Positions 1-64,000 of a stretch of 64,000 bases of DNA are shown one piece after another. The DNA is taken from the NCBI GenBank assembly GCA_004297775.1, contig SCUE01000032.1, positions 124,001-188,000 on the forward strand, given 5' to 3'. Position 1 is the first letter of the stretch, and each line of letters begins with the position of its first letter. The translations under genes were made by a program, and so were the position numbers. The DNA is from Chloroflexota bacterium. Lineage in GTDB: Bacteria; Chloroflexota; UBA6077; FW602-bin22. The notes beneath the pieces are model-generated. The model did not search any database. It was given only the letters and a program-made list of their open reading frames with translations, and was not told the origin of the DNA.

Positions 1-1248
1 GCCCTCCGGCGATCGCCATTGGACGAGCTTGCGAAACATCGGATCGTCCGTCGGCACGAACTCGACGATGCCCCGGCGGCCGATCGTGGACAGGAACCGG
101 GCCCACTCGTCGAGCGGCACGTGGCCGGACACGCAGACGTGATGCGTCAGCGCCAGCGCCAGAAAGAAGTCGCGGCGTCCGCGCGCGAAGAAGGCCGTTC
201 GTTCGGTTCCGAACCAACCCTGCGCCGGCGACGGGTTCAGAACGTCCACGACCAGCGGCAGGATGTCGCTGGCCGTCGAACGATGCGCGACGTACATCGC
301 GTCGATGCAAGATTCGTCCGAGTCGATCGCGACGACGTGGGACGCGCTCTCGCCGGCTATCTGGGCGAACCGCCCGGTGTTGCTGCCAAGGTCCCACACG
401 AACTCGGGGTGCGCCCGCGTCACGATCGATCGAACCACCTCGCTCTTCGCCTGGACGTACTCCGTTGAGTGAACGCCGTCGTTCGTGTAGGTCGACCAGT
501 TCGAGGTCCCGCTGGGACGCGACAGACCGACCACCGTGCCACGCAGGCGCTCGAATTGGCGCCGCATCGCCGTCTTTGGAACCGTCATCGTTCGCGAATC
601 GGTCGCATTCCCGACCGCCGATGAATGTCGGTTCAGGAACGCCTGCAGTGTGACGTGCGTCAGTGCGGGCGGCAGCCACCGCCGATGCATCGGCAGGAGT
701 CGGGCGAGCGTCGCCGGTGGAATGCCATCGAGACTCGCGCGCAGAAACGGCTGAAACGGCACCGAGAGGATCGAAGAGAGGAGAAGCGGGTTCAGAAACA
801 GTTGGCAGAACTGGCTGTAGGCCGCCCAGGGCTGGCCCGGCACGTATCGCGCGATCGATCCGAGATCGATGAATAGCGGCCGACATTGCCGAAATTGAAC
901 GTTGTAGGGGCTGGCATCTTTCAGTATGAGGTCGGCGTCGAGCAATTCGATCTGAAGATCGAGGTGAACGAGCGCGGCGTCCCGCAGCATCTCGAACGAC
1001 CACTCGTACGGGTATGAGATGAATGGGATCGTCTCGACGCGCAGCACGGTCGCGTCCGAGGACGCAATCGGCTCGAACCCGATGAGCCGCCCGCGCGCGA
1101 CCAGCCGATCCAGAAGGGCGCGAACGGCCGGATCGGAGAGCACTTCACCGGTGAGACCGGTGGCGACGCGCAGAAATGTATCTTCGGCAATCGCAACGTA
1201 GCATTCGGGATCGCGGAACGACCCCGCCATCCGCTCGGGAAGGTGCAC
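1..1248 (-). CDS. Class I SAM-dependent methyltransferase, NoeA-like, partial (runs off left edge)
   Basis: 416 codons are visible and the C-terminus lies outside the window. Residues about 284-310 carry the class I methyltransferase glycine loop (VWDLGSNTGRFAQIA) followed by the acidic strand end VVAIDSDE, so it should bind S-adenosylmethionine. The N-terminal half has KDASPYNVQF (110-119) and FIDLGSI (126-132), which look like the catalytic and metal loops of a kinase-like fold. I know this two-part layout from NoeA-type nodulation methyltransferases; the acceptor is not firmly known and is probably a surface glycan. The frame opens 12 nt after the TAA of the upstream small membrane gene. 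I take GTG 1248; ATG 1230 is the alternative. Function of the family is recalled; the role in polysaccharide decoration is inferred from the neighbouring genes. Confidence 0.75.
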   Translation of the reverse strand, partial: MHLPERMAGSFRDPECYVAIAEDTFLRVATGLTGEVLSDPAVRALLDRLVARGRLIGFEPIASSDATVLRVETIPFISYPYEWSFEMLRDAALVHLDLQIELLDADLILKDASPYNVQFRQCRPLFIDLGSIARYVPGQPWAAYSQFCQLFLNPLLLSSILSVPFQPFLRASLDGIPPATLARLLPMHRRWLPPALTHVTLQAFLNRHSSAVGNATDSRTMTVPKTAMRRQFERLRGTVVGLSRPSGTSNWSTYTNDGVHSTEYVQAKSEVVRSIVTRAHPEFVWDLGSNTGRFAQIAGESASHVVAIDSDESCIDAMYVAHRSTASDILPLVVDVLNPSPAQGWFGTERTAFFARGRRDFFLALALTHHVCVSGHVPLDEWARFLSTIGRRGIVEFVPTDDPMFRKLVQWRSPEG

Positions 1249-1260
1249 GTCCCGGAATGC

Positions 1261-1422
1261 TTAGGCTGGTGGCTCACGCCGGCGAGAGAATCGCGCGCGA
1301 ATGACGCGCCAGATCACCGACAGGAGCGACCCGCCCAGGATCAGTTGCAGGAGCAAGCCGCCGGCCGTCGGGTCGACATAGAACCGTGGCAGAACAATCA
1401 ACAACGCCCAGACCGCCATCAT
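1261..1422 (-). CDS. Small membrane protein of the YIDPGTG type
   Basis: A 53-residue protein with two hydrophobic stretches (about 2-10 and 19-38) separated by FYVDPTAGGLLLQ, then a basic tail (RVIRARFSRRR). Short proteins with a YIDPGTGS-like motif, a hydrophobic helix and a basic tail are common next to polysaccharide methyltransferases and glycosyltransferases; none has a function I can name. It lies 12 nt upstream of the NoeA-like methyltransferase, in the same frame and probably in the same transcript. The start is uncertain: ATG 1422 is used, but TTG 1434 has a GGAGGG box four bases upstream and is a serious competitor. Confidence 0.6.
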   Translation of the reverse strand: MMAVWALLIVLPRFYVDPTAGGLLLQLILGGSLLSVIWRVIRARFSRRREPPA

Positions 1423-1618
1423 AGTGCGCGCCAAAGAACCCTCCGCCGCCGCCGTGGCCAACCGGGCGCGCTGGCTTCCGCGGGAACGATACACGTGATG
1501 CTAACGCTGGCGAGTGTACCAGGACACACTGTAGCGTGCTCTGCCATAGCGCACCCCGCTGGAGCACCGAAATCGGCGGCTGTGTAACGCGGCGGGCACT
1601 CTGTCAGTATTGAGACAC

Positions 1619-2827
1619 ATGGAAGAGGCCCGGCGAGAGATTCCGTTCTTCCGGCCGTCGATCGGTCCGGCCGAGATCGCCGAAGTGGTCGATTCCCTGT
1701 CCTCCGGTTGGCTGACGACTGGCCCAAAGACGAAGCAATTCGAAGCCGAGTTTTCGCGGTACGTCGGCGCCGGTCACGCGATCGCGCTCAGTTCCGGTAC
1801 CGCCGGCATCGCCATCGCGCTGGATGCGCTCGGAGTCGGACCGGGCGACGAGGTGATTCTGCCGTCGCTGACCTTCGTCGCCTGCGCCAACGAGGTCGTC
1901 CATCGTGGCGCGCGGCCGGTGCTCGTCGAGGTGAACGACGACTTCAACATCGATCCGAACGCGGTCGAAACCGCGATCACACGGCGCACGCGCGCGCTGA
2001 TGATCGTGCACTACGGCGGTCAGGCGGCAAACCTGGCCGCGCTGTACGCGATCGCGGCCCGGCACGATCTCGCCGTCCTCGAAGACGCCGCCCACGCCGC
2101 CGGGACGACCTATCGCGGAGCGAAGATCGGCGCCGACGCGCTCCCAAACGCGGCCGGATTGCCGAACGGAGGCGCCCTGCGACGGGCGACCGTGTTCTCG
2201 TTCTACGCGACCAAGAACCTGACGACCGGCGAAGGCGGCATGCTGACGACGAACGACGATGCCCTGGCCGAAAGGATGCGGCTGCTGAGCCTGCACGGGA
2301 TGAGCCGCGACGCCTGGAAGCGCTACACGTCCGAGGGCTCGTGGTTCTACGACGTCGTCGCGATCGGCTACAAGGCGAACCTGCCCGATCCGCTGGCCGC
2401 GCTCGGACTCCACCAATTGCGGCGGCTGGACGACTTCACGAACACCCGCCGCGCCTACGCGAAGATCCTCGACGACCGTCTGGCCTCGGTCGCCCAGGTG
2501 GAAGCACCGATCGTGCACGGCGAGGCCGGGCATGTCTACCACCTGTACGTCATCCGGCTGGTCCTCGAACGCCTGACGATCGATCGGGCGCGGTTCATCG
2601 ACGAACTGCGCAATCACGGCATCAGCGCCAGCGTGCACTTCATTCCCGTGCACTTCCATTCGATCTATCGCGAGCGATTCGGCTACGCGCCGGAGGATCT
2701 GCCGCGGACGGCCGCGCTCTACCGTCGGATCATCTCGCTGCCGCTCTACCCGTCGATGTCGATCGACGATGTCCGGTACGTCAGCGATGCGGTCGCCGAG
2801 ATCGCGTCACGACACGCCACTCCCTGA
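1619..2827 (+). CDS. DegT/DnrJ/EryC1/StrS-family sugar aminotransferase
   Basis: A 402-residue PLP enzyme of normal family length. It has SSGTAG (58-63, phosphate-binding), EDAAHA (155-160, the Asp that contacts the pyridine nitrogen) and SFYATKNLTTGEGG with the Schiff-base lysine at 199. The C-terminal domain has VHFIPVHFH and LPRTAALYRRIISLPLYPSM, typical of ArnB/PglE-like aminotransferases that convert 4-keto nucleotide sugars to amino sugars. The sugar cannot be read from the sequence. ATG 1619 is used; a TTG at 1610 would add three residues. It stands alone on this strand, facing the glycosyltransferase operon, and probably supplies an amino sugar for the same surface polysaccharide. Confidence 0.9.
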   Translation: MEEARREIPFFRPSIGPAEIAEVVDSLSSGWLTTGPKTKQFEAEFSRYVGAGHAIALSSGTAGIAIALDALGVGPGDEVILPSLTFVACANEVVHRGARPVLVEVNDDFNIDPNAVETAITRRTRALMIVHYGGQAANLAALYAIAARHDLAVLEDAAHAAGTTYRGAKIGADALPNAAGLPNGGALRRATVFSFYATKNLTTGEGGMLTTNDDALAERMRLLSLHGMSRDAWKRYTSEGSWFYDVVAIGYKANLPDPLAALGLHQLRRLDDFTNTRRAYAKILDDRLASVAQVEAPIVHGEAGHVYHLYVIRLVLERLTIDRARFIDELRNHGISASVHFIPVHFHSIYRERFGYAPEDLPRTAALYRRIISLPLYPSMSIDDVRYVSDAVAEIASRHATP

Positions 2828-2867
2828 CTCACGCGCGGACACAACCAGCCAACGCCGCGGTCCCGCG

Positions 2868-4028
2868 TCAGGCTCTCTCAACCAGGATCTCGAGATACAG
2901 CGCGTGCAACGCTGCGGCCGGTCGTTCGAGACCGAATCGTTCCACGGCGTACTCGCGCGCAATCGGCGCGAGATCGCGAGACCGCGGCAGCAGGTCCGCC
3001 AGAGCCGCCGCGAGCGCTGGTGGATCGCCGGGCGGGACCATCCGCGCGGCCGCGCAATCGCGAAGGATTTCGACTGGCCCGCCGTGATTCGTCGCGACGA
3101 CTGGGATACCGCACGCGAGCGCTTCGAGAAGGACGAGGCCCAATCCTTCCGGAACGAGTGTCGGTAGTACAAGCGCGTCGATCGCCCAGTAGACCTGGGC
3201 CAGATCGGCGCCACCGGCGACCTCTCCAGCGAAGACGACGTGGTCGCCAAAGCTTAAGCGATCGACCCTGGCGCGCAGTTCGGCAACGTGATCGGCGTAC
3301 CCGAGTTCCGGGCCCACGATCAGCAGTCGTGTACTGTGATCGTTCTCCCGCAGGATATTCAACGCGTCGATCAGGACATCGATACCCTTGATCGGTGATA
3401 GGCGACCGACGAATCCAATGACCCGATCGGCATCGCGCAGTCCGAACCGCGCCCGGGCACTCGTGCCCGGAGAGGGCCAGCAATAGGTCGCAGTGTCCAC
3501 CCCATGGTGAATGACGACCGTGCGAGCCCGGAGATCCGGCGGTAGCGTATCGCGCACCGCGCCCGAGATCGCGACGATGCGATCCGCGCACAGGCGCAAC
3601 GACGCGAACAGAAGCATCGCGAACACCCGCGAACGAGTGATCAGCTCGATCTCCCGAAGATGCCAGACGACGGGGACGCCGGCCAGACGCCCTGCCCAGG
3701 CCGCGGCCGGGATAGTCGCGCTGTTCACATGGATGATGTCCGGCCGTAGGCGCCGGAGGAGCGACAGTAGCGTCACAACCGCGGTAGCAACACGCGCGAC
3801 TAGGCTCACGACGTCTGCGATGCCGCGCACTCGTTTGACTGGCGCCGAATCCAGATAGTGAACCGTGCATCTCGCGTCGACGAATGCCCGACTCAGCGGA
3901 CCCAGCGCGGGCAGCGCAACGATCGGCTGCACACCCAACTCGCTCAAACCTTGACAGACGCCGAGAAGATCGGTGTCCGCCCCGCCTCGTTCGGACGTTC
4001 CGTTGACGAAGAGGACGCTCACTGGCAC
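2868..4028 (-). CDS. Glycosyltransferase family 4
   Basis: A 386-residue GT-B enzyme. The N-terminal domain has the GGAD loop and HVNSATIPAAAWAG; the C-terminal donor domain has IGFVGRLSPIKGIDVLIDAL, LLIVGPELG and the retaining-enzyme E-x7-E signature EGLGLVLLEALACGIPV. It should transfer a sugar from an activated donor in the cytoplasm to a lipid-linked glycan. It begins two bases after the stop of the O-antigen ligase-like gene and is the last gene of a three-gene operon on the minus strand (GT2, ligase/polymerase, GT4). Sugar specificity is unknown. Confidence 0.88.
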   Translation of the reverse strand: MPVSVLFVNGTSERGGADTDLLGVCQGLSELGVQPIVALPALGPLSRAFVDARCTVHYLDSAPVKRVRGIADVVSLVARVATAVVTLLSLLRRLRPDIIHVNSATIPAAAWAGRLAGVPVVWHLREIELITRSRVFAMLLFASLRLCADRIVAISGAVRDTLPPDLRARTVVIHHGVDTATYCWPSPGTSARARFGLRDADRVIGFVGRLSPIKGIDVLIDALNILRENDHSTRLLIVGPELGYADHVAELRARVDRLSFGDHVVFAGEVAGGADLAQVYWAIDALVLPTLVPEGLGLVLLEALACGIPVVATNHGGPVEILRDCAAARMVPPGDPPALAAALADLLPRSRDLAPIAREYAVERFGLERPAAALHALYLEILVERA

Positions 4029-4029
4029 G

Positions 4030-5619
4030 CTACCCGCGCGTATCAGGGGTCTCCTGCCAATTCTCGGTGCGCCATCGGTCGATCAGCAGAATGAATCCGA
4101 CCACGATCCATGCTTCGTGTTTGTAGAACCTCAACGTGAACACACTCGAGCCAAGAATCGTGACAAGCGATGTCAACAATCCAGCCGTCCAATACCTAGC
4201 GATCATGCTCGGATGCGACAAGACATTTACGATTGCGATACGGAATATCGTCGCCAGAAGAATGACGATTGCAGCCGCACCCACAAGGCCTGTCTCCGCA
4301 AGTGTCTGAAAGTACAGGCTCGGTATCGCGATCGGCAGCCATTCAACTCCCCAAATACCTCTCCACCAGGTGGGTAAGATACTGGTCGTGGCAAAAAAGA
4401 CCCAATTCCCGATACCTACTCCGGTGATGGGAAACTGAAGGAACATATTAAACGCCGCGACCATCGTCGCGGATTGCACGCCAGTACTGATATTAGAATC
4501 ATCAAATAGGGCGAATACTTGCAACAACAGCACGTCTACGGCATCATTCGATGAGTACTCCCCGAACCACATGAATAGAGCGGCCGCAAAGGTGATGAGC
4601 ATCGCTATTGTTAGCGTAATGATAACTGTGTACTTGACGACCGCTCGTCCACGATTCTTGGGTTCTGTAATAGCAATCGCGATAATCAGAACAGAAATGA
4701 TCACCGGCAATAATACCAGCGATGATTTCGCCATCGTCAATAGAAATACCGACGCGACTAATATGGTTGCGGATATATGCATCGGTCTCGGCAATACGAA
4801 CGACCAAGTCGCAGATGTGGCCAGTAGAAACGGGAGAATAGTCCCCAGGTACACGGTGAGATGGCGCGGTTCAGACATCCACGATCGGATGCGCGAAATG
4901 ATGAACACCCCGCCAACATCGTAACCTGTGTTCGCAAGCTCTTCGTGAATCGGAAGAAGCGGTGCATAGTACGCGATGGTTGTGTAGACCCCAAGCAAGC
5001 TGACCGCGATGGCTCCGACGATCCAGAACCGCGCCGCCGAACGGAGGCCCGGCAGCGTCCGGATCATCGTCAACATGAAAATGGGCGTCAGAATCGGCAG
5101 CCCCAGCGCCACGATCTCGGTGTAGCTCTTGAGAAACGGCGAATACCGCGCCGCCGCAAATGTCGTGTCGTCGATAAAGACGTTGATCGTCGTTCCTGGT
5201 TCGGCGAGGACAGACACGGCCGATGACAGGACCCACACCGTCAGGAGTAAGTACAGTGCGCGGGTCACCGATCGAGGGGGACCAACGATCGGCTCACGCA
5301 GGATGAAGGTACGAACGAGGAGCACGATGACGAGACCGATCGTGATGAGCCGCGGCGCATCGAAGCGTCCAAATGGTGTTTGAATGGCAACAAACCGCTC
5401 GACGCTTGCGCCCAATAGGAGCATGCGTAGAAGCAGTGACGGTGACGCGAGTCCCGCGCAGAGTCCGACGATTCCGAGCGCAATGCCCGACAGCGTGACG
5501 ACATCGAGTCGGGGCAGAAGAAATCCCACCCCAACCATCGTGACAAGAAGTCCCAGGACTCCGATTGCGATCAGAGCGTCCTTGCGCTCGGGCGATGCCC
5601 GCGCGGTTACCCGAGCCAT
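4030..5619 (-). CDS. O-antigen ligase / polysaccharide polymerase-like membrane protein
   Basis: A 529-residue polytopic protein with about 11-12 hydrophobic segments. It has a long periplasmic-type loop around 360-450 containing FPITGVGIGNW, the signature of the Wzy_C/O-antigen ligase superfamily (members often show a G-x-G-x-G/N motif here). Such proteins join or polymerise lipid-linked glycans on the outer face of the membrane. It overlaps the upstream GT2 gene by 13 nt and is followed within two bases by GT4, so the three are co-transcribed and probably serve one polymer. The 4.1-5.0 kb part is visibly richer in A and T than the neighbouring genes, as is common for fast-diverging polymerase genes or transferred ones. 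Confidence 0.82.
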   Translation of the reverse strand: MARVTARASPERKDALIAIGVLGLLVTMVGVGFLLPRLDVVTLSGIALGIVGLCAGLASPSLLLRMLLLGASVERFVAIQTPFGRFDAPRLITIGLVIVLLVRTFILREPIVGPPRSVTRALYLLLTVWVLSSAVSVLAEPGTTINVFIDDTTFAAARYSPFLKSYTEIVALGLPILTPIFMLTMIRTLPGLRSAARFWIVGAIAVSLLGVYTTIAYYAPLLPIHEELANTGYDVGGVFIISRIRSWMSEPRHLTVYLGTILPFLLATSATWSFVLPRPMHISATILVASVFLLTMAKSSLVLLPVIISVLIIAIAITEPKNRGRAVVKYTVIITLTIAMLITFAAALFMWFGEYSSNDAVDVLLLQVFALFDDSNISTGVQSATMVAAFNMFLQFPITGVGIGNWVFFATTSILPTWWRGIWGVEWLPIAIPSLYFQTLAETGLVGAAAIVILLATIFRIAIVNVLSHPSMIARYWTAGLLTSLVTILGSSVFTLRFYKHEAWIVVGFILLIDRWRTENWQETPDTRG

Positions 5620-6542
5620 TCTTGTACGCGACTGGGCAGAAGACGAGTCAACCGAGTCGCCCGTACCGACCGGCGCGCTGACAGCAATATCAGAAACACC
5701 CAGGCGCGCGCATTGCCCGGGTGTTGCCGCAAGGAACGGAAGAATTCACGGTTCGCGGACTCTGGATGGCCATTCATGAGCCAGACCTTGCCTCGCCAGT
5801 AGTGCATCCAGCCGCGAATGCGACGCCGAAACGCCGCCGGCAGATCCGGATCGGCCGCGAGGTTGCCTTCGATGACCTGCTCGATTCCGCGCACCCACGG
5901 GATCGGAACGGTTTGCCGGGCGTCCGGCAAGCGAAATGTAATCGCGGTTAGCTTCTCGGGAATGTGGTGGATTCGGAAACGCCGGGTCAAACGGATCCAC
6001 ATGTCCCAGTCCTCGCACCCGGCGAGAGACTCGTTGAATAGTCCCACCTCGTCGAAACACGAGCGTCGGACGGCGATACCAGAGGTCAGCATGTAGTCGT
6101 ACCGGAGCATCTCACGATACCCGTCGCCGTGCATATCCGGACAGGTCTGCTCGCCCACGACATTCCCGGCCCCGTCGACGAGGTCGGCGTCCGAATAAAA
6201 CATCGCCGCGTCTGGATCTGCTTGGATCGCGCGATCGAGGCGCTCGAGCCGCGTCGGTCGGAACGAATCGTCCGAATCGAGAAACACCACATAGTCCGTC
6301 GTGAGGGCGCGGATTCCTCGGTTCCGGGCCGACGCGGAGCCACCGTTCGGCTGGCGCACGTACTCGATCGCACCCGCGAATCGCGCCAGGGCCGCCGTAG
6401 TGTCATCGGTCGATCCATCATCGACGACGACGACCTGTTGCGCCGGACGTGTCTGGTCGAGGACACTCTCGATCGCGCGCTGAACGCGCGCGGCACGGTT
6501 GTACGTCGGAATGACGACACCGTATGAGACCGAGGGGTTCAC
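5607..6542 (-). CDS. Glycosyltransferase family 2
   Basis: A 311-residue GT-A enzyme. VVIPTYNRAARVQRAIESVL opens the fold, VVVDDGSTDDT gives the nucleotide-binding acidic residues, and FLDSDD is the DxD metal site. ED near 170 (CEDWDMWIRL) matches the catalytic base region of inverting GT2 enzymes. The C-terminal ~80 residues are basic and amphipathic and may bind membrane. It is the first gene of the GT2-polymerase-GT4 operon and overlaps the next by 13 nt. The start ATG 6542 follows an AT-rich stretch of about 130 nt before the divergent gene set. Donor and acceptor are unknown. Confidence 0.9.
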   Translation of the reverse strand: MNPSVSYGVVIPTYNRAARVQRAIESVLDQTRPAQQVVVVDDGSTDDTTAALARFAGAIEYVRQPNGGSASARNRGIRALTTDYVVFLDSDDSFRPTRLERLDRAIQADPDAAMFYSDADLVDGAGNVVGEQTCPDMHGDGYREMLRYDYMLTSGIAVRRSCFDEVGLFNESLAGCEDWDMWIRLTRRFRIHHIPEKLTAITFRLPDARQTVPIPWVRGIEQVIEGNLAADPDLPAAFRRRIRGWMHYWRGKVWLMNGHPESANREFFRSLRQHPGNARAWVFLILLSARRSVRATRLTRLLPSRVQEWLG

Positions 6543-6675
6543 ACGTCGAGTATAGTGACGCGCGTTCGCGCGTCAGATCGTGGCGCGTCACAACTGGCAA
6601 ACCAGAGTTCTTTCAAGCCAACTGTAAGTACGTCGCGCATCAAGTACAGCGGATAACGATCGCAATGTATTCGCG

Positions 6676-6771
6676 ATGACCGATACAAACAAGCCGGATA
6701 TCCACGTCGTAGCGATTAGCCACAACCACAAGTCGTTCGTCGAACAGAGCGTTCAAGCGGTCCTCCGCCCT
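6676..6771 (+). pseudogene. N-terminal remnant of a GT2 glycosyltransferase
   Basis: Only about 30 residues resemble a real protein (PDIHVVAISHNHKSFVEQSV). This is the same kind of opening as the intact GT2 gene at 7592 (IDIQIVTISHFHRPFIERNV): both have a short lead, I-x-x-V-x-ISH-x-H-x-x-F-[IV]-E, then V. After that the frame continues into sequence unlike any glycosyltransferase and ends at 6921. I read it as the stub of a gene whose remainder was lost, with an MNT/HEPN module now occupying the space directly downstream. It could also be a duplicated 5' end of the neighbouring gene. Confidence 0.6.
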
Positions 6772-6880
6772 GTTGCGACATCTCCCCGTGCGCCGTGCGT
6801 TCAGCGTCACGGGAGGGGTCATCTGTTTGAAGCGGCGCGCGCAGCTATCGGATGCCCGAACGTGGGTACAATCTCACGTC

Positions 6881-7201
6881 ATGAGTCGCGCGAGCACCCC
6901 ACGATCGGTCACCGTCCTTGAGACAGTCCGCCAGCGACGGGCAGACATCGCCCGGATTGCGTCCAAACACGGCGCACGCGACGTTTACGTGTTTGGCTCG
7001 GTTGCGCGGGGCGACGCGCGCTCTGACAGCGATATCGACTTTCTCGTGACGATGGACGGAGGCCGGTCGCTGCTCGATTTGGGCGGACTCTGGATGGACC
7101 TCGAAGCCCTTCTGGAACGCAAAGTCGACGTCGTAACGCGCGGCGGCCTCGCGCCGCGACTGAGGGACCGCATCGAGGCCGACGCGGTCCCATTGTTGTG
7201 A
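6881..7201 (+). CDS. MNT-domain nucleotidyltransferase antitoxin (MntA-like)
   Basis: A 106-residue minimal nucleotidyltransferase. It has YVFGSVARGDARSDSDIDFLV, the GS-x10-D-x-D core of the MNT fold, and a third acidic residue in KVDVVT. MntA-type proteins of this size neutralise HEPN RNases, in studied cases by AMPylating a tyrosine near the active site. The stop codon overlaps the GTG of the HEPN gene (GTGA), the standard arrangement of MNT-HEPN pairs. I start at ATG 6881 because residues before it do not look like the family; an open frame extends to 6773. Antitoxin role is established for the family and inferred here. Confidence 0.88.
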   Translation: MSRASTPRSVTVLETVRQRRADIARIASKHGARDVYVFGSVARGDARSDSDIDFLVTMDGGRSLLDLGGLWMDLEALLERKVDVVTRGGLAPRLRDRIEADAVPLL

Positions 7202-7554
7202 AGGATCACCTGATCTATTTTCGGCAAATCCTGGAAGCCATCAATCGCATCGTCGAATACACGGCTGAGGGCGAGTCAGCCTTCCTGGCCGATCGTCGGA
7301 CGCAAGACGCGGTGTCGCGGAACATCCAGATCATTGGGCAGGCGGCCTCCCGAGTTCCGACCGACGAGCGCTCGCGTCATCCGGACATTCCGTGGCTCGC
7401 AATCATTGGGATGCGAAATGCGATCGTGCACGAGTACGACTCAGTACAGCTCGACCTTGTTTGGGGCGTGATCGAGCGTAACCTTCCTGAGCTACTCGCT
7501 GGAATCCGGCAGGCGCTCCAGCAGGACGGGGGCGATTCGCACGGCCAGGCGTGA
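7198..7554 (+). CDS. HEPN-domain RNase toxin (HepT-like, DUF86)
   Basis: 118 residues, the usual size for HepT. The helical HEPN core ends in MRNAIVHEYDSVQLDLVW, which contains the R-x4-H-x-Y active motif (R, H and Y all present), so the RNase should be intact. The GTG start overlaps the stop of the MNT antitoxin gene. In characterised pairs the toxin cleaves RNA and the Tyr of this motif is AMPylated by the partner. The pair sits between a broken GT2 stub and an intact GT2 gene within polysaccharide genes, which points to insertion as a module. Confidence 0.88.
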   Translation: MKDHLIYFRQILEAINRIVEYTAEGESAFLADRRTQDAVSRNIQIIGQAASRVPTDERSRHPDIPWLAIIGMRNAIVHEYDSVQLDLVWGVIERNLPELLAGIRQALQQDGGDSHGQA

Positions 7555-7591
7555 GGACACTCCTTCAGGCAGAGTTCGTTCGCTTAAGACC

Positions 7592-8401
7592 GTGAAATCA
7601 GTGGTAGCCTCGATCGACATTCAAATCGTCACGATCAGCCATTTTCACCGACCGTTCATCGAGCGGAATGTACCGTTGTTCCTTGACGGCATCCGAAAAG
7701 TGTCGGGCAATGTGCTGGTGATCGACAATGCCAATGATGGCACGGCAGCCTGGGCGGACGGCCGAGATCCACGCCTTTCAGTCATCTGCAACGAGGCTCC
7801 GCGCGGATTCGCCGCGAACACGAATCAGGCCATCGCTCGGCGTCAATCGCGCTACGTCGCCCTCGTCAATCCCGATGTCGTTCCCGAGCCTGGCCTCTTT
7901 CGCGGCCTGGTCGAGTTCATGGACCAGAACCCCGGGGTCGCCGTGGCGGGGCCGCTGCTTCGCAATCCTGACGGCTCAATCCAGGTCTCCGCGCGCGCAT
8001 TTTCGACGCCACTCGTCGTCTTGATTCGCGGGCTGCGGCTCGATCGTTTTCTCGGCTGGACGCCGGCTGTCAGAGACTACCTGCGGCCGCCGCTCTCCCG
8101 CGATCGCGCGTGCGACGTCGATTGGGTCACCGGCGCGGTCATGATCGTGCGGCGTGCCGCGATCGACGCGGTCGGCCCGATGGACGAGCGGTATTTCCTC
8201 TACTCCGAGGATCAGGATTGGTGCTGCCGGTTCTGGCGCGCCGGTTGGCGGGTCGCCTATGTTCCGACCGTGTCGGCCACGCACGTCCATCTGCGCGATG
8301 GCATTCGCAAGCCGAGCAGCGCGGCGGCACGGCACCAATTCGTGAGCGCGATCCGCATGTTCCACAAGTTCGGCTGGCGGCTCTCCCGCGCGGCGCCATG
8401 A
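7592..8401 (+). CDS. Glycosyltransferase family 2, rhamnosyltransferase-like
   Basis: 269 residues. Early residues give IVTISHFHRPFIE, then VLVIDNAND (first acidic site), CNEAPRGFAANTNQAI (family GFA.N.N motif), LVNPDVVPEPG (the DxD-equivalent NPD) and YFLYSEDQDWCCRFWRAGW (ED-Y/W catalytic region). NPD plus EDxDxxxR is typical of WbbL-like rhamnosyltransferases. GTG 7592 is used; no convincing ribosome site is visible and the true start could be slightly downstream. Its stop overlaps the ATG of the nucleotidyltransferase (ATGA), so these two are coupled. Confidence 0.85.
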   Translation: MKSVVASIDIQIVTISHFHRPFIERNVPLFLDGIRKVSGNVLVIDNANDGTAAWADGRDPRLSVICNEAPRGFAANTNQAIARRQSRYVALVNPDVVPEPGLFRGLVEFMDQNPGVAVAGPLLRNPDGSIQVSARAFSTPLVVLIRGLRLDRFLGWTPAVRDYLRPPLSRDRACDVDWVTGAVMIVRRAAIDAVGPMDERYFLYSEDQDWCCRFWRAGWRVAYVPTVSATHVHLRDGIRKPSSAAARHQFVSAIRMFHKFGWRLSRAAP

Positions 8402-9180
8402 CATCGCCCATCCCGCGCCAGGCGGCCGTCTTCTGCGCCGGTGAGGGCACGCGGTTGCGCCCGCTGACCGCACACTGCCCGAAGCCGATGCTCCCGGTCG
8501 CCGGGCGCCCCATCCTGGCGTACCTCCTGGAATGGCTGGCCGAACAGGGCGTCCAGACGGTCGCGATCAACCTGCACCACCGACCCGATGCCCTGACGCG
8601 CGAGATCGGCGACGGCGCGGCGTTCGGTCTGCGCGTCGCCTACACGCGCGAGCCGTCGCTCCTCGGCTCGGCCGGGGCGCTTCGCCCGATGGCGAGCATC
8701 CTCACCGAGACGTTCGTCGCGATCTACGGCGATACGCTGACCACGCTGCCACTCGAACCGCTCACGCGGCTACACAGCGAGTCCGGCGCGCTCTTCACGA
8801 TGGCGCTGATCGACCATCCGCGGCCAACCGAGGCCGGCATCGTCGCGCTCGAAGACACGAAACCATGGCACGGCGGTCTGGCCGGTCGCGTTATGCGGAT
8901 TCTAGAAAAGCCGCGCCCCGACGAGATCTTCTCGACGATCGCGAACGCCGGCATCTTCATCATCGATCCGGCCGCGATCGAGCTCGTCCCAGCCTATCGA
9001 CCCTCGGACATCGCGCGGGATCTCATCCCGGCGATCCTCGCCAGCGGCGGCATCGTCGCGGGCTGGCTCGTGCCGACCGACGCGGTCATCTCGGATGTCG
9101 GCACGCCCGATGGCTACGCCACCGCGCAGACCGAATGGCCACCCCACTGGCAGGCCCGCGCGTTGCGCTCGGCAACGTAG
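8398..9180 (+). CDS. NDP-sugar nucleotidyltransferase (mannose-1-phosphate guanylyltransferase-like)
   Basis: A 260-residue protein starting at the ATG that overlaps the previous stop. AVFCAGEGTRLRPLT and CPKPMLPVAGRP are the pyrophosphorylase nucleotide loop and its Lys; YGDTLT is the metal-site strand and FSTIANAGIFIIDP the sugar-binding strand. The usual GGxGTRL is AGEGTRL here. It would make an NDP-sugar from a sugar 1-phosphate and NTP in the cytoplasm. There is no C-terminal left-handed helix domain, so it resembles short RmlA/HddC-type enzymes. Base and sugar are not readable. Coupling to the GT2 gene suggests it feeds that enzyme's donor. Confidence 0.85.
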   Translation: MTSPIPRQAAVFCAGEGTRLRPLTAHCPKPMLPVAGRPILAYLLEWLAEQGVQTVAINLHHRPDALTREIGDGAAFGLRVAYTREPSLLGSAGALRPMASILTETFVAIYGDTLTTLPLEPLTRLHSESGALFTMALIDHPRPTEAGIVALEDTKPWHGGLAGRVMRILEKPRPDEIFSTIANAGIFIIDPAAIELVPAYRPSDIARDLIPAILASGGIVAGWLVPTDAVISDVGTPDGYATAQTEWPPHWQARALRSAT

Positions 9181-9503
9181 TTCCGTTCGCGAGCAGGATC
9201 TCCGCGCTCCAGCCCGCTATTCCACGTGGCCCGCCGATTCAACGAATCATCCAAGGACTCGCAAGTGGAATCTGCTACTGCCGCCGCTGGGCGTCACCCG
9301 CGAGATCGGGAAGGGCCAAGCTGCCCCGGACACAGCAAGACCCCGGACGGTCCTCGTCGCCGAGGATCGCGCCGGGAGCCGTGCCCAAGGTATACCATCC
9401 GGCGCCGTGAGCATGCACCCGGGCGGTCCATCGATTCGCGGGCAGGGTACCCCGCCCCCAGGCTACGCGCCTCCCCTATCTGGGCATGACCACGCCCCCG
9501 CCC
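9181..9503. other. Gene-free spacer between convergent genes
   Basis: About 320 nt between the stop of the nucleotidyltransferase and the stop of the acyl-CoA synthetase. Short open frames here lack ribosome sites and recognisable motifs. I found no tRNA T-loop signature, no strong hairpin followed by T residues, and no repeat. Confidence 0.6.
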
Positions 9504-11444
9504 CTACCGCGCGTTGCGCACGGCCGCGATCGCGCTCGGGTTCTCCAGCGCCGAGATGTCGCCGAACTCCGTCGCGCCGAGATGCGCCGCGCGGACGAGC
9601 CGCCGCAGGATCTTGGCGTTGCGCGTGCGCGGCAACTCGTCGACGAACCGAACGACCGAGGGACGCAGCGTCGGGCCGAGCGCGGTGACGACACGTTCGA
9701 TGATGCCGGTCCGGGTGCCCTCGTCCGTCGCGGCGCCGGGGCGGGGAACGACGAAGAGGCCGAGCGTCTCGCCGCGCAGGGCGTCAGGGATGCCGATCGC
9801 GGCCGCCTCGGCCACGGCCGGGTGTCCGACCGCCACCGACTCGACCTCGGCCGGCCCGACCCGCTTCCCAGCGATCTTGATCGTGTCGTCCGAGCGGCCG
9901 TCGATGTACCAGCGTTCCTCGGCGCCCTCACCCTCGATCCGCGCCCAGTCGCCGTGACGCCATATCCCAGGGTAGGTCGTCCAGTACGTCTCCAGGTAGC
10001 GCGCGCGATCGTTCCAGAAACCGGCCGTCATACCGACCCATGGCTGACGGATCACCAGTTCACCGACCGCGCTGCGCACGGGCTTACCCGTCTCATCGAC
10101 GACGTCGGCGGCCATGTCCGGCGTCGGCCCGGCAAACCCGCACGGCCACAGCGGCGCGACGGTCGATCCGGAGACGATGCCGCCGGCGATTTCGGTGCCG
10201 CCCGAGTAGTTGACGATCGGGCAGCGCCCTCCGCCGCCGACGCGGAAGTACCACCACCACGGGTCCTCATTCCAGGCCTCGCCGGTCGATCCGAGCGCGC
10301 GCAGCGAGCTCAAATCGTGCCGGGTCACGAGTTCGGTCGGGTGGCGCATCAAGGCGCGCACGGCGGTCGGCGAAATCCCCAGCACCGTCGCCCGCGCGCG
10401 CTCGGCGACCGCCCAGACGCGGTCGGGTTTGGGGTGGTCGATCGCGCCGTCGTAGAGCACCATCGTCGCGCCCAGCATCAGCGTCCCGGCGATGAGCCAC
10501 GGCCCCATCATCCAGCCGATGTCGCTGTACCAGAAAACGCGATCGTCGTCCCGCACGTCGAAACAGAACGCCAGATCGTGCGCGGCCTTGATCGGGAATC
10601 CACCCTGGATATGCACGGCCGCCTTGGGCCGCCCGGTGGTGCCGGACGTGTAGATCAGCATGAATGGATCGTCCGTCGCGGTGTCGGCGGTCGGGGCATC
10701 GCCGCCGGCGGCCAGCGCGTCGTGCCAGGCGATGTCGAGACGATCGTCCCAGGAATCTGGCCGCGAGTCGGCTGATACCGCCACGAGGACGCGCTCGACC
10801 GTCGGCGCCAGCGCGCAGGCCGCGTGAGCGGTTTCCAGCATTGGCACGCGCCGGCCGCGCCGGTGGAAGGCATCGGCGGTGATGAGTAGCCGCGCGCCGG
10901 AATCGGTGAGCCGATGCGCGATCGCCTCCGGACCGTAGCCGGAGAAGATCGGCGTGTAAATCGCGCCAATGAGACCGCAGGCGAGCGTCGCGATGGCGCA
11001 CTCCGGCGTGAGCGGCATGAAAATGCCGACGCGGTCGCCGCGCCCAATGCCGAGTCGCGTCAACGCGGCCGCGGCGCGCGTCACCTCGGCCCGCAACGCG
11101 GCGTACGTCAGAGTTCCGGCGCGGCCATCCTCCGACTCCCAGACGATCGCGACGCGATCCGGGAAAGAATCGGCGCGCTCGAACGCGGCGGCGACGTAGT
11201 TCACCCGGCCGCCGGCAAAGAATCGCGCGAACGGCATTCCGTCGCTGAGGTCAAGTGGGTGGTCGTAGCGCCGCGACCACCGTACATCCAGGTGTCGCTC
11301 CGCGCCGGCCCAGTACGCGCCCGGATCGCGCCGCGCCAGCGCGTTCAGATCGGCGACCGTTCTTAGCCCCATCTCCCGAGCAAACCGGAGCACACGCGCG
11401 CGATCGAGGTCGCCCTGGTCGGGTAGCCAGGCTGGTCCGCTCAC
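9504..11444 (-). CDS. AMP-forming acyl-CoA synthetase (acetyl/propionyl-CoA synthetase-like)
   Basis: 646 residues, the length of acetyl-CoA synthetases. MLIYTSGTTGRPKAAVH is the ATP-binding P-loop, YSDIGWMMGP and VNYSGGTEIAGG are acyl pocket/adenine motifs, GDWARI is the ribose-binding Asp, and PRTRNAKILRR holds the catalytic Lys (NAK). The N-terminal region GYGPEAIAHRL resembles the short-chain ACS/AACS group. It activates a carboxylic acid to an acyl-CoA via an acyl-AMP. GTG 11444 is chosen because it overlaps the upstream stop (GTGA) and the residues before it are not family-like. The tryptophan cluster near 400 (EDPWWWYF) marks a distinct subfamily, so the acid may not be acetate. Confidence 0.9.
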   Translation of the reverse strand: MSGPAWLPDQGDLDRARVLRFAREMGLRTVADLNALARRDPGAYWAGAERHLDVRWSRRYDHPLDLSDGMPFARFFAGGRVNYVAAAFERADSFPDRVAIVWESEDGRAGTLTYAALRAEVTRAAAALTRLGIGRGDRVGIFMPLTPECAIATLACGLIGAIYTPIFSGYGPEAIAHRLTDSGARLLITADAFHRRGRRVPMLETAHAACALAPTVERVLVAVSADSRPDSWDDRLDIAWHDALAAGGDAPTADTATDDPFMLIYTSGTTGRPKAAVHIQGGFPIKAAHDLAFCFDVRDDDRVFWYSDIGWMMGPWLIAGTLMLGATMVLYDGAIDHPKPDRVWAVAERARATVLGISPTAVRALMRHPTELVTRHDLSSLRALGSTGEAWNEDPWWWYFRVGGGGRCPIVNYSGGTEIAGGIVSGSTVAPLWPCGFAGPTPDMAADVVDETGKPVRSAVGELVIRQPWVGMTAGFWNDRARYLETYWTTYPGIWRHGDWARIEGEGAEERWYIDGRSDDTIKIAGKRVGPAEVESVAVGHPAVAEAAAIGIPDALRGETLGLFVVPRPGAATDEGTRTGIIERVVTALGPTLRPSVVRFVDELPRTRNAKILRRLVRAAHLGATEFGDISALENPSAIAAVRNAR

Positions 11445-11902
11445 GGCGTGCCCTGTTCCCACGAGTACCAGGCGCCGCGCGAACGCGCCAGCAGGTGCCG
11501 CTTGATGCCTTCGAGGAAGAGCGCCTCGTCGTGGGACAGCGGTGGGTCCATGCCGGCGACCCGTCGGGCGACTTCCTCGTCGGATAGCCCACTCCAGAGG
11601 ACCGATGGGTCGCCGTCCGGCGTCGGGCGCAATTCCAGCAGACCGCGCGCGGCCAGCCGTTCGAGCACCGCGCGCGTCTCGGTCGCGCCGAGGAGTGGTG
11701 GGCGGTTCATGCGCTCCCAGGCCCGCCACACCGCGGCCATCAGTGCGCGCGGACGGATCCCGAGACTGGCGGCTTCCTCGCGCACGCGCATCACGAGCAG
11801 GTTCTGCACCTGGTCGATCGACATGCCGCTGTCCTGCTCCGACCGCTGACGAATCGCCTCGACGATGCGCTCGGCGTGAGAAACGACGGCTGGATCGTCC
11901 AC
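11441..11902 (-). CDS. Conserved-looking hypothetical protein, translationally coupled to the acyl-CoA synthetase
   Basis: 153 residues, all helical-looking and without signal peptide or membrane segment. The stretch RAVLERLAARGLLELRP looks like the end of a winged-helix domain, and SLGIRPRALMAAVWRAW precedes it. The last third (LSHDEALFLEGIKRHLLARS) is amphipathic. I do not recognise the family. Its stop overlaps the GTG of the synthetase gene, so both are translated from one message and a regulatory or accessory role is possible. It is transcribed divergently from the YdcF-like gene 24 nt away. Confidence 0.6.
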   Translation of the reverse strand: MDDPAVVSHAERIVEAIRQRSEQDSGMSIDQVQNLLVMRVREEAASLGIRPRALMAAVWRAWERMNRPPLLGATETRAVLERLAARGLLELRPTPDGDPSVLWSGLSDEEVARRVAGMDPPLSHDEALFLEGIKRHLLARSRGAWYSWEQGTP

Positions 11903-11925
11903 GCCCCTATCCTACTCCGCGTCCG

Positions 11926-12582
11926 ATGGAAGGCCGCGATGCGCGCGAATACGTGCTGGTCCCGCGGTGGATCGTCCATGTGATGGCGATCGCGGTCCTG
12001 GCGGCGATCGTGGGATCGGTCGCGGCCGTCTGGTTCAATCGAATCCCGATCCTTGTGGAGATGGGCCGCGCGCTCGATCTCGAGAGCCCAATTTCGTCGC
12101 CCGACGTCGTGATCCTCAGCTCCCTCCTCCGGTCGGACGCCGGCGATCGCGCGGCGGCCGAAGCGCTGCGATCCGGCGCCAGCGCGGTGGTGCTGCTCGG
12201 CAAGCCGTTCTCGCCGGACGATCTGGTACCGGCGACCGAGAGCCGGCGGCTACCGCGTCTGTTGGCGGTCGGGATTCCGCGCGAACGCATCGTCGAGGTG
12301 TACGAGGGCGACGATCTGTACGAAACGATGGCCGCCCTCGCGGCGGTCGCGCGCGAGGCGGGATGGCGGCGTGCGCTGATGATCTCGTCTCCAAACGGAA
12401 GCAGACGCTCCCTCCTGGTCGCCCGCCGCGTCCTCGGCAGCGATGGCGTCAGCGTCGGGCAAACGCTCGTCGCGCCGGACAGTCCGGAGCGAGCCGATTG
12501 GTGGAACGACGATCAACTGCGCGGGCATGTGGTCTACAACTGGATCCTGCTCGCGTTCGCGCGCCTAGCCGGCCGAATATGA
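11926..12582 (+). CDS. ElyC/SanA/YdcF-like membrane-anchored protein (DUF218 type)
   Basis: 218 residues with one N-terminal membrane helix (about 14-40). The outside domain reads PDVVILSSLL, then AAAEALRSGASAVVLLGK, VGIPRERIVEVYEGDDLYETMAALAAVA and WRRALMISSPNGSRRSLLVARRVL. This is the order of elements in the DUF218 family (envelope proteins linked to cell-wall precursor or outer-surface homeostasis): R/G rich pocket, ...GVP...I..E...T.ET, and ...SP.H..R. The canonical SGG is replaced by LGK, and His in the last motif by Asn-Gly, so activity may differ. The start ATG 11926 fits the topology. Confidence 0.65.
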   Translation: MEGRDAREYVLVPRWIVHVMAIAVLAAIVGSVAAVWFNRIPILVEMGRALDLESPISSPDVVILSSLLRSDAGDRAAAEALRSGASAVVLLGKPFSPDDLVPATESRRLPRLLAVGIPRERIVEVYEGDDLYETMAALAAVAREAGWRRALMISSPNGSRRSLLVARRVLGSDGVSVGQTLVAPDSPERADWWNDDQLRGHVVYNWILLAFARLAGRI

Positions 12583-12601
12583 CAGCGGGGTGATTGGCAA
12601 C

Positions 12602-12919
12602 ATGCGAGTCGGTTTCTGTTTCAAGGTCAAGCAGGATCTGATCCCGGAGTACAAGCGGCGGCACAGAGAGGTCTGGCCGGACATGCTTCAGGCGCTGCGG
12701 GAGACCGGCTGGCGCAATTACTCGCTTTTCATGCGCGATGACGGCCTGCTCTTCGGCTATCTCGAAACGGACGATTTCGACGCCGCGCTGCGCGGCATGT
12801 CGCAGCGCGAGATCAACCTGAAGTGGCAGGCGGACATGGCGCCGTTCTTCGAGATCGAGCTCGGACGCCGGCCGGATGAGTCGATGATGCGGCTGGAAGA
12901 AGTGTTCCACTTGGACTGA
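12602..12919 (+). CDS. rhaM: L-rhamnose mutarotase
   Basis: 105 residues, full length for the family. MRVGFCFKVKQDLIPEYKRRHREVWPDML is the diagnostic N-terminus: YxxxH with the catalytic-site His, followed by WPEM-like VWPDM. NYSLFMRDDGLLFGYLE, KWQADMAPFFE and LEEVFHLD complete the ferredoxin-like fold. The enzyme interconverts alpha and beta anomers of L-rhamnose. ATG 12602 is used rather than the in-frame GTG four codons earlier because the family begins at this point. No other rhamnose catabolic gene is adjacent, so it may act with genes elsewhere. Confidence 0.9.
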   Translation: MRVGFCFKVKQDLIPEYKRRHREVWPDMLQALRETGWRNYSLFMRDDGLLFGYLETDDFDAALRGMSQREINLKWQADMAPFFEIELGRRPDESMMRLEEVFHLD

Positions 12920-12956
12920 GCGCCGGCGCCGATCGGCCGACCGGCTCGGTTGGTCT

Positions 12957-12995
12957 GGCGCGGCGGCCGTCCGCGCCGCGGGCAAGATGCCCGCG
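12957..12995. terminator. Two tandem GC-rich hairpins between convergent genes
   Basis: The first hairpin has 7-bp arms at 12957-12963 and 12971-12977 with a 7-nt loop. The second has 7-bp arms at 12977-12983 and 12989-12995 with a 5-nt loop (AAGAT). They lie between the stops of the rhamnose mutarotase and the DksA-like gene and probably terminate both transcripts. No T-run follows. The second hairpin could also be a dispersed palindromic repeat unit. Confidence 0.55.
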
Positions 12996-13050
12996 CCCCC
13001 ATGGGCTGCATCGCACACCATCACCTCAGCCGCATCGATCCCCGCTGTGT

Positions 13051-13488
13051 CTATTGCCTTGGGATGCCGCGTCGAGCCAGAACGGCGCACTCCACGCAGC
13101 GCGACGCCCATGGCAAGGCTTCGAGCCGGTCGGCGGCAATCTCGGCTCGGCAGCGATCGCAGAGGCCGTAGGAGCCGTCGCGAAGCTTTTCACGCGCTCG
13201 CGTCACGTCGGCGATCTGAATCGCCAGCGTGTCCAGCGCCGCCCCGTTGCGGCGCGATTCGAGCGCATCCGAGGTGTGATCGCCGATGCGCTTGCCGTAC
13301 TGCGGTCGCGGCCCTTCGTCACGCGGACGCTCGGTCGCGCGAATCGTGGCCGACTCCGCGTCGAGGTGGGCGAGCCGATCGGCGAGTAGCGACCCAACCC
13401 GTGCCACGACCGCCGGATCGACCTGTCGGCGCGGCGGCGTTTCGCCGCGTAGGTCCGCCAGATCCCAGTCGTCCAAGCGGCGACCCAT
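13051..13488 (-). CDS. TraR/DksA-family zinc-finger protein
   Basis: 145 residues. The C-terminal zinc finger is YGLCDRCRAEIAADRLEALPW followed by RCVECA, giving C-x2-C-x17-C-x2-C. The central part (DTLAIQIADVTRAREKLRDGS) is the coiled coil that reaches into the RNA polymerase secondary channel in DksA-like proteins. It therefore probably modulates transcription initiation. The N-terminal 45 residues are not conserved in the family as I know it. It is divergent from the F420-type oxidoreductase gene 27 nt away. Confidence 0.85.
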   Translation of the reverse strand: MGRRLDDWDLADLRGETPPRRQVDPAVVARVGSLLADRLAHLDAESATIRATERPRDEGPRPQYGKRIGDHTSDALESRRNGAALDTLAIQIADVTRAREKLRDGSYGLCDRCRAEIAADRLEALPWASRCVECAVLARRGIPRQ

Positions 13489-13514
13489 GCGTCGATCCTA
13501 TAGGATCACGCCTC

Positions 13515-14471
13515 GTGGCAGCGGTCGAGTTCGGCTGGCGTCTCCCGATGTGGCCGGCCGACGACACGCCCGGCGCGATTCTGATTCAGCAGATCGAGAA
13601 CCATCTGCGTCGAATGGACGACGCCATCGATACGATCTGGCTCTCGGATCACTTCGTGCCGGGCAATGGCTGGCGCGGACCCGAGCCCGACATCCTCGAA
13701 GCATGGTCGGCGATGGCGCACTGGGCGGCCGCGTTCCCGCGCTACCGGTACGGTCACATCGTCCTCGCGAATTCGTACCGGATGCCCGCGCTCCTGGCGA
13801 AGATGGCCGCGACGACCCAACTTCTGACTGGCGGTCGGTTGATCCTGGCGATGGGCGCGGGATGGAAAGAGGACGAGTACCGCGCCTACGGCTACGACTA
13901 CCCATCGGCGAAGGATCGTATCGGCCAACTCGACGAGGCGATCCAGATCATTCGCGCGATGTGGACGAGTTCACCGGCGTCGTTCGACGGACGCTACTAC
14001 CGAATCGAGAAGGCGTACTGCAATCCGATGCCCGATCCCCTTCCGCCGATCCTCGTCGGCGGCGGCGGCGAGCAACTGACGCTCCGCGTGGTGGCGAAGC
14101 GGGCCGATTGGTGGAACTTCGCCGGCACCGGACCCGAGCTATACCAGCGCAAGCTCGACGTCCTGGCCGGCCATTGCGCCAAGGTGGGCCGCGACCCCGC
14201 CACGATCGTGAAAACGTGGGAGACGTCGATCGTGTCGGTCGCGCCGACCCGCGCCGAGGCGCAGCGCATCGCCGAGGCGAGCGCGTTCTGGCGGCACGCT
14301 GGTGGACAGGACGCCACGATCGTCGGCGAGCCGGGCGACGCGATCGAGCAGATTCAGCGGTTCGTCGACGTCGGCGTTCGCCACTTCATCCTGCGCTTCG
14401 CCGATTTTCCATCGCTCCGGGGGATCTCCTACTTCGCGGAGAAGGTCGCCCCGGCGTTCCGACCGCGCTGA
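13515..14471 (+). CDS. LLM-class F420-dependent oxidoreductase
   Basis: 318 residues, a complete bacterial luciferase-like TIM barrel. IWLSDHFVPG (strand 2-3), RYRYGHIVLANSYRMPALLAKMAATTQLLTGGRLILAMGAGW (the long core motif, here cited in pieces as LLAKMAATTQ and LTGGRLILAMGAGW), then YRIEKAYCNPMP and PPILVGGGGEQ are typical. These enzymes move hydride between F420H2 (or FMN) and a substrate; the substrate is unknown. GTG 13515 is used as the first start consistent with the family N-terminus. Thirteen bases separate it from the PPOX-family gene, which has its own GAGAGGAG ribosome site, so the two are likely co-transcribed. Confidence 0.88.
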   Translation: MAAVEFGWRLPMWPADDTPGAILIQQIENHLRRMDDAIDTIWLSDHFVPGNGWRGPEPDILEAWSAMAHWAAAFPRYRYGHIVLANSYRMPALLAKMAATTQLLTGGRLILAMGAGWKEDEYRAYGYDYPSAKDRIGQLDEAIQIIRAMWTSSPASFDGRYYRIEKAYCNPMPDPLPPILVGGGGEQLTLRVVAKRADWWNFAGTGPELYQRKLDVLAGHCAKVGRDPATIVKTWETSIVSVAPTRAEAQRIAEASAFWRHAGGQDATIVGEPGDAIEQIQRFVDVGVRHFILRFADFPSLRGISYFAEKVAPAFRPR

Positions 14472-14483
14472 GAGGAGTAACCG

Positions 14484-14912
14484 ATGCGACGAAACCTCAC
14501 GCCCGACGACATCAAGGACCTTCTCGACGCGCGCCGCTGCTCGACCCTTGCGACGTACCGAAAGGACGGCGGCGTCCTGCTGTCGCCGGTGTGGCACGAG
14601 TGGGTCGATGGCGCATTCCAGGTCCACGTCGGCGCCGACGACATCAAGGGTCGCCATCTACAGCGCGACAAGCGCGTCAGTCTGGTCCTGTACGACGACA
14701 CCCCTCCCTATAGAGGGATCGAGGTCCGTGGCCGCGCCCGCTTCCTCGCCGAGGGAGAGCGCGAAGCAATTCGGCGGATCGCGGTACGGTATCTTGGTCC
14801 GGTCGAAGGCGGCGCCTACGCCGACAAGGTCGATTGGGCCGGAATCCTGATCCGCATCGAGGCAGAGAACACGCGGATCTGGGACTTCGCCGACGAGTAC
14901 GCGACGCGGTAG
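14484..14912 (+). CDS. Pyridoxamine 5'-phosphate oxidase-like flavin/F420 protein
   Basis: 142 residues forming a split-barrel flavin-binding domain. CSTLATYRKDGGVLLSPVWHEW is the N-terminal strand pair (cited from CSTLATYRKDG and LLSPVWHEW), KGRHLQRDKRVSLVLYDD the dimer and cofactor region, and GRARFLAEGE the later strand. Small members of this family bind FMN, F420 or biliverdin/heme. A good GAGAGGAG box lies seven bases before ATG 14484. It follows an LLM oxidoreductase, and F420-linked redox chemistry on the same compound is plausible. Cofactor and substrate are not determined. Confidence 0.85.
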   Translation: MRRNLTPDDIKDLLDARRCSTLATYRKDGGVLLSPVWHEWVDGAFQVHVGADDIKGRHLQRDKRVSLVLYDDTPPYRGIEVRGRARFLAEGEREAIRRIAVRYLGPVEGGAYADKVDWAGILIRIEAENTRIWDFADEYATR

Positions 14913-14931
14913 GAGCCTGTCCTCGCGCCGC

Positions 14932-16665
14932 CTACGCGTCGTCGATTAGGTGCGCCTCGTTGTCGCCTTCGAGCATCTCGTCGTCGGCCGCGGTCGCCGT
15001 TTCCGGTGCCTCGATGACATCGTGCGCGCCAGCCGCGCGTTGCCTCAAACGGCCAATGAAGATCGTCGCCGGCGTTCCGCGCAGCGAGATGCCGACTCGT
15101 CGCCGCGATACCAGGCCGGCGTCGCGCGCCGCGCTATCGAATACGTCCGGCAGCGCCGTGACGACGACGTACCGTCCGGCCGGCTTCAGGATGCGCGCCA
15201 TCTCGAGGCAGAGCCCACGGTAGAAGCCATCGACATCCTCACCCTCGATGAGATGCTGCCTCCCGAACGGTGGATTCGAGAGGACCACGTCGGCGCTCGC
15301 CGAACCGATCGGCATGTGGCGCGCGTCCCACTCCTTGACCGCCATATTCACGCCAGCATCGCGGGCATTCGCCCGGGCGCGATTCGCGGTCGTGCGATCT
15401 TTGTCCCCGCCGATCAAGCCGGAAAAATCGCCCATCAGCCCGCGCTCGATCAGGAGCGTTCCGGCGCCCAGGCAGGGATCGACGACAACGTCGGCGCCGG
15501 TCGGCTCCGAGAGACGAACCATTGCCCGCGCGACCGTGGGTTTGAGCGACGCCGGTAGCGGCCGTATCTCGCCGCGCGGACCGCGCATCGACGCCTCGCT
15601 CAGCCGCAAGCCGACGAGAACGGTGTCGCTGACGATACTGACCCAGAACTCGACGTCTGCCTCGTCCTCGTCGAGGTGCCGCATATCAGTCAATCTCGTC
15701 CGCAGCGCGCTTTCGACCGCCCGCTGGGCATCGACGCGGCGGAAGCCGTGCGAACCGGACAGGCGCGACACAACACGGAACGTCTTCGCCGGGCGCTTCC
15801 GAATGCTGGCGAGTAACTTGAGCGCGGGTGCGAGCGCGCGCGATGTCAGAACGATCGCGCTGACGTCGCCCAGTCCAGCCTCGCCCGGACGCGGATCGCG
15901 GCCCTGCGCCGCGACGATGAAGACATCCTCGACGGTGTCGAGTCCGGCGAGTTCGGACGGCGCGAATGTTCCGCGCACTTCGAGGATTGACGTGCGCTCG
16001 TCGAACCGCCGCCATGCGCCGACCAGAGCGATCTCCTTGAGCGACGTGCGCGCCTCGTAGAGGGCGATGTCCTCGATCCCGGGCACGACGTGGAGGAGGA
16101 AACGAGGGCTGGCATCGTCCAGACTGTCGCGACGCGGCGCGGCGCCGGAACGCCGCGGGCCAGGCGGCGGCCGTGACGGACGCGTCGCGGTCGGGACGGC
16201 GGAACGTGAATCGTCACGCCCGCGTGGCATAGGGCGCGAGCGCGCTGGCGGCGCATCCGGACGCCGTGGGCGGCCAACACCGGTGCGCGAATCAGCGTCG
16301 GGGCGACCTGGACGGGTATCACGCGAGCGCGAAGCTTCCTGATCGGCCCGGCGCGGTGCAAGATCATCACCGCGATCGCGCGCGGGCAGCCCATCCGATC
16401 GCGGCGGCCGAGTCGCGCTCGCGCGTCCATACGTCCGATCGCGCTCCAATGGCGGACCATCCGGTCGCCGCGGTCGACGGTCGGTCGATCCGCCAATCAG
16501 TTCCTCGGTGGCGCGTCGCGCGCCAGTGCCTCGGAGGCCGGGCGGCCGACGCGCGACCGGGTTTCGCGGCTGGCCTTTGCCGCCGCGCATGGGCTTTGCA
16601 TGGAGGCGACCATCGCGTTGCGATCGCGGCGCCTCACCGTCGGGACGCCGAAATCGTTGAGTCAT
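14932..16665 (-). CDS. THUMP/Rossmann RNA methyltransferase (RlmL/TrmN type) with a long Arg-rich N-terminal tail
   Basis: 577 residues. The first ~180 are low complexity, dominated by Arg, Pro, Gly, Asp and Ser, and probably disordered. From RFLLHVVPGIEDIALYEA the THUMP/ferredoxin-like region begins, continuing to about 370. The catalytic domain has VVVDPCLGAGTLLIERGL (SAM loop), IGGDKDRTTANRARANARDAG and VVLSNPPFGRQ (the N-P-P-F of N-methyltransferases acting on exocyclic amines). It should make m2G in rRNA or tRNA. Normal relatives have 330-400 residues, so the tail is extra. ATG 16665 is used; GTG 16668 is immediately upstream. It is convergent with the PPOX-like gene. Confidence 0.85.
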   Translation of the reverse strand: MTQRFRRPDGEAPRSQRDGRLHAKPMRGGKGQPRNPVARRPPGLRGTGARRATEELIGGSTDRRPRRPDGPPLERDRTYGRASATRPPRSDGLPARDRGDDLAPRRADQEASRSRDTRPGRPDADSRTGVGRPRRPDAPPARSRPMPRGRDDSRSAVPTATRPSRPPPGPRRSGAAPRRDSLDDASPRFLLHVVPGIEDIALYEARTSLKEIALVGAWRRFDERTSILEVRGTFAPSELAGLDTVEDVFIVAAQGRDPRPGEAGLGDVSAIVLTSRALAPALKLLASIRKRPAKTFRVVSRLSGSHGFRRVDAQRAVESALRTRLTDMRHLDEDEADVEFWVSIVSDTVLVGLRLSEASMRGPRGEIRPLPASLKPTVARAMVRLSEPTGADVVVDPCLGAGTLLIERGLMGDFSGLIGGDKDRTTANRARANARDAGVNMAVKEWDARHMPIGSASADVVLSNPPFGRQHLIEGEDVDGFYRGLCLEMARILKPAGRYVVVTALPDVFDSAARDAGLVSRRRVGISLRGTPATIFIGRLRQRAAGAHDVIEAPETATAADDEMLEGDNEAHLIDDA

Positions 16666-16716
16666 CACTCAATCGTAGTCGGGCGCTCGGTACCCGCGCC
16701 GGGCATTCCGGCGCCG

Positions 16717-17172
16717 CTAGGTCGTCACCTCGACGACGACATATGTCTGCTCGACCGTGACCGGATACGTCTCGGCGATGTACGGGCCCTTGGCGTAGCC
16801 ACCCATCTCCGGATCATCGAAGAGTTCCTCGCCCGGCGCGAGTGTCACCGGATAGGCGCGCACGCGTACCGATCGCGGATCGAACCAGGATTGCCCGGTC
16901 CGAATATCGTATTCCCACCCGTGCCACGGGCATCGGATGATCTCGCCGGGCCGCTCGTAGACGTATTCGCCCGGTGTCGTCGACGAGATCAGTCCCGACG
17001 CGCGACCCGAGCACAGCGGTCCACCCTGGTGCGGACAGCGGTTGCGGAGCGCGAAGAACTCGCCGCCGAGATTGAAGACGCCGATCGAACGGCCGGCGAC
17101 CTCGACGACCTTCCGCTGCCCGTGTGGAATCTCGTCGACCGTCGCGACGACGTGCTTAGTGGCGGTCGCCAA
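16717..17172 (-). CDS. Rieske [2Fe-2S] protein
   Basis: 151 residues. NRCPHQGGPLCSG and IRCPWHGWEYD supply the C-x-H and C-x2-H ligands of a Rieske cluster. There is no membrane anchor and no C-terminal oxygenase domain, so it is a soluble Rieske ferredoxin-type protein or the electron-transfer/recognition half of an oxygenase system. Its ATG lies inside the 3' end of the amidohydrolase gene (17 nt overlap), so the two are translationally coupled. It probably passes electrons in the same degradative pathway, although no oxygenase large subunit is in the window. Confidence 0.88.
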   Translation of the reverse strand: MATATKHVVATVDEIPHGQRKVVEVAGRSIGVFNLGGEFFALRNRCPHQGGPLCSGRASGLISSTTPGEYVYERPGEIIRCPWHGWEYDIRTGQSWFDPRSVRVRAYPVTLAPGEELFDDPEMGGYAKGPYIAETYPVTVEQTYVVVEVTT

Positions 17173-18259
17173 GGCGGTAGAAGCTCCGCGCCGTCTCAGC
17201 CATGATCTTCGCTTCGACGTCGAGCGGCAAACGCACCGGGAGCGCCTGATCGGGCGCGTCGAAATCCCAGTGCGGGTAGTCGGTCGCGAACATCAACCGA
17301 TCCGCGCCGATCCCCGCGACAATGTCGTGGAAGTGGGCCGGATTCTCCGGCTCTTCCATCGGCTGCGTCGTCAGCCAAACGTTCTCGCGGATGTACTCGG
17401 ACGGCAGCTTCTTCAGTCGCGGCGCGTCGCTGCCGAAACGCTGGTACGCCCGATCGAGCCGCCAGCCCAGGGCCGGCAGCCAGGCGAAGCCGCCCTCGAT
17501 CAGAACCAATCGCATCGTCGGGAAGCGATCGAAGACGCTCTCGAAGATGAAGCTGGTCACCTGCGACTCGAACGACGGCGGCATCCCGCAGTGATCCTCG
17601 TAGTAGTACGAAGGCCAGCCAGCGCCGGTGATGGGACCGCCACCGGAGCCACCGAAATGGAAGGCGATCGGCAGGTCGTTCTTGCAGGCCGCCTCGTACA
17701 TTGGCCAGTACTTGCGCCGGCCGAGCGGTTCGGCCGTCCGCGCGACCACCAACACCTGCACGAACCGTTTGTCAGCCGCGCACCGTTCGATCTCGGCCGC
17801 CGCGCGCGCACCATCTTCGTAGTACGGGACGACCGACGCGACGAGTCGCGGCTCCGGCTCGCACCACTCGGCAATCTGCCAATCGTTGCACGCGCGCGAC
17901 ATCGCCTCGCCGTAGCCGGGATTCAGTTGCCCGCCGGCGCCAATTAGCGGCGTCAGGATTCCCCAGTCCATCTGCCAATCGTCCAGCAATTGCGCGCGTA
18001 GGAATCCGAGGTCCGACCCGGGTGGGCCTCCGGTTGGCGGCCAGGAATCCGAGCGGGCGGCGTTCATGTTGGCGCGCGGGTAGTATGCGCCCGTGTGGCC
18101 GCGTCCACCGAAAGACTCGTGGTGCCGTCGCCACTGCTCGGACATGTATCGCCCGAGCGTCTTCTCGTCGCGCGGCGCCGTGTGAATGTCGCAGTCGATC
18201 ACGGCCGTGCGCGTGCGTCGACGCGCGACCTCGGCCGGGGCTCTCTCAGTCGCTACCAT
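17156..18259 (-). CDS. Amidohydrolase-2 family metal-dependent hydrolase/decarboxylase
   Basis: 367 residues, a TIM-barrel of the ACMSD-like group. Metal-site elements are intact: AVIDCDIH (the D-x-H on strand 1), LPIAFHFGG (His on strand 5), a region at GGFAWLP, and FATDYPHWDF (the Asp on strand 8). Members hydrolyse lactones or decarboxylate aromatic acids; the substrate here is unknown. It overlaps the Rieske gene downstream and lies 53 nt downstream of a Gfo/Idh/MocA dehydrogenase and a second, degenerate amidohydrolase, all on the minus strand. The set looks like one catabolic operon. Confidence 0.88.
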   Translation of the reverse strand: MVATERAPAEVARRRTRTAVIDCDIHTAPRDEKTLGRYMSEQWRRHHESFGGRGHTGAYYPRANMNAARSDSWPPTGGPPGSDLGFLRAQLLDDWQMDWGILTPLIGAGGQLNPGYGEAMSRACNDWQIAEWCEPEPRLVASVVPYYEDGARAAAEIERCAADKRFVQVLVVARTAEPLGRRKYWPMYEAACKNDLPIAFHFGGSGGGPITGAGWPSYYYEDHCGMPPSFESQVTSFIFESVFDRFPTMRLVLIEGGFAWLPALGWRLDRAYQRFGSDAPRLKKLPSEYIRENVWLTTQPMEEPENPAHFHDIVAGIGADRLMFATDYPHWDFDAPDQALPVRLPLDVEAKIMAETARSFYRLGDRH

Positions 18260-18312
18260 CGCCTCACCAATTCCCTCGCCGCCATTCTAAACGGCGCCGC
18301 GCACGCCGATCG

Positions 18313-19302
18313 TCAGAGATCGATCGACGTGCCGGACCGCGCCGACCGATAGATCGCCTGTATGAGTTCCAGCGCCGCGCGACCGTCCTCGCCGGTGACC
18401 GACGGTGCGCGCTTCTCCCGGATCGCTGATAGGAACTCCGCGATCTCGGCGTCAAAGCCGTTCAATCCGCCCTCGGGCAGCGCTATCGCCTTCCAGGCCT
18501 CGCCGATGCGGGCGTAGCCGAGGCCGCGCCAGGTCTCGACCCGCAGGACTCCCTCGCTGCCGACGAACGTCGCATCGCACTGACCGGCGTCGCGCGGCAC
18601 CGCGAAACTCTGTTCGAGCGTGGCGGTCACGCCGTTGGCGAAACCGATCAACGCCACGCCGAGGTCCTCGCCCTCGACGATCGTCGTCGCGCGCGACATC
18701 CGCGCCGCCACCCAGGTCGGCCGCGCGCCGACCCACCAGATCAACCGATCGGCCGCGTGAATGCCGTTGTCCATGAAGACGCCGCCGCCATTCAGGACGT
18801 TGACCCCACGCCAGCCGAGCGGGACGATCGCCTCGCGGCCGGCCCAGATGACATCGCGAACCTGGTGCACCTGACCGATTGCGCCGGATCGGAGGAGCTC
18901 GAGCGCGACGATGTGCTCGCGGCGGAAGCGATGGGTGTGGCCGACCATCAATCGGACGCCCGCCGCGTGGCAGGCCGCGATCGCGGCATCGGCGTCATCG
19001 AGCGCGGTCGCGATTGGCTTCTCGCACAGGATGTCTTTACCGGCTCGGGCGGCGTCGATGGTCGCCGCGGCGTGCAGGCTGTGCGGCAGGCAGATCGAGA
19101 CCGCGTCGATGTCGGGTCGATCGAGGAGCGCTCGCCAGTCGGAGTGCCAGACGCAATTCTGTTCGCGCGCGAACTCCTGACCGCGCGCCTCATCGACCTC
19201 CGCCACCGCGACGATGCGGGCGCCGCCGACTGCCCGGTAGGCGCGACAGTGCTCGCGGGCGATCCCGCCGCCGCCGATGATGCCGATTCGTGTGTCAGCC
19301 AT
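18313..19302 (-). CDS. Gfo/Idh/MocA-family NAD(P)-dependent oxidoreductase
   Basis: 329 residues. RIGIIGGGGIAREHCRAY is the dinucleotide-binding loop, KDILCEKPIATAL carries the EKP signature with the catalytic Lys, and GGGVFMDNGIHAADRLIWWVG has the D-x3-H of the active site. It would oxidise or reduce a sugar-like or cyclic polyol substrate. The ATG overlaps the stop of the degenerate amidohydrolase by a single base, so the two are coupled. A similar enzyme is encoded at 20963-22009. Confidence 0.9.
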   Translation of the reverse strand: MADTRIGIIGGGGIAREHCRAYRAVGGARIVAVAEVDEARGQEFAREQNCVWHSDWRALLDRPDIDAVSICLPHSLHAAATIDAARAGKDILCEKPIATALDDADAAIAACHAAGVRLMVGHTHRFRREHIVALELLRSGAIGQVHQVRDVIWAGREAIVPLGWRGVNVLNGGGVFMDNGIHAADRLIWWVGARPTWVAARMSRATTIVEGEDLGVALIGFANGVTATLEQSFAVPRDAGQCDATFVGSEGVLRVETWRGLGYARIGEAWKAIALPEGGLNGFDAEIAEFLSAIREKRAPSVTGEDGRAALELIQAIYRSARSGTSIDL

Positions 19303-20327
19303 CAGGCGAATCCGTAGAAGTCACGCGCGTTTGCCTCGAGGATACGGTCGCGCAGGGCCTCTGGCAGCGACGGCGAAAGCGCCTCGTCGATGGATCCGAA
19401 TCGCTCCTCCGGGTAGCTCGATGAGAAGAGCAACATCTCCTCGCTGCCCAGGTGCTCGATGGTCTTGAGGAACGACACGTCATCCGGCGGATCGATCGGC
19501 TGAAGAGTCAAGCGCATGTGGCGGCGCATGTAGGCGGACGGCGGCTCACGCACCCACGGTATTTCGCGCTGAAGGCCCTTCCACTCCTTATCCATGCGCC
19601 ACATCCAGGCCGGCAGCCAGGACCAACCGGCGCCGACCAGCGCCACGCGCAGATCCGGGAACCGATCGAACACGCCTTCGGCGATGAGGTTCATCAGGTG
19701 CGACTCGAGGATTTGCGACATGCCGACATAGGTCTCGACATCGTAGGAGGGATATCCCGACGACGTCGGCGCGGTGCCGCCACGTCCACCGGCGTGGAGC
19801 GCGACCGCGACGCCGTTTCGAACCGCCGCCTCGTAGATCGGCCACATTTCTCGGTTGCCGTACAGCATCTCGGAGCGGATCGGCAGCATCGCCTGCGCGA
19901 ACGGCGCGCGTCGAGCGACCCGGTCGATCTCGCGCGCGGCCATCGCTGGCTGCTTCACGTCGATGACGATCGAGCCGCGAAGACGATCATCGCCGCTGAG
20001 CCACTCGGTCGCTTGCCACTCGTTGCACGCCGACGCCAGCGCCGCCGCGACGTCCGGGTTCCGAACGTTCGAAGGCACGAGCCGTGGCCAGACGATCGCC
20101 CGGTTCGAGCCCAGGCGTTCGAGGGCGTTTGCGAGCACGTCGGCGCGGGTCGAACCGGCCACGACGCTCGGTGACGCTGCCACAGGCGACGCTGGCAGAA
20201 GTAGGTATTGCTCGTCGGCACACTGGAAATCGGATTCGTCGATGGCGTCGCGCCAATGGGCATCCAGGTACGGGCGCAGCGCGCCGAGTCCCGGAACGAC
20301 GCTCCGGACGTCACAGTCAATCACCAT
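19302..20327 (-). CDS. Amidohydrolase-like protein lacking canonical metal ligands
   Basis: 341 residues with the same fold and order of motifs as the neighbour at 17156, but key residues are changed. The strand-1 D-x-H is VIDCDVR (His to Arg) and the strand-8 Asp region is FSSSYPEER where the neighbour has FATDYPHWD. The strand-5 His survives (VALHAGG). It is therefore unlikely to bind metal in the usual way and may be a non-catalytic partner or use other chemistry. ATG 20327 is chosen because GGAGGG lies seven bases upstream; a longer start at 20354 has no such box. It is first in the operon with the dehydrogenase, amidohydrolase and Rieske genes. Confidence 0.85.
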   Translation of the reverse strand: MVIDCDVRSVVPGLGALRPYLDAHWRDAIDESDFQCADEQYLLLPASPVAASPSVVAGSTRADVLANALERLGSNRAIVWPRLVPSNVRNPDVAAALASACNEWQATEWLSGDDRLRGSIVIDVKQPAMAAREIDRVARRAPFAQAMLPIRSEMLYGNREMWPIYEAAVRNGVAVALHAGGRGGTAPTSSGYPSYDVETYVGMSQILESHLMNLIAEGVFDRFPDLRVALVGAGWSWLPAWMWRMDKEWKGLQREIPWVREPPSAYMRRHMRLTLQPIDPPDDVSFLKTIEHLGSEEMLLFSSSYPEERFGSIDEALSPSLPEALRDRILEANARDFYGFA

Positions 20328-20492
20328 TCGGCCGCCCTCCGCCGCGCCGTGCATGTCTGGCCACTACTCACATCGAACGGTCGACGCCGGGCGTTATACC
20401 ACCGCTCTGTCGCGCACGTGCGAAACGCGTCGCCTGGGGGCGGGATCGGTCGGCATCACCGCTGCGTAATGGTGAGCGGCGGCGAGCGAGAA

Positions 20493-20747
20493 TTATGCCG
20501 GGGTGCGCTGGCCCTTGCGTGGCATGGCGGCCTCGGAGCGATCGCGCAGTGAATGAGCTTCGTCAGCGTTCGCACCGAAGAAGCGGACCAGAACGTCCAC
20601 CTCTTCCGGACGGGGCACGCGGCGACCGATCGCCCAGTCGAGAACCGACATCTCATCTATACCGCACTCGGACGACAATCGTCGACCACTGCGAATTCCG
20701 CGCCGATCCATCTGCGCGCCAAGCCATTCCGCGAACGTCAGTGCCAA
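20493..20747 (-). CDS. Xre-like helix-turn-helix protein
   Basis: 84 residues. FAEWLGAQMDRRGIRSGRRL, then CGIDEMSVLDWAIGRRVPRPEEVDVLVRFFG, matches the five-helix Xre/Cro DNA-binding domain (helix 2-3 around SSECGIDEMSVLDW and the RVPRPEEV turn), followed by a short basic end. The start is TTG with a GGGGG box five bases upstream. It probably binds DNA as a dimer. It stands alone between two catabolic-type dehydrogenase/hydrolase groups and could regulate either; no toxin partner is adjacent. Confidence 0.72.
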   Translation of the reverse strand: MALTFAEWLGAQMDRRGIRSGRRLSSECGIDEMSVLDWAIGRRVPRPEEVDVLVRFFGANADEAHSLRDRSEAAMPRKGQRTPA

Positions 20748-20962
20748 GCCGGCCCCCGGAGTTATGGTTAGTCGAGCCCCTCGAATGGTGGCTGACGCGC
20801 GATAAGAGAACCGTAAGAATCCGGGTGACCAATCAGGGGTGGGCCATTTGTGCCACGTTGGGCGTCAGTTTCGCGCCAACCCACGTGGGCGCACCCGAGC
20901 CAGCGGAACATCGAAGGCCGGTGTGCTTGACCGCATCTGTCCCGTCGTCGATGCCCCAGCCG

Positions 20963-22009
20963 TCAGACGAACTCGGACGCACCACTCTGCGCCGACCGGT
21001 AGGCGGCGTCGAGAAGCTCGACCGATCGCGCGCCGACGTCGCCGGACGACGCGTTCTCGACGTCGCGTCCCAGAATCAGATCGACGAATCGGTTCGGCGG
21101 GCCATCGCAGGTGTAATTCCCGTCGCCCGGGTCGATCGGCCAGGCGCGGTCCACGCCATCGTTGCGTCGGATCTCCAGCCGCTCTCGCTCGATATCGAGC
21201 ACCAGCATTCCCTCCGTCCCGAAGACGCGCAGATCCAGGTGAAACTTGAGATTGCGCGGCACCGTGCCAGCGCCGGACACCGTGCCGATCGCGCCGCCAA
21301 CGAATCGCGCCGAGATCGCGTCGTACATATCGACACGCGCACCGGGCGCGCTCATCATCGCGAAGACCGACTCGGCCCGCAAGTCCGGAAAGAGATAGAA
21401 CAGCAATCCTGTTGCGTGCGACAACTGGGCGTACCCGTAACCGCCGCCCGCGACGGCCGGATCGGCCCACGTCGCTGGATCCGGATCGAACATCGTCCCA
21501 CCCATCGCCGCGTTCGTGCCTGACAGGAGCCCTCGCAGCGCCGACGCCATCTGCAGCGACACGTGTTCGACCCGACCGATCGCGCCCTCGTCGAGCCATC
21601 GACGCGCACGCGTCACGTACTGCCGATAGTTCCAGCCGTACGGGACGACCAGGTGGCGGCCGCGCTCGGCTGCGAGGCGAGCCAGCTCGCGCGCCTGGTC
21701 CGCGTTCGTCGTCATCGGCTTCTCGACCATCACGTGCAAGCCGCGTTCGAGCGCCGCCCGGGCGTGCGCGTAGTGAAGCGTGTGCGGCGAGGTGACGACG
21801 ACGCCATCCAGATCCGCGCGCAACAGCTCATCGACGTCCTCGGTCGCGATCTGGAAGCCGAATCGATCCTTCACCTGGCGCAATTCATCCGCGCCGAGGC
21901 GACTGACGCCGACGAACTCGACATCCGATCGCGCGGCCAGGATCGGCATATGGTTGCTGGTCGCCCACCAGCCAGCGCCGATGAATCCGAGGCGCGCCCT
22001 GGCTGACAC
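20963..22009 (-). CDS. Gfo/Idh/MocA-family NAD(P)-dependent oxidoreductase
   Basis: 348 residues. ARLGFIGAGWWATSNHMPIL is the Rossmann loop, GLHVMVEKPMTTNADQ the EKP motif, and GGGYGYAQLSHATGLLFYLF the H-containing active-site helix. VFGTEGMLVLDIERERLEI is the typical large beta-sheet strand. It probably acts on a sugar-like substrate. The small HMA-like gene ends 10 nt upstream on the same strand, so the two may be co-transcribed. It is a separate family member from the one at 18313, not a recent duplicate. Confidence 0.88.
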   Translation of the reverse strand: MSARARLGFIGAGWWATSNHMPILAARSDVEFVGVSRLGADELRQVKDRFGFQIATEDVDELLRADLDGVVVTSPHTLHYAHARAALERGLHVMVEKPMTTNADQARELARLAAERGRHLVVPYGWNYRQYVTRARRWLDEGAIGRVEHVSLQMASALRGLLSGTNAAMGGTMFDPDPATWADPAVAGGGYGYAQLSHATGLLFYLFPDLRAESVFAMMSAPGARVDMYDAISARFVGGAIGTVSGAGTVPRNLKFHLDLRVFGTEGMLVLDIERERLEIRRNDGVDRAWPIDPGDGNYTCDGPPNRFVDLILGRDVENASSGDVGARSVELLDAAYRSAQSGASEFV

Positions 22010-22019
22010 CGGGACGCGC

Positions 22020-22328
22020 CTAGCGAACGACGCGGGCCGACAATCCGACCGCCGTCAATTCCGCGGCCAGATCGTCATCCGCGATCCGTGCCTGATCGTG
22101 CGTCACCCACAAGTGGCCGAGGCGTTCGTCGACTTCCACGTCGGTCACGCCGTCGACAAACATCAGGATCTGCACCGCCGCCGCGGCCGCGGGCAGGGGA
22201 CAGCATCCGGCCGGAACGATCTCTCCGGCCGCGATCGCGGGCACGTCGAGAATCGTCACCACGACGCAATTGTACCGTTCGAGACGGTGCGCGCCGGGGG
22301 AATCGGTGACCAGAACACGTGGTTTCAT
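22020..22328 (-). CDS. Small HMA-fold-like protein
   Basis: 102 residues. The second half (VQILMFVDGVTDVEVDER, then HLWVTHDQARIADDDLAAEL) has the GV-x-x-V-x-V and V-x-x-D spacing of heavy-metal-associated (HMA) domains. The metal motif is not canonical: instead of C-x2-C there is CCPLP shortly before the helix. It may bind thiophilic metals or only share the ferredoxin-like fold. A GAPAIAAG-type stretch precedes it. ATG 22328 is the only sensible start; upstream sequence is antisense to the divergent small basic gene. Function unknown. Confidence 0.6.
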   Translation of the reverse strand: MKPRVLVTDSPGAHRLERYNCVVVTILDVPAIAAGEIVPAGCCPLPAAAAAVQILMFVDGVTDVEVDERLGHLWVTHDQARIADDDLAAELTAVGLSARVVR

Positions 22329-22392
22329 CGACGGCCGAGGATAGCTGAGCGTGGACCCGACTACACTTGCCGCACAAACGGAGGCACCACGA

Positions 22393-22602
22393 GTGAACAA
22401 GACGGCCAAACGAGCCCGACACAAGCGAGATCTGAAGGCACGCAACAAGCGCGCGCGAGCCCGCGGTGAGGCTGCCGCTCCCGTAGTCCCAGCGCGGGTC
22501 GCCGCCGCCGCGCCGCGTCGACCGGCGAGTTCGCCGCGACCAGCCGCCGCGCGCCCACCGGCCGCCCGCGCGGCCGCTCCACCGAGCGCCGCTCCGGCAT
22601 AG
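22393..22602 (+). CDS. Small basic Ala/Pro-rich protein
   Basis: 69 residues. The N-terminal third (NKTAKRARHKRDLKARNKR) is almost entirely Lys/Arg, and the rest alternates Ala, Pro and Arg (PRRPASSPRPAAARPPAARA), like C-terminal histone-H1-type tails. A strong GGAGG box lies seven bases before GTG 22393, which supports translation. It probably binds nucleic acid. I do not recognise a named family. It is divergent from the HMA-like gene. Confidence 0.6.
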   Translation: MNKTAKRARHKRDLKARNKRARARGEAAAPVVPARVAAAAPRRPASSPRPAAARPPAARAAAPPSAAPA

Positions 22603-22674
22603 GTCAGCCTTCGCGCGGCACTCTGACGCACCCGAAACCGATCGCGATTCGAAGCGCGATACACTGAGCCCGCT

Positions 22675-23538
22675 ATGAGAATCGGAGTCGTCTTTCCCCA
22701 GACCGAGATCGGCGCGGATCCGATCGCAATCCGCGACTACGTGCAGGCCGCGGTCGATCTCGGATTCGTGCATCTGCTCGCCTACGATCACGTCGTCGGC
22801 GCCGACGTGTCGATCCGTCCGAATTGGGCCGGGCCGTACACGAGCGCGACGATGTTCCACGAGCCATTCGTCCTATTCGGCTACATCGCCGCGCTCGCAC
22901 CTTCACTCGAGCTGGTGCCCGGTGTCATCATCCTGCCGCAGCGACAGGCGACGTTGGTGGCGAAACAGGCGGCCGAGATCGATGTCCTGACCGGCGGGAA
23001 GTTCCGTCTCGGCGTCGGCATCGGTTGGAACGATGTCGAGTACGAAGCCCTCGGCATGAACTTCCACAATCGTGGGCGCCGCTTCGAGGAGCAGATCGCG
23101 CTGATCCGGGCGCTTCACACGCGCGAAGTGATCTCGTTCGAGGGTCGCCACCACCGCGTGACCGCGGCGGGGCTGAATCCGATGCCAATACAGCGTCCGA
23201 TCCCGATCTGGATCGGTGGCTCGGTCGAGGCTGCGCTCAAGCGCGCCGCGGAGATCGCCGATGGATTCTTCCCACAGCGTCCACTCGAAGGCGGCTGGCC
23301 AGCAACGATCGAGCGCATGCGCGGATGGGCGACCGCGGCTGGGCGCGATTTCACAAAGCTTGGGATCGAGTCCCGCGTGAACGGCGGCGGCGGCACGCCC
23401 GACGACTGGCGAAAGTCGTACGACGAGTGGCGTGCGCTCGGCGCGACGCACGTGAGCGTCAACACGATGGGTGGCGGGCTGCGGTCGACGTCGGATCACA
23501 TCGCTCGGCTGCGGGCAGTCAAGGCCACTCTCGGGTAA
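22675..23538 (+). CDS. LLM-class F420-dependent oxidoreductase
   Basis: 287 residues. MRIGVVFPQTEIG opens the barrel, LLAYDHVVGAD is the strand-2 substrate loop, and LVPGVIILPQRQATLVAKQA with LTGGKFRLGVGIGWN is the core of the luciferase-like family. PIWIGGSVEAALKRAAEIADGFFP completes it. It should use F420 (or FMN) for hydride transfer; the substrate is unknown. It differs clearly from the one at 13515. The following small gene begins within eight bases of its stop. Confidence 0.9.
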   Translation: MRIGVVFPQTEIGADPIAIRDYVQAAVDLGFVHLLAYDHVVGADVSIRPNWAGPYTSATMFHEPFVLFGYIAALAPSLELVPGVIILPQRQATLVAKQAAEIDVLTGGKFRLGVGIGWNDVEYEALGMNFHNRGRRFEEQIALIRALHTREVISFEGRHHRVTAAGLNPMPIQRPIPIWIGGSVEAALKRAAEIADGFFPQRPLEGGWPATIERMRGWATAAGRDFTKLGIESRVNGGGGTPDDWRKSYDEWRALGATHVSVNTMGGGLRSTSDHIARLRAVKATLG

Positions 23539-23545
23539 GTTGCCG

Positions 23546-23896
23546 GTGTACGACGATCGTCCGAAGCGCGAGCCGAGCCGGTGGTTTCTGAACAACGTCT
23601 CGGACGAGGTCGAGCGGTGCGTCCGCGCCGTGCGCGTTCAGATGAAGCGAGAGATGCCTTCCTGGGCGACGCCGGAGGACTACGTTCTGGCGCACCTCTT
23701 CGTCGCGCACGAACTGATGGCCGAGACCTGGCAGTCCGTCAATAGTGCCGGCAGCAAAGAGCGCACGTACAAGCTCGCCGAAGCGATGGCCGACGTGTCT
23801 CAGGTCCTCATCGACCTGACGCATCGCTCGGAGGACGACCTCTCCGGCAAGCGCGAGATCGAACGGCGGAGGTCGCGGATCAAGGGCGACGCGTAG
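23546..23896 (+). CDS. Hypothetical protein, soluble helical
   Basis: 116 residues from GTG 23546. It is mostly helical, with EVERCVRAVRVQMKREMPSW, then YVLAHLFVAHELMAETWQSV and LAEAMADVSQVLIDLTHRS, and a highly charged C-terminus. No signal peptide or membrane segment is seen. The family is unknown to me. It starts just after the F420-type enzyme and is likely in its transcript. The start is uncertain, as no good ribosome site is visible. Confidence 0.5.
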   Translation: MYDDRPKREPSRWFLNNVSDEVERCVRAVRVQMKREMPSWATPEDYVLAHLFVAHELMAETWQSVNSAGSKERTYKLAEAMADVSQVLIDLTHRSEDDLSGKREIERRRSRIKGDA

Positions 23897-24014
23897 CGAC
23901 CAAGCGCGGTTCGCAGAGTGCGCGCCGAGGAGCCAATGTGCGCGGCTTGGGTCATCATCGTCGGGTCGTTGTCGGGCGCACTCAGTTCGCGCGTGAACGC
24001 GGCGAGGACCACCA

Positions 24015-24734
24015 ATGCATTCGCTTGACGCCCTGGCGAAGCAGAAGCAGATGGCGGCCCGTGCCGCGATGCGGTTCATCGAGTCTGGAATGACGATCGG
24101 CCTAGGAAGTGGGACAACGGTCGCCTTCGTGATCGCGGAACTCGGGGCACGAGTTGCTCATGGACTGGACATCGTCGCGGTGCCCTCATCGTCGACAACC
24201 GAACGTCTGGCGGAGACCACGGGTATTCCCCTCCGGGACCTCAGCCAGGTCGATCGCATCGACGTTACCATCGACGGCGCGGACGAAATCGATGCCCAAT
24301 TCCGCATGATCAAGGGCGGCGGCGGAGCGCTTTTGCGCGAGAAGATTCTGGCGTACGCGGCGGATCAGGTCATTATCGTCGTCGACTCGTCGAAGCAAGT
24401 CGAGGTCCTCGGCCAGTTCCCTCTTCCCGTCGAAGTGACGCCGTTTGCGGTGCCGATGATCGTGCGCGCATTGGACGATCTCCGCCCTCTGGTTCGCCTC
24501 GGCACGGACGGAACTCCGTTCACGACCGACAACGGCAACCGCATCATCGACTGTCGATGCGATCGCATCGACGATCCGTCAGCTCTCGATCGGAGACTTC
24601 GATCACTTCCGGGCATCGTCTCGACGGGGTTATTCATCGATACGGTCGATTTCTTGGTCGTCGGGCACGATGACGGCAAAGAGATCATCGCCGCCCAGAC
24701 GAAGCGGCCGCGCAAGCGACGCCTGGCCGATTAA
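24015..24734 (+). CDS. rpiA: Ribose-5-phosphate isomerase A
   Basis: 239 residues, slightly longer than the usual 220. MTIGLGSGTT binds phosphate; TIDGADEID carries the catalytic acidic residues; MIKGGGGALLREKILA carries the catalytic Glu and Lys; FPLPVEVTPFA and DNGNRIIDC follow in the expected order. It interconverts ribose 5-phosphate and ribulose 5-phosphate in the cytoplasm. ATG 24015 follows GAGGACCACCA. It is the last housekeeping gene before the accessory stretch at 24.8-28.9 kb. Confidence 0.95.
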   Translation: MHSLDALAKQKQMAARAAMRFIESGMTIGLGSGTTVAFVIAELGARVAHGLDIVAVPSSSTTERLAETTGIPLRDLSQVDRIDVTIDGADEIDAQFRMIKGGGGALLREKILAYAADQVIIVVDSSKQVEVLGQFPLPVEVTPFAVPMIVRALDDLRPLVRLGTDGTPFTTDNGNRIIDCRCDRIDDPSALDRRLRSLPGIVSTGLFIDTVDFLVVGHDDGKEIIAAQTKRPRKRRLAD

Positions 24735-24836
24735 CCGGACTGGATCCAGGCGAAGCGAGAGTCGGATGGCGGCCTATCGACGACTATGAGCGCGACCCAT
24801 CGACGACTACGAGTGTCGAGAGAGATCTCCCGCTCG

Positions 24837-25190
24837 CTACGCAGTCAGTTGGGCGAGCGCCTCTTCCGGCTCTTCCTGGATCAGCGGCAAGTACCGCCGC
24901 TGGCAGTAGGTATCGAGTACTTCATCGGGAACGATCGCCACATCAACGTGTGCGTTGAGGGTCGAGGCCACTTGACGGAGCGTCGTGAGACTCTGGCGAC
25001 CATGCACAGGGTTCTCGAGGCGAGAAATCGCTTGCTGCCGAGTCCCGATCTTCTCGGCAAGCTGAGCCTGGGTGAGTCCTCGTTCAGCACGTAGCGCTGC
25101 CAACTGCGCGGCGAGATCCCAGGCGAACTCGGCGGCTCGAATACGTCGCTTCTCGGTGGCATCGTGATCGCTACGCGCCGAAGTCTTCAT
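24837..25190 (-). CDS. Xre-family antitoxin-like regulator
   Basis: 117 residues. AALRAERGLTQAQLAEKIGTRQQAISRLENP is a canonical Xre helix-turn-helix (best seen in LTQAQLAEKIGTRQQAISRL), followed by SLTTLRQVASTLNAHVDVAIVP, the dimer region of HigA/MqsA-like antitoxins. ATG 25190 is chosen because GAGGGGG lies six bases upstream. No RelE/HigB-type partner adjoins it; the sequence upstream is the divergent DUF6998-like gene. It may be an orphan antitoxin or control the neighbouring nuclease-like gene. Confidence 0.82.
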   Translation of the reverse strand: MKTSARSDHDATEKRRIRAAEFAWDLAAQLAALRAERGLTQAQLAEKIGTRQQAISRLENPVHGRQSLTTLRQVASTLNAHVDVAIVPDEVLDTYCQRRYLPLIQEEPEEALAQLTA

Positions 25191-25360
25191 CCACGCCCCC
25201 TCGTCACAGGATCGCCGCTCCGAACAGGCAGTCCAATATGCCTGGGCCAACTCGACCGGACGGCGCATCGCCTGGCCATTGAATGTACGTGTGATAGTCT
25301 CCTGCTATCCACCCGACGACACAGGACCTTCGGTCTCATTCGAACCTTGAGTTGCTCAGG

Positions 25361-25810
25361 ATGTACAGGCGTATCCTCGAGGAACTCAAGCACCGCGATG
25401 TCATCAGCACACTCAATGCCCCCACCGGAGATTACGCTGAGCACCTCGTCAAGATAGCCCTTAGCGCGTCGAAGGCCCACAACTCGAAGAAGGCCTGGGA
25501 TCTCTTTGATCCGGCGAAGCGACGCATTCAGGTGAAGGCGCGCTTGCCACGCAATCTCACCAGTCGAGCCGAACTTCAACTCCCGTATATCCGATCCTTC
25601 GACTTCGACGATCTGGTGATCGTGCTCTTCACCGCCGACTACAAAGTGCATCGCTGCGTCCGAGTGACATCAGAGATCGCCAGGGATCACTCGACGCTGT
25701 ACTCACACGTAAACGGATATCGTCTGTTCGCGGACGACAACCTTCTCGAAAAGGGTGACGACATCACTGAGGCTGTGCGAACAGCCGCGCTCTCCGAAGC
25801 AGTCCGTTGA
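25361..25810 (+). CDS. DUF6998-like protein, putative PD-(D/E)xK nuclease fold
   Basis: 149 residues. APTGDYAEHLVKIALSAS has the acidic helix residue, WDLFDPAKRRIQVKARLPR has the D and Q-V-K core of the PD-(D/E)xK fold, and FDFDDLVIVLFTADYKVHR is a buried strand region. HVNGYRLFADDN near the end matches what I recall of DUF6998, a small family found in defence and accessory regions. A nuclease role is inferred from the fold only. ATG 25361 is used; TTG 25352 is possible. It is divergent from an Xre protein, the layout of a controller/restriction-type pair. Confidence 0.72.
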   Translation: MYRRILEELKHRDVISTLNAPTGDYAEHLVKIALSASKAHNSKKAWDLFDPAKRRIQVKARLPRNLTSRAELQLPYIRSFDFDDLVIVLFTADYKVHRCVRVTSEIARDHSTLYSHVNGYRLFADDNLLEKGDDITEAVRTAALSEAVR

Positions 25811-25860
25811 CAATAAGCCTTCCGACGGATAACCACAATCCGGACCGAGTCCGAGATACA

Positions 25861-26199
25861 CTACGATGCCACGCCCACGGTGCCGACGCCGCCGCTGCGC
25901 GGCACCAGGGTGATTTCCAGATCCGCGTCCAAAGCGGCCGCAATCCGTTTCAGAGTCTCGACGCTTGTAGCGTACTGGCCGCTCTCGACACGGCCGATCT
26001 GAGAGTGGCCTGTGCCCGCTCGCTCCGCGAGTTGTCCTTGGCTCAACCCGCGCTCCATCCGCAATAAGAGCACTCGTCGCGCAATCGCTTCGTAAGGCGC
26101 CCGTCGCTCGCGTTCCTCGCGGTACTCACCGCTCCTTGCAGCGCGTGCGTGGCGGGCATCCTCAACACTCTGTCCGATCGGCGATATGTCCGTGGTCAC
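25861..26199 (-). CDS. HigA-like Xre antitoxin
   Basis: 112 residues. LRMERGLSQGQLAERAGT, then SQIGRVESGQYATSVETLKRIAAALDADLEITL, is an Xre helix-turn-helix and dimer segment. The first 45 residues are charged and probably wrap the toxin. It lies 32 nt downstream of a RelE/HigB-type toxin gene on the same strand, the toxin-first order of HigBA modules. The GTG start lacks a clear ribosome site. Expected to bind the module's own promoter. Confidence 0.88.
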   Translation of the reverse strand: MTTDISPIGQSVEDARHARAARSGEYREERERRAPYEAIARRVLLLRMERGLSQGQLAERAGTGHSQIGRVESGQYATSVETLKRIAAALDADLEITLVPRSGGVGTVGVAS

Positions 26200-26231
26200 A
26201 AGACAATGGTATCCGCTCGCGCGAACGGAAG

Positions 26232-26672
26232 CTATCGACGCCGTGGTGGCGCGTCTTGGCCGATCGCTCGCGGAGGAGTCCGTGGCTGCTCATTCATGCG
26301 CTTCCGATAATCCTCCCATCTGTCACGTGAGATCCGCTTTTCTCCCTCAGGGATCGTGTCCGTGCGTTTCGTGAACATATGGAGCAACACGACAAACTGC
26401 CGTGAACGACGGTAGAGAATGCGATAGAGCGTCGAGCCGAAGTGGCAGCGCAATTCACGGAATTCACCCTCGACCTGCGAGCCAAACGGGAATGGAAGAT
26501 GGGGATGTCCGACCGTCAGCAAATTGACGCGTTCAATCTGATCGTCGACTGCGGCCTGGTGCCTCTCGGTGAGGCCATTGATGAAGTCATTAACCGGCTC
26601 AACTCCGTCGCTGGCGCGGTAGAAGACCGCGCGCAGTCTCGTGTCAGGCGATAGAGCCGGCTCGATAGTCAT
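26232..26672 (-). CDS. HigB/Gp49-like toxin of the RelE superfamily
   Basis: 146 residues. FRELRCHFGSTLYRILYRRS and FVVLLHMFTKRTDTIPEGEK are the core strands of phage Gp49-like HigB toxins, with the basic residues used for mRNA cleavage on the ribosome. WEDYRKRM ends the domain; a basic, proline-rich tail of about 20 residues is extra. A GGAG box lies six bases before ATG 26672. It is the first gene of the pair with the HigA-like antitoxin. Toxin activity is inferred from the family. Confidence 0.88.
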   Translation of the reverse strand: MTIEPALSPDTRLRAVFYRASDGVEPVNDFINGLTERHQAAVDDQIERVNLLTVGHPHLPFPFGSQVEGEFRELRCHFGSTLYRILYRRSRQFVVLLHMFTKRTDTIPEGEKRISRDRWEDYRKRMNEQPRTPPRAIGQDAPPRRR

Positions 26673-26756
26673 TCGGCGCTCCTTCTCGAACAGGCCGACG
26701 ACTCGAAACCTGCCACATCAATCGTCTATTATTAGGAACTGAACTGCAACTTCTCC

Positions 26757-27590
26757 TTGAATGGGGCGAATTTGGCCAGCCAAGATCGGTTCGAACTTCA
26801 ACTCCGCCGACTGCGACAAGAGGTGTTCGGTGTTGAGACCTCGCCGTTTCGCAGTGACGCCGAGGCAGCGCAATGGCTCCGCAGCGAGAGCGCCCTGGGG
26901 CGCTCGCCAGACTTTCTGCAACGGGCGGAATGCGCCAAAGCCACTTTCAATGAGCTCTACCAACTCCTGGCGGCAAAGAAGGTCCTGTTTCCGTTTGGGA
27001 TTTCAGTGACTGTCGGTATCAAACAACACCTCGTTGCCTATCCGGGAGAAGACCGGTGGACGTATCGCGTACTTGCGACAACAGAACAACTGGTTCGGCT
27101 GGCCGTCGCATCGGCGGAGATCGCCCGAACATGCCGGTGCAGCGATGCAACCGCAACGATGGCGATCTTGGTCGGTTCGCCGATCGGCCGGCGGATCCGG
27201 CTGACCCGATCTCTCATTGTCAACGCAGCCGGATTCAGTCGTTCCGCGACTATCGAAACGAACGACGACCTCAGCCTCACTTCGGCCGAGGTCAGTGCCG
27301 TTTGGCGTGACTTCGCTGGCGACCTCTCCGCGAAGGACCGCCGCTTCCTTGAGGTCATCGAAGCGCTCCGATCTCGGGGCCTCGATCCACCTGAGCCGGG
27401 TCGGCGGGGAGTAAGAAGTGGGGTCCAAGATTACTGGGAGGCCTTCACGGGGGAATGGAACTCACGAACAGGTGACGCGGGCGAATGGCGATACGAGCAT
27501 TGGACATCGGCTCAAGACCATTGGCAAGCCGTCCAGAGCCGCGTGAACAAGCACAGGCGGCAGGGATCATTCGCCGTTCCCGGACTATGA
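26757..27590 (+). CDS. Hypothetical protein in the accessory region
   Basis: 277 residues, soluble, and not recognised. It opens with RFELQLRRLRQEVFGVE, has a mixed alpha/beta middle (LLAAKKVLFPFGISVTVGIK, RWTYRVLATTEQLVRLAVAS) and ends with a Trp-rich, polar segment (YWEAFTGEW, WRYEHWTSAQDHWQAV). No signal peptide, zinc site or P-loop is visible. TTG 26757 is the first start after an in-frame stop; a later TTG at 26772 has a GGGG box and may be the real one. It is divergent from the HigBA-like pair. Confidence 0.6.
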   Translation: MNGANLASQDRFELQLRRLRQEVFGVETSPFRSDAEAAQWLRSESALGRSPDFLQRAECAKATFNELYQLLAAKKVLFPFGISVTVGIKQHLVAYPGEDRWTYRVLATTEQLVRLAVASAEIARTCRCSDATATMAILVGSPIGRRIRLTRSLIVNAAGFSRSATIETNDDLSLTSAEVSAVWRDFAGDLSAKDRRFLEVIEALRSRGLDPPEPGRRGVRSGVQDYWEAFTGEWNSRTGDAGEWRYEHWTSAQDHWQAVQSRVNKHRRQGSFAVPGL

Positions 27591-27711
27591 ACTCACCGAT
27601 CGATGCTGGCGACACGGGCGAAGCGCCGACCATTGACAAGGTTTCGGGACGGTTCGACTCCACGGCCAACTCTCCCGCCTCGAGACGACGAGCACCGCCC
27701 TGCTTCACCAA

Positions 27712-28137
27712 TTGCGACGGCTGTACTGGCAATTCGCGCGTCCGACGACTCTCGGAGCGCGCTGCATCGTCACGCGCAACGATCGGGTTCTCCTCGTCCG
27801 TCACACGTACGACGCGCACTGGTATCTGCCGGGCGGCGGCGTATACCGGGGCGAGTCGTTCCAGGACGCGGCCCGACGGGAAGTTTTCGAGGAAACCGGA
27901 TTGCGCCTTGGCGAACTCCGACTACTCGGCGTCTACCTGAATACCCGCGAGGGCAAGATCGACCGCGTCGTCCTCTTCCACGCGGAAGCGGCCGATGGTG
28001 AGATTGCGGCCGACCATCGCGAGATCGGCGCTGCGCGGTTTTTCGACTCGTCCGCGCTACCCGACGAAACTTCACCCGCCACCCGCCGCCGTCTCCACGA
28101 ATACGCTGGCAAGGCGACGCCGTCGTCGCAGTGGTGA
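27712..28137 (+). CDS. NUDIX hydrolase
   Basis: 141 residues. GGGVYRGESFQDAARREVFE, continuing ETGL, matches the NUDIX box G-x5-E-x7-REUxEExGU with all catalytic residues. VLLVRHTYDAHWYLPGGG precedes it, as in pyrophosphatases acting on nucleoside diphosphate derivatives. The substrate is unknown. The start is a weak TTG and could lie upstream, since the frame is open for some distance. It lies 37 nt before the two-gene HEPN module on the same strand. Confidence 0.85.
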   Translation: MRRLYWQFARPTTLGARCIVTRNDRVLLVRHTYDAHWYLPGGGVYRGESFQDAARREVFEETGLRLGELRLLGVYLNTREGKIDRVVLFHAEAADGEIAADHREIGAARFFDSSALPDETSPATRRRLHEYAGKATPSSQW

Positions 28138-28173
28138 GGCTCAAGTCGGGCCTTACCGACGAACGTAGCATCT

Positions 28174-28518
28174 ATGTCGCATCTGAACTGCCCAGCCGCC
28201 GATCGTTGTTGGATGGACAAGGTCCGCACGACCGATCGGCAAGCAGTCGTGAACTGCCTTCGCGATGATCCTGCCATCGACGGCGTCCTTTCCCAGGCGA
28301 TCGCGCGTATCCCGGAATTCATCCCGGACGCGCGCTTCTCTCTGTCCTGGCAGCCGGATCCCAAACACGGAGTTGGGGGCATCCTATTCCTCGGTGTCAT
28401 GGCGGACCTGGATGAATCCCTGGCACTCGACGCCCTGAAGCGCTTCGATCGTGCCTGGTGGATACCCAATGCCGGCCGAACGCGCACAGAAATCTGCATC
28501 GACCTGAGCGCGACGTGA
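28174..28518 (+). CDS. Putative partner (antitoxin-like) protein of the HEPN gene
   Basis: 114 residues. The first 20 residues are unrelated to the rest. The core (RFSLSWQPDPKHGVGGILFLGV, cited as FSLSWQPDP and VGGILFLGVMADLDE) is followed by ALDALKRFDRAWWIPNAGRTRTEICIDLSA, with the pattern FDxxWW...R...I.IDL. I have seen similar alternating-strand proteins encoded beside HEPN proteins but cannot name the family. Its TGA overlaps the GTG of the HEPN gene (GTGA), so the two are coupled. By position it would be the antitoxin or RNA-guiding partner; this is inference. Confidence 0.6.
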   Translation: MSHLNCPAADRCWMDKVRTTDRQAVVNCLRDDPAIDGVLSQAIARIPEFIPDARFSLSWQPDPKHGVGGILFLGVMADLDESLALDALKRFDRAWWIPNAGRTRTEICIDLSAT

Positions 28519-28898
28519 CATTCGACTGGTCGGACTACCTGTCGGCGGCGCAATCGCTGTGCGGCCAGCCGGTATCGGGGCGTCCGGCCAGCGCAGAGGC
28601 GCAGCAGCGGTCCGGTGTCAGCCGGGCATACTACGCCGCGTACGCCTCGGCGCGAAATCGGCTGAGGGACGTGGAGGGCGTGTCCGTTCCCACCTCAGGC
28701 GCCGCCCACGGGCTCGTGGCGAATCACTATCGCGTGGTGGATGATCCGATGCGCGCCGAAATCGGCGTCGAACTGACTCGCTTACGACTCGCGCGGAACA
28801 TGTGCGATTACGACGAAAGCGTGAACGACCTGGGAATGCTGACGCATTTCTCGCTTTCAAGGGCCGCCCATGTCTTGTCTGATCTGAAACGCCTGTAG
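28515..28898 (+). CDS. HEPN-domain protein, putative RNase toxin
   Basis: 127 residues, all helical. FDWSDYLSAAQSLCG, then RSGVSRAYYAAYASARNRL, AAHGLVANHYRVV and LRLARNMCDYDESV follow the four-helix order of HEPN proteins. The last motif is R-N-x2-D-Y, the variant used by several HEPN families in place of R-x4-H. GTG 28515 overlaps the stop of the partner gene. No MNT domain is present beside it, so the pair differs from the MNT/HepT module at 6.9-7.5 kb. RNase activity is predicted, not shown. Confidence 0.72.
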   Translation: MTFDWSDYLSAAQSLCGQPVSGRPASAEAQQRSGVSRAYYAAYASARNRLRDVEGVSVPTSGAAHGLVANHYRVVDDPMRAEIGVELTRLRLARNMCDYDESVNDLGMLTHFSLSRAAHVLSDLKRL

Positions 28899-29022
28899 CT
28901 TCACGGCGCCCTGACCGATCCATCGATGTCGCCACCGCGTCGCCCGTCATTCGCGATCGATGATCCCGACCCACGCACCTCACAGCCCAGATGACGCCAC
29001 GACCGAACGCCATCGCGCCCGA

Positions 29023-29772
29023 CTATTCGTCGAGCAGCGCGGCCAGCTTATCGCGACTCAGGACGTGGATGCGCTTGCGCGCGAGTTCGACCGCGCCAGC
29101 GTCCTGGAGTTCGTCTAGGACCTTCGTCACCGTTTCGCGGTAGGCCCCGATCATGTCGCCGAGCTCTTGGTGGGTCACGCCCTCGATGACGCCCTCCCGC
29201 GCCTTACCCAGCCGCAAGAGTACCGACGCCAACCGCGCCCGCACGCCGCGATAGGCCAGATCCTCGAGTCGCGCCTCGGCCGCGGCCAGCCGGCGCCCGA
29301 CGATTTCGAGCATGCGCAGCGCAACCTGAGGCTTCTTACTGATCAGTCGCTCGATGTCCGTCTGACTCATGACGCACAGCGTGCAGTCCTCGACGGCCTC
29401 GGCCGAGGCATTGCGCATCTGCTCGCCAAGCAGCGGCATCTCGCCGAAGAATGTGCCAGGCTCGAGGATCGCCAAGTCGAGCTTCTTGCCGCCCGACGTG
29501 ATTCGCGAGAGCCGCACGCGCCCGTTCTTCAGCAGAAAGAGCCCCTCCGCGGTGTCCTCCTGGCGGTAGATCGTTCGGCCCTTCGACACAGTCGTCATGC
29601 GGGTGGCCGCGTCGAGATCGGCCATATCTGCCGGCGTGAGATCGCGGAAAATCTCGATCGTTCGCAGATACTCGCGCTTATAGAGCGCCGGATTCGCAAT
29701 ACCACGATTTGGACCACCGGACCGCGAGCCACCGAAAACTCGGCGTAGGCGGGGCAGAACTCCGTCTGTCAT
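29023..29772 (-). CDS. Crp/Fnr-family transcription regulator
   Basis: 249 residues. A cyclic-nucleotide-binding-type beta-barrel (about 45-150: KGRTIYRQEDTAEGLFLLKNG, cited as YRQEDTAEGLFLLKNGRVRL, then GTFFGEMPLLGE) is followed by a dimer helix and a winged helix-turn-helix THQELGDMIGAYRETVTKVL. The recognition helix YRETVTKVL keeps the R-E-T of Crp-like proteins. Only two cysteines are present, both in one strand, so it is not an Fe-S Fnr. A Crp-type half-site pair lies at 29838-29853, about 66 nt before its start. It sits at the edge of the redox island and is the best candidate regulator for the TGTA-N8-TACA sites there. Confidence 0.9.
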   Translation of the reverse strand: MTDGVLPRLRRVFGGSRSGGPNRGIANPALYKREYLRTIEIFRDLTPADMADLDAATRMTTVSKGRTIYRQEDTAEGLFLLKNGRVRLSRITSGGKKLDLAILEPGTFFGEMPLLGEQMRNASAEAVEDCTLCVMSQTDIERLISKKPQVALRMLEIVGRRLAAAEARLEDLAYRGVRARLASVLLRLGKAREGVIEGVTHQELGDMIGAYRETVTKVLDELQDAGAVELARKRIHVLSRDKLAALLDE

Positions 29773-29837
29773 CCATCCCCCCGCGATCGTCCGCCGGCCA
29801 ACTCGCGTCGATCATACGTGACGCCATCGATGTCGTC

Positions 29838-29853
29838 GGTAATCTAGATCACA
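29838..29853 (-). promoter_or_regulatory. Crp/Fnr-type palindrome upstream of the Crp/Fnr gene
   Basis: On the minus strand the site reads TGTGA-TCTAGA-TTACC, a five-base half-site, six bases, and a near-perfect inverted half-site. It lies 66 nt upstream of the Crp/Fnr start, the same distance as related sites before other genes of the island (58-70 nt). Autoregulation is the simplest reading. Confidence 0.55.
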
Positions 29854-29862
29854 GTTCGCCCC

Positions 29863-31107
29863 TCAGTTCGCCACGCGCGTCTCGGGCTTGAACGCTGCCC
29901 AGGCGAACCAGAAGGGCGTCAGGTGCACGACCGCTTCCAACCGCTTTCCTGAAAGTGGACCTTCGACGGCCTTACCGAGCACGCTCCAGCGGCTACCGGT
30001 TTCCCGATCCACGAACGTGTCATTCCGCCACTCGAATGAAAGAATCCGGCCATCGACTTCGGGGCGAAATACCCCGGCGGCGCCGATGTCTCGCGATCTG
30101 GCGATCTCGGGCGCGTCGAGCGCCGAGGCCGTCCCGGGCTGGTAAAGGACCACCAGCGGCCCCCCCGCCACGCTGTCGGTGATGATGCGCCGCTGCCGCA
30201 GCACGCGAAACGGATAGGCGACCGCTTCCTCCCCGACTTCCAGGACCACGACCCGTTCCATCGGCGGTAGGCGGCCATCGAGTTTCCCTTGGAAGAGGAA
30301 GGGCGGTTGATCGATCCGATCGTAGCCAACGTACGGATTAGAGCCGTACGAGCGATTGAAGCCGGTTTCGCGCGCCAGCACTTTCCCGTCCGGGTCGCGT
30401 GCCTTGAACTCGGCCCAGGAGACGATCGTGGCGGGAAGCACAGTCAAGCGCTTTCCGGTCAACTGGCCGACGATCGCCTCGCCCGTAATCTGCTGCCACC
30501 ACGACTCGGTCTGTCGATCCCACATCACCAGATCGGAGTGACGCAGGTTGCCGGTCGTGCCGAAGTCGAGGACGCGCCCGTCGAGTCGGCGATCGAAGGC
30601 GATCGCCGTATTGCAGAGTGGGCAGAACGTCACGCTGACTGGAACGCCACCGATTTCATCGTTGGCGATCTCGTGCCCAATCATGACTTGCAGCGGATAC
30701 GCCCGCGCGTCCGCGCCGACGCGGAGCTCGATCACGGGTTCGACCGACGTGAGCCAGCCGTCAGCCTGGGCGACAGTAGTGAAGATCGGCTTGTCCAGCG
30801 GCGGTATGCCGTCACGTGGCGGCCCACCAGAGCTGATTTCGTCAAACGGCACGGTCGCCGTCGTGAAGTCGGTCTTCCAGCCGGCCGTGCTGAAACGCGC
30901 GCGATTGAGGTCGGGCGTCGGCCGTGGAATCACTGGAGGCGCGAGTGGTCGATCGGTCGTGGCAAATGCCGAAGTCGCGGTGACATCGGCAGTCTGGCTC
31001 GCCTGTGCCTGTCCCGGGGTTGGCGCCGACGCGACACCACAGCCAGACAGCACGATGACGAGTGAAAAAAGAAAAGCCCGCGTTCGCTCCGGCGTCACAA
31101 CGCGCAT
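29863..31107 (-). CDS. DUF3179-family lipoprotein
   Basis: 414 residues. MRVVTPERTRAFLFSLVIVL leads to the lipobox LSGC (Cys about 23), so it is lipid-anchored outside the membrane. The DUF3179 core contains YPLQVMIGHEIANDEIGGV, VTFCPLCNTAIAFDRRLDG and GNLRHSDLVMWDRQTESWWQ, with the FCPLC pair, and later YGSNPYVGYDRI and SFEWRNDTFVDRETGSRW. DUF3179 proteins are common in extracellular redox and metal contexts, but no activity is established to my knowledge. The FCPLC cysteines could bind metal or form a disulphide served by the CcdA/DsbA proteins nearby. Confidence 0.88.
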   Translation of the reverse strand: MRVVTPERTRAFLFSLVIVLSGCGVASAPTPGQAQASQTADVTATSAFATTDRPLAPPVIPRPTPDLNRARFSTAGWKTDFTTATVPFDEISSGGPPRDGIPPLDKPIFTTVAQADGWLTSVEPVIELRVGADARAYPLQVMIGHEIANDEIGGVPVSVTFCPLCNTAIAFDRRLDGRVLDFGTTGNLRHSDLVMWDRQTESWWQQITGEAIVGQLTGKRLTVLPATIVSWAEFKARDPDGKVLARETGFNRSYGSNPYVGYDRIDQPPFLFQGKLDGRLPPMERVVVLEVGEEAVAYPFRVLRQRRIITDSVAGGPLVVLYQPGTASALDAPEIARSRDIGAAGVFRPEVDGRILSFEWRNDTFVDRETGSRWSVLGKAVEGPLSGKRLEAVVHLTPFWFAWAAFKPETRVAN

Positions 31108-31168
31108 TGTGTCCTTTCAGAGGGATCGTGGATCGAAGCGATCGGTGCTGCCCCCGTCGAACGTTCGA

Positions 31169-31429
31169 TCAGTGACATTCGCTCGTGGATGAGATCGCGT
31201 GCCGCTCGATCGTCTGAATCAGGTCGCCGACGCGTGGATTGCCCAGCGAGATCACGCTGCCATCGAGCAGGTAGGTGGGCGTCGCGACGACCGTCACCGG
31301 CGGCCGCTGCCCATTGAGTTCGATCACGTTGACGAACAGATCGGGGAAGCGCCGCTGGATCTGGCCCGCGACCGCGCGGGCCTCGTCACAGCCACGGCAG
31401 TCCGGGGCCACCACTACATCCAGACGCAC
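31169..31429 (-). CDS. Small thioredoxin-like protein
   Basis: 86 residues. RLDVVVAPDCRGCDEARAVA places a C-x2-C (CRGC) at the N-terminal end of the first helix, and VTVVATPTYLLDG supplies the cis-Pro TPT, so the thioredoxin fold is complete though short. GTG 31429 is chosen because GAGGAG lies five bases upstream; a longer frame to 31507 has no support. The protein is cytoplasmic. A degenerate copy of the island's palindrome is at 31491-31510, 62 nt upstream. Confidence 0.78.
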   Translation of the reverse strand: MRLDVVVAPDCRGCDEARAVAGQIQRRFPDLFVNVIELNGQRPPVTVVATPTYLLDGSVISLGNPRVGDLIQTIERHAISSTSECH

Positions 31430-31490
31430 TCTGTCTCCTCGCGGATCGTTGTGAAATCGCCAACAGACTAAGGCGCGAGGCCAGTGGCGA

Positions 31491-31510
31491 TCTGTAGCGG
31501 CGATCACTTT
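31491..31510. promoter_or_regulatory. Crp-type site, right half degenerate
   Basis: Reads TCTGTAGCGGCGATCACTTT. The left half and spacer match the sites at 37361 and 53046 closely (TCTGTA, then CG and GAT in register); the right half is CAC instead of TACA. It lies between the thioredoxin-like gene (62 nt downstream on the minus strand) and the flavoprotein gene at 31666. Confidence 0.45.
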
Positions 31511-31665
31511 CCCGAGGTGTGACCGCCGATTCGAGCGACGTCGATGTGCGTCCGCGAATCAATGCGCGAACGTAATCTGGATCACCGACTGGAGAGCACC
31601 ACGGTTGCAAGCTTCGAGCGGCGGTTCTGTCCCGGTGGGACCGCGGGAGCCCACGAGAGGCGCGA

Positions 31666-33084
31666 TTGGCGGCACAGTACGATCTAGTCGTTGTCGGCGC
31701 CGGGTCGGCCGGCCTCGCCGGAGCTGGGTTTGCGCGCAAGCTGGGGCTGAAGGTCGCGCTGGCCGAGTCCTCGCGCGTCGGCGGCGACTGCACGTGGACT
31801 GGCTGTGTGCCCTCAAAGGCTCTGCTTCACGCGGCCGAGACCGCCCATGTCGGGCGCGCCGAACGCCGACGTCTATTTCTGCGGCGACCTGAAACGGATA
31901 TCGACTTTACCGCGGTCAGGCGAACGGTGGACGCCGCCCGGGACCGGGTCTACGCGCTCGAGACACCCGAAGCGCTCGCACGCGATGGGATCGAGTTGTT
32001 TCTTGGACCGACCGCGTTCCTCGACGCGCACACGCTCGAGGTTGGAAGCCGCGCGCTAACGGCGAAGCGATTCCTGATTTGCACGGGGGCGTCACCGGCA
32101 GTGCCCGCGATACCTGGGCTGACCGATGGCACGGATCTGACCAGCGCCACTGTCTTCGATGAACTAACCGAACTGCCCGATCGACTGGTCGTCCTCGGCG
32201 GCGGACCTGTTGGCGTCGAGCTTGCCCAGGCGTTCTGCCGCTTGGGATCACGCGTGACATTGATTGGGCGCAATCGACGCGTTCTTGCGGCCGCCGACGA
32301 GGAGGCGAGCACGATCATCCTTGAGGCTCTTCGATCCGAAGGCATCACCGTATGCATCGGCTCCGAAGTCGACCGGATCGAGCGCGGCGTCGGAAGCACG
32401 ATCGTCAAAGCTGGTGAACAGCGCCTTGAGTGTGACGCCCTCCTCGTCGCGGCTGGCCGCCGGCCGAATGTTGCCGGTCTTGGCCTGGAACACGCCGGTG
32501 TCGAGATCGGCGCGATGGGAATTTCGGTCGACAGAAATCTTCGCACCACCCAATCGCACATCTACGCCGCGGGCGATGTGGTCGGATCCTTCCAGTTTAG
32601 CCACTACGCCGGTTGGCAGGCCGTGATGGCGGTGCGAAACATGTTCCTCCCGGGCTCGACGCCGGCGATGCTTTCGGCGGTACCGTGGGCGGTCTTCACC
32701 GATCCGGAGGTCGCCCAGGTCGGACTGACCGCGCGCGAGGCGAGTGAGCGATGCCTGCATCACGTCATCCGCCGATTTCCGATCGCCCGGAACGACCGCG
32801 CGCAGATCGTCGGCGAGAGCCGCGGCATGATGAAGTTCGTCCTGCGTCGAAACGGCACGATCCTCGGTGCGACGATCGTCGGGACCGCGGCCGCCGAACT
32901 GATCAACGAAATCTCACTGGCGATGGACAACAGGATCCCATTCGACAGGCTGTGCCGGAGCATGCACGTCTATCCCAGCCACGGCTTCGCGCTTCAGCTC
33001 GCCTCGGTCGACGACTTCTACGAGAAGCTGGTGAGCGGCGCCACCGGATCGGTCTTGCGCGCGCTGGCGGGTCTCGCGCGGTGA
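31666..33084 (+). CDS. MerA-like FAD/NAD(P) pyridine nucleotide-disulphide oxidoreductase
   Basis: 472 residues. DLVVVGAGSAGLAGAGFARK binds FAD, SRVGGDCTWTGCVPSKALLH has the redox Cys pair C-x4-C, RLVVLGGGPVGVELAQAFCRLG binds NAD(P), and IYAAGDVVGS is the second FAD motif. The C-terminal dimer domain is present and ends in MHVYPSHGFALQL, where lipoamide dehydrogenases carry H-x-HP; here it is YPSHG as in MerA-like proteins. There is no HMA domain and no C-terminal Cys pair, so mercury reduction is doubtful. TTG 31666 has GAGAGG five bases upstream. It precedes the radical SAM gene on the same strand. Confidence 0.88.
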   Translation: MAAQYDLVVVGAGSAGLAGAGFARKLGLKVALAESSRVGGDCTWTGCVPSKALLHAAETAHVGRAERRRLFLRRPETDIDFTAVRRTVDAARDRVYALETPEALARDGIELFLGPTAFLDAHTLEVGSRALTAKRFLICTGASPAVPAIPGLTDGTDLTSATVFDELTELPDRLVVLGGGPVGVELAQAFCRLGSRVTLIGRNRRVLAAADEEASTIILEALRSEGITVCIGSEVDRIERGVGSTIVKAGEQRLECDALLVAAGRRPNVAGLGLEHAGVEIGAMGISVDRNLRTTQSHIYAAGDVVGSFQFSHYAGWQAVMAVRNMFLPGSTPAMLSAVPWAVFTDPEVAQVGLTAREASERCLHHVIRRFPIARNDRAQIVGESRGMMKFVLRRNGTILGATIVGTAAAELINEISLAMDNRIPFDRLCRSMHVYPSHGFALQLASVDDFYEKLVSGATGSVLRALAGLAR

Positions 33085-33132
33085 CCCCACGTTACAGAAC
33101 CGGCCTTTGGCGGCCAAGACATCGGAGGATTC

Positions 33133-34683
33133 ATGGCACTTGACATCACCGCGCCCGCGCCGATGGCCGGAGCCAAGAAGGACGCGGACTACGTCTTCTA
33201 CGAGCTGACCCGCTCCATCTGCCCCGAGTGTCGTCGGGTGATCGACGCGCAGATTCTGCTCCGCGAGGGCAAGGTTTACATGCGCAAGCGCTGCCCGGAG
33301 CACGGTCCCTTCGAGGCGCTTGTCTACGGCGACGCCGAGGCGTACACGCGCGGCGCGCGCTTCAACAAGCCTGGCACCATCCCGCTCGCGTTCACGACCG
33401 AGATCGCGCGGGGCTGTCCCCACGACTGCGGCCTCTGCCCGGACCATCAGCAGCACGTCTGCGTCGGCATCATCGAGGTCAACTCGGCCTGCAACATGGA
33501 GTGCCCGCTCTGCTTCGCGAATGCCGGGGCGGGCTTCAACCTGACGCTCAAGGACGTCGAAGGGATCCTCGACCACCTGGTCACGACTGAGGGTAGCCCG
33601 GAGGTCGTCCAGTTCTCCGGCGGCGAGCCGACCATTCACCGGCTGATCATTCCGATGATCAAGGCCGCCAGGGCGCGCGGGATCCGCCACGTTATGCTGA
33701 ACACCAACGGCAAGCGTATCGCGAACGACGACGCCTTCCTGGCAGAGTTGGCCGAGGTCCGGCCGTCGATCTATTTTCAGTTCGACGGTTTCGCCAGCGA
33801 GACGTACCGGATCATCCGGGGCGATCCGGACATCCTGCCGGAGAAGCTGCGAGCCCTGGAACGGTTGGCCACGATTGGCTGCGGCGTAATTCTGGTCCCG
33901 GCCATCGAGCGCGGCGTCAACGACCACGAGGTCGGTGCGATCGTGAGGTTCGCGCTCGAGCACCCCGCGGTGCGCGGAATCAACTTCCAGCCGGCCTTCC
34001 ATGCTGGCCGTCATAGCACCCACGATCCGCTCCAGCGTGTCACGATCCCGGATGTCCTTGGATGGATGGAGGCGCAAACCGACGGTCTGTTCCTGAAGAG
34101 TGATTTCGTGCCAGTGCCGTGCTGCTTCCCGACCTGCAACTCGGTGACCTACGCCTACGTCGACGGTGAGACTGTCCTACCTCTGCCGCGGGTGCTGAAC
34201 GTCGACGACTACCTCGATTACATCACCAACCGGGTCGCGCCCGACCTCTCCGACGAGATCAGGCGCGCGCTGGAGGGCCTCTGGTCGTCCTCGGCCGTGC
34301 CCGGCTCGGACAAGTCCGCCGCCGAGTTCGCGCTCTCGTGCGCGGCGTGCGATCTGGCGGGTCTGGACCTCGGGGCGGTCGCCGATCGGATGTTCATGAT
34401 CATGCTGCAGGACTTTATGGATCCCTGGACGTTCAATCAGAAGAACCTGATGAAATGCTGCAAGGAGTTCCTGCTCCCCGATGGCCAGCAGATCCCGTTT
34501 TGCGCCTACAACTCGGTCGGCTACCGGGAACAGGCCCACATCCAACTCGCCGCCCGCGAGCGTGCGCGCAACCGGGCAAAGCGTGCCGGCGTCCCGGTCG
34601 AGACGACGCCGATCACCTTCGACTTCAAGAAGCCGTACCCGCATCTGCCGCTCGTACCGAACAGGCACGGCCGATCATGGTGA
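33133..34683 (+). CDS. Radical SAM enzyme of the tetraether lipid synthase (Tes/MJ0619) type
   Basis: 516 residues. The radical SAM cluster motif is C120-x3-C124-x2-C127 (CNMECPLC), followed by QFSGGEPTIH. Extra cysteines match what is known of Tes: an N-terminal C30-x2-C33 with C54-P-E-H (rubredoxin-like iron site), C95-x3-C99-x2-C102 (CPHDCGLC), PCCFPTCNS, LSCAAC and KCCKEFLLPDGQQIPFCAYN. Archaeal Tes joins phytanyl chains into tetraethers and is reported to hold three [4Fe-4S] clusters plus a mononuclear iron. Bacterial homologues exist; their product is less clear. Here it may couple or modify lipid chains. It overlaps the following methyltransferase gene by seven bases. Confidence 0.82.
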   Translation: MALDITAPAPMAGAKKDADYVFYELTRSICPECRRVIDAQILLREGKVYMRKRCPEHGPFEALVYGDAEAYTRGARFNKPGTIPLAFTTEIARGCPHDCGLCPDHQQHVCVGIIEVNSACNMECPLCFANAGAGFNLTLKDVEGILDHLVTTEGSPEVVQFSGGEPTIHRLIIPMIKAARARGIRHVMLNTNGKRIANDDAFLAELAEVRPSIYFQFDGFASETYRIIRGDPDILPEKLRALERLATIGCGVILVPAIERGVNDHEVGAIVRFALEHPAVRGINFQPAFHAGRHSTHDPLQRVTIPDVLGWMEAQTDGLFLKSDFVPVPCCFPTCNSVTYAYVDGETVLPLPRVLNVDDYLDYITNRVAPDLSDEIRRALEGLWSSSAVPGSDKSAAEFALSCAACDLAGLDLGAVADRMFMIMLQDFMDPWTFNQKNLMKCCKEFLLPDGQQIPFCAYNSVGYREQAHIQLAARERARNRAKRAGVPVETTPITFDFKKPYPHLPLVPNRHGRSW

Positions 34684-35492
34684 CCGCGGGAACCGGCGCG
34701 CCGGCCGATCTGAAGTCGTGCTGCGCCAACCTCTACCAGAGCGACTGGGCCAGGTTGCTGCTGGGCGACTCGTTCCACCCCGGCGGCCTAGCGCTGACTG
34801 AAAGGCTCGGCCAGTTACTGAGACTCAGCCCGGATGACCGCGTGCTCGACGTCGCCGCCGGTCGGGGGACGAGCGCGATCCATCTCGCCAAGACGTTCGG
34901 CTGCCGGATCGTCGGAGTTGACTTCGGCGCGGAGAACGTCGCTGCTGCCAGCGACGCCGCGGCGACGGCGGGCGTGGCCGACCGAGTCACGTTCCGACAA
35001 GGCGATGCCGAATGGTTATCGTTCGACGACAAGGCATTCGACGCGGCGATCTGCGAGTGCGCTTTCTGCACATTCCCTGAGAAGAAAGCCGCCGCGGCCG
35101 AACTGGCGCGCGTCCTGCGTCCGGGCGGACGCGTCGGGTTGTCGGACCTGGTCCGGCAGGGAGAACTGCCACGCGAGTTGGAGGGACTTCTGGCGTGGGC
35201 TGCCTGTATTGCCGATGCCCGTCCCGTCGATGATTATGTCGCGTTCCTGGTCGGGGCTGGCTTCATTTGGCCGAGGATCGACCGGCACGACTCATCGCTG
35301 GTCGCGATGGTCGTCGACATCCGACGGAAACTGCTCGGCGCGCAGATCCTGGCCGGAGTCGGCAAGCTGAATATGGCCGGAGTCGACTGGGCGAACGCAT
35401 TGGTCGTGGCTCGGGCCGCCGCCGACGCAGTTTCACGCGGAAAACTGGGATACGCGACGATCGTCGCGGAGAAACCGATCGCAATAACTTGA
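34677..35492 (+). CDS. SAM methyltransferase with N-terminal Cys-Cys motif
   Basis: 271 residues. DLKSCCANLYQSDWARLLLG begins at residue 11 and is followed by DSFHPGGLALTERLG, a conserved opening I have seen in this group; Cys15-Cys16 may bind a metalloid or act in transfer. VLDVAAGRGTSAIHLA and VDFGAENVAAA are the SAM site, ECAFCTFPEKKAAAAELARVLRPGG the later motifs. Its ATG overlaps the end of the radical SAM gene, so the two work together or at least are co-expressed. Arsenite-methyltransferase-like chemistry is possible, but the three-Cys set of ArsM is not present. Substrate unknown. Confidence 0.8.
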   Translation: MVTAGTGAPADLKSCCANLYQSDWARLLLGDSFHPGGLALTERLGQLLRLSPDDRVLDVAAGRGTSAIHLAKTFGCRIVGVDFGAENVAAASDAAATAGVADRVTFRQGDAEWLSFDDKAFDAAICECAFCTFPEKKAAAAELARVLRPGGRVGLSDLVRQGELPRELEGLLAWAACIADARPVDDYVAFLVGAGFIWPRIDRHDSSLVAMVVDIRRKLLGAQILAGVGKLNMAGVDWANALVVARAAADAVSRGKLGYATIVAEKPIAIT

Positions 35493-35532
35493 CGTGCCCG
35501 GGCGGGACTCTCCGGAATGGCCTGACTCCGTC

Positions 35533-36414
35533 CTACGGTAGCCGGATCGTCCCAGTGCTCGGCTCACTCACATTGATCGACGGTGCTGAGGGCGCCCTTG
35601 ATGTCGCTCCTTGCCGGGCGCGCCGGCCGACCCAGATGCCGCCACCGAGAAGCAACGCGATCGCGAGCCACACGACATCGGATACGCCCGCGACATTTCG
35701 CGCCACCCAGTCCTGGCCGCGAAACCCGAGTTCTCCGAACCCGAGGTCCTGGTACAACCCGCTGAGACCGGAACTGCCCTGGAAGGCAATGAACACGACG
35801 CCGAGTAGGATGAACAAGGTTCCAGAGGCGAGACGCGTCGAGTGAACCTGAAAGCGTCCGAGCCGAAACGCGCGTCCGCGCAGCCATGTCCGCTTCCCGA
35901 GGCTGTAGCGATCCCAGAGCCAGGCAAAGAGAAACAGCGGCGTCGCCGCTCCGAGGGCATAGGTGAACAGGAGCGCGCCGCCAACAATCGGGTTCGCCGC
36001 CGACGCCGCGATCGTCAACACTGCGCCGAGGAGCGGTCCAGCACAGAATCCCGAGACGCCGTAGACCAGACCGGTCCCGAGGATTCCGGCGGCAGAGCGC
36101 CCGCCCCCGAACCGCCCGAGCCACCCGGCCGGGACCATGCTGAACCCACCGCCGGCCAACTCGACCACGCCGAAACCAATCAGGAGCAGCCCGGCGACCA
36201 AAATGGTCGTCTCTCGGTGGTCAATTAGCAGCGCCGCGATCAGCGACGCGCCGAGCCCGAGTGGGATGAAGACTGTGCTGAGACCGGCCAGGAAGAGCAG
36301 CGTTCGACCGAGCAACTGGGTTGGACTGGTGAAGGCGTTGGCAAAGAACGCCGGCAGGAGCAGCGCCGAGCAGGGCGCCAGAAGCGAGAGCACACCGCCG
36401 GCGAACGCCGCCAC
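35533..36414 (-). CDS. CcdA/DsbD-type thiol-disulphide transmembrane transporter
   Basis: 293 residues with about six hydrophobic segments. SLLAPCSALLLPAFFA and VSGFCAGPLLGAVL carry the two Cys of the CcdA pair, one in each half of the inverted repeat, so electrons from cytoplasmic thioredoxin can pass outward. GTG 36414 is chosen because GGAGG lies eight bases upstream and family members start just here; an upstream frame overlaps the DsbA gene. It directly follows the DsbA-like selenoprotein gene and probably reduces that lipoprotein or others outside the membrane. A polar tail of about 40 residues is extra. Confidence 0.85.
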   Translation of the reverse strand: MAAFAGGVLSLLAPCSALLLPAFFANAFTSPTQLLGRTLLFLAGLSTVFIPLGLGASLIAALLIDHRETTILVAGLLLIGFGVVELAGGGFSMVPAGWLGRFGGGRSAAGILGTGLVYGVSGFCAGPLLGAVLTIAASAANPIVGGALLFTYALGAATPLFLFAWLWDRYSLGKRTWLRGRAFRLGRFQVHSTRLASGTLFILLGVVFIAFQGSSGLSGLYQDLGFGELGFRGQDWVARNVAGVSDVVWLAIALLLGGGIWVGRRARQGATSRAPSAPSINVSEPSTGTIRLP

Positions 36415-36436
36415 GAATGAGACCTCCAGCACGTCG

Positions 36437-37291
36437 CTACGCGCCGGCCCGCGCGATCGCGGCGTCGAGCGCGGCAACTAGCGCGGTGGGTGAAGCGCCG
36501 AACACTTGTCCCGCAATGACGAATCCCGGCGTGCTCCGAACGCCAAGGGACCGGCCGGCGGCGAGATCGCTCTGGATCGCGCCGAGGTCCTCGGCCTTAT
36601 CGAGGCAGGCGCCGAAGGCGGTGGCGTCGAGCCCGAGATCGCTGGCGAAGCGCTTCAGGTTGGCCGAGTTGAACTGGCCCTGGTTCTCGCCGCGTTGATG
36701 GCTGAAGAGGTAGTCGTGGTACTCCCAGAACTTGCTCTGCCGGCCTGCGCAGCGCGCTGCCTGAGCGGCCTGACGCGACTCGTTACCGATCCAGGCGAAA
36801 TCATGCCACACAATCTTGACTTTCCCGGTATCGGCATACTTCTTGACGAGTTCCGGCATCACCTCACGGGTGAAGTAACCGCAACCCGGTCATTGAAAGT
36901 CCTCGAAAACATCGAATGTCACCGGCGCACTCGGACTGCCAAGGATGTACGGCTCTGGGTAAGTTCCCACCATCAATCTCGCGACTGGCGCTGGAGCGAC
37001 TGGCCGTGCCGTATCCGGTCGCGGACTTGCCTGAGTGACCGGCGTTGGTGAGCCGACGATGGTGGGCAAAGGCTCAGCGGCGCGCGGCACGGGTGTGGCC
37101 CGCGGTGGCGCGGAAGTGCTCGACGGCACGATCACGGGTGTCGCCATCGGCGGCGCGATTACGGAAATCGCGATCGACGTCGGCGCCCGCGACGGCGCAG
37201 CCACCGGCGTCGCGGGAACCCCGGAGCACGCTGAGACCAGGACCAGACCGGCCGCAAAGACGACGATTGGGGAGCGCGCCGGCAACAACAA
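36437..37291 (-). CDS. DsbA-family lipoprotein, predicted selenoprotein (in-frame TGA at 36890-36892)
   Basis: 284 codons if TGA is read as selenocysteine. Residues 1-21 form a signal peptide with lipobox LVSAC (Cys22), then a Pro/Thr/Ala linker to about 115. The thioredoxin-like domain starts at VTFDVFEDFQ; the next codon is TGA, then PGCGYF. Related DsbA/DSBA-like proteins have FEDFQCPxC here, so TGA stands for the first, nucleophilic Cys (Sec134, partner Cys137). Downstream the frame is open for 150 codons with intact family features (KVKIVWHDFAWIG, RCAGRQSKFWEYHDYLF, LGVRSTPGFVIAGQVFG with cis-Pro). A SECIS-like hairpin lies 17-31 nt after the TGA. Three TTG codons follow GGAGG; any could start. 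Followed by ccdA. A nonsense mutation is the alternative. Confidence 0.88.
36859..36873 (-). promoter_or_regulatory. Predicted bacterial SECIS hairpin of the DsbA-like gene
   Basis: On the minus strand TCACC pairs with GGTGA (5 bp) around the loop CGTGA. The loop begins 21 nt after the TGA and contains a G-U step, as bacterial SECIS loops do. Weak extra pairing (GTT with AAC) can extend it. It lies in the coding sequence, where SelB-dependent bacterial elements occur. Confidence 0.6.
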
Positions 37292-37360
37292 CCTCCATCG
37301 GTCGAATCACAGCGGTAGAGGCACCGCGGACAATGAGTCTAGGCGGGCGCGGCCCATTCT

Positions 37361-37380
37361 TCTGTAGCGATGATTACAGA
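37361..37380. promoter_or_regulatory. Crp-type palindrome upstream of the DsbA-like selenoprotein gene
   Basis: Reads TCTGTAGCGATGATTACAGA, a TCTGTA/TACAGA inverted repeat with eight bases between. TGT to ACA spacing is ten, as in TGTGA-N6-TCACA. It lies 70 nt upstream of the first TTG of the DsbA-like gene. Confidence 0.6.
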
Positions 37381-37470
37381 GTCGGCGCGGTCAGCTTGAG
37401 TCGAATGACGCCTGTGCGCACGTGCGTCCTGACCGCGCGACGCCGCCACGCATCCGATTCGCGGTCTCGG

Positions 37471-38691
37471 TCAGAGGACGGCTTCCGCTGACTCAATTCG
37501 CGACTTCCCGCCCGCGAGCGGCTCGACGTAGCCGCGGATGGCCAGGGCGGCCGTCGCGCCTTCCCCGGCCGCGGACGCGGCCTGCTTGGTGCTGCCGGCG
37601 CGAACGTCGCCGGCCGCAAAGATGCCCGGCACGCTCGTCTGCAGCGTCCCGTCCGTGACGATGAAACCGCGCTCGTCGAGTTGGACCACGCCACCCAACA
37701 TCTGCGTGTTTGGCGTCAGTCCGATGAATACGAATACGCCGGCCGGTCGTAGCTCGGTCGTCTCGTGACTCTGCGTGTGGCGCAGGATAACCGACTCGAG
37801 GTACGACTTTCCCGTGAATGCCTCGGGAGTCACCTCTGTCATTACCCGTATACGCGGATGCGCGACGACCTTCTCGGCCACGACGCGACTCGCTCGCAGA
37901 CCTAGGCCGCGGGTTGCGATCGTGACCTTACTCGCGAACTTCGTCAGAAAGAGGCCCTCCTCGGCGGCCGAATTGCCGCCACCGATCACAAGCACCTCGC
38001 GATCTCGATAGAACGGGCCGTCGCACGTGGCGCAGAAGTGCACGCCCGCGCCGATGAAGTCCTTTTCGCCGGGAATCTCGAGGCGCCGGTACGTTGAGCC
38101 GAGGGCAAGCAACACCGCCCAGGCGCGGTAGTGCTCGCCGTCCGCGGTACGGACATCGCGATAGCGCCCGTCGGCATCGACTCCGACAACCCGCTGGGCG
38201 CTGAGAATCTCGACGCCGAAGCGCTCGGCTTGCTGCCGAAGCCGGTCGGCAAATTCGGCCCCGCCTATCCCCTCTGGAAATCCCGGGAAGTTATCGAGCC
38301 GCTCGGTCACACCGGCCTGGCCACCGATGCCACCGCTCTCGATGACCAGCGTGTCGATCCCCTCGCGCGCGGCGTAGAGGGCGGCGGTCAGTCCGGCCGG
38401 TCCGCTGCCAACGATGATGAGGTCGTAGAAGCGGCGCTGTCCGCTGGTGAGGAGGCCGAGCTTTTCCGCAAACTCGGCGTTGGTCGGCTCGACCAGTGTC
38501 GAACCGTCGCCGAACACGATTGTCGGAATGATGTTCTTCCCGGCGTTGACACGCTGAACCAGCCGAAGCCCTTCTGGATCCTTGTCGACATCGACGTAGG
38601 TGTAGGGCACACGCTGTTCGGCGAGAAACCTCTTGGCGCGTTTGCAGTCCGAGCACCAGAGAGTTCCGTAGAGCGTAATCGCGTTGTTCAC
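37471..38691 (-). CDS. Glutaredoxin-thioredoxin reductase fusion
   Basis: 406 residues. Residues 1-80 are a glutaredoxin/NrdH-like domain (TLYGTLWCSDCKRAKRFL with C13-x2-C16, NIIPTIVFGDGS with cis-Pro). From 88 on is thioredoxin reductase: DLIIVGSGPAGLTAALYAAR, HFCATCDGPFYRD (redox CATC), VLVIGGGNSAAEEGLFL and GIFAAGDVRAGSTKQAASAAGEGATAA. NADPH electrons could be handed internally from CATC to the glutaredoxin CSDC. Such fusions are known in several bacteria. It lies just downstream of a thioredoxin gene on the same strand and, with CcdA, would feed the extracytoplasmic DsbA-like and peroxiredoxin-like proteins. Confidence 0.92.
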   Translation of the reverse strand: MNNAITLYGTLWCSDCKRAKRFLAEQRVPYTYVDVDKDPEGLRLVQRVNAGKNIIPTIVFGDGSTLVEPTNAEFAEKLGLLTSGQRRFYDLIIVGSGPAGLTAALYAAREGIDTLVIESGGIGGQAGVTERLDNFPGFPEGIGGAEFADRLRQQAERFGVEILSAQRVVGVDADGRYRDVRTADGEHYRAWAVLLALGSTYRRLEIPGEKDFIGAGVHFCATCDGPFYRDREVLVIGGGNSAAEEGLFLTKFASKVTIATRGLGLRASRVVAEKVVAHPRIRVMTEVTPEAFTGKSYLESVILRHTQSHETTELRPAGVFVFIGLTPNTQMLGGVVQLDERGFIVTDGTLQTSVPGIFAAGDVRAGSTKQAASAAGEGATAALAIRGYVEPLAGGKSRIESAEAVL

Positions 38692-38798
38692 TGAATACTC
38701 CGAAATGGGATTGGCGGCCTGTAGTGCCGCCGGTCTTGCTCGCGCGAGGGCGCCGAGATGACTCGGTCACCGTACTTTGGGAACTCTTGTTCCGATCG

Positions 38799-39164
38799 TT
38801 AAGCGGCGGACACGGGTATCAGGTGCTTCCCGAAATGGGCGAGTAGTGCGTGTTTCGGAAGCGCCCCGACGACGCGTCCGACTTCGCGTCCGTGCTGGAA
38901 GAGGATGAGGGTGGGTAGGCCGTCGACTCCGTACCGATCCGCCAGAACCGGATCTCGGTCGACGTCGATCTTGACGACTTTGAGGCGGTCGGCCTCTTCA
39001 CGCGAGACCTCATCCAGCGCCGGTGCGAGCGCTCGACAGGAGGGGCACCACGACGCCCAGAAATCAACGAGAACCGGAACCGCCGGTTGCAGAACCTCGC
39101 GCTCGAAGGTTCGCTCCGTCACCTGGATCGGTCCTCTCATCTGTCCGTTCGTCCTGTCAGTCAT
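38799..39164 (-). CDS. Thioredoxin
   Basis: 121 residues. VLVDFWASWCPSCRALAPAL holds the active site with CPSC instead of the usual CGPC, KVVKIDVDRDPVLADRYGVDGLPTLILFQHG has the cis-Pro region. The CPSC dipeptide should shift redox potential toward a more oxidising or specialised role. ATG 39164 is chosen because GGAGGG lies four bases upstream. It is followed after about 107 nt by the glutaredoxin-thioredoxin reductase gene, with two small hairpins (CCGAG-ATGA-CTCGG; GGAAC-N4-GTTCC) between them that may attenuate read-through. Confidence 0.9.
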   Translation of the reverse strand: MTDRTNGQMRGPIQVTERTFEREVLQPAVPVLVDFWASWCPSCRALAPALDEVSREEADRLKVVKIDVDRDPVLADRYGVDGLPTLILFQHGREVGRVVGALPKHALLAHFGKHLIPVSAA

Positions 39165-39255
39165 CAAACCCTCCTCTGTGGGCCGAGCCCACCGTTTTTC
39201 GTGCACCACCGAACCGCCGGTGCTAAGTGCCACGCTAGCGGCGTGTGATCGGGCG

Positions 39256-39285
39256 GTCAGTAACGTCCGCTACGTTTCGACTGAC
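39256..39285. promoter_or_regulatory. Inverted repeat between the thioredoxin and ArsR genes
   Basis: GTCAGT-AACGT, five bases, ACGTT, three bases, ACTGAC: two nested inverted repeats (6 bp and 5 bp). It lies about 92 nt upstream of the thioredoxin start and 168 nt upstream of the arsR-like gene. It could be an operator or a leader hairpin; it is not of the TGTA-N8-TACA type. Confidence 0.4.
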
Positions 39286-39421
39286 GAGCGGCTCGGGTCG
39301 AGGCGGCTGCGGCACCGCTGACACCCAAAGCCAGGCCAGACGGGTCGGGCGCCGCGCGGAGACCGCGACTCCGTCGTACTTGGCTTGCGCTACCTTCCCG
39401 GTTCCGCTACGATAGTATCCA

Positions 39422-39435
39422 CATATTCGGATATG
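39422..39435 (+). promoter_or_regulatory. Dyad in the promoter of the arsR-merF-merA operon
   Basis: CATAT-TCGG-ATATG, a perfect 5-bp inverted repeat, followed at once by another CATATG. It lies 17-31 nt upstream of GTG 39453. Imperfect AT-rich dyads of this kind near the start are typical ArsR/SmtB operators, so self-repression relieved by metal is likely. Confidence 0.55.
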
Positions 39436-39452
39436 CTCATATGGAGGTACAG

Positions 39453-39821
39453 GTGATCGACGAAGGTCTACGCACGATGGATGGGGCGACCACCGATGCC
39501 ACGGCCGAAATCGGCGCGCGGTTTTTCCGCGGCCTGGCGCACCCGGCACGCGTGCGCATCCTCGACCTGCTGATCGACGGCGAGAAGAGTGTCTTCGAGC
39601 TCACTGAACATACCGGTCTAGCGCAGAGTCGGATCTCGACGCATCTAGGCTGCCTGAGGGCATGCGGCTTTGTGAGCGCCCGCCGAGACGGCCGATTCGT
39701 GTACTACCAGGTGAGTGACGGGCGCATCCGCGACCTGCTGCATCTGGCTCGCGAGGTCATCGCCGAGAACGCCAGCCGAATTCTGGCCTGTCACGTCGTC
39801 GCGCGGGAGATCGGCATATGA
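39453..39821 (+). CDS. ArsR/SmtB-family metal-responsive repressor
   Basis: 122 residues. FFRGLAHPARVRILDLLIDG, SVFELTEHTGLAQSRISTHL (recognition helix) and LRACGFVSARRDGRFVYYQVSD (wing) form the winged helix. Cysteines are in LGCLRACGFV and LACHVV; the canonical ELCVCDL of ArsR is replaced by KSVFELTEH, so the metal site differs. A GGAGG box five bases before GTG 39453 decides this start over ATG 39441. The stop overlaps the next ATG (ATGA). With merF-like and merA downstream, Hg(II) is the expected signal. Confidence 0.88.
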   Translation: MIDEGLRTMDGATTDATAEIGARFFRGLAHPARVRILDLLIDGEKSVFELTEHTGLAQSRISTHLGCLRACGFVSARRDGRFVYYQVSDGRIRDLLHLAREVIAENASRILACHVVAREIGI

Positions 39822-40063
39822 GGAACGCATGTATTCCGGCTGTCGGCTTGGGCGTGTGCTGTTCGGTTCACGTCACGGTGCCACTCCTCGTCGCATTCGG
39901 ACCGGCGGCAATCGCCGCGCCCTTCCTTGATGCACTTCCGGTCGCCGTCGGGACGCTTCTGATCGGAGCGCTCGCCGCGGCGTGGATCGGGCAACGTTTC
40001 CGTCGGGACTGCCTCCGCCCGAAGCCGCAGTTCATGATCACCCCCCTGGGAGGCCGACAATGA
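39818..40063 (+). CDS. MerF/MerT-like small membrane protein, probable Hg(II) importer
   Basis: 81 residues with two hydrophobic helices (about 8-34 and 38-62). A vicinal Cys pair is in the first helix (GLGVCCSVHVTV), and another Cys follows the second (RFRRDC). MerF has the same size, two helices, and vicinal Cys pairs, and carries Hg(II) to MerA. The similarity is in layout and not in close sequence. Both ends overlap neighbours by four bases (ATGA), so translation is coupled to the repressor and to merA. Confidence 0.62.
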   Translation: MRNACIPAVGLGVCCSVHVTVPLLVAFGPAAIAAPFLDALPVAVGTLLIGALAAAWIGQRFRRDCLRPKPQFMITPLGGRQ

Positions 40064-41760
40064 CCGACATCACGTATCGCATGTCCGTCGAGGGCATGAC
40101 GTGCGCCGCCTGCGACACCCACGTCGTTCGGGCGCTCGAAGGTGCCGGCGCCAAGCACGCCGAGGCAGACTTTCGTCGCGGCGAGGCGATCTTCCGCGCT
40201 GCTGCGAGTATCGACCAGAAGACGCTCGTCGACGCCGTCCGGGCAGCGGGCTATCAGCCGAGCCCCGCCACACCTGTGGATGCGACGAAGCCGCGCGGCC
40301 ATCAGGACGCACCGGTAACCGAATTGACTGCGCCGCGCCGGCCGCGACGCTCCAGCGTGCGCGGCGCCGCCTACGATCTGGTCGTAATCGGATCGGGCAG
40401 CGGCGCGTTCGCGGCCGCGATCACGGCACGGGAACTCGGCGCCAAGGTCATGATGGTCGAACGGGGGACGCTCGGCGGAACCTGCGTCAACATCGGCTGC
40501 GTGCCGTCGAAGACGCTCCTCCGGGCTGCCGAGCTGTACCACCAGGCAGCGCGCCAGTCATTCGCGGGCGTCGAGACCCGCGTTGGCACCGTGGACCTGG
40601 CGGCCCTGATCGGGCAAAAGGACGAACTGATACGCGGCCTGCGTAGCGCGAAGTATGAGGATCTGGTTGCCCATTACGGCTGGGACTTCGTCCACGGTGA
40701 GGCGAGCTTCGTCGACGAGTCGACGCTTAGCGTCGATGGCCGGGAAGTCCGCGCCAAGCGTTACATCATCGCGACCGGCGCCAGGCCGGCCATTCCGCCG
40801 ATTGCGGGGCTCGCTGAGACCAACTACCTGACCAGCACGACCGCGCTGGAGTTGACCAGAATGCCCGAGCGGTTGGTCGTAGTCGGATCGGGGTACATCG
40901 CGCTCGAGATCGGGCAACTCTTCTCGCACCTTTCCAGCGAGGTTACGCTGATGCAGCGCAGTCCCCGCATTCTGAAGGAGTTTGACCCTGAAATCGGCGA
41001 GGCGATGCACGCGGCTTTGAGTGAGCAGGGCATCCGGTTCGTCACCGGCGTCGGCATCTCGCGGATCGACAGCGGCAGTTGGGGCCGGCGAGTCCACTTC
41101 GAAGTGGGAGGGGAAGAACGTACCATCGAGTGCGACGAGCTCTTAGTCGCGACCGGGCGAACGCCGAACACGGCCGAACTGCACCTCGACCGCGCGCGGG
41201 TCAATCTCGGCGAGGGCGGCGCGGTGCTGATCGACAACTACGGACGTACGTCCAATCCCCGAGTCTTTGCCGCCGGTGACGTGACCCTCGCGCCACAGTT
41301 CGTCTACGTGGCGGCCTACATGGGGGCCTTGGCTGCCAGGAACGCGCTGCGGAACGCGAGGCAGCGGCTGGACCTGCGCGTCGTGCCAAGAGTTACTTTC
41401 ACCAGTCCGGCCTTCGCGACTGTGGGACTCAGCGAGGCGGAGGCTCGCGCCGCCGGGCACAATGTGAAGACTTCCGTACTTCCCGCCTCGGCCGTGCCGC
41501 GCGCCCTGGTCAACCGCGATACCCGTGGCGTCTTCAAGATCGTCGCCGATGCGAAAAGCGACCGCATCCTGGGAGTGCACGTCGTGGCCGAGAACGCCGG
41601 AGACGTGATCTACGCCGGGGTTCTGGCGATAAAGTTCAATATGACTGTGCGGGATCTGGTCGAAACATTCGCTCCCTACCTGACGATGGCCGAAGGGCTG
41701 AAGCTGGCGGCGCAGTCTTTCGGCCGTGATATCGCGAGGTTGTCCTGCTGCGCAGCGTGA
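40060..41760 (+). CDS. merA: Mercuric reductase with N-terminal HMA domain
   Basis: 566 residues. Residues 1-68 are an HMA domain with GMTCAAC (C15, C18). A linker leads to the flavoprotein core: DLVVIGSGSGAFAAAITARE, GGTCVNIGCVPSKTLLRAAE (redox C142 and C147), RLVVVGSGYIALEIGQLF and RVFAAGDVTLAPQFVYVAA. The C-terminus ends in LSCCAA, the Cys pair that hands Hg(II) to the active site across the dimer. All features needed for NADPH-dependent reduction of Hg(II) to Hg(0) are present. A GGGAGG box precedes the ATG. Third gene of the ArsR-type mer operon. Confidence 0.95.
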   Translation: MTDITYRMSVEGMTCAACDTHVVRALEGAGAKHAEADFRRGEAIFRAAASIDQKTLVDAVRAAGYQPSPATPVDATKPRGHQDAPVTELTAPRRPRRSSVRGAAYDLVVIGSGSGAFAAAITARELGAKVMMVERGTLGGTCVNIGCVPSKTLLRAAELYHQAARQSFAGVETRVGTVDLAALIGQKDELIRGLRSAKYEDLVAHYGWDFVHGEASFVDESTLSVDGREVRAKRYIIATGARPAIPPIAGLAETNYLTSTTALELTRMPERLVVVGSGYIALEIGQLFSHLSSEVTLMQRSPRILKEFDPEIGEAMHAALSEQGIRFVTGVGISRIDSGSWGRRVHFEVGGEERTIECDELLVATGRTPNTAELHLDRARVNLGEGGAVLIDNYGRTSNPRVFAAGDVTLAPQFVYVAAYMGALAARNALRNARQRLDLRVVPRVTFTSPAFATVGLSEAEARAAGHNVKTSVLPASAVPRALVNRDTRGVFKIVADAKSDRILGVHVVAENAGDVIYAGVLAIKFNMTVRDLVETFAPYLTMAEGLKLAAQSFGRDIARLSCCAA

Positions 41761-41790
41761 GGCCGGGCGCATCGTAGTCGGACAACTGGC

Positions 41791-44403
41791 CTACAGGCCG
41801 CGCGCTCCGACAATGGCCGGTCGGAAGAGAGTTGACGGCTCGGCCACGACTGGTAGTTCGACGGTAAATGTACTTCCCAGTCCTGGTCCATCGGACTCCG
41901 CGCGGATCGTCCCGCCGTGGGCAGCCACGATCGACTGCGCAACCGCGAGTCCTAGTCCGGTGCCATTGATCTCGCGCATCTCGGCTCGTCCCGAACGGTA
42001 GAACCGCTCGAACAGTCGCGCAATGTCCGCGGCCGCGATGCCGAGCCCGTGGTCGCGCACCGTGATATACCCGTTTCCGTCAGCCGCGCCGGTCCCGCGT
42101 CCGACACGTAGTTCGATGGTCCCCGCGTCTGGTGAATAACGGATGGCGTTGCCGACCAGGTTGTCGACGACCTGCCGCAGCCGGTCGCGATCGGCGGAGA
42201 CCTCGACCGGCGAATCCACCACGACCGCGATCCGGTGATTGGGCGCCGTCATAGTGAACCGATCGGCTGCCTCCGCGGCGAAGGCGCCAAGGTCGACCGC
42301 GGAGCACGCAAGCGCAAACCGCCCGCTCTCAATCCGGCCGAGGTTCAGGAGGTCGTCGACCATCTTGTTCAGGCGGATTGTCTCATCGAGAATCTCGGTG
42401 GCCATCTGCCGGGCCCCGGGTTCAAGCCCGTTTTCGAAGGTCAGAAGCTCGGCGTAGCCAAGAATCACCGAAATCGGGGAGCGCAGTTCGTGGCTCACCA
42501 CCGACACGAGCTCGCTCCTGACCCGACTCACCTCACGCAATGCCTCGACCTCACCGACGGTCTCGACCGCCCGACTGTTCGCGATCGCGACGGCGGCCTG
42601 GCTGGCCAGGCCTGTCGCGAGGCGTAGCTCTGCCTCGGTGAAGTGGTGCGTGCCTCGGTTGAAATGCACGACCATCACGCCCTCGCGGCGGCCGCCGACC
42701 TCGATCGGAACGAGGACACAGGAGCGGGCACCGTACCATTCCGCCAGCCCGGGTGGTAATAGCGGCGAGTTGGCCGCGTCCTCGATGGCGATCGCGCCGC
42801 CGCCCTGACAGACACGCGCGAAGGCCGCCACAGCTTCGGGCTCAACGCGCTGGAGTGGGAATGCCGCCAACCTATCGGCCGGCACTCCGACCGCGGCGCG
42901 TAGGACAAGCACCCGCTGAGCATCGTCCATCAGAAAGATCAGCGCGTCGTCGGCGGCGAGCAATTCGATGGCCCGGCTGGCCACCTCCTCCAGTAGTTGG
43001 TCGAGCGGCACCAGACGGGAGAGCGCCTCGGCGGTTTCGAGCAGTGCGCTGGCGATCGCGTTCGAGCGCTGAACCTGCGCGTAGAGCTGACTGTTCTCGA
43101 TCGCCGCGGCAAGCGACTCAGCGACCGGTCTCAGCACCTCGACGTCCTCGGCGCCGTAGAGATCGACACCCGCGTCGCCAAGGTTCAGCGCCCCAAGCAC
43201 GCGCTCCTTGCTCACGAGTGGCAATGTCAGGGCGGCCCGCGTTCCATTGCTCCCGCTATCGCCGAGGCAATGATGCTCAGGTATCTCGACGTGGAAGACA
43301 GAGTCGCTCGCGGCAGTGCCCACAGTGATCGCAACGCCAGGGCGCGCCACGGCCACTCCGGATGGTAGCGTCTCTCGCCGGAGCAAGTCGTTACCGTTGA
43401 GCGTCCAAACGGTCCTGGTATCCTCGTCGCTGAGTTCGACCGTCGCGCGCGAAAAGGGAACGAGGCGCCGAACCTCGCGCAGTGTCGCCCCCACGATCGC
43501 GTCCAGATCGAGACTGGTCGTCAGCAAGCGCGCCAGCTCGGCCGCTACGCCCAACCGCTCAGCCTGACGGCGCTGCGCCGCGGTCAGTCGCGCGTTCGCG
43601 GACGCCTCGGCCTTCAGATCGCGCGCGGCCCCGTTGACGAGACGAAACAGCAGCGAGTAGAGCGCCAGGCTGAAGCCGATCAAGCTAACAGCGGCGAAGA
43701 ACTGCATCTCTTGAATGTGAGTTGCCAGAGGCTCGAATCCCTGCTCAACCTCGTAGATGCCGAGGACCGCGTCACGCCACTGAATGGGTGCAAGGACACG
43801 CAATTGGCGACCGCCGACCGGGCCAATCACATCGTGCCGCGGCTCGTTCGCGGCCGAGGCCAGCAGATCAGGCAGCGCGCGTGTCTGAGATGGCGCGCTC
43901 TCGTAGAGGAGGTTGCCGCGAAGATCCCAGAGCGCGATCCGCTCGATAACTGGCGACAAAGCGCTTTGACGCACGGCGGTGTCGAGAAGTCTGACGTGCT
44001 CCAACTTGAGCGGCGCGGCCAAACCGGTGGGCACCAGGATCGGTAGAACGACGCGATCGAGGCGGCCGCGTGCCTCGATCGCAACCTGGCCGAGCAGGTA
44101 CGACTCGACAATCCACCCCATGGTCAGCGTCGTCGCCGCCGCCGCGACGAGCGTCAGCGCGAGGCTGATGAGCGTGAACTTCCGGAGCAGCGGCCGACCG
44201 CCGGTCGCCGCCTTCGGTTCGTCACTGTCCTTCGCCCGGGTCGATCGCGCCCGAAGCTGCCCAACGCGCGCCTCCAGTTCGAAGCGGCCGCGACAATTCG
44301 GGCAGGCAGCCAGATGTCGCTCGACTTCGCTCTGCTCTGTCTCCGAGAGTTCTCGTGACACGTAGGCATGGAGACGGTGTTCCGCCAACCGACAGTCAAT
44401 CAT
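41791..44403 (-). CDS. Membrane sensor histidine kinase with N-terminal zinc-finger (zf-HC2) domain and two GAF domains
   Basis: 870 residues. The N-terminus (1-45) has HLAACPNCRGRF with H30-x3-C34-x2-C37, the zf-HC2/anti-sigma motif. A membrane helix (about 68-90), an extracytoplasmic part (to about 245), a second helix, two GAF-like regions (about 300-450 and 460-610) and the kinase core follow: SHELRSPISVILGYAELL (phospho-His), DNLVGNAIRYSPDA (N box), VRDHGLGIAAADIARLFERF and NGTGLGLAVAQSIVAAHGG. ATG 44403 is the start that leaves the zinc finger at the N-terminus. No response regulator adjoins. Its promoter shares the palindrome at 44461 with the YtxJ-like gene. Confidence 0.88.
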   Translation of the reverse strand: MIDCRLAEHRLHAYVSRELSETEQSEVERHLAACPNCRGRFELEARVGQLRARSTRAKDSDEPKAATGGRPLLRKFTLISLALTLVAAAATTLTMGWIVESYLLGQVAIEARGRLDRVVLPILVPTGLAAPLKLEHVRLLDTAVRQSALSPVIERIALWDLRGNLLYESAPSQTRALPDLLASAANEPRHDVIGPVGGRQLRVLAPIQWRDAVLGIYEVEQGFEPLATHIQEMQFFAAVSLIGFSLALYSLLFRLVNGAARDLKAEASANARLTAAQRRQAERLGVAAELARLLTTSLDLDAIVGATLREVRRLVPFSRATVELSDEDTRTVWTLNGNDLLRRETLPSGVAVARPGVAITVGTAASDSVFHVEIPEHHCLGDSGSNGTRAALTLPLVSKERVLGALNLGDAGVDLYGAEDVEVLRPVAESLAAAIENSQLYAQVQRSNAIASALLETAEALSRLVPLDQLLEEVASRAIELLAADDALIFLMDDAQRVLVLRAAVGVPADRLAAFPLQRVEPEAVAAFARVCQGGGAIAIEDAANSPLLPPGLAEWYGARSCVLVPIEVGGRREGVMVVHFNRGTHHFTEAELRLATGLASQAAVAIANSRAVETVGEVEALREVSRVRSELVSVVSHELRSPISVILGYAELLTFENGLEPGARQMATEILDETIRLNKMVDDLLNLGRIESGRFALACSAVDLGAFAAEAADRFTMTAPNHRIAVVVDSPVEVSADRDRLRQVVDNLVGNAIRYSPDAGTIELRVGRGTGAADGNGYITVRDHGLGIAAADIARLFERFYRSGRAEMREINGTGLGLAVAQSIVAAHGGTIRAESDGPGLGSTFTVELPVVAEPSTLFRPAIVGARGL

Positions 44404-44460
44404 TTCGCACGCTACCCGAGCACTATTCCGATCCACAGTACCCGCCGACGGTGCCTCGAT

Positions 44461-44480
44461 TCTGTAGGCTCGACTACATT
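44461..44480. promoter_or_regulatory. Crp-type palindrome in the kinase/YtxJ divergent promoter
   Basis: Reads TCTGTAGGCTCGACTACATT: TGTAG, six bases, CTACA, a perfect 5-bp inverted repeat with Crp-family spacing. It is 58 nt upstream of the sensor kinase start and 131 nt upstream of the YtxJ-like gene. Confidence 0.55.
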
Positions 44481-44610
44481 CGGCGATCTTGCCGTCGGGT
44501 CGTGGCCATCGAAAAATCGCGCCGCCACGTGCGGGTCGCGCCAACGTAAGATCCGCTACAGACCCTGGGCGCGGACCGCGCCTATCGTCCTGTCGATGGA
44601 GGACATCGAC

Positions 44611-45030
44611 ATGCACGACGCGGTTCCCAGGCAGCGTACGATCGCGGTGACGGCCACGTCGGATTTCGACGACCTTTTGCTGCGCTCACACCGCGAGCCC
44701 GTCCTGTTGTTCAAGCACGATCCGTACTGCAGTATCAGCGCGGCGGCGCACAGGGAAATGGGGCGGGTGGGCGCGGATGTCGCGATCGTCGATGTCGCGC
44801 GTTACGACCGTCTCGGTCAAGCGATCGCGGCGCGAACGGGCGTACAACACCAGTCTCCACAGGTCATCGTGCTTCGCGACGGTCGCTCCGTCTGGTCGGC
44901 GTCGCACTTCATGATCTCTGCCGAGTCGGTCCGACGGGCGGTCGACGAGGCCGCTCTGACTGGAGTCCGTCCGCAGGTGGCTGCCGGGGACGAGGTCCGA
45001 TCGGCGCGGCCGAGATGGAAGTTGTGGTAG
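44611..45030 (+). CDS. YtxJ-like monothiol redox protein (DUF2847)
   Basis: 139 residues. VLLFKHDPYCSISAAAHREM matches the family motif FKHSxxCxIS, with one active Cys; HQSPQVIVLRDGRSVWSASH contains the cis-Pro of the thioredoxin fold. In firmicutes YtxJ is a bacillithiol-linked redoxin; which low-molecular-weight thiol is used here is unknown. ATG 44611 is taken because GGAGG lies eight bases upstream; ATG 44596 is possible. It is divergent from the sensor kinase and shares the island's palindrome. Confidence 0.85.
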   Translation: MHDAVPRQRTIAVTATSDFDDLLLRSHREPVLLFKHDPYCSISAAAHREMGRVGADVAIVDVARYDRLGQAIAARTGVQHQSPQVIVLRDGRSVWSASHFMISAESVRRAVDEAALTGVRPQVAAGDEVRSARPRWKLW

Positions 45031-45065
45031 TGGCCGGCTGATGCGGCTCGTTGGGGTGGTGGATC

Positions 45066-45584
45066 TCAGTCAAGGACGACGAGCTCGAGAAGCATCGCCG
45101 CCTTCTGACCTGGCGCGTCGATCTGAAGGTTGACCCGCCATTCACCGGGCATGGGAAACGGCAATGCGACCAGGTAGTGCCCCGCGGACCCCGGCTGGGC
45201 CGCTCCGCGGAACGAGCCGTGTTCCATGTGTAGCATCTCGCCGAAGACGCTCACCATTGCGCCATCGACCGGCGTGTCCGCGCCGCGCCCATGGTGCAGG
45301 AAGAGGTCGACTGCCCGTCCGAACCGGCCCGCGCCCGGCGTGAGGCGGACGCTGGCGACAAGCTCGCCGCTCAACGGCACCGCGTCGCCGTCCGCCAGCG
45401 TCCGGGCGATGCCGCCGACGACCAGCGCGAGCGGTATGGCGGGCGCCGCGCCGGCCGGGATCGTCGGCTGGATGGTCGCCGCGAAGGTCGTCGCGACGCG
45501 CGCGGTCGGGGCCGCGCTGGCCGCGCAGGCTGAAGCGAGGACCGCGACAACGCCCGCGGCGCCGAGCCACCGGTGAACCCGCAT
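45066..45584 (-). CDS. Lipoprotein with YtkA/FixH-like domain
   Basis: 172 residues. MRVHRWLGAAGVVAVLASAC is a lipoprotein signal with lipobox ASAC. After an Ala/Pro/Thr linker there is a beta-sandwich: VRLTPGAGRFGRAVDLFLH, VDGAMVSVFGEMLHMEHGSF and YLVALPFPMPGEWRVNLQI. The MxHMxHG cluster could bind copper. YtkA-like domains are found near copper and cytochrome oxidase assembly genes. A GGAGGG box precedes ATG 45584. It lies 17 nt downstream of the CcdA-like gene and in the same operon as the cupredoxins upstream. Confidence 0.75.
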   Translation of the reverse strand: MRVHRWLGAAGVVAVLASACAASAAPTARVATTFAATIQPTIPAGAAPAIPLALVVGGIARTLADGDAVPLSGELVASVRLTPGAGRFGRAVDLFLHHGRGADTPVDGAMVSVFGEMLHMEHGSFRGAAQPGSAGHYLVALPFPMPGEWRVNLQIDAPGQKAAMLLELVVLD

Positions 45585-45601
45585 CTCGCGCCCTCCGACC
45601 G

Positions 45602-46957
45602 TCACGCTAGCGGTAGGCGCTGGTAGAGCCAGCCGCTGACGACGTGGAAGTTGCCGGTCGCCATCGTCGCACCGAAGAAGAACATCGTGATGCCCGAGAC
45701 CAGTCCGATGGCCGGCGAGGCCCGGTGGAGCCGGACCGCGACCGGGAGCACCCGCGAGAGGCTGAGCGCGGCGAGCATGAACGGGATCGCGATCCCGAGC
45801 GAGAAGACGAACATCGCCAGCCCGCCGAGCAGCGCCGAGCCGAGCAGACCCGAGTAGACGAGCAGAACGCCCAGAATCGCGCCGCCGAAGCAGGCCAGGC
45901 AGCCAGTCGCGATCGCAAAGCCGCTGACGAACGGCGCCAGGAACGGGACACGGCCACTGTCACGCACCGAGGCCGGCATCGGGATCTTGCATACCAGCGG
46001 CGCCCGGGAGCGGTGTGCCACCACGGCGGCCATCGCCATCATCACGACGCCCGCACCGACGGCGATCGGGCCGGTCGGGGTGAGCAGACCGCTGGCCGCG
46101 ACCGCCTGACCGAGGGCGCCCATCAGCGCGCCGCCGATCGTATACGGGATCGTGAAGCCGAGCACGAACAGCCCGGCCGTCCGCACGACCCGCCGCTGAT
46201 CCGACGCGCTCAGGCTGTCGCGATCACCGTTCGCGTCGACTTGCACGCCGGCCAGCGTCGGGAGGTAGAAGGCGGTGAGTTGGAGGAGGCACGGCGAGAT
46301 CGCGGCGAGTAGGCCGGCCGCCAGCGAGAGGAGCAGCCCGATGCTGAGTGGCCGCGGGTCCATCACGTCGGCGGGGTAATCTATCGGGGTGTCCCACCGC
46401 AGCGCAGTGCGGGTTGCGGTCGTGCTCGGGAGCAGCAACTCGAAGACGTGCGGTTCGTCGAGCATTCGCACCGTCACATCGTCAAAGATCACCACGTTGG
46501 TCCGGTGGTGGACCGCGTCGGTGAGTGCGCGGACCTCGGTTGGAAGGCGCATCGTGGCGCCATCGATGCGCAGAATCGGCGAGAACTTCGGGGAGAGTTC
46601 CCCGTAGTGCACGTTCTCGTTGGCGACGAAGACCAGCGCCCGATCGGCGCGCATCTCGGCTGCTTCCTTCGGCCGCCGGGTCGCCTCGAAGAAGGTTGGC
46701 GTCGTCAGGATCGCTTCGACCTCCACACCGGCGATAGCGTAGCCTGACCGGGTTAGCAACTCCTTCAGCTCCGTCGCCTGACTGGTCCTGGTCTGCTTGG
46801 CTGCCGCCAGGGTTTCGCGGCCTTCGGTCTTGACGATCGCCAGCCAACCAATCGAAACGGTGACCGCCACGATCGCGAGCACGACCAGAAGAACCCAGCG
46901 CGCGTACGGCGGCGACGCGGACCGCGTTACGGGTACGACACCCAGTTCCTGGTACAT
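45602..46957 (-). CDS. CcdA-like membrane protein with N-terminal extracytoplasmic domain
   Basis: 451 residues. One membrane helix (about 22-42) is followed by a ~150-residue soluble domain (VFVANENVHYGELSPKFSP and VVIFDDVTVRMLDEPHVFEL), then a six-helix CcdA-type unit with AAISPCLLQLTAFYLPTLAG and ATGCLACFGGAILGVLL, the two functional Cys positions. It should carry reducing power or a related cofactor across the membrane. ATG 46957 has GGAGG eight bases upstream. It lies between the propeller-cupredoxin gene and the YtkA-like lipoprotein, so maturation or reduction of copper proteins is the likely job. Confidence 0.82.
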   Translation of the reverse strand: MYQELGVVPVTRSASPPYARWVLLVVLAIVAVTVSIGWLAIVKTEGRETLAAAKQTRTSQATELKELLTRSGYAIAGVEVEAILTTPTFFEATRRPKEAAEMRADRALVFVANENVHYGELSPKFSPILRIDGATMRLPTEVRALTDAVHHRTNVVIFDDVTVRMLDEPHVFELLLPSTTATRTALRWDTPIDYPADVMDPRPLSIGLLLSLAAGLLAAISPCLLQLTAFYLPTLAGVQVDANGDRDSLSASDQRRVVRTAGLFVLGFTIPYTIGGALMGALGQAVAASGLLTPTGPIAVGAGVVMMAMAAVVAHRSRAPLVCKIPMPASVRDSGRVPFLAPFVSGFAIATGCLACFGGAILGVLLVYSGLLGSALLGGLAMFVFSLGIAIPFMLAALSLSRVLPVAVRLHRASPAIGLVSGITMFFFGATMATGNFHVVSGWLYQRLPLA

Positions 46958-47038
46958 CGGCGCAACCTCCATCCGCGCGCGAAATGAGTGGATCGCCCGG
47001 GGAGCGATCGTATCGATCACCCCACGAGCGGACCGGGA

Positions 47039-49072
47039 TTACTGGACCTTCATCTCGATCACGATGGCTGGGTGGTATGCGCAGACGATCCTGTAGGTTC
47101 CGGGAGTATTCGTCCCGGCCCACTCATAGGTGACCGTCTGGCCGGCCCCGATATCCGGGCTGAGCAGATTGAGCCCCTCGCCGATGCCAACCAGATTGTG
47201 CTTCTCATCGTCCAGGTTCTTGACCACGAATCGCACTGGAGCGCCGGGCTTGACGGTGATCGCCTTGATGTCGTACGCCATGTGCTCGGACGTCAGATTG
47301 ATGACCTGGGGACCGCCGGTGGCGGCCGGGGCGGCCGCTGGCTTCGCCGCGGGCGCCTTGACCGAGACGGTCAGCTCGCCGTTGGGCGTCTTGTTCGTCT
47401 GGGCCTTGAAGTCGACCGGCCCGGCCGGCGCCGTCCAGCGGATCTCCTTCGCATTGCCGGGCTCGAGCGTGATCAAGGCGATGCCCATGTCTTTGCTCTC
47501 AAAGGTGATCTTGCCGGCGCTGGTCCCGGCGGTGTGCTTGAGGGTGATGCGGATGGCCTTGCCGACCTCGGCGGTCACCGCCTTCTGGGTGAAGCCCGTG
47601 CGGTTCATCGCGATCTGGATCGCCGGCTCGGCAACGTACTTCATCTGCGCGGCCAGGGCGCCGCCGTGCAGGCCGGCGTAGTCTGAGACGACCTCGCCAA
47701 TCACGCCGCCCTTGCCGTCGTCCCTGTACTGGACCCAGACGCCGCCGTGGATATCGCCGTCGGCCGGATCTTTGATCACGTGGGTGATCTTCTCGGTGGC
47801 CGTGTCGAGCACGTAGATGGAGTGCTCGGCGTTCGACGTGTACCAGGCCTCTTTGCCATCGGGGCTGAGCAGCACGTGGTCGGTCGTCTGCCCGATCACC
47901 ACGACGTTGGATACGCCCATCGTCTGTAGGTCGATGATCGTGGTGGTGCGGCCCTGCTGGTTGTAGCCGGGGCCTTCGCCCTTGTCGGCGGTGTAGATCT
48001 TGCTGCCGTCATAGGAGAGCTTGGCGCCCCAGGGACCTGGGCCAGTGAGCACATCGTGCTCGATCTTCATCGTCTCGAGGTCGATCTTGTAAATCTTGGA
48101 GTCGCCACCCGAGGTGACGTAGGCCCATTTCCCATCGAGGCTGACCTCGCCCCAGATCGGGTCTTTCATCGGCGTCATGCCGATGACCTTCCAGGTCTTC
48201 GGGTTGACCTTGGCGACCCAACCGTCCATCTTGTCACGGAAGGCGGGCTCGGGCGCCGGGACCGTCACAATGATGAACTTGCCGTCTGGCGACGGCGTGC
48301 TGTAGTACGGGTTGCCCTGGAAGTCGCCGTTGCTCAGGCCGCCGACGACCGCGTTCTCCTGGCTCGGATCGATCACGTAGAAGCCCGACCCGACGCGCCC
48401 CCAGTTGAAGTCCTCGCCGATGATCAGATCCTTGTTCGTGTTCGGGTCGTGCCAGAGCTTCTGGTGGTGGGGCCGGCCGAGCGTCTTGATGGACTGGACG
48501 ACCTCGAGCGTGCGGCCGTCGAGCACGTCGATCCGGCTGTTCTGCCCGAGTTGCGGCAGGTAGATGAAGCGACCGTCACCAGACACCGCGATACCGTGGC
48601 TGCTGTTCTCTTCTGAGTTCGGTGGCGCGACTTCGGCGACGGTCTGCTTGGTCTTGGCATCCACCACCCAGACCGAGTTCTTGGTGTTGGTGGCGCCCCA
48701 GGTCGTGCTCGCGTTCGAGAAGAACCAGAGATCGCCCGCCTTAGGGTTCAGGATCGCCTTGCCGGTCGCCTTCTGCATCGGTGAGACGATCACGCCCAAG
48801 CGCTCGGACCAGTTCTTGGCCAGCAGATTCGGGCCGGCCGACGGGGCCGCGAAACCCGCGGGCGCCGCGGCCGGAGCGGGCACTGGGACCGCAGGGACGC
48901 CGCCGGGCTGCTGGACTTGAACAGGAGCGGACGGCTTGTTGGTGCCGCCCGACGAGGGGATCAATGTCGAGCACGCGGCCACCAGCACACCGGCCGCTCC
49001 GGCAACACCGCCGAGCAAAGCGCGGCGCGAGACCGGTCTCGCAAGTGTTGAAACGATATGCGATGAGGTCAT
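47039..49072 (-). CDS. Exported beta-propeller/cupredoxin protein
   Basis: 677 residues. The N-terminus SRRALLGGVAGAAGVLVAAC combines a twin-arginine-like motif with a lipobox, so it is probably exported folded and lipid-anchored. A YVTN/N2OR-type seven-bladed propeller spans about 90-440 (SSHGIAVSGDGRFIYLPQLG, HVLLSPDGKEAWYTSN). Two beta-sandwich regions follow; the last is a cupredoxin with type 1 copper ligands in EKHNLVG, IVCAYHP and IEMKV (His, Cys, His, Met). The layout recalls nitrous oxide reductase, but no CuZ His set is visible. A GGAG box precedes ATG 49072. Co-transcribed with the cupredoxin gene upstream. Confidence 0.82.
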   Translation of the reverse strand: MTSSHIVSTLARPVSRRALLGGVAGAAGVLVAACSTLIPSSGGTNKPSAPVQVQQPGGVPAVPVPAPAAAPAGFAAPSAGPNLLAKNWSERLGVIVSPMQKATGKAILNPKAGDLWFFSNASTTWGATNTKNSVWVVDAKTKQTVAEVAPPNSEENSSHGIAVSGDGRFIYLPQLGQNSRIDVLDGRTLEVVQSIKTLGRPHHQKLWHDPNTNKDLIIGEDFNWGRVGSGFYVIDPSQENAVVGGLSNGDFQGNPYYSTPSPDGKFIIVTVPAPEPAFRDKMDGWVAKVNPKTWKVIGMTPMKDPIWGEVSLDGKWAYVTSGGDSKIYKIDLETMKIEHDVLTGPGPWGAKLSYDGSKIYTADKGEGPGYNQQGRTTTIIDLQTMGVSNVVVIGQTTDHVLLSPDGKEAWYTSNAEHSIYVLDTATEKITHVIKDPADGDIHGGVWVQYRDDGKGGVIGEVVSDYAGLHGGALAAQMKYVAEPAIQIAMNRTGFTQKAVTAEVGKAIRITLKHTAGTSAGKITFESKDMGIALITLEPGNAKEIRWTAPAGPVDFKAQTNKTPNGELTVSVKAPAAKPAAAPAATGGPQVINLTSEHMAYDIKAITVKPGAPVRFVVKNLDDEKHNLVGIGEGLNLLSPDIGAGQTVTYEWAGTNTPGTYRIVCAYHPAIVIEMKVQ

Positions 49073-49110
49073 TGAGTTCTCCTTTTCGTTATGCGCGCGC
49101 CTTATCGTGC

Positions 49111-49512
49111 TCATTGTGCGGCGACGACCATCGAGCCCTTCATGCCCAACTCCCTGTGACCGGGAATCGTGCAGTCCAGGTCGAAGGCGCCGCCCTTGTC
49201 GGCCGTGACGGTCGCTTTCGCGCCTTGCCCAGCATTCGCGTGGATATGGATGCTGAGCGCGGCAACATGCAGGTCATGCTCGACCGAGCCTTTGTTGTCG
49301 AACACCAGCGTGACCGGCTTTCCGGCCGGCAGCCGGATCAACGGCGGATCGAACTTGAAATCGGTCGCGACGACATAAACTTCGGTCGGCGCCGCGCTGC
49401 CGCCCCCCTTCGGGGCCGCTCCGGCCGCGCTTCCGCCGGCTGGCGCACAAGCGGCCAAAGCCAGCGCCGCCGCCGCAAGCGGCCAGAATCGAACCAAGCG
49501 TAAACGCAACAT
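49111..49512 (-). CDS. Cupredoxin lipoprotein
   Basis: 133 residues. LAAAALALAAC is a lipoprotein signal and lipobox. The mature domain has VVATDFKFDPPLIRLPAGKP, then VEHDLHVAAL (His ligand), and DLDCTIPGHRELGMKGSM (C-x4-H-x4-M), a complete type 1 copper site. It would shuttle electrons at the outer face of the membrane. It is first in the operon with the propeller-cupredoxin, CcdA-like and YtkA-like genes. An imperfect palindrome lies 67 nt upstream at 49579-49605. Confidence 0.9.
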   Translation of the reverse strand: MLRLRLVRFWPLAAAALALAACAPAGGSAAGAAPKGGGSAAPTEVYVVATDFKFDPPLIRLPAGKPVTLVFDNKGSVEHDLHVAALSIHIHANAGQGAKATVTADKGGAFDLDCTIPGHRELGMKGSMVVAAQ

Positions 49513-49578
49513 TCAGACTGCTCCCGTGACCGTGCCCGCTATGAGCTTGGGGGCCGCGGGCCTCCGGTGGGAACGCCA

Positions 49579-49605
49579 GAGTTAGTGGTTTCGCCCTACC
49601 AACTC
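49579..49605. promoter_or_regulatory. Imperfect palindrome upstream of the cupredoxin operon
   Basis: GAGTTAGTGG, six bases, CCTACCAACTC: arms match at 8-9 positions. It lies in the promoter region of the cupredoxin gene, between it and the convergently placed response regulator gene. A NarL-type regulator site or other operator is possible. Confidence 0.4.
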
Positions 49606-49694
49606 GGATAGGCGAATCGTTGGAGGCCGCGGCGACGTCGGGCGACGGGGTGCGTCCGATGAGCGCGTGTGACCTGGGGCCGGGACGGCTGCAT

Positions 49695-50345
49695 TCAGGC
49701 AGACTGTCGGCGGACGAGTCCGTGCTCGACCGCCCATCCGACCACCTCGGCGCGGTTGCGCATATGCAGTTTGCCAAGGATGTTCTTGACGTGGAAGCTG
49801 ACCGTGTTCTCGGAGATGAAGAGCGCCGCGCCGATCTCGCGATTCGTCTTTCCGCGGGCGAGGTGTTCGAGCGCTTCGCACTCGCGCTCGGTCAGGCCGG
49901 CCTCCTCGTCGGGGCGACGGCTACCTTCATTCACGCGAGCGAACTCCCGCAACAGTTTCTTGGCCAACCCTGGCGACATCGCTGGCTCACCACGGCCAAT
50001 CTGCCCGACAAGGTCGGCGAACTCCCGCTCGCCGAGGTTCTTGAGCAGATACCCCTCCGCGCCGGCCTTGATCGCCTCGAACAGATCCTGCTCGTCGTCA
50101 GACACGGTCAGGATTACAACCTGCGTGTCCGGTGACTCGGCCTTGATTGCGCGAGTTGCCTCGAGTCCCGTGCGGTTGGGCATATTGAGATCCATGAACA
50201 CCAGGTCGGGTCTGAGGCTCTTCGCGAGCGCGATCGCCTCGTCGCCGTCGGCCGCCTGCCCGACGACCTCGAGACCCCAGGCACGTAGCAGACTGGCCAG
50301 TCCGGCCCGAAAGAGCGCGTGGTCATCGGCGAGCAGGACCCTCAC
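49695..50345 (-). CDS. NarL/LuxR-family response regulator
   Basis: 216 residues. The receiver domain has ADDHALFRAGL (acidic pair), LVFMDLNMP (phospho-Asp), ILTVSDDEQ and GYLLKN (Lys). The output domain has LTERECEALEHLARGKTNRE, then FISENTVSFHVKNILGKLHM, a LuxR-type helix-turn-helix. The start overlaps the stop of the histidine kinase by four bases, so they are one two-component system. The neighbouring cupredoxin operon is a plausible target. Confidence 0.93.
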   Translation of the reverse strand: MRVLLADDHALFRAGLASLLRAWGLEVVGQAADGDEAIALAKSLRPDLVFMDLNMPNRTGLEATRAIKAESPDTQVVILTVSDDEQDLFEAIKAGAEGYLLKNLGEREFADLVGQIGRGEPAMSPGLAKKLLREFARVNEGSRRPDEEAGLTERECEALEHLARGKTNREIGAALFISENTVSFHVKNILGKLHMRNRAEVVGWAVEHGLVRRQSA

Positions 50346-52267
50346 CGCGCGGCGACCGCCCCGACGGGCTGGGCCTCGACCGGAACCCGAACCGTAAGGC
50401 GCGTGCCGGTCCCCGGCGAGGCCTCGATGATGAACTCGCCGCCGATCGACTCGGCGCGCTCGCGCATCGTCTGAAGGCCGAAACGCGGCCAGCCCATCGA
50501 CGGGATTTCGCCGGGGTCAAAGCCCCGACCGTCGTCGTGGACCTGCACCCTCAGGCGTGGGCCGTCAACCGCGATCTTGACAGCGACGGATCGGGCGCGC
50601 GCGTGCTTGCGCACGTTGCTTAGCGCCTCTTGCACGACCCGGATAAGCTGAATCTCGGCCGACGGAGGAAGTCGGGCCGCCTCGGCTTCAGGCGGAACAT
50701 CGAGCTCGACGCGAAGCCCGGCGATCTCGGCATAGCGTTCGAGGTAGCCCCGCAATACTTTAATCAACCCCTCGCCGGGCCCAGTGCGAAGTCCGAGTAT
50801 GCTCTCGCGGACATCGCCGTAGAGGGCGCGCGCGACATCCTGCATCGACCCCAACTCATCCATTGCCTCGGGCAATCGCCGATCGTCGAGTAGTTTGCGC
50901 ACGGCCAGCGTCTGGGTGTTGATGTAGCCGAGCACCTGGCCGACGCCATCGTGCAGCTCGCGCGCGATCCGCTCACGTTCCTGGACGACGGCCTGATCCT
51001 GCACTTGCCGGTATAGGCGAGCGTTCTCGATCGCGGGGCCGAGCCACTCGCCCAGGCCCGCGAGCAAGCGCAGCTCCGAGCGATCACGGAACGCATCAGG
51101 CTCCCGGGCCGCCGCTAGCAGGACGCCGAGCTGCTTGCGTCCGTAGTGGAGCGGCGCGGAGCAAACGGATCGGAAGCCGGCCGCGACGAGCGGCTGGCCG
51201 CGCAGATCCGACGTGGCGAGCGGATCGTGCACGGCGGCCGCGGCGCCGATCGCGAGGAGTCCCGGAGCGGCGCCGGCGGCGTAGCGAGTTCGCTCGAGAA
51301 GCGACGTTTCGTCCCCGTTGCGGTGGCAACGCATGACCTGTTCGTCGTCGTCGTCGAGAAGCCAGACTTCGGCCGCGTCAGCCGATGTCGCGCCGAGAAC
51401 GGCGTCGAGCGACAGGCGCAGCACCTCGTCGATCTCGAGGGTGGACGCCGAGGCCTTCCCGGCTGCCAACAACGCGCCAAGCTCGCGGTTGCGCCGTTGC
51501 GACTCGCGATAGAGCGTTGCGTTCCGGATCGCCAGACCCAACTGACCGCCGACAGCGGTCAGATACGCCTCATCTTCACCTGAGAACACACGCTCGCGCC
51601 GGGTCGCGATCACCAGGATACCGTTTACTTCGCCTTCGCAGCGTAAGGGGGTGCTGATGCCAGCTTTGATGCCCTCACGACGCACAGCCTCGGCGACGAG
51701 TGGATCGTCAAGCACACGGGTGAAGACGACCGGACGACCGGTCCGGACGACTTCCGTGGCTACTGGATCGTCGCGCAGCTTGGCGCGTTGTATGCCCGAG
51801 GCGACCGCTGGAGAGAAGCCACGGTGGCACGCGGCCGTATGCTCCTCCCGCTCGGAATCGATCAAACAGATCAGGCCAGCGTCAGCGCCCGTCACAGCCA
51901 GGACGTGGTCGAGACCGGTGCTCAGGATTCCGTCGAGATCGAGGCGCTCCGTTGCTGCTTGAGCAAGCGCGTTGAGGGTCGACAGCCGCCGGTTCTGTTC
52001 CGTGACCCGACGCTCGAGGCGATCCACTAGCCCGAAGACGGCGAGCGAGAATAACGTGACGGCGACGCCGGCGATGACATACGTCGCGGCGAATCCGGGC
52101 AGGGTATGGAGCACAGCGGAGAAGAATTCGTGCCGCAGAAGGTCGACCAGGATCAGAAAGAAAATCGGCACCACGATCGTGAGCCACATGAGCACACGCA
52201 GACTTACCCAGCGCGTAATGCCCCGCCCTCCCTCGACGTATGGGTCAGAGTATTGACCAGGCGGCAA
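50342..52267 (-). CDS. NarX-type sensor histidine kinase with two GAF domains
   Basis: 641 residues. Two membrane helices near the N-terminus (about 22-45 and 58-80) leave almost no outside domain. A short coiled coil is followed by GAF domains at about 110-255 and 275-420, then HisKA_3 with ERERIARELHDGVGQVLGYI (phospho-His in ELHDG), and an ATPase domain with EALSNVRKHA, VQVHDDGRGFDP and FGLQTMRERAESIGG. Sensing is probably cytoplasmic through GAF ligands (heme, redox or small molecules; not readable). It overlaps its response regulator gene by four bases. Confidence 0.92.
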   Translation of the reverse strand: MPPGQYSDPYVEGGRGITRWVSLRVLMWLTIVVPIFFLILVDLLRHEFFSAVLHTLPGFAATYVIAGVAVTLFSLAVFGLVDRLERRVTEQNRRLSTLNALAQAATERLDLDGILSTGLDHVLAVTGADAGLICLIDSEREEHTAACHRGFSPAVASGIQRAKLRDDPVATEVVRTGRPVVFTRVLDDPLVAEAVRREGIKAGISTPLRCEGEVNGILVIATRRERVFSGEDEAYLTAVGGQLGLAIRNATLYRESQRRNRELGALLAAGKASASTLEIDEVLRLSLDAVLGATSADAAEVWLLDDDDEQVMRCHRNGDETSLLERTRYAAGAAPGLLAIGAAAAVHDPLATSDLRGQPLVAAGFRSVCSAPLHYGRKQLGVLLAAAREPDAFRDRSELRLLAGLGEWLGPAIENARLYRQVQDQAVVQERERIARELHDGVGQVLGYINTQTLAVRKLLDDRRLPEAMDELGSMQDVARALYGDVRESILGLRTGPGEGLIKVLRGYLERYAEIAGLRVELDVPPEAEAARLPPSAEIQLIRVVQEALSNVRKHARARSVAVKIAVDGPRLRVQVHDDGRGFDPGEIPSMGWPRFGLQTMRERAESIGGEFIIEASPGTGTRLTVRVPVEAQPVGAVAAR

Positions 52268-52465
52268 CGCCGCGTCGGGTCAGACTACCGATTTCGTCAT
52301 CAGCCACTACCTGGTCGCGCCGCGGCCACTCGCGTCGGAGTCCCGAGCGTCCGGCGACGACCGTCGCCTGTGACCGAGCGCGCCCCAATCAGTACGTACC
52401 GTCCTGAAGCACAAAGGTGCCCAAACCAGTGAACGTGCGCCCGAACCGCCAGTCGGCGCGGGTGC

Positions 52466-52497
52466 GGCCGGGCACGCATTCGTGAGCGTGCCCGGCC
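52466..52497 (-). terminator. Strong hairpin downstream of the Met-rich membrane gene
   Basis: Perfect 12-bp stem (52466-52477 with 52486-52497, GGCCGGGCACGC and its complement) around an 8-nt loop. It begins 19 nt beyond the stop of the 52516-52977 gene. No T-run follows on the minus strand, but position and strength fit a transcription terminator. Confidence 0.7.
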
Positions 52498-52515
52498 ACT
52501 CTGTACCCGATAACT

Positions 52516-52977
52516 CTATCGAGCGCGCGCCAGCAAGAACGGATACGCGAGTCCGGTTACGACGCCGTACATCATATGCGCCACCAGCGACAGAAGCATC
52601 GGTCCGGAAAGCGCCATGCCGAACTGCGGTCCCATTCCCATCATTCCGGGCATGATCAGGAGCGGTCCGAGGACCCACCAGATCACGCCGTAGGCCAGGC
52701 CCATCCACCATCCATTGGCGTAGGTCGCGGCCGGACCGCCGATCGCGAGTCCGTAGATCGCACCAATAATCGCGCTGATGACCATGTGGACGATGCCGCC
52801 GGTCACGGCCGAGTCCGACCCGACCAGGCCTCCGATCATCGGCAGCATTCCCATCATCGCCATCGGCATTCCCATGACGATGCCGCCGGCCACGCCGGCC
52901 ACGGCCGCAACGCCGACTCGCCGCGTCAACCCTGGAACCGCGCTGGGGTTCACCAGATCCGCTGTGAGACTCACCAC
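52516..52977 (-). CDS. Methionine-rich four-helix membrane protein
   Basis: 153 residues with four hydrophobic segments. Met-rich stretches are MGMPMAMMGMLPMIGGL, LLIMPGMMGMGPQFGM and LVAHMMYGV. Such Met clusters often line copper-binding or transport paths, but no named family is recognised. GTG 52977 lies three bases after GGAGG; the next codon is also GTG. It is divergent from the peroxiredoxin-like selenoprotein gene and shares the palindrome at 53046. Followed by a strong hairpin. Confidence 0.7.
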   Translation of the reverse strand: MVSLTADLVNPSAVPGLTRRVGVAAVAGVAGGIVMGMPMAMMGMLPMIGGLVGSDSAVTGGIVHMVISAIIGAIYGLAIGGPAATYANGWWMGLAYGVIWWVLGPLLIMPGMMGMGPQFGMALSGPMLLSLVAHMMYGVVTGLAYPFLLARAR

Positions 52978-53045
52978 TTGCCTCCTTCTTGGGCGCGGTT
53001 GACACGCGCCACTTGCAGTGATGATCCGCGGCGGGCGGAACAGAG

Positions 53046-53065
53046 TCTGTAACGGCGATTACAGT
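53046..53065. promoter_or_regulatory. Crp-type palindrome in the divergent promoter of the peroxiredoxin-like selenoprotein
   Basis: Reads TCTGTAACGGCGATTACAGT. TGTAA, six bases, TTACA is a perfect inverted repeat, and GAG...CTC extends it outward (53043-53045 and 53066-53068). It is 68-69 nt from both divergent start codons, 52977 and 53133. Confidence 0.65.
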
Positions 53066-53132
53066 CTCGGTGGCGTCGGGCGCCGTAGAGTGCCGATTGC
53101 ACGCTGCTTGGAAACGCGGTCAGGAGGCCACG

Positions 53133-54122
53133 ATGCAAACCCACCTGCCGAACCTTGATTTCGAACAGATCGGGCCGCTCCTCGGCGCCTGGTTTCCGGT
53201 TGTGCGGTTGCCCGATCAGTCCGGCGCGATGGTCGATCTCCACGCCGCGCGGGCCGACCGCCGAGCGCTGGTCGTCTTTCACCGCAGCGCGCTCTGGTGA
53301 CCGTACTGCAAGACGCAGCTGGTCGAGCTGCAGAAGCGTCTGGCGGATCTCGATCGCGGCGGATACGCCGTCTTCGCGATCAGCTATGACCCCGTGTCCG
53401 TCCTGGCCGCGTTCGCCGAGCGCTGGGGCATCACCTATCGATTGTTGTCCGACGAAGGTAGCCACGCGATTCGGTCCCTCGGTCTCTACAACGAGCACCT
53501 GGCCGAGCAGGCCGCGGCCCACGGCGTACAGGCGCGCGAGCATCACTACGGGGTGCCGTATCCGGGGACCTTCGTCCTGGACGAAGCCGGAGTGATCGTC
53601 GACAAGTGGTTCGAACAGAGCTATCGCGTCCGTCCGTCGGGCGCTGTGACGCTCGAGAAAGTGGTCGGCGCCGGCCCGGCGCAGGCGAAGGTGTCGGCCC
53701 AGAGCGAGGCGAATGGCATCGCGGCGCGCGCCTGGCTCGCCGACGACTCCTATCGCCCCTACCAGCAACTCCTACTGCACGTCGTGATCGAGCCCGCGCC
53801 GGGCGTGCACGTCTATGGCGACCCGATTCCGGATGGATACCAAGCCCTGCGGATCGAGATCCAATCACTTGAGGGACTCGTCGTTGGACCGATCGAACTC
53901 CCCACACCGGCGACGCTCGTCGTGCCCGGTCTCGACGACTCATTCGTCGGCTACGAACGCGCCATCGACGTCACGATACCTTTCAGCATCAACGGCCGTC
54001 TGGGGCCAGTCGCGCTCGGCGTAAGCATCGTGTTGCAGGCGTGCGACGACACGGTCTGCTACCCGCCGGCCGAGATTCGGCTTGCCCTGCCTCTTGACGC
54101 CGAAGAGAATATCCGCGACTGA
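53133..54122 (+). CDS. Peroxiredoxin-like/DsbD-alpha fusion, predicted selenoprotein (in-frame TGA at 53298-53300)
   Basis: 329 codons if TGA is read as selenocysteine. Residues 1-195 are an AhpC/TSA-like redoxin: LVVFHRSALW, then TGA, then PYCKTQLVELQKRLADLD. Cys-containing relatives have W-C-P-[YF]-C-K here, so Sec56 replaces the first Cys and Cys59 is its partner. YAVFAISYDPVSVLAAFAER, YRLLSDEGSHAIRSLGLYN and VPYPGTFVLDEAG complete the fold. Residues 205-325 resemble the DsbD N-terminal (alpha) domain, ending with C304-x4-C309 (CDDTVCYPP). GGAGG lies five bases before ATG 53133. No signal peptide is seen. A SECIS-like hairpin lies 15-31 nt after the TGA. Role: probably peroxide or disulphide reduction with electron relay to the second domain. 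Confidence 0.9.
53311..53341 (+). promoter_or_regulatory. Predicted bacterial SECIS hairpin of the peroxiredoxin-like gene
   Basis: GCAGCT (53315-53320) pairs with AGCTGC (53326-53331) around loop GGTCG. A lower helix pairs AGAC (53311-53314) with GTCT (53338-53341). The loop begins 20 nt after the TGA. The E. coli fdhF element has GGUC in its loop at about the same distance, which makes this a convincing match. Confidence 0.72.
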
Positions 54123-54134
54123 CGCCAATGACGC

Positions 54135-55037
54135 CTACGGCTTGATCGGATACGGCTCGAAAATCTGGATATCCGCGCCGAAGTCGTAGAACTCGATCAC
54201 CTCATTGCCGCGAAAGACGAGTCGGTAAGGGAGTCCGTCATTGACGCCGATGCAGACGGCGATCGGTTCGTCGGGCGCGGCGTTCACGATTTCCCAGTCA
54301 CGGCAGGGACCGGCGCGGATACGCGCCACTGGCAGTTCTCGCACAGTCCGCTCGGCGCCGAACGCGCGAATTCTCAGATCGAGCCTTTCTTCGAGGAACG
54401 GGGGATGGGCGGTCGATGGCCGCCAGAACGTGCCATCACGAATGAAGACCTCGTCTTCGTAGATCAGCGCCTGCCGCACCTGCGACCCGTACAGGAGGAT
54501 CCGCGTCTTGTTCGGGCCGTCGTACTCCTGGATCAACTCGACCGGACCAGTGAGCCGCGCGCGCTTGCGCGGGATCTCATCGAGGCGCTTGACCGCGCCG
54601 GCCATATCCGGCGGTCGCGGCGTCGGCGTCGCGGTCTGCGTCGGGGTCAGGGTTCGGGTTGGCGTTCGGGTGATCGTCGGCGTCCGCGTCGCGGTGGATG
54701 TCGGAGTCGCAGTCATCGTCGGCGTCCCAGTGCGCGTCGGAGATCCCATCGTCAGCGGCGTCGGCGTCGGCTCGCCCTCGTTCATCGTCGAGACCTCGAC
54801 GCGGCGCTCACCGGACGACGAAATAATCCGGATCGCGTCGGCGCCGCGCGCCGAGTTCGGCTCCGGGGCCAGATTACTCAGACTGGGATCTGGCACGCAC
54901 GCGGCCAGCGACACGAAGGCCGCGACCGCGAGGTACCCGCGCGGCTGCCGGCGAACGCTCGCGAACACACGGCGAAACGCTGCCGCCACGGCGGCGATCG
55001 CGAGACATCGGAGCGGCATGGGGTGATTGTCTGTCAC
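54135..55037 (-). CDS. Thr/Pro-rich linker lipoprotein, function unknown
   Basis: 300 residues as listed. A hydrophobic segment ends in the lipobox SLAAC; with the listed start this Cys is at 47, which is far for a signal peptide, so GTG 54968 (Cys at 24) may be the real start. Residues about 85-145 are TPT/TRT repeats (TATPTSTATRTPTITRTPTR). The C-terminal ~150 residues (RLTGPVELIQEYDGPNKTRI, WRPSTAHPPFLEERLDLRI, YRLVFRGNEVIEFYDFGADI) look like a beta-rich LolA/LppX-type or all-beta lipoprotein domain. I do not recognise the family. Convergent with the peroxiredoxin-like gene. Confidence 0.65.
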   Translation of the reverse strand: MTDNHPMPLRCLAIAAVAAAFRRVFASVRRQPRGYLAVAAFVSLAACVPDPSLSNLAPEPNSARGADAIRIISSSGERRVEVSTMNEGEPTPTPLTMGSPTRTGTPTMTATPTSTATRTPTITRTPTRTLTPTQTATPTPRPPDMAGAVKRLDEIPRKRARLTGPVELIQEYDGPNKTRILLYGSQVRQALIYEDEVFIRDGTFWRPSTAHPPFLEERLDLRIRAFGAERTVRELPVARIRAGPCRDWEIVNAAPDEPIAVCIGVNDGLPYRLVFRGNEVIEFYDFGADIQIFEPYPIKP

Positions 55038-55136
55038 CGCGACCGCGACCGCCTATCGGCACGAGTCCGATTCAGGTCGAGGCGGACGAGACACCCGTCG
55101 TCCCAGGTGCCTGGTTTCGCACTTGGGCGCTCGCCA

Positions 55137-56162
55137 CTACTCCTCCAGCGGAAACCTCGGCTTCACGCTCTTGTTCACCAGTCCGTGAACCGGCCACTTC
55201 CCCGTCAAGACGCGTCCCATTTCGATACCCATCCAGCGCGCGCGCTCGACGCGCGCCTTGTCCGATGCCGACGCGACGTGTGGCGTCAGGATCACGTTCT
55301 CCATCGTCAGGAGCGGGTTATCCGGGTCGGGCGGCTCCTTCTCCTGGACATCGAGCCCGGCGCCGGCCAGCTTCCCCTCCCGCAGCGCCCGGATCAATCC
55401 TTGCTCGTCCACGACCGGACCGCGCCCGGTGTTGATGAAGAGCGCCGACCGCTTCATCCGACTGAACTGTTCGTAGCCAATGAGATGATGGGTCGCCTTC
55501 GACAGCGGCGTGTGGACCGACACGAAATCAGCCCGCTCGAACAGGTCGTTCAACGTCGGAACCAGCGTCACACCCAGTTCGCGCGCCACGTCCGACGATA
55601 CGAACGGGTCGTAGGCGATGACGTCCATCTCGAACGGCCGGATGAGCGACGCAACGACGCGCCCGATGTTGCCGAGCGAGACGATGCCGAATGTCTGGCC
55701 GTAGATGTGCTGTTGCGGCATCATCTCCGGCCGGCGCTCGCCCTGTGTCCCGGTGGATGCCGCCTTCATCCACTCGTTCAGCGGAACAATCTTCCGCACC
55801 AGCGACAGCCAGAGCGCCATCGCCTGGTGCGCGACCTCGCGGTGGAACACCCGTGGCAGATTGACGCAGACAATCCCCAGTTCGGTTGCGCCTTCGACGT
55901 CGAAACGATCGACGCCGATGCCCAGGGCACAGAGCGCGCGCAGATTCGGCAATTGCACGAGCACGTCGCGCGTGCAGTGAACGGCGCTCTCGAAGATGCC
56001 ATCGACATCCTTCGCCGCCACGATCAGTTCCTCGGGCGTTGAGAATGTGCCCATCACGAGATCGACGCCGAATGTCTCGAACTCGACCCGGGTTGGCTGG
56101 AAGAAGGTGTCACCGCCGAAATTGGCGCTCGCCAGGGCGCGCGGTCGTCGTCCGGTTGGCAT
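55137..56162 (-). CDS. D-isomer-specific 2-hydroxyacid dehydrogenase
   Basis: 341 residues. FGIVSLGNIGRVVASLIRPF is the NAD loop (G-x-G-x2-G as SLGNIG), and FINTGRGPVVDEQGLIRAL, EKEPPDPDNPLL and VILTPHVASAS give the catalytic Arg, Glu and His. LRALCALGIGVDRFDVEGAT is the substrate loop. It reduces a 2-keto acid or oxidises a D-2-hydroxyacid such as phosphoglycerate or glyoxylate derivatives. There is no ACT domain, so it is not full-length SerA. It is divergent from the sugar isomerase/epimerase gene and may share a pathway with it. Confidence 0.9.
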   Translation of the reverse strand: MPTGRRPRALASANFGGDTFFQPTRVEFETFGVDLVMGTFSTPEELIVAAKDVDGIFESAVHCTRDVLVQLPNLRALCALGIGVDRFDVEGATELGIVCVNLPRVFHREVAHQAMALWLSLVRKIVPLNEWMKAASTGTQGERRPEMMPQQHIYGQTFGIVSLGNIGRVVASLIRPFEMDVIAYDPFVSSDVARELGVTLVPTLNDLFERADFVSVHTPLSKATHHLIGYEQFSRMKRSALFINTGRGPVVDEQGLIRALREGKLAGAGLDVQEKEPPDPDNPLLTMENVILTPHVASASDKARVERARWMGIEMGRVLTGKWPVHGLVNKSVKPRFPLEE

Positions 56163-56279
56163 CTCGATCGTTCTCCTTTGTACCTGCCGCGCCAGCCTAT
56201 CCGGGTCGTCCGCGTCGTGTCAACGGATGTGGCATGCTCCACCGCAACGCCGAGGGCGGCGATCACGCGTATGTAGGGG

Positions 56280-57137
56280 ATGACGATGAAGCTCGGTTAC
56301 TCGACCTGGAGCACGCAGAAAATGCCGCTCGATGACGCGATCCGTCATCTGGCTCGCATCGGGTACGACGGCATCGAGATCGCGGTGAATCCGGGCTGGA
56401 CCGGTCACGTCGATGACCTGACAACCGCCGACCGCACGCGGATTCGCGCCCTGCTCGACGACACCGGCATCGAGCTTTCGGCGCTCGTCTCGGGACACCG
56501 CAATCAGGTCGCCGAGCGCGCCGACTTCGACGTCGCCACGCAGCGATACCTGCGCGAAATGGACCTTGCCCTCGAATGGGCCAAGCCGGGGCTCATTCCC
56601 TCGATGGACGTCGCGGTCGGCGGCACGTCCGACCAGTGGGACAGCCTCAAGAATCTGATCGTCGAGCGCGTCAGCGAGACGGTTGCGATCTCGGCCGAGC
56701 GCAACATCATCGTCGCGCTCGAGCCGCACGTCGGCCAGGCGATCGACCATCCCGACCGCATGCTCTGGGTCATCAATCAAGTGAAGTCACCCTTCTGCCG
56801 CGTCAACTTCGATATTTCACACTTCGAGGTCCAAGGGATCCCGATGGACGAGACGATCCCGAAGTTGGCCCGCTACACCGAGCACGTCCACATCAAGGAT
56901 GAACTGGGCCTGGCGCCGAACCACCAGTTCCTCATTCCCGGCGAGGGGAACTTCGATTACGTCAAGTACCTCCGGCTCATGCACCAGTACGGCTACACGG
57001 GCCACATCAGCCCCGAGATCTCGCTCATGGTGCAGCGACGCGAGAACTACGACGCGGTCGCGGCGATGGAGCAAACCTACAGGGTCGTTGCGGCGGCGTT
57101 CGAGAAGTCGGGCGTGCCGCGGGAGCGGCACGCGTAG
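56280..57137 (+). CDS. Sugar phosphate isomerase/epimerase, AP-endonuclease-2-type TIM barrel
   Basis: 285 residues. MKLGYSTWSTQKMPLDDAIR, IGYDGIEIAVNPG, IIVALEPHVG, VNFDISHFEVQG, YTEHVHIKDE, and HISPEISLMVQ place the metal-binding Glu, Asp-x2-His, His and Glu at the ends of successive strands, as in xylose isomerase-like and myo-inosose dehydratase/IolI-like proteins. The substrate is a sugar or cyclitol derivative, not readable. ATG 56280 or ATG 56286 may start it; a GTAGGGG box precedes both. Confidence 0.9.
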   Translation: MTMKLGYSTWSTQKMPLDDAIRHLARIGYDGIEIAVNPGWTGHVDDLTTADRTRIRALLDDTGIELSALVSGHRNQVAERADFDVATQRYLREMDLALEWAKPGLIPSMDVAVGGTSDQWDSLKNLIVERVSETVAISAERNIIVALEPHVGQAIDHPDRMLWVINQVKSPFCRVNFDISHFEVQGIPMDETIPKLARYTEHVHIKDELGLAPNHQFLIPGEGNFDYVKYLRLMHQYGYTGHISPEISLMVQRRENYDAVAAMEQTYRVVAAAFEKSGVPRERHA

Positions 57138-57144
57138 CGGCTTC

Positions 57145-57165
57145 GCGCGCCGGTAAACGGCGCGC
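57145..57165. terminator. Hairpin between convergent genes
   Basis: Perfect 8-bp stem (57145-57152 GCGCGCCG with 57158-57165) and 5-nt loop GTAAA, beginning eight bases after the stop of the isomerase/epimerase gene. It lies 58 nt beyond the argG stop on the other strand. Likely a shared terminator. Confidence 0.65.
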
Positions 57166-57222
57166 CGACGAGATCGCCTGTCTCGGCGGCGTCGTTGGCG
57201 CACCGGCCGATCGGGCGCGCGC

Positions 57223-58545
57223 TTACCCGCGCGCGACCGGCGTTCTGGCCTGGTGTCGGGCGCGCTCGGCCGCCCAGAGGTGCAGCGCCTGCACGTCGAT
57301 GAATCCGCGCGCCTTCTCGGGATCGAGCGCGGTGCCAGTCATGCTCTCGAACGAACTCAATTGCGGATCGTAGAGCGAGTTCGGACTCCACCGCGCGACC
57401 GGCGTCGCCGAGCCTCGGTACAGGCGCACGAGCGACCATCCGTTGACGTGTCGCTGCTCCTCCTGTAAGCCAGCCAGCGCCTTGCGCATCTGCTGCGACC
57501 ACCAGCCGCCGTTGTAGATGAGTCTTGCTAGCAGCGGCGCCTGCGACAACTTCTCATCGATGACCGGGCCGTCGTGGACGACACCTTCGAGATCCTGGTG
57601 CGCTTCGAGCAACAGCGTGTGGCCAGGCGCCTCATAGACGCCGCGTGACTTGATGCCGACGTACCGCGTCTCGACCATGTCGAGGATGCCGACTCCGTGC
57701 CGACCGGCCACCTCGTTGGCGGCCTTGAGGATCGCGACCGAGTCACCCTCGATCGGGCGCGCCGTCACGACGCCGTTCTCATCCTCGATCTGAATCTTGA
57801 CCGGCCGGCCGCGTTCGAAGAAGACGCGCGCGTACTCGGCCCGGTCCGGCGCCATGGCTGGGTCGGTCAGCTTCGTGTAGACGATCTTGCCGATATGACT
57901 CTCCTCCGGCCGTTCGAGCGCGACACCCTCGGACGAGATGTGCAGCATGTTCTCGTCCTGGCTGTACGGATCCTCGCCCTCGTTCCCGCCCGAGGCAATC
58001 GGAATGCCCATCGACTGGAGGTACTGACGCATGACGACGCGACCGCCGTTGCCGAAGCGATCGAGGAAGATCTTCTCCTTCCACGGCGCGAAGATCTCCA
58101 GACCGTCGATCCGTTCGGCTGGATCGGCGTTCAGCACCAGCCAGGTGGTCTCGAAGCGGACCTGATCGTTCCCCTTGCCTGTCGCGCCGTGCGACAGGAC
58201 GGTCGCGCGATGCTTCCGCGCCACCCGCATCGCGGCGCGAGCGGTCGGGTAGCGCGCCAGCGAGGTGCCGAGGAGGTATCGGCCTTCGAGTTTGGCGTGC
58301 ATCTGCATCGCCGGTACGAAGAATTCGTCGATCAACTCGCGGCGCAGATCGACCGATTCGTGGGTGATCGCGCCGAGTTCGCGCGATTTCTTGGCCGCGG
58401 CGTCGAGGCTGTCGGAGGCGCGCTGTCCGACGTTGGCGGTGAAGGTCACAACCTCCCAGCCCTGCTCGCGCACCATCCAGGTCAGGATCGCGCTGGAATC
58501 GAGGCCGCCACTGAACGCGAGGACCGCTCGTTTCTTCGTCGTCAC
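57223..58545 (-). CDS. argG: Argininosuccinate synthase
   Basis: 440 residues. AVLAFSGGLDSSAILTWMV is the ATP pyrophosphatase loop, FTANVGQ follows, and HGATGKGNDQVRFE is the citrulline/aspartate-binding region. IASGGNEGEDPYSQDENMLH, GRHGVGILDMVE and GIKSRGVYEAPG are further family blocks. It ligates citrulline and aspartate with ATP in arginine synthesis. GTG 58545 is taken because it overlaps the stop of the HD-GYP gene (GTGA) and the family begins with this strand. Coupling of argG to a signalling gene is unusual. Confidence 0.94.
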   Translation of the reverse strand: MTTKKRAVLAFSGGLDSSAILTWMVREQGWEVVTFTANVGQRASDSLDAAAKKSRELGAITHESVDLRRELIDEFFVPAMQMHAKLEGRYLLGTSLARYPTARAAMRVARKHRATVLSHGATGKGNDQVRFETTWLVLNADPAERIDGLEIFAPWKEKIFLDRFGNGGRVVMRQYLQSMGIPIASGGNEGEDPYSQDENMLHISSEGVALERPEESHIGKIVYTKLTDPAMAPDRAEYARVFFERGRPVKIQIEDENGVVTARPIEGDSVAILKAANEVAGRHGVGILDMVETRYVGIKSRGVYEAPGHTLLLEAHQDLEGVVHDGPVIDEKLSQAPLLARLIYNGGWWSQQMRKALAGLQEEQRHVNGWSLVRLYRGSATPVARWSPNSLYDPQLSSFESMTGTALDPEKARGFIDVQALHLWAAERARHQARTPVARG

Positions 58546-60221
58546 GGCCGAGAATTGTAGTGACGCGTCTCCTCCCGGAGCGCTTCGTAGCTGTGCTGCG
58601 CCACGCCATCCGGTAAGGGACCGTCCGGCAGGGCGACCGCCAGTGCTTCGACGCAAGCGGGGTCGAACTGCGTCCCAGCGCAGCGGCGTAACTCGGCCAC
58701 CGCGGTCGCGTGATCCCGCGGTTCATGGTAAGCGCGGCGCGACGTCATCGTGTCGTACGCGTCGCACACGCCGACGATCCGCGCCACCATCGGCACCGCG
58801 TCGCCAGCCAAGCCGTCCGGATAACCGCCGCCATCGATGCGCTCGTGATGGCTCCGGACGACATCCATTACGAGTTGCCCGAACCCGACCGGCATGAGGA
58901 TCTCGTGTCCGATTGCGGGATGCGCCTTGACGAGCGCGAACTCGCTATCGTCGAGCTTTCCCGGCTTCAGAAGGACATGGTCGGGCACGCCAATCTTGCC
59001 AACATCGTGGAGTAGTCCGCCCATCTCGATGTGCTCGATGGTCTCGGGCGACAGCGCAAGCGCTCGCGCAACCCGCGTTGCGTAGTCGGCGACTCGCTGA
59101 GAGTGTCCGTTCGTGTACGGATCTTTCGCGTCGACCGCCGCCGCCAATGCGTGCACGGTGTTCAGATAGGCCTCGGTCAGTCGACGCTGTCGATCCTCCA
59201 GGCTGGCGGCCATACCGTCGAACGCCGCGCCGAGCGCCCCAATCTCATCACCACCGTGGACCCGCGAGCGTGCGCCCAGGTCGCCGGCACCGAGTGCCCT
59301 CGCCGCCCCGACCAGCCGTCCAACTGGCGACGCGATGAAGCGAGACAGCGTCAGTCCGATCGCGGCCGCCAGCATCATCGCCAGCGCGGTCAAGCCGGCC
59401 AGGACCTGCCGCGTCACGAGACCGGATGCCTCGACGACGTCGGCCGGCAGCGCGACGACGATCGTCCCGATATCGCGATCGCGTAGGCGTGCCGGGATCG
59501 CGAGCGCGCGAAACGGACGATCGTCGATCGTGGTGGCCACGACCGAACCGTCGAATCCGCCGGCGGTCAGGCCAGGCATCGTCGTGGCAATGACGCCGCC
59601 CGCGTCGTCGGTAATCGCAACGTCCCCTAGCGCCGCGCGACGCATGCCCGCGGCGGCGCGTTCGGAGCCGGTCGCCAGCGCGAGAGCACCGACGATGGCG
59701 CCGTCACGTCGTAGCGGCGCCGCGACGACGAAGACGCTTTCGCCGGCGATGCTGCCGAGGCCGGCGTGGCGCTCCCCGAGCCGGTCCGACTCGCCGCGTA
59801 ACGCCGAAGTGATCGTCGGGAGCGTAGCCTGTCGGACGCTGTCGTCGACCCGCCAGCCGGTCGCCTCGCGACGCGCCGCGAATGTCGAGCCATCGGATGC
59901 CACGACGATCGCGCGATCGATCGTTTGATCCAGGCCGGCTCGGGTCGCCAGCGCAGCGAGATGCGCGGACGTCGGCGGATCGAGCGGATCTCCGGCCGTC
60001 ACGAGTCCGTCGAGCCCGCTCAGACGCGCCACTTCCTGTCGTCCGAACTCGAGTCCAGCCGCGCGCGCGCCTTGGGCCAGTGCGACGACAACGCGGTCGT
60101 CGGTCGATTCGGAGACGAGCCGAGCCGTGATGAACGCGCCCGCTCCGCCGACGATGAGAGTCAGCAGGACATAGGGGATCGCGATCTTGGCCGCGAGAGG
60201 GAGGCGGCTCCAGAGCGACAT
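58542..60221 (-). CDS. Membrane HD-GYP signalling protein with double-Cache-like sensor and HAMP
   Basis: 559 residues. Two membrane helices (about 8-33 and 275-297) bracket a ~240-residue extracytoplasmic sensor with dCache/CSS-like strands (IDRAIVVASDGSTFAARR, GDVAITDDAGGVIATTMPG). A HAMP (RFIASPVGRLVGAARAL...GDEIGALGAAFDGM) precedes HD-GYP: GHSQRVADYATRVARAL, HDVGKIGVPDHVLLKPGKL, and HHERIDGGGYPDGLAGD. All HD and GYP metal residues are present, so it should hydrolyse cyclic di-GMP. ATG 60221 is chosen so the membrane helix follows at once; the frame extends to 60266. Confidence 0.9.
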   Translation of the reverse strand: MSLWSRLPLAAKIAIPYVLLTLIVGGAGAFITARLVSESTDDRVVVALAQGARAAGLEFGRQEVARLSGLDGLVTAGDPLDPPTSAHLAALATRAGLDQTIDRAIVVASDGSTFAARREATGWRVDDSVRQATLPTITSALRGESDRLGERHAGLGSIAGESVFVVAAPLRRDGAIVGALALATGSERAAAGMRRAALGDVAITDDAGGVIATTMPGLTAGGFDGSVVATTIDDRPFRALAIPARLRDRDIGTIVVALPADVVEASGLVTRQVLAGLTALAMMLAAAIGLTLSRFIASPVGRLVGAARALGAGDLGARSRVHGGDEIGALGAAFDGMAASLEDRQRRLTEAYLNTVHALAAAVDAKDPYTNGHSQRVADYATRVARALALSPETIEHIEMGGLLHDVGKIGVPDHVLLKPGKLDDSEFALVKAHPAIGHEILMPVGFGQLVMDVVRSHHERIDGGGYPDGLAGDAVPMVARIVGVCDAYDTMTSRRAYHEPRDHATAVAELRRCAGTQFDPACVEALAVALPDGPLPDGVAQHSYEALREETRHYNSRP

Positions 60222-60289
60222 CGGCGAACACCACGGTAACGCTTTCGCAAGCCCGCCGCGCGACACGGTCGCCTTGGGACGAAAGTCCT

Positions 60290-61771
60290 ATGCGCCCTTG
60301 GACCGTACGGGCGATTCTCAGACCAGTGAGATGGCGCGACACTGAGCACGTGCTGGCAGACATCAGTCGTCAGATCGTTCGGTTGACCAGACGCGGTACC
60401 GGTTGGGGCGTCGCTGTCACCATCGGAACACTGGTCGTGACGACCGCGACCGCATTCGGCGCCACCACACTCGGTTTCGACGGTACTTCAACGGCGCGAC
60501 CGCGCATCGGACTCGCCGCTGGCGCGAACGGCCGGTACGCTTCGCCACTGGCTGGGCTCAACGTGCCCGTCGGCGCGGCGCCCGGTGACGCGCGATTCGT
60601 CGAGCCGCCAACGTTCGTCGGACGACTCGTGGCCGGTCTCGCCCGCTTCGTCGGTCTGGATGCGCCGTACCGCGAGACAGATCGCCAACCTGATTCGACG
60701 AAAGACGATAGCGTCCGTGGTTCCATCGATCTCGGCGTGAGAATCGCCAACGGAACTGGCGCGCGTATCGGCGACGATCCTGCTCCGGTCGCGCCGCTCG
60801 GACCTGTGATCCACGCCACGTCGTCCGCCGTTGACCGGCGCGCGACCGACACGAGCGAAAACGCTGCCAGCCCCTCCGATGGTGACGCGCCGAAGTCCGA
60901 CCGGCCGATCGATCGACGGCCGAATGCGCCCCGCCGCGAGGATCCATCGTCGGGATCGATCGCGCCCCGGGTGAGTGCAACACCAGACAGCCCAATTGCC
61001 GCGCCAGTCGCCGCATCGACGCCACGCGCGACCGCGGCACCCGCCGATCCAAGTCCGACCGCCATTCGGACGGTCGTCTCCAGTGCTACTCCGACCATCC
61101 ACGTTCCGGCACCGACGCCGATCGTTGCTCTGCCGACCGCGACCCCACCCACACTTAGGCCAACGGTCGCATCGACACCTGCATCCGACGCGCACGGCAA
61201 GTCGGATACGTCGAACGCGTCGCCGACGGCCGTGCCTACCGAGATCCCACCCACACTCGAACCGACGGTGGCGCCGACGCAAACGTCCACGACGCACGGC
61301 AAGTCGGACACGGCAAACGCATCGGCGACGGCCGCGCCGACCGCGAAAGGCGACGTGACATCGAAGCCATCGACCGCCGCGACAGCGACGCCGTCGAGCG
61401 GCAGCAACGGGAAGAACGATCAGGCTGGGGACAGAGAGAAGAAGTCCGATCGCGGCGCAGCCGCCGAGCCAACGCCGATCGCGAGTGACCCGACTCCGGT
61501 GACAGTCGCTCCAACGCCGATCGTGGCTGATCCGACTCCGGTGACAATCGATCCAACACCGGTTGAGAGTGATCCAACGTCCGTGCCAATCGCGCCGACG
61601 CCAACGAAGAACAACGGGCAGCGCAAGACATCGCACTCCGACCGCGTTCCGACAACCGACCCGACGCCAGCGGCCACGGCGGCAAGATCAGAATCGACAC
61701 CATCGACGGCGGATCCAACGCCGGCGCTGGATGCTCGTGCCGGCAAGGGACGGAAGGGCGCGACCGGCTAG
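60290..61771 (+). CDS. Membrane-anchored Thr/Pro/Ala-rich repeat protein
   Basis: 493 residues. One membrane helix at about 38-60 (GWGVAVTIGTLVVTTATAFG) leaves a long external part. Residues 65-200 are moderately complex; from about 210 the protein is Pro/Thr/Ser/Ala with Lys/Asp patches. There are two 34-residue repeats (about 286-353, PPTL...GKSDT) and three 14-residue repeats (400-441, DPTPVT...PTP). It is probably a cell-surface stalk or spacer. No enzymatic motif is visible and the family is unknown to me. Divergent from the HD-GYP gene 68 nt away. Confidence 0.7.
   Translation: MRPWTVRAILRPVRWRDTEHVLADISRQIVRLTRRGTGWGVAVTIGTLVVTTATAFGATTLGFDGTSTARPRIGLAAGANGRYASPLAGLNVPVGAAPGDARFVEPPTFVGRLVAGLARFVGLDAPYRETDRQPDSTKDDSVRGSIDLGVRIANGTGARIGDDPAPVAPLGPVIHATSSAVDRRATDTSENAASPSDGDAPKSDRPIDRRPNAPRREDPSSGSIAPRVSATPDSPIAAPVAASTPRATAAPADPSPTAIRTVVSSATPTIHVPAPTPIVALPTATPPTLRPTVASTPASDAHGKSDTSNASPTAVPTEIPPTLEPTVAPTQTSTTHGKSDTANASATAAPTAKGDVTSKPSTAATATPSSGSNGKNDQAGDREKKSDRGAAAEPTPIASDPTPVTVAPTPIVADPTPVTIDPTPVESDPTSVPIAPTPTKNNGQRKTSHSDRVPTTDPTPAATAARSESTPSTADPTPALDARAGKGRKGATG
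61145..61348 (+). repeat. Two tandem imperfect 102-bp repeats inside the Thr/Pro-rich gene
   Basis: Copies start at 61145 and 61247. Shared blocks include CCACCCACACT at each start and GCACGGCAAGTCGGA in the middle. The period is 34 codons, so the frame is kept. Confidence 0.75.
61487..61612 (+). repeat. Three 42-bp repeats inside the Thr/Pro-rich gene
   Basis: Units start at 61487, 61529 and 61571 with GA[CT]CC[GA]AC. They encode 14-residue units beginning DPTPVT or DPTSVP. Confidence 0.7.
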
Positions 61772-61865
61772 CTGCCAGCTGCTCGGTATTGCGCTCGAGG
61801 ACGACCGATCGAACGGTCGCCAGTAGATCCGATGGCGTTCCGTCGAGCCGCGCTCTGTCTTACGG

Positions 61866-63671
61866 TTAGGTCGCTCGCCTCCCCGCCCACACGTACCGCA
61901 TCTCCTCGTTCGTCCGAAGCAACTCCGCCAGCGATCCGACGGCATCGACCCGTCCGTCCTTCATCACGATGACGCGGTCGGCGCGCCGCAACGCCTCCGG
62001 CCGGTGCGACACGACCAGGCAGGTACGCTTGCCGTCCGCGAAGAGCCGCTCCCAGAGCAGCCGCTCGGTCTCCGCGTCGAGTGCGCTCGACAGGTCGTCG
62101 AACACGAGTAGCTCCGGTTGGCGCACGAACATCCGCGCCGCCGCGACCCGCTGAACCTGTCCGCCGGAGAGCTTCGTCCCCCGCGGCCTGACTGGCGTCG
62201 CCAGTCCCTGCTCCAGCTGTTCGACGTCACGTTCGAGGACGGCCAATCGGACGGTCGCCAGAAGCACAGCCACACTCGCCGGCGCGCCCTGGCGAATATT
62301 CTCTTCGAGCGTCTCGCTGAACAGCCGGGGAACCTGCGGCGTATAGGCCGTTCGCGGTGGCCCGAAGAACGCGCCCGGCTCGTCGACCGCCACACCGTTC
62401 CACCGAATCTCGCCGGATTCCCGCGGCACCAGCCCGAGCAGCGCCCTCAGCAGTGTCGTTTTCCCCGAGCCGATGCGGCCGGTCACGACGACTGTCTCGC
62501 CTCTTGCGACGACGAGATCAATTCCCTCGATACCGAGCGTCCCGTCGGAATGGCGGTAGGTCAGCCCGCGTACTTCGAGCCGTTCCAGACGCTCGCGCGG
62601 ACGGAGCGCCGGCGTGAAAGACGGAGTCGGTCCGTCGAGCGCGAGCGGCGCCGTGTCGAGCAGCGCGGTGGTTGGCAGGCGGCTGCCAGCCTCGCGGCCG
62701 AGCACGGTTGCCATTCGCTCGATCGAGACGCCGGTCTGCACATAACCTCTCAGTACTCGTATGATCTCGATCGGGTACCACGTGAACTCAATCAGGTAGG
62801 TCACGAAGAGCGCGAAGTCGCCGACCGTGAAGGTCCCTGAGCGCACCTTGTCCGCCGCCAACAGCAGGATCGCGCCGGTCGCGAGTTGAACGACGTTGAC
62901 TCCAAGTCCGTCGATCAGGTCGTAGAAGACCTTGTCCTTCACCGCCGTGCTCCGTCGGATCGCGTTCAACGCCCGAAGACGCGCGATCACGTGGGGTGTC
63001 GCCCCGGCGATTCTGATCGCTGGCACGGCGCCAAACAGTTCGCCGAGAAATCCGGTCACCCGTCCAACCGCCGCGCGACTCGCGCGTCGCAGGCCGTCGG
63101 TGCGGTTGCGCAGGTGAGCGACCAACGTGACCAGGACGCCCAGCGGCACGAATACGAGCAGCGTGATCGTCGGGTCGATCTGGTACATCACGATCAGCGC
63201 GCCGGCGGCGAAGAGGGTGCGGCCAATCAGGTCGATGAGACCGTCCATCGCCTCAGCGATCTCGTCCGCATCATCCCGGAAACGGCTCATCGCCTCACCC
63301 GGTGAATCGATCAGGCCGCGAGCGCCGTGCGCGTCGAGCAGCTCGCGCAACAGGTTGCGGCGCAGAAGCGCCGCGCTCGCCCCTTTGAAGCTGCCCCAGC
63401 CTAATGTAAGGCCGGTGTCCGCCATCAGACCGACTGCCTCGACCGCGACGAACAGCGCGATGACCGTTGATACGTTGAGGCCAGCCGGGGCGCTCCCCGT
63501 TAGCGCGTCGAAGAAGGCCCGGGCAACCAGGCCCGCCGCGATCGGAATGCAAAAGGTGAGGGTCGCGAAGAACAGGCACAATGCGAAGTAGCCGGGGCGC
63601 GCGCGTATGAGCTGCGCCGCGACCCACCAGACCGGCCGTGTACCATGACGCGCGGCGACCTCAGCTGACAT
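61866..63671 (-). CDS. ABC exporter half-transporter (permease-ATPase fusion)
   Basis: 601 residues. The membrane domain has about six helices (20-320). The ATPase domain has [20 protein letters not shown] (Walker A), the Q-loop [11 protein letters not shown], signature [10 protein letters not shown], Walker [15 protein letters not shown], and switch His in VVSHRPEAL. The catalytic Glu after Walker B is Asp here (FDD rather than LDE), so this site probably hydrolyses ATP poorly. GGAGG lies five bases before ATG 63671, which overlaps the end of a second ABC exporter gene by 11 nt. The two likely form a heterodimer. Confidence 0.92.
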
Positions 63672-64000
63672 TCGTTCCTCCGATGGCCGCGAGTTGACCG
63701 AGTGGCCCGACTGTTCCCGCGTCGAGTAGCGCGCGGAAGCGCGAGTGCGGATCGGCCGCGAGCGCGACGCGCCGGCCGTGCTCGACGATCCGTCCGTCTT
63801 CGACAATCGCGATGTCGTCGGCGCGCTGGACGGTCGATAGTCGGTGCGCGATCAGGATCGCGGTCCGATCGGCGAGTAGTCCATCGACGGCCCGCTCGAG
63901 CAATCGTTCCGTGCCCGGATCGAGCCGCGACGACGCCTCGTCCAGGATCACCAGGCCGGGATCGCGCAGGAACACACGCGCGAAGGCGAGAAGTTGCCCC
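63661..64000 (-). CDS. ABC exporter ATPase subunit, C-terminal part (runs off right edge)
   Basis: 112 codons visible. [27 protein letters not shown] covers the end of the signature region and Walker B with the catalytic Glu (VILDEAS), followed by [21 protein letters not shown] with the switch His. It has a normal catalytic Glu, unlike the partner encoded downstream. The stop overlaps the partner's start region by 11 nt. The membrane domain is outside the window. Confidence 0.9.

Follow-up and report, generated by a model that had tools for sequence, protein, structure and literature searches.

A probable selenoprotein joining a Sec-x-x-Cys redoxin domain to a DsbD-alpha-like domain in a Chloroflexota bacterium

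Selenoproteins of the peroxiredoxin (Prx) type have been described in several forms. The available part of one catalogue contains Prx-like thiol:disulfide oxidoreductases (PF00578, UxxC) and a Redoxin family protein (PF08534, UxxC), as well as TsoB (NF045694), a rhodanese/DsbD fusion-like selenoprotein with the motif UxxxxU (PMC13188914), and the accessible portion of another source describes a selenoprotein, Prx-like 3, joined to a further domain that has three Cys, a CxxC among them (PMC2398784). The gene analysed here lies in a stretch of 64,000 nucleotides (the window), and its product resembles each of these systems in part. As in the UxxC entries of PF00578 and PF08534, an AhpC/TSA or Redoxin domain carries selenocysteine (Sec) as the first residue of UxxC, whereas the fusion to a DsbD-alpha domain sets our protein apart from them, going by their table description (PMC13188914). 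Like the Prx-like 3 fusion (Unknown_3), it combines a Prx-like domain bearing a Sec UxxC motif with a Cys-bearing domain, but Unknown_3 has, by its partial description, three conserved Cys and a CxxC, in contrast to the C-x4-C found here. It shares with TsoB a DsbD-like domain within a selenoprotein fusion and a pair of residues four apart; on the catalogue portion available, TsoB has UxxxxU and a rhodanese partner, whereas the motif here is CxxxxC and the Sec is located in the Prx-like domain. The N-terminal domains of DsbD (DsbD-alpha) and ScsB (1l6p, 1vrs, 1jzd, 6c29) resemble our C-terminal domain in overall fold, with moderate TM-scores, and in the QxC...CYPP site, but the window protein has one residue fewer between the two Cys and an attached redoxin, and unlike whole DsbD it has no fused transmembrane beta and gamma domains. 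The N-terminal domain also shows a weak profile likeness to SelL-related proteins (NF040769, 31.3 bits, cut-off 120), with a single Sec (UxxC) in our case. No Prx/DsbD-alpha fusion was seen in the available parts of PMC9312934, PMC1794560, PMC12013277 and PMC5029168, nor in the titles and abstract openings returned by literature searches. Sec UxxC Prx-like proteins are already known as a kind, and what looks new is the variant with a fused DsbD-alpha domain and its distribution, although the window family may overlap a catalogued entry, such as HEU0032618.1 or WP_010940744.1.

The gene and its parts are located as follows.

53133..54122, + strand: the probable selenoprotein gene, 329 codons and then a terminal TGA, with Sec as codon 56
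53122..53127, + strand: Shine-Dalgarno sequence AGGAGG, from direct reading, 5 nt upstream of the ATG
53298..53300, + strand: in-frame TGA, read as selenocysteine (residue 56) from the homolog column and the held-out loci
53307..53309, + strand: Cys59, the partner of Sec56 in UPYC, aligned to the Cys of the AhpE TxxC motif
53193..53600, + strand: AhpC/TSA (Prx-like) domain, residues 21-156 (PF00578, E 2.6e-23, with model matches)
53763..54074, + strand: DsbD-alpha-like domain, residues 211-314 (PF11412 DsbD_N, E 6.7e-11)
54042..54059, + strand: C304-DDTV-C309 dithiol (C-x4-C) near the C-terminus, from conservation and the E. coli alignment

The frame starts with the ATG at 53133, crosses the TGA of codon 56 in the context LVVFHRSALW-U-PYCKTQLVEL, and continues for 273 sense codons to the terminal TGA at 54120-54122, so that the original prediction of a single frame with a ribosome site upstream agrees with a direct reading. 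PF00578, PF08534 and PF11412 are the only domains over the Pfam cut-offs in the 329 aa, and Sec56/Cys59 and C304/C309 are both in this frame, as expected from the proposal that one chain holds a Sec-Cys centre and a second dithiol. What the gene specifies is very probably a redox protein built of two parts, in which the rare amino acid selenocysteine takes the place of an apparent stop; on the sequence evidence we are nearly certain that the product is a selenoprotein, and we hold its two-domain architecture with very high confidence. By a crude hydrophobicity rule the window protein has no signal peptide and is therefore probably cytosolic. With the same rule 48/74 Sec and 15/17 Cys homologs, and 0/9 own-phylum members, are over the signal-peptide threshold, and most Acidobacteriota-side relatives have a signal peptide, unlike the window protein.

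A protein alignment across the TGA, proposed earlier as a check, gave a clear outcome. Among 92 aligned homologs, obtained after dropping three duplicates, the site is TGA in 74, Cys in 17 and missing in one, while all 29 held-out loci have TGA, bringing the TGA forms to 103 of the 120 homologs with a readable site. The codon persists while protein identity falls to 25-58%, and in two rows a second TGA is simply their terminal stop. In the window's own phylum, nine of 400 genomes match at E<=1e-20, the source genome included, each with one in-frame TGA; this, together with the presence of only TGA or Cys at the site (91/92 homologs), places the codon-56 TGA beyond chance, as had been argued when chance nonsense mutations were judged unlikely. 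In four own-phylum relatives, codon positions 1 and 2 differ less than position 3 on both sides of the TGA.

The remaining homologs came from three sources. A search of genome contigs gave 20 loci, of which 15 with a visible site were used (4 TGA and 11 Cys); L040 was also taken, its site being off the contig, and was excluded from the Sec/Cys counts, and L042-L045 were excluded as partial or weak matches (L044 reads WCPYC). In the phylum of the Acidobacteria-labelled MAG G405, 52/396 genomes have a homolog, with 81 matches, 72 of them taken as loci and the other nine each showing one TGA. In the phylum of G403 (labelled Deltaproteobacteria), 34/377 genomes have a homolog and each of the 40 matches listed has one TGA; 30 of these were taken as loci, or 29 without one duplicate, and the remaining 10 again show one TGA each. 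The duplicates removed were L071, L075, L082 and L151. No match to the window protein was found among plasmid records at E 1e-12.

In a tree built quickly from 91 rows (site column removed, SH-aLRT support only, long branches flagged), the Sec/Cys label changes 10 times, six of them imposed by starred branches. The window gene sits in a starred set of 13 rows, the smallest to contain it, which is all Sec, long branches included, and a Sec-to-Cys direction would be the simpler reading of the changes. L038, a record titled Bifidobacterium breve, nests among Acidobacteria on this tree and is probably a mislabelled or mis-binned contig.

The absence of Sec machinery from the genome, or of any likeness of the downstream frame to redoxin proteins, had been named as what would speak against a selenoprotein. 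The frame contains a redoxin and a DsbD-alpha-like domain, and the source genome (96% complete, 7% contaminated) has, in profile searches, selA (553 bits), selB (296.7 bits, or 327.6 with its in-frame neighbour) and selD (394.1 bits), all over their cut-offs, in addition to a tRNA-Sec (74.4 bits, anticodon TCA). The selD gene (L013, from position 1501) has its own in-frame TGA, in HGAG-U-ACK, which makes SelD another probable selenoprotein.

Downstream of the TGA we identified a candidate decoding signal.

53315..53331, + strand: SECIS-like hairpin GCAGCU-GGUCG-AGCUGC, with arms at 53315-53320 and 53326-53331 and the loop at 53321-53325

It spans 17-33 nt past the T of the TGA. The SECIS criteria given in the available part of PMC13188914 are a loop of 3-9 nt, a stem of 4-16 bp, a distance of 16-37 nt from the UGA, a G in the first two loop positions and an MFE <= -7.5, and the hairpin agrees with them (6-bp stem, loop GGUCG beginning 20 nt past the TGA, and -10.4 kcal/mol when 21 nt are folded), whereas in a 47-nt fold the GGUCG hairpin is not the best structure. 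Because it overlaps the QLVELQ codons, the constraint imposed by the protein had to be removed, and we resampled synonymous codons from each gene's own usage with the protein and the hairpin position fixed. The full 6-bp stem is present in 49/53 distinct Sec sequences against 8.8 expected, and in 3/17 Cys genes against 1.1 expected. As the position was chosen after seeing the original data, the test was repeated on new sequences, and the held-out replicate has the stem in 28/28 distinct Sec sequences against 2.5 expected. Paired changes in the stem occur (e.g. CAG..CTG to CAA..TTG), and the CTG-GTG combination is seen in 1/49 sequences, compared with 8.1 expected. Fold z-scores also differ between Sec and Cys forms (Mann-Whitney p 8.7e-5), but the Cys forms lean to stable folds as well (z below 0 in 13/17, Wilcoxon p 0.013), so part of the fold signal is not Sec-specific. 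The SECIS search called for in the original prediction therefore had a mixed outcome: the position-specific 6-bp hairpin is upheld in both data sets, but a generic bSECIS filter does not separate Sec from Cys forms (20/37 versus 5/11) and chose a different hairpin for the window gene. An Rfam scan of the window returned nothing. Taken from these sequence comparisons, a role of the hairpin in helping to decode the UGA as selenocysteine is strongly supported.

A selA over cut-off is present in 48/55 genomes with a Sec form and in 4/16 with Cys forms only (Fisher p 4.5e-6). This count covers both earlier genome lists, places G531, which has both forms, among the 55, and excludes the genomes of L040 and L043 (site unseen) and those of the G403 phylum. 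One (G804) of the seven Sec-form genomes without selA over cut-off has split pieces. A tree-aware test of the Sec/selA association, underpowered with its 6 pairs, was not significant (median p 0.625). In G444:C15 and G598:C80, selA adjoins the gene on the same strand, with gaps of ~0.2 and 0.36 kb. In the window's phylum selA is found in 320/400 genomes, so that its presence alone is weak support there. Across 22 flanked loci and six window genes we found no conserved gene partner, and the largest neighbourhood cluster is an antisense shadow of the selenoprotein gene. A cluster lies near the homolog at L032 1222-3594 and L034 671-3077, which we take to be of the DoxX/DUF692/DUF2063/DUF2282 kind, and its small member occurs alone at L041 898-1176.

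The window contains another gene of this type.

36437..37102, - strand (5' end not fixed): second selenoprotein, DsbA/DsbG-like, FEDFQ-U-PGC, with the TGA at 36890-36892

It has Thioredoxin_4/DSBA domains (PF13462, E 3.4e-31) and is likely to belong with the Rcas_1661 (seleno)lipoproteins, although its 136.2 bits with NF041057, a model for a (seleno)lipoprotein type, do not reach the cut-off of 190. The frame is real too, in agreement with the claim that two genes of the window have TGA at a functional position. The surrounding stretch, 31666-41760, is rich in redox genes, with a Pyr_redox-glutaredoxin fusion, a DsbD_TM protein, a thioredoxin-like ORF (38799-39140, identified by reading its sequence), a radical SAM protein with an HMPTM zinc ribbon and a methyltransferase. 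DsbD_TM proteins are encoded in the window at 35533-36432 and 45602-47020.

The full-length protein was modelled with AlphaFold2 (16 rows, Cys replacing Sec), with a pLDDT of 90.0 and a pTM of 0.85, and in Foldseek the N-terminal domain of the model matches Bcp/PrxQ, AhpE and ResA. The active site U-P-Y-C is a motif of the CxxC type that opens with Sec56. Aligned with AhpE, Sec56 is opposite the Thr of TxxC and Cys59 opposite its Cys, the peroxidatic Cys of AhpE; from this arrangement a Sec-x-x-Cys thiol oxidoreductase is expected. The Sec Prx motif is given as PxxxTxxU in the accessible part of PMC13188914. In the window protein, residues 51-59 (RSALW-U-PYC) do not contain the PxxxTxxC signature, as there is no Pro (R51/S52) and the Sec is at the Thr position. 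The earlier description of a peroxiredoxin-like/DsbD-alpha fusion with TGA at the catalytic Cys is supported, with the refinement that the active site is of the Sec-x-x-Cys kind. Sequence and model together show a thioredoxin/TlpA-style centre in this domain.

The C-terminal domain scores 42.7 bits with PF11412 DsbD_N, against a cut-off of 25. Its site reads QACDDTVCYPP, with two Cys ahead of YPP; C304 and C309 are kept in at least 90% of the 16 rows of alignment A1 and in 16/16 rows of alignment A2 (L035 left out, L040 added). Modelled alone, the domain has a pLDDT of 91.7, and at E<=0.001 Foldseek gives 21 matches, 19 of them to chains of DsbD-alpha or ScsB, with query TM-scores of 0.43-0.58, a moderate likeness. 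A sequence-profile search of the PDB gave four weak matches (E 0.55-0.79), all DsbD-alpha, in which YQACDD-T-VCY aligns with E. coli YQGCADAGFCY; the E. coli spacing is C-x5-C and that found here C-x4-C, with one gap versus 5nhi. The proposed likeness to DsbD-alpha and the terminal C-x4-C pair are both borne out. In 7/74 Sec members the profile match does not extend through the whole DsbD domain. Five of them, the L132-type, seem to be genuinely short; for L121 and L131, truncation or divergence of the sequence may be the cause. The five are shorter Sec paralogs (L132-L134, L137, L138; YRGGW-U-PYCNTQL) whose profile match ends ahead of the DsbD domain, and their genomes also hold other Sec copies.

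The best explanation, which we consider highly likely, is a Sec-decoded selenoprotein, a Sec-x-x-Cys redoxin with a fused DsbD-alpha-like reductase arm. In the proposed mechanism, the UGA of codon 56 would be decoded as selenocysteine through SelA, SelB, SelD and tRNA-Sec, aided by the short downstream hairpin. The Sec56 selenolate would attack an oxidised substrate (disulfide, sulfenate or hydroperoxide), and Cys59 would then join Sec56 in a Se-S bond; this bond would be reduced by C304/C309 in the fused domain, a dithiol recharged in turn by thioredoxin or a CcdA/DsbD-TM-linked thiol. The thioredoxin-like ORF and the two DsbD_TM proteins of the window are possible donors for C304/C309. Free DsbD-alpha reduces Trx-fold clients, and reduction of the Se-S bond by C304/C309 is proposed by analogy with this; the DsbD-alpha complexes 1vrs (disulfide-linked to the DsbD C-terminal domain) and 1jzd (with DsbC), both among the C-domain matches, offer a precedent for such a relay. 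We put the chances of an intramolecular relay, with the Sec centre reduced by the fused dithiol, at roughly even.

Other readings of the codon have to be weighed. A 242-aa ORF begins at 53394, where a simple gene predictor split the gene, as would fit a TGA that is a true stop, whether in a pseudogene, through a sequencing error or between two short proteins with re-initiation at GTG 53394. This is very improbable, given the same TGA in 74/92 homologs and 29/29 held-out loci despite their divergence and the protein-level selection that persists before and after it; re-initiation at 53394 would moreover lose the active site. Read-through of UGA as Trp exists, but it is scarcely credible that the codon specifies Trp or, by near-cognate read-through, another amino acid instead of Sec, since the non-TGA members that show the site have Cys in 17/17 cases, TGA serves as the ordinary stop of 17/34 checked predicted genes of the window, and the genome has the full Sec machinery, including the tRNA-Sec with anticodon TCA.

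If the Sec-decoded reading is adopted, its function can still be seen in two other ways. The DsbD-alpha-like domain could be something other than the internal reductant, docking a client or reducing other proteins while thioredoxin recycles the Sec domain. DsbD-alpha in DsbD hands electrons to several other proteins, and L132-L134, L137 and L138 are Sec homologs that have no such domain; we regard this as a real possibility, although below even, against which stand the conservation of C304 and C309 and the C-x4-C pattern near the C-terminus of 63/74 Sec and 15/17 Cys members. It is more doubtful that the window protein is a true peroxidase (peroxiredoxin). The AhpC/TSA fold, the top PDB matches to Bcp/PrxQ and AhpE, and the best NCBIfam match, the thiol peroxidase NF006960, are in its favour, but that match scores 42.8 bits where 140 are required (the protein falls below the cut-off of every NCBIfam model), ResA-type proteins match too, and PxxxTxxC is missing, with R51/S52 where Pro is expected and Sec in place of Thr. 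The active site, a Sec-x-x-Cys as in TlpA and ResA, does not imply a peroxidase activity.

Returning to the Sec-x-x-Cys redoxin with a fused reductase arm, the homologs suggest, with about an even chance of being right, a widespread, ancestrally Sec-using and self-reducing Prx/DsbD-alpha family, in which at least six Sec/Cys replacements would have taken place, often where selA is missing. Such a family would span the window's phylum, Acidobacteriota, the G403 phylum and a MAG of the Alphaproteobacteria, and some of its genomes hold several paralogs. If real, it would have escaped notice because gene prediction ends at the UGA and the window protein does not reach the cut-off of any NCBIfam model. 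Since relatives in several bacterial groups keep the TGA, genome annotations are probably truncating a family of selenium proteins. On this reading the 103 TGA genes, and probably many more, would be selenoproteins that routine annotation splits or calls broken. The family would also offer repeated natural exchanges of Sec and Cys within a single enzyme, accompanied by loss of the hairpin, in which the benefit of selenium can be tested, and it would suggest a selenoenzyme with its own reductase arm, linking DsbD-alpha chemistry to selenium.
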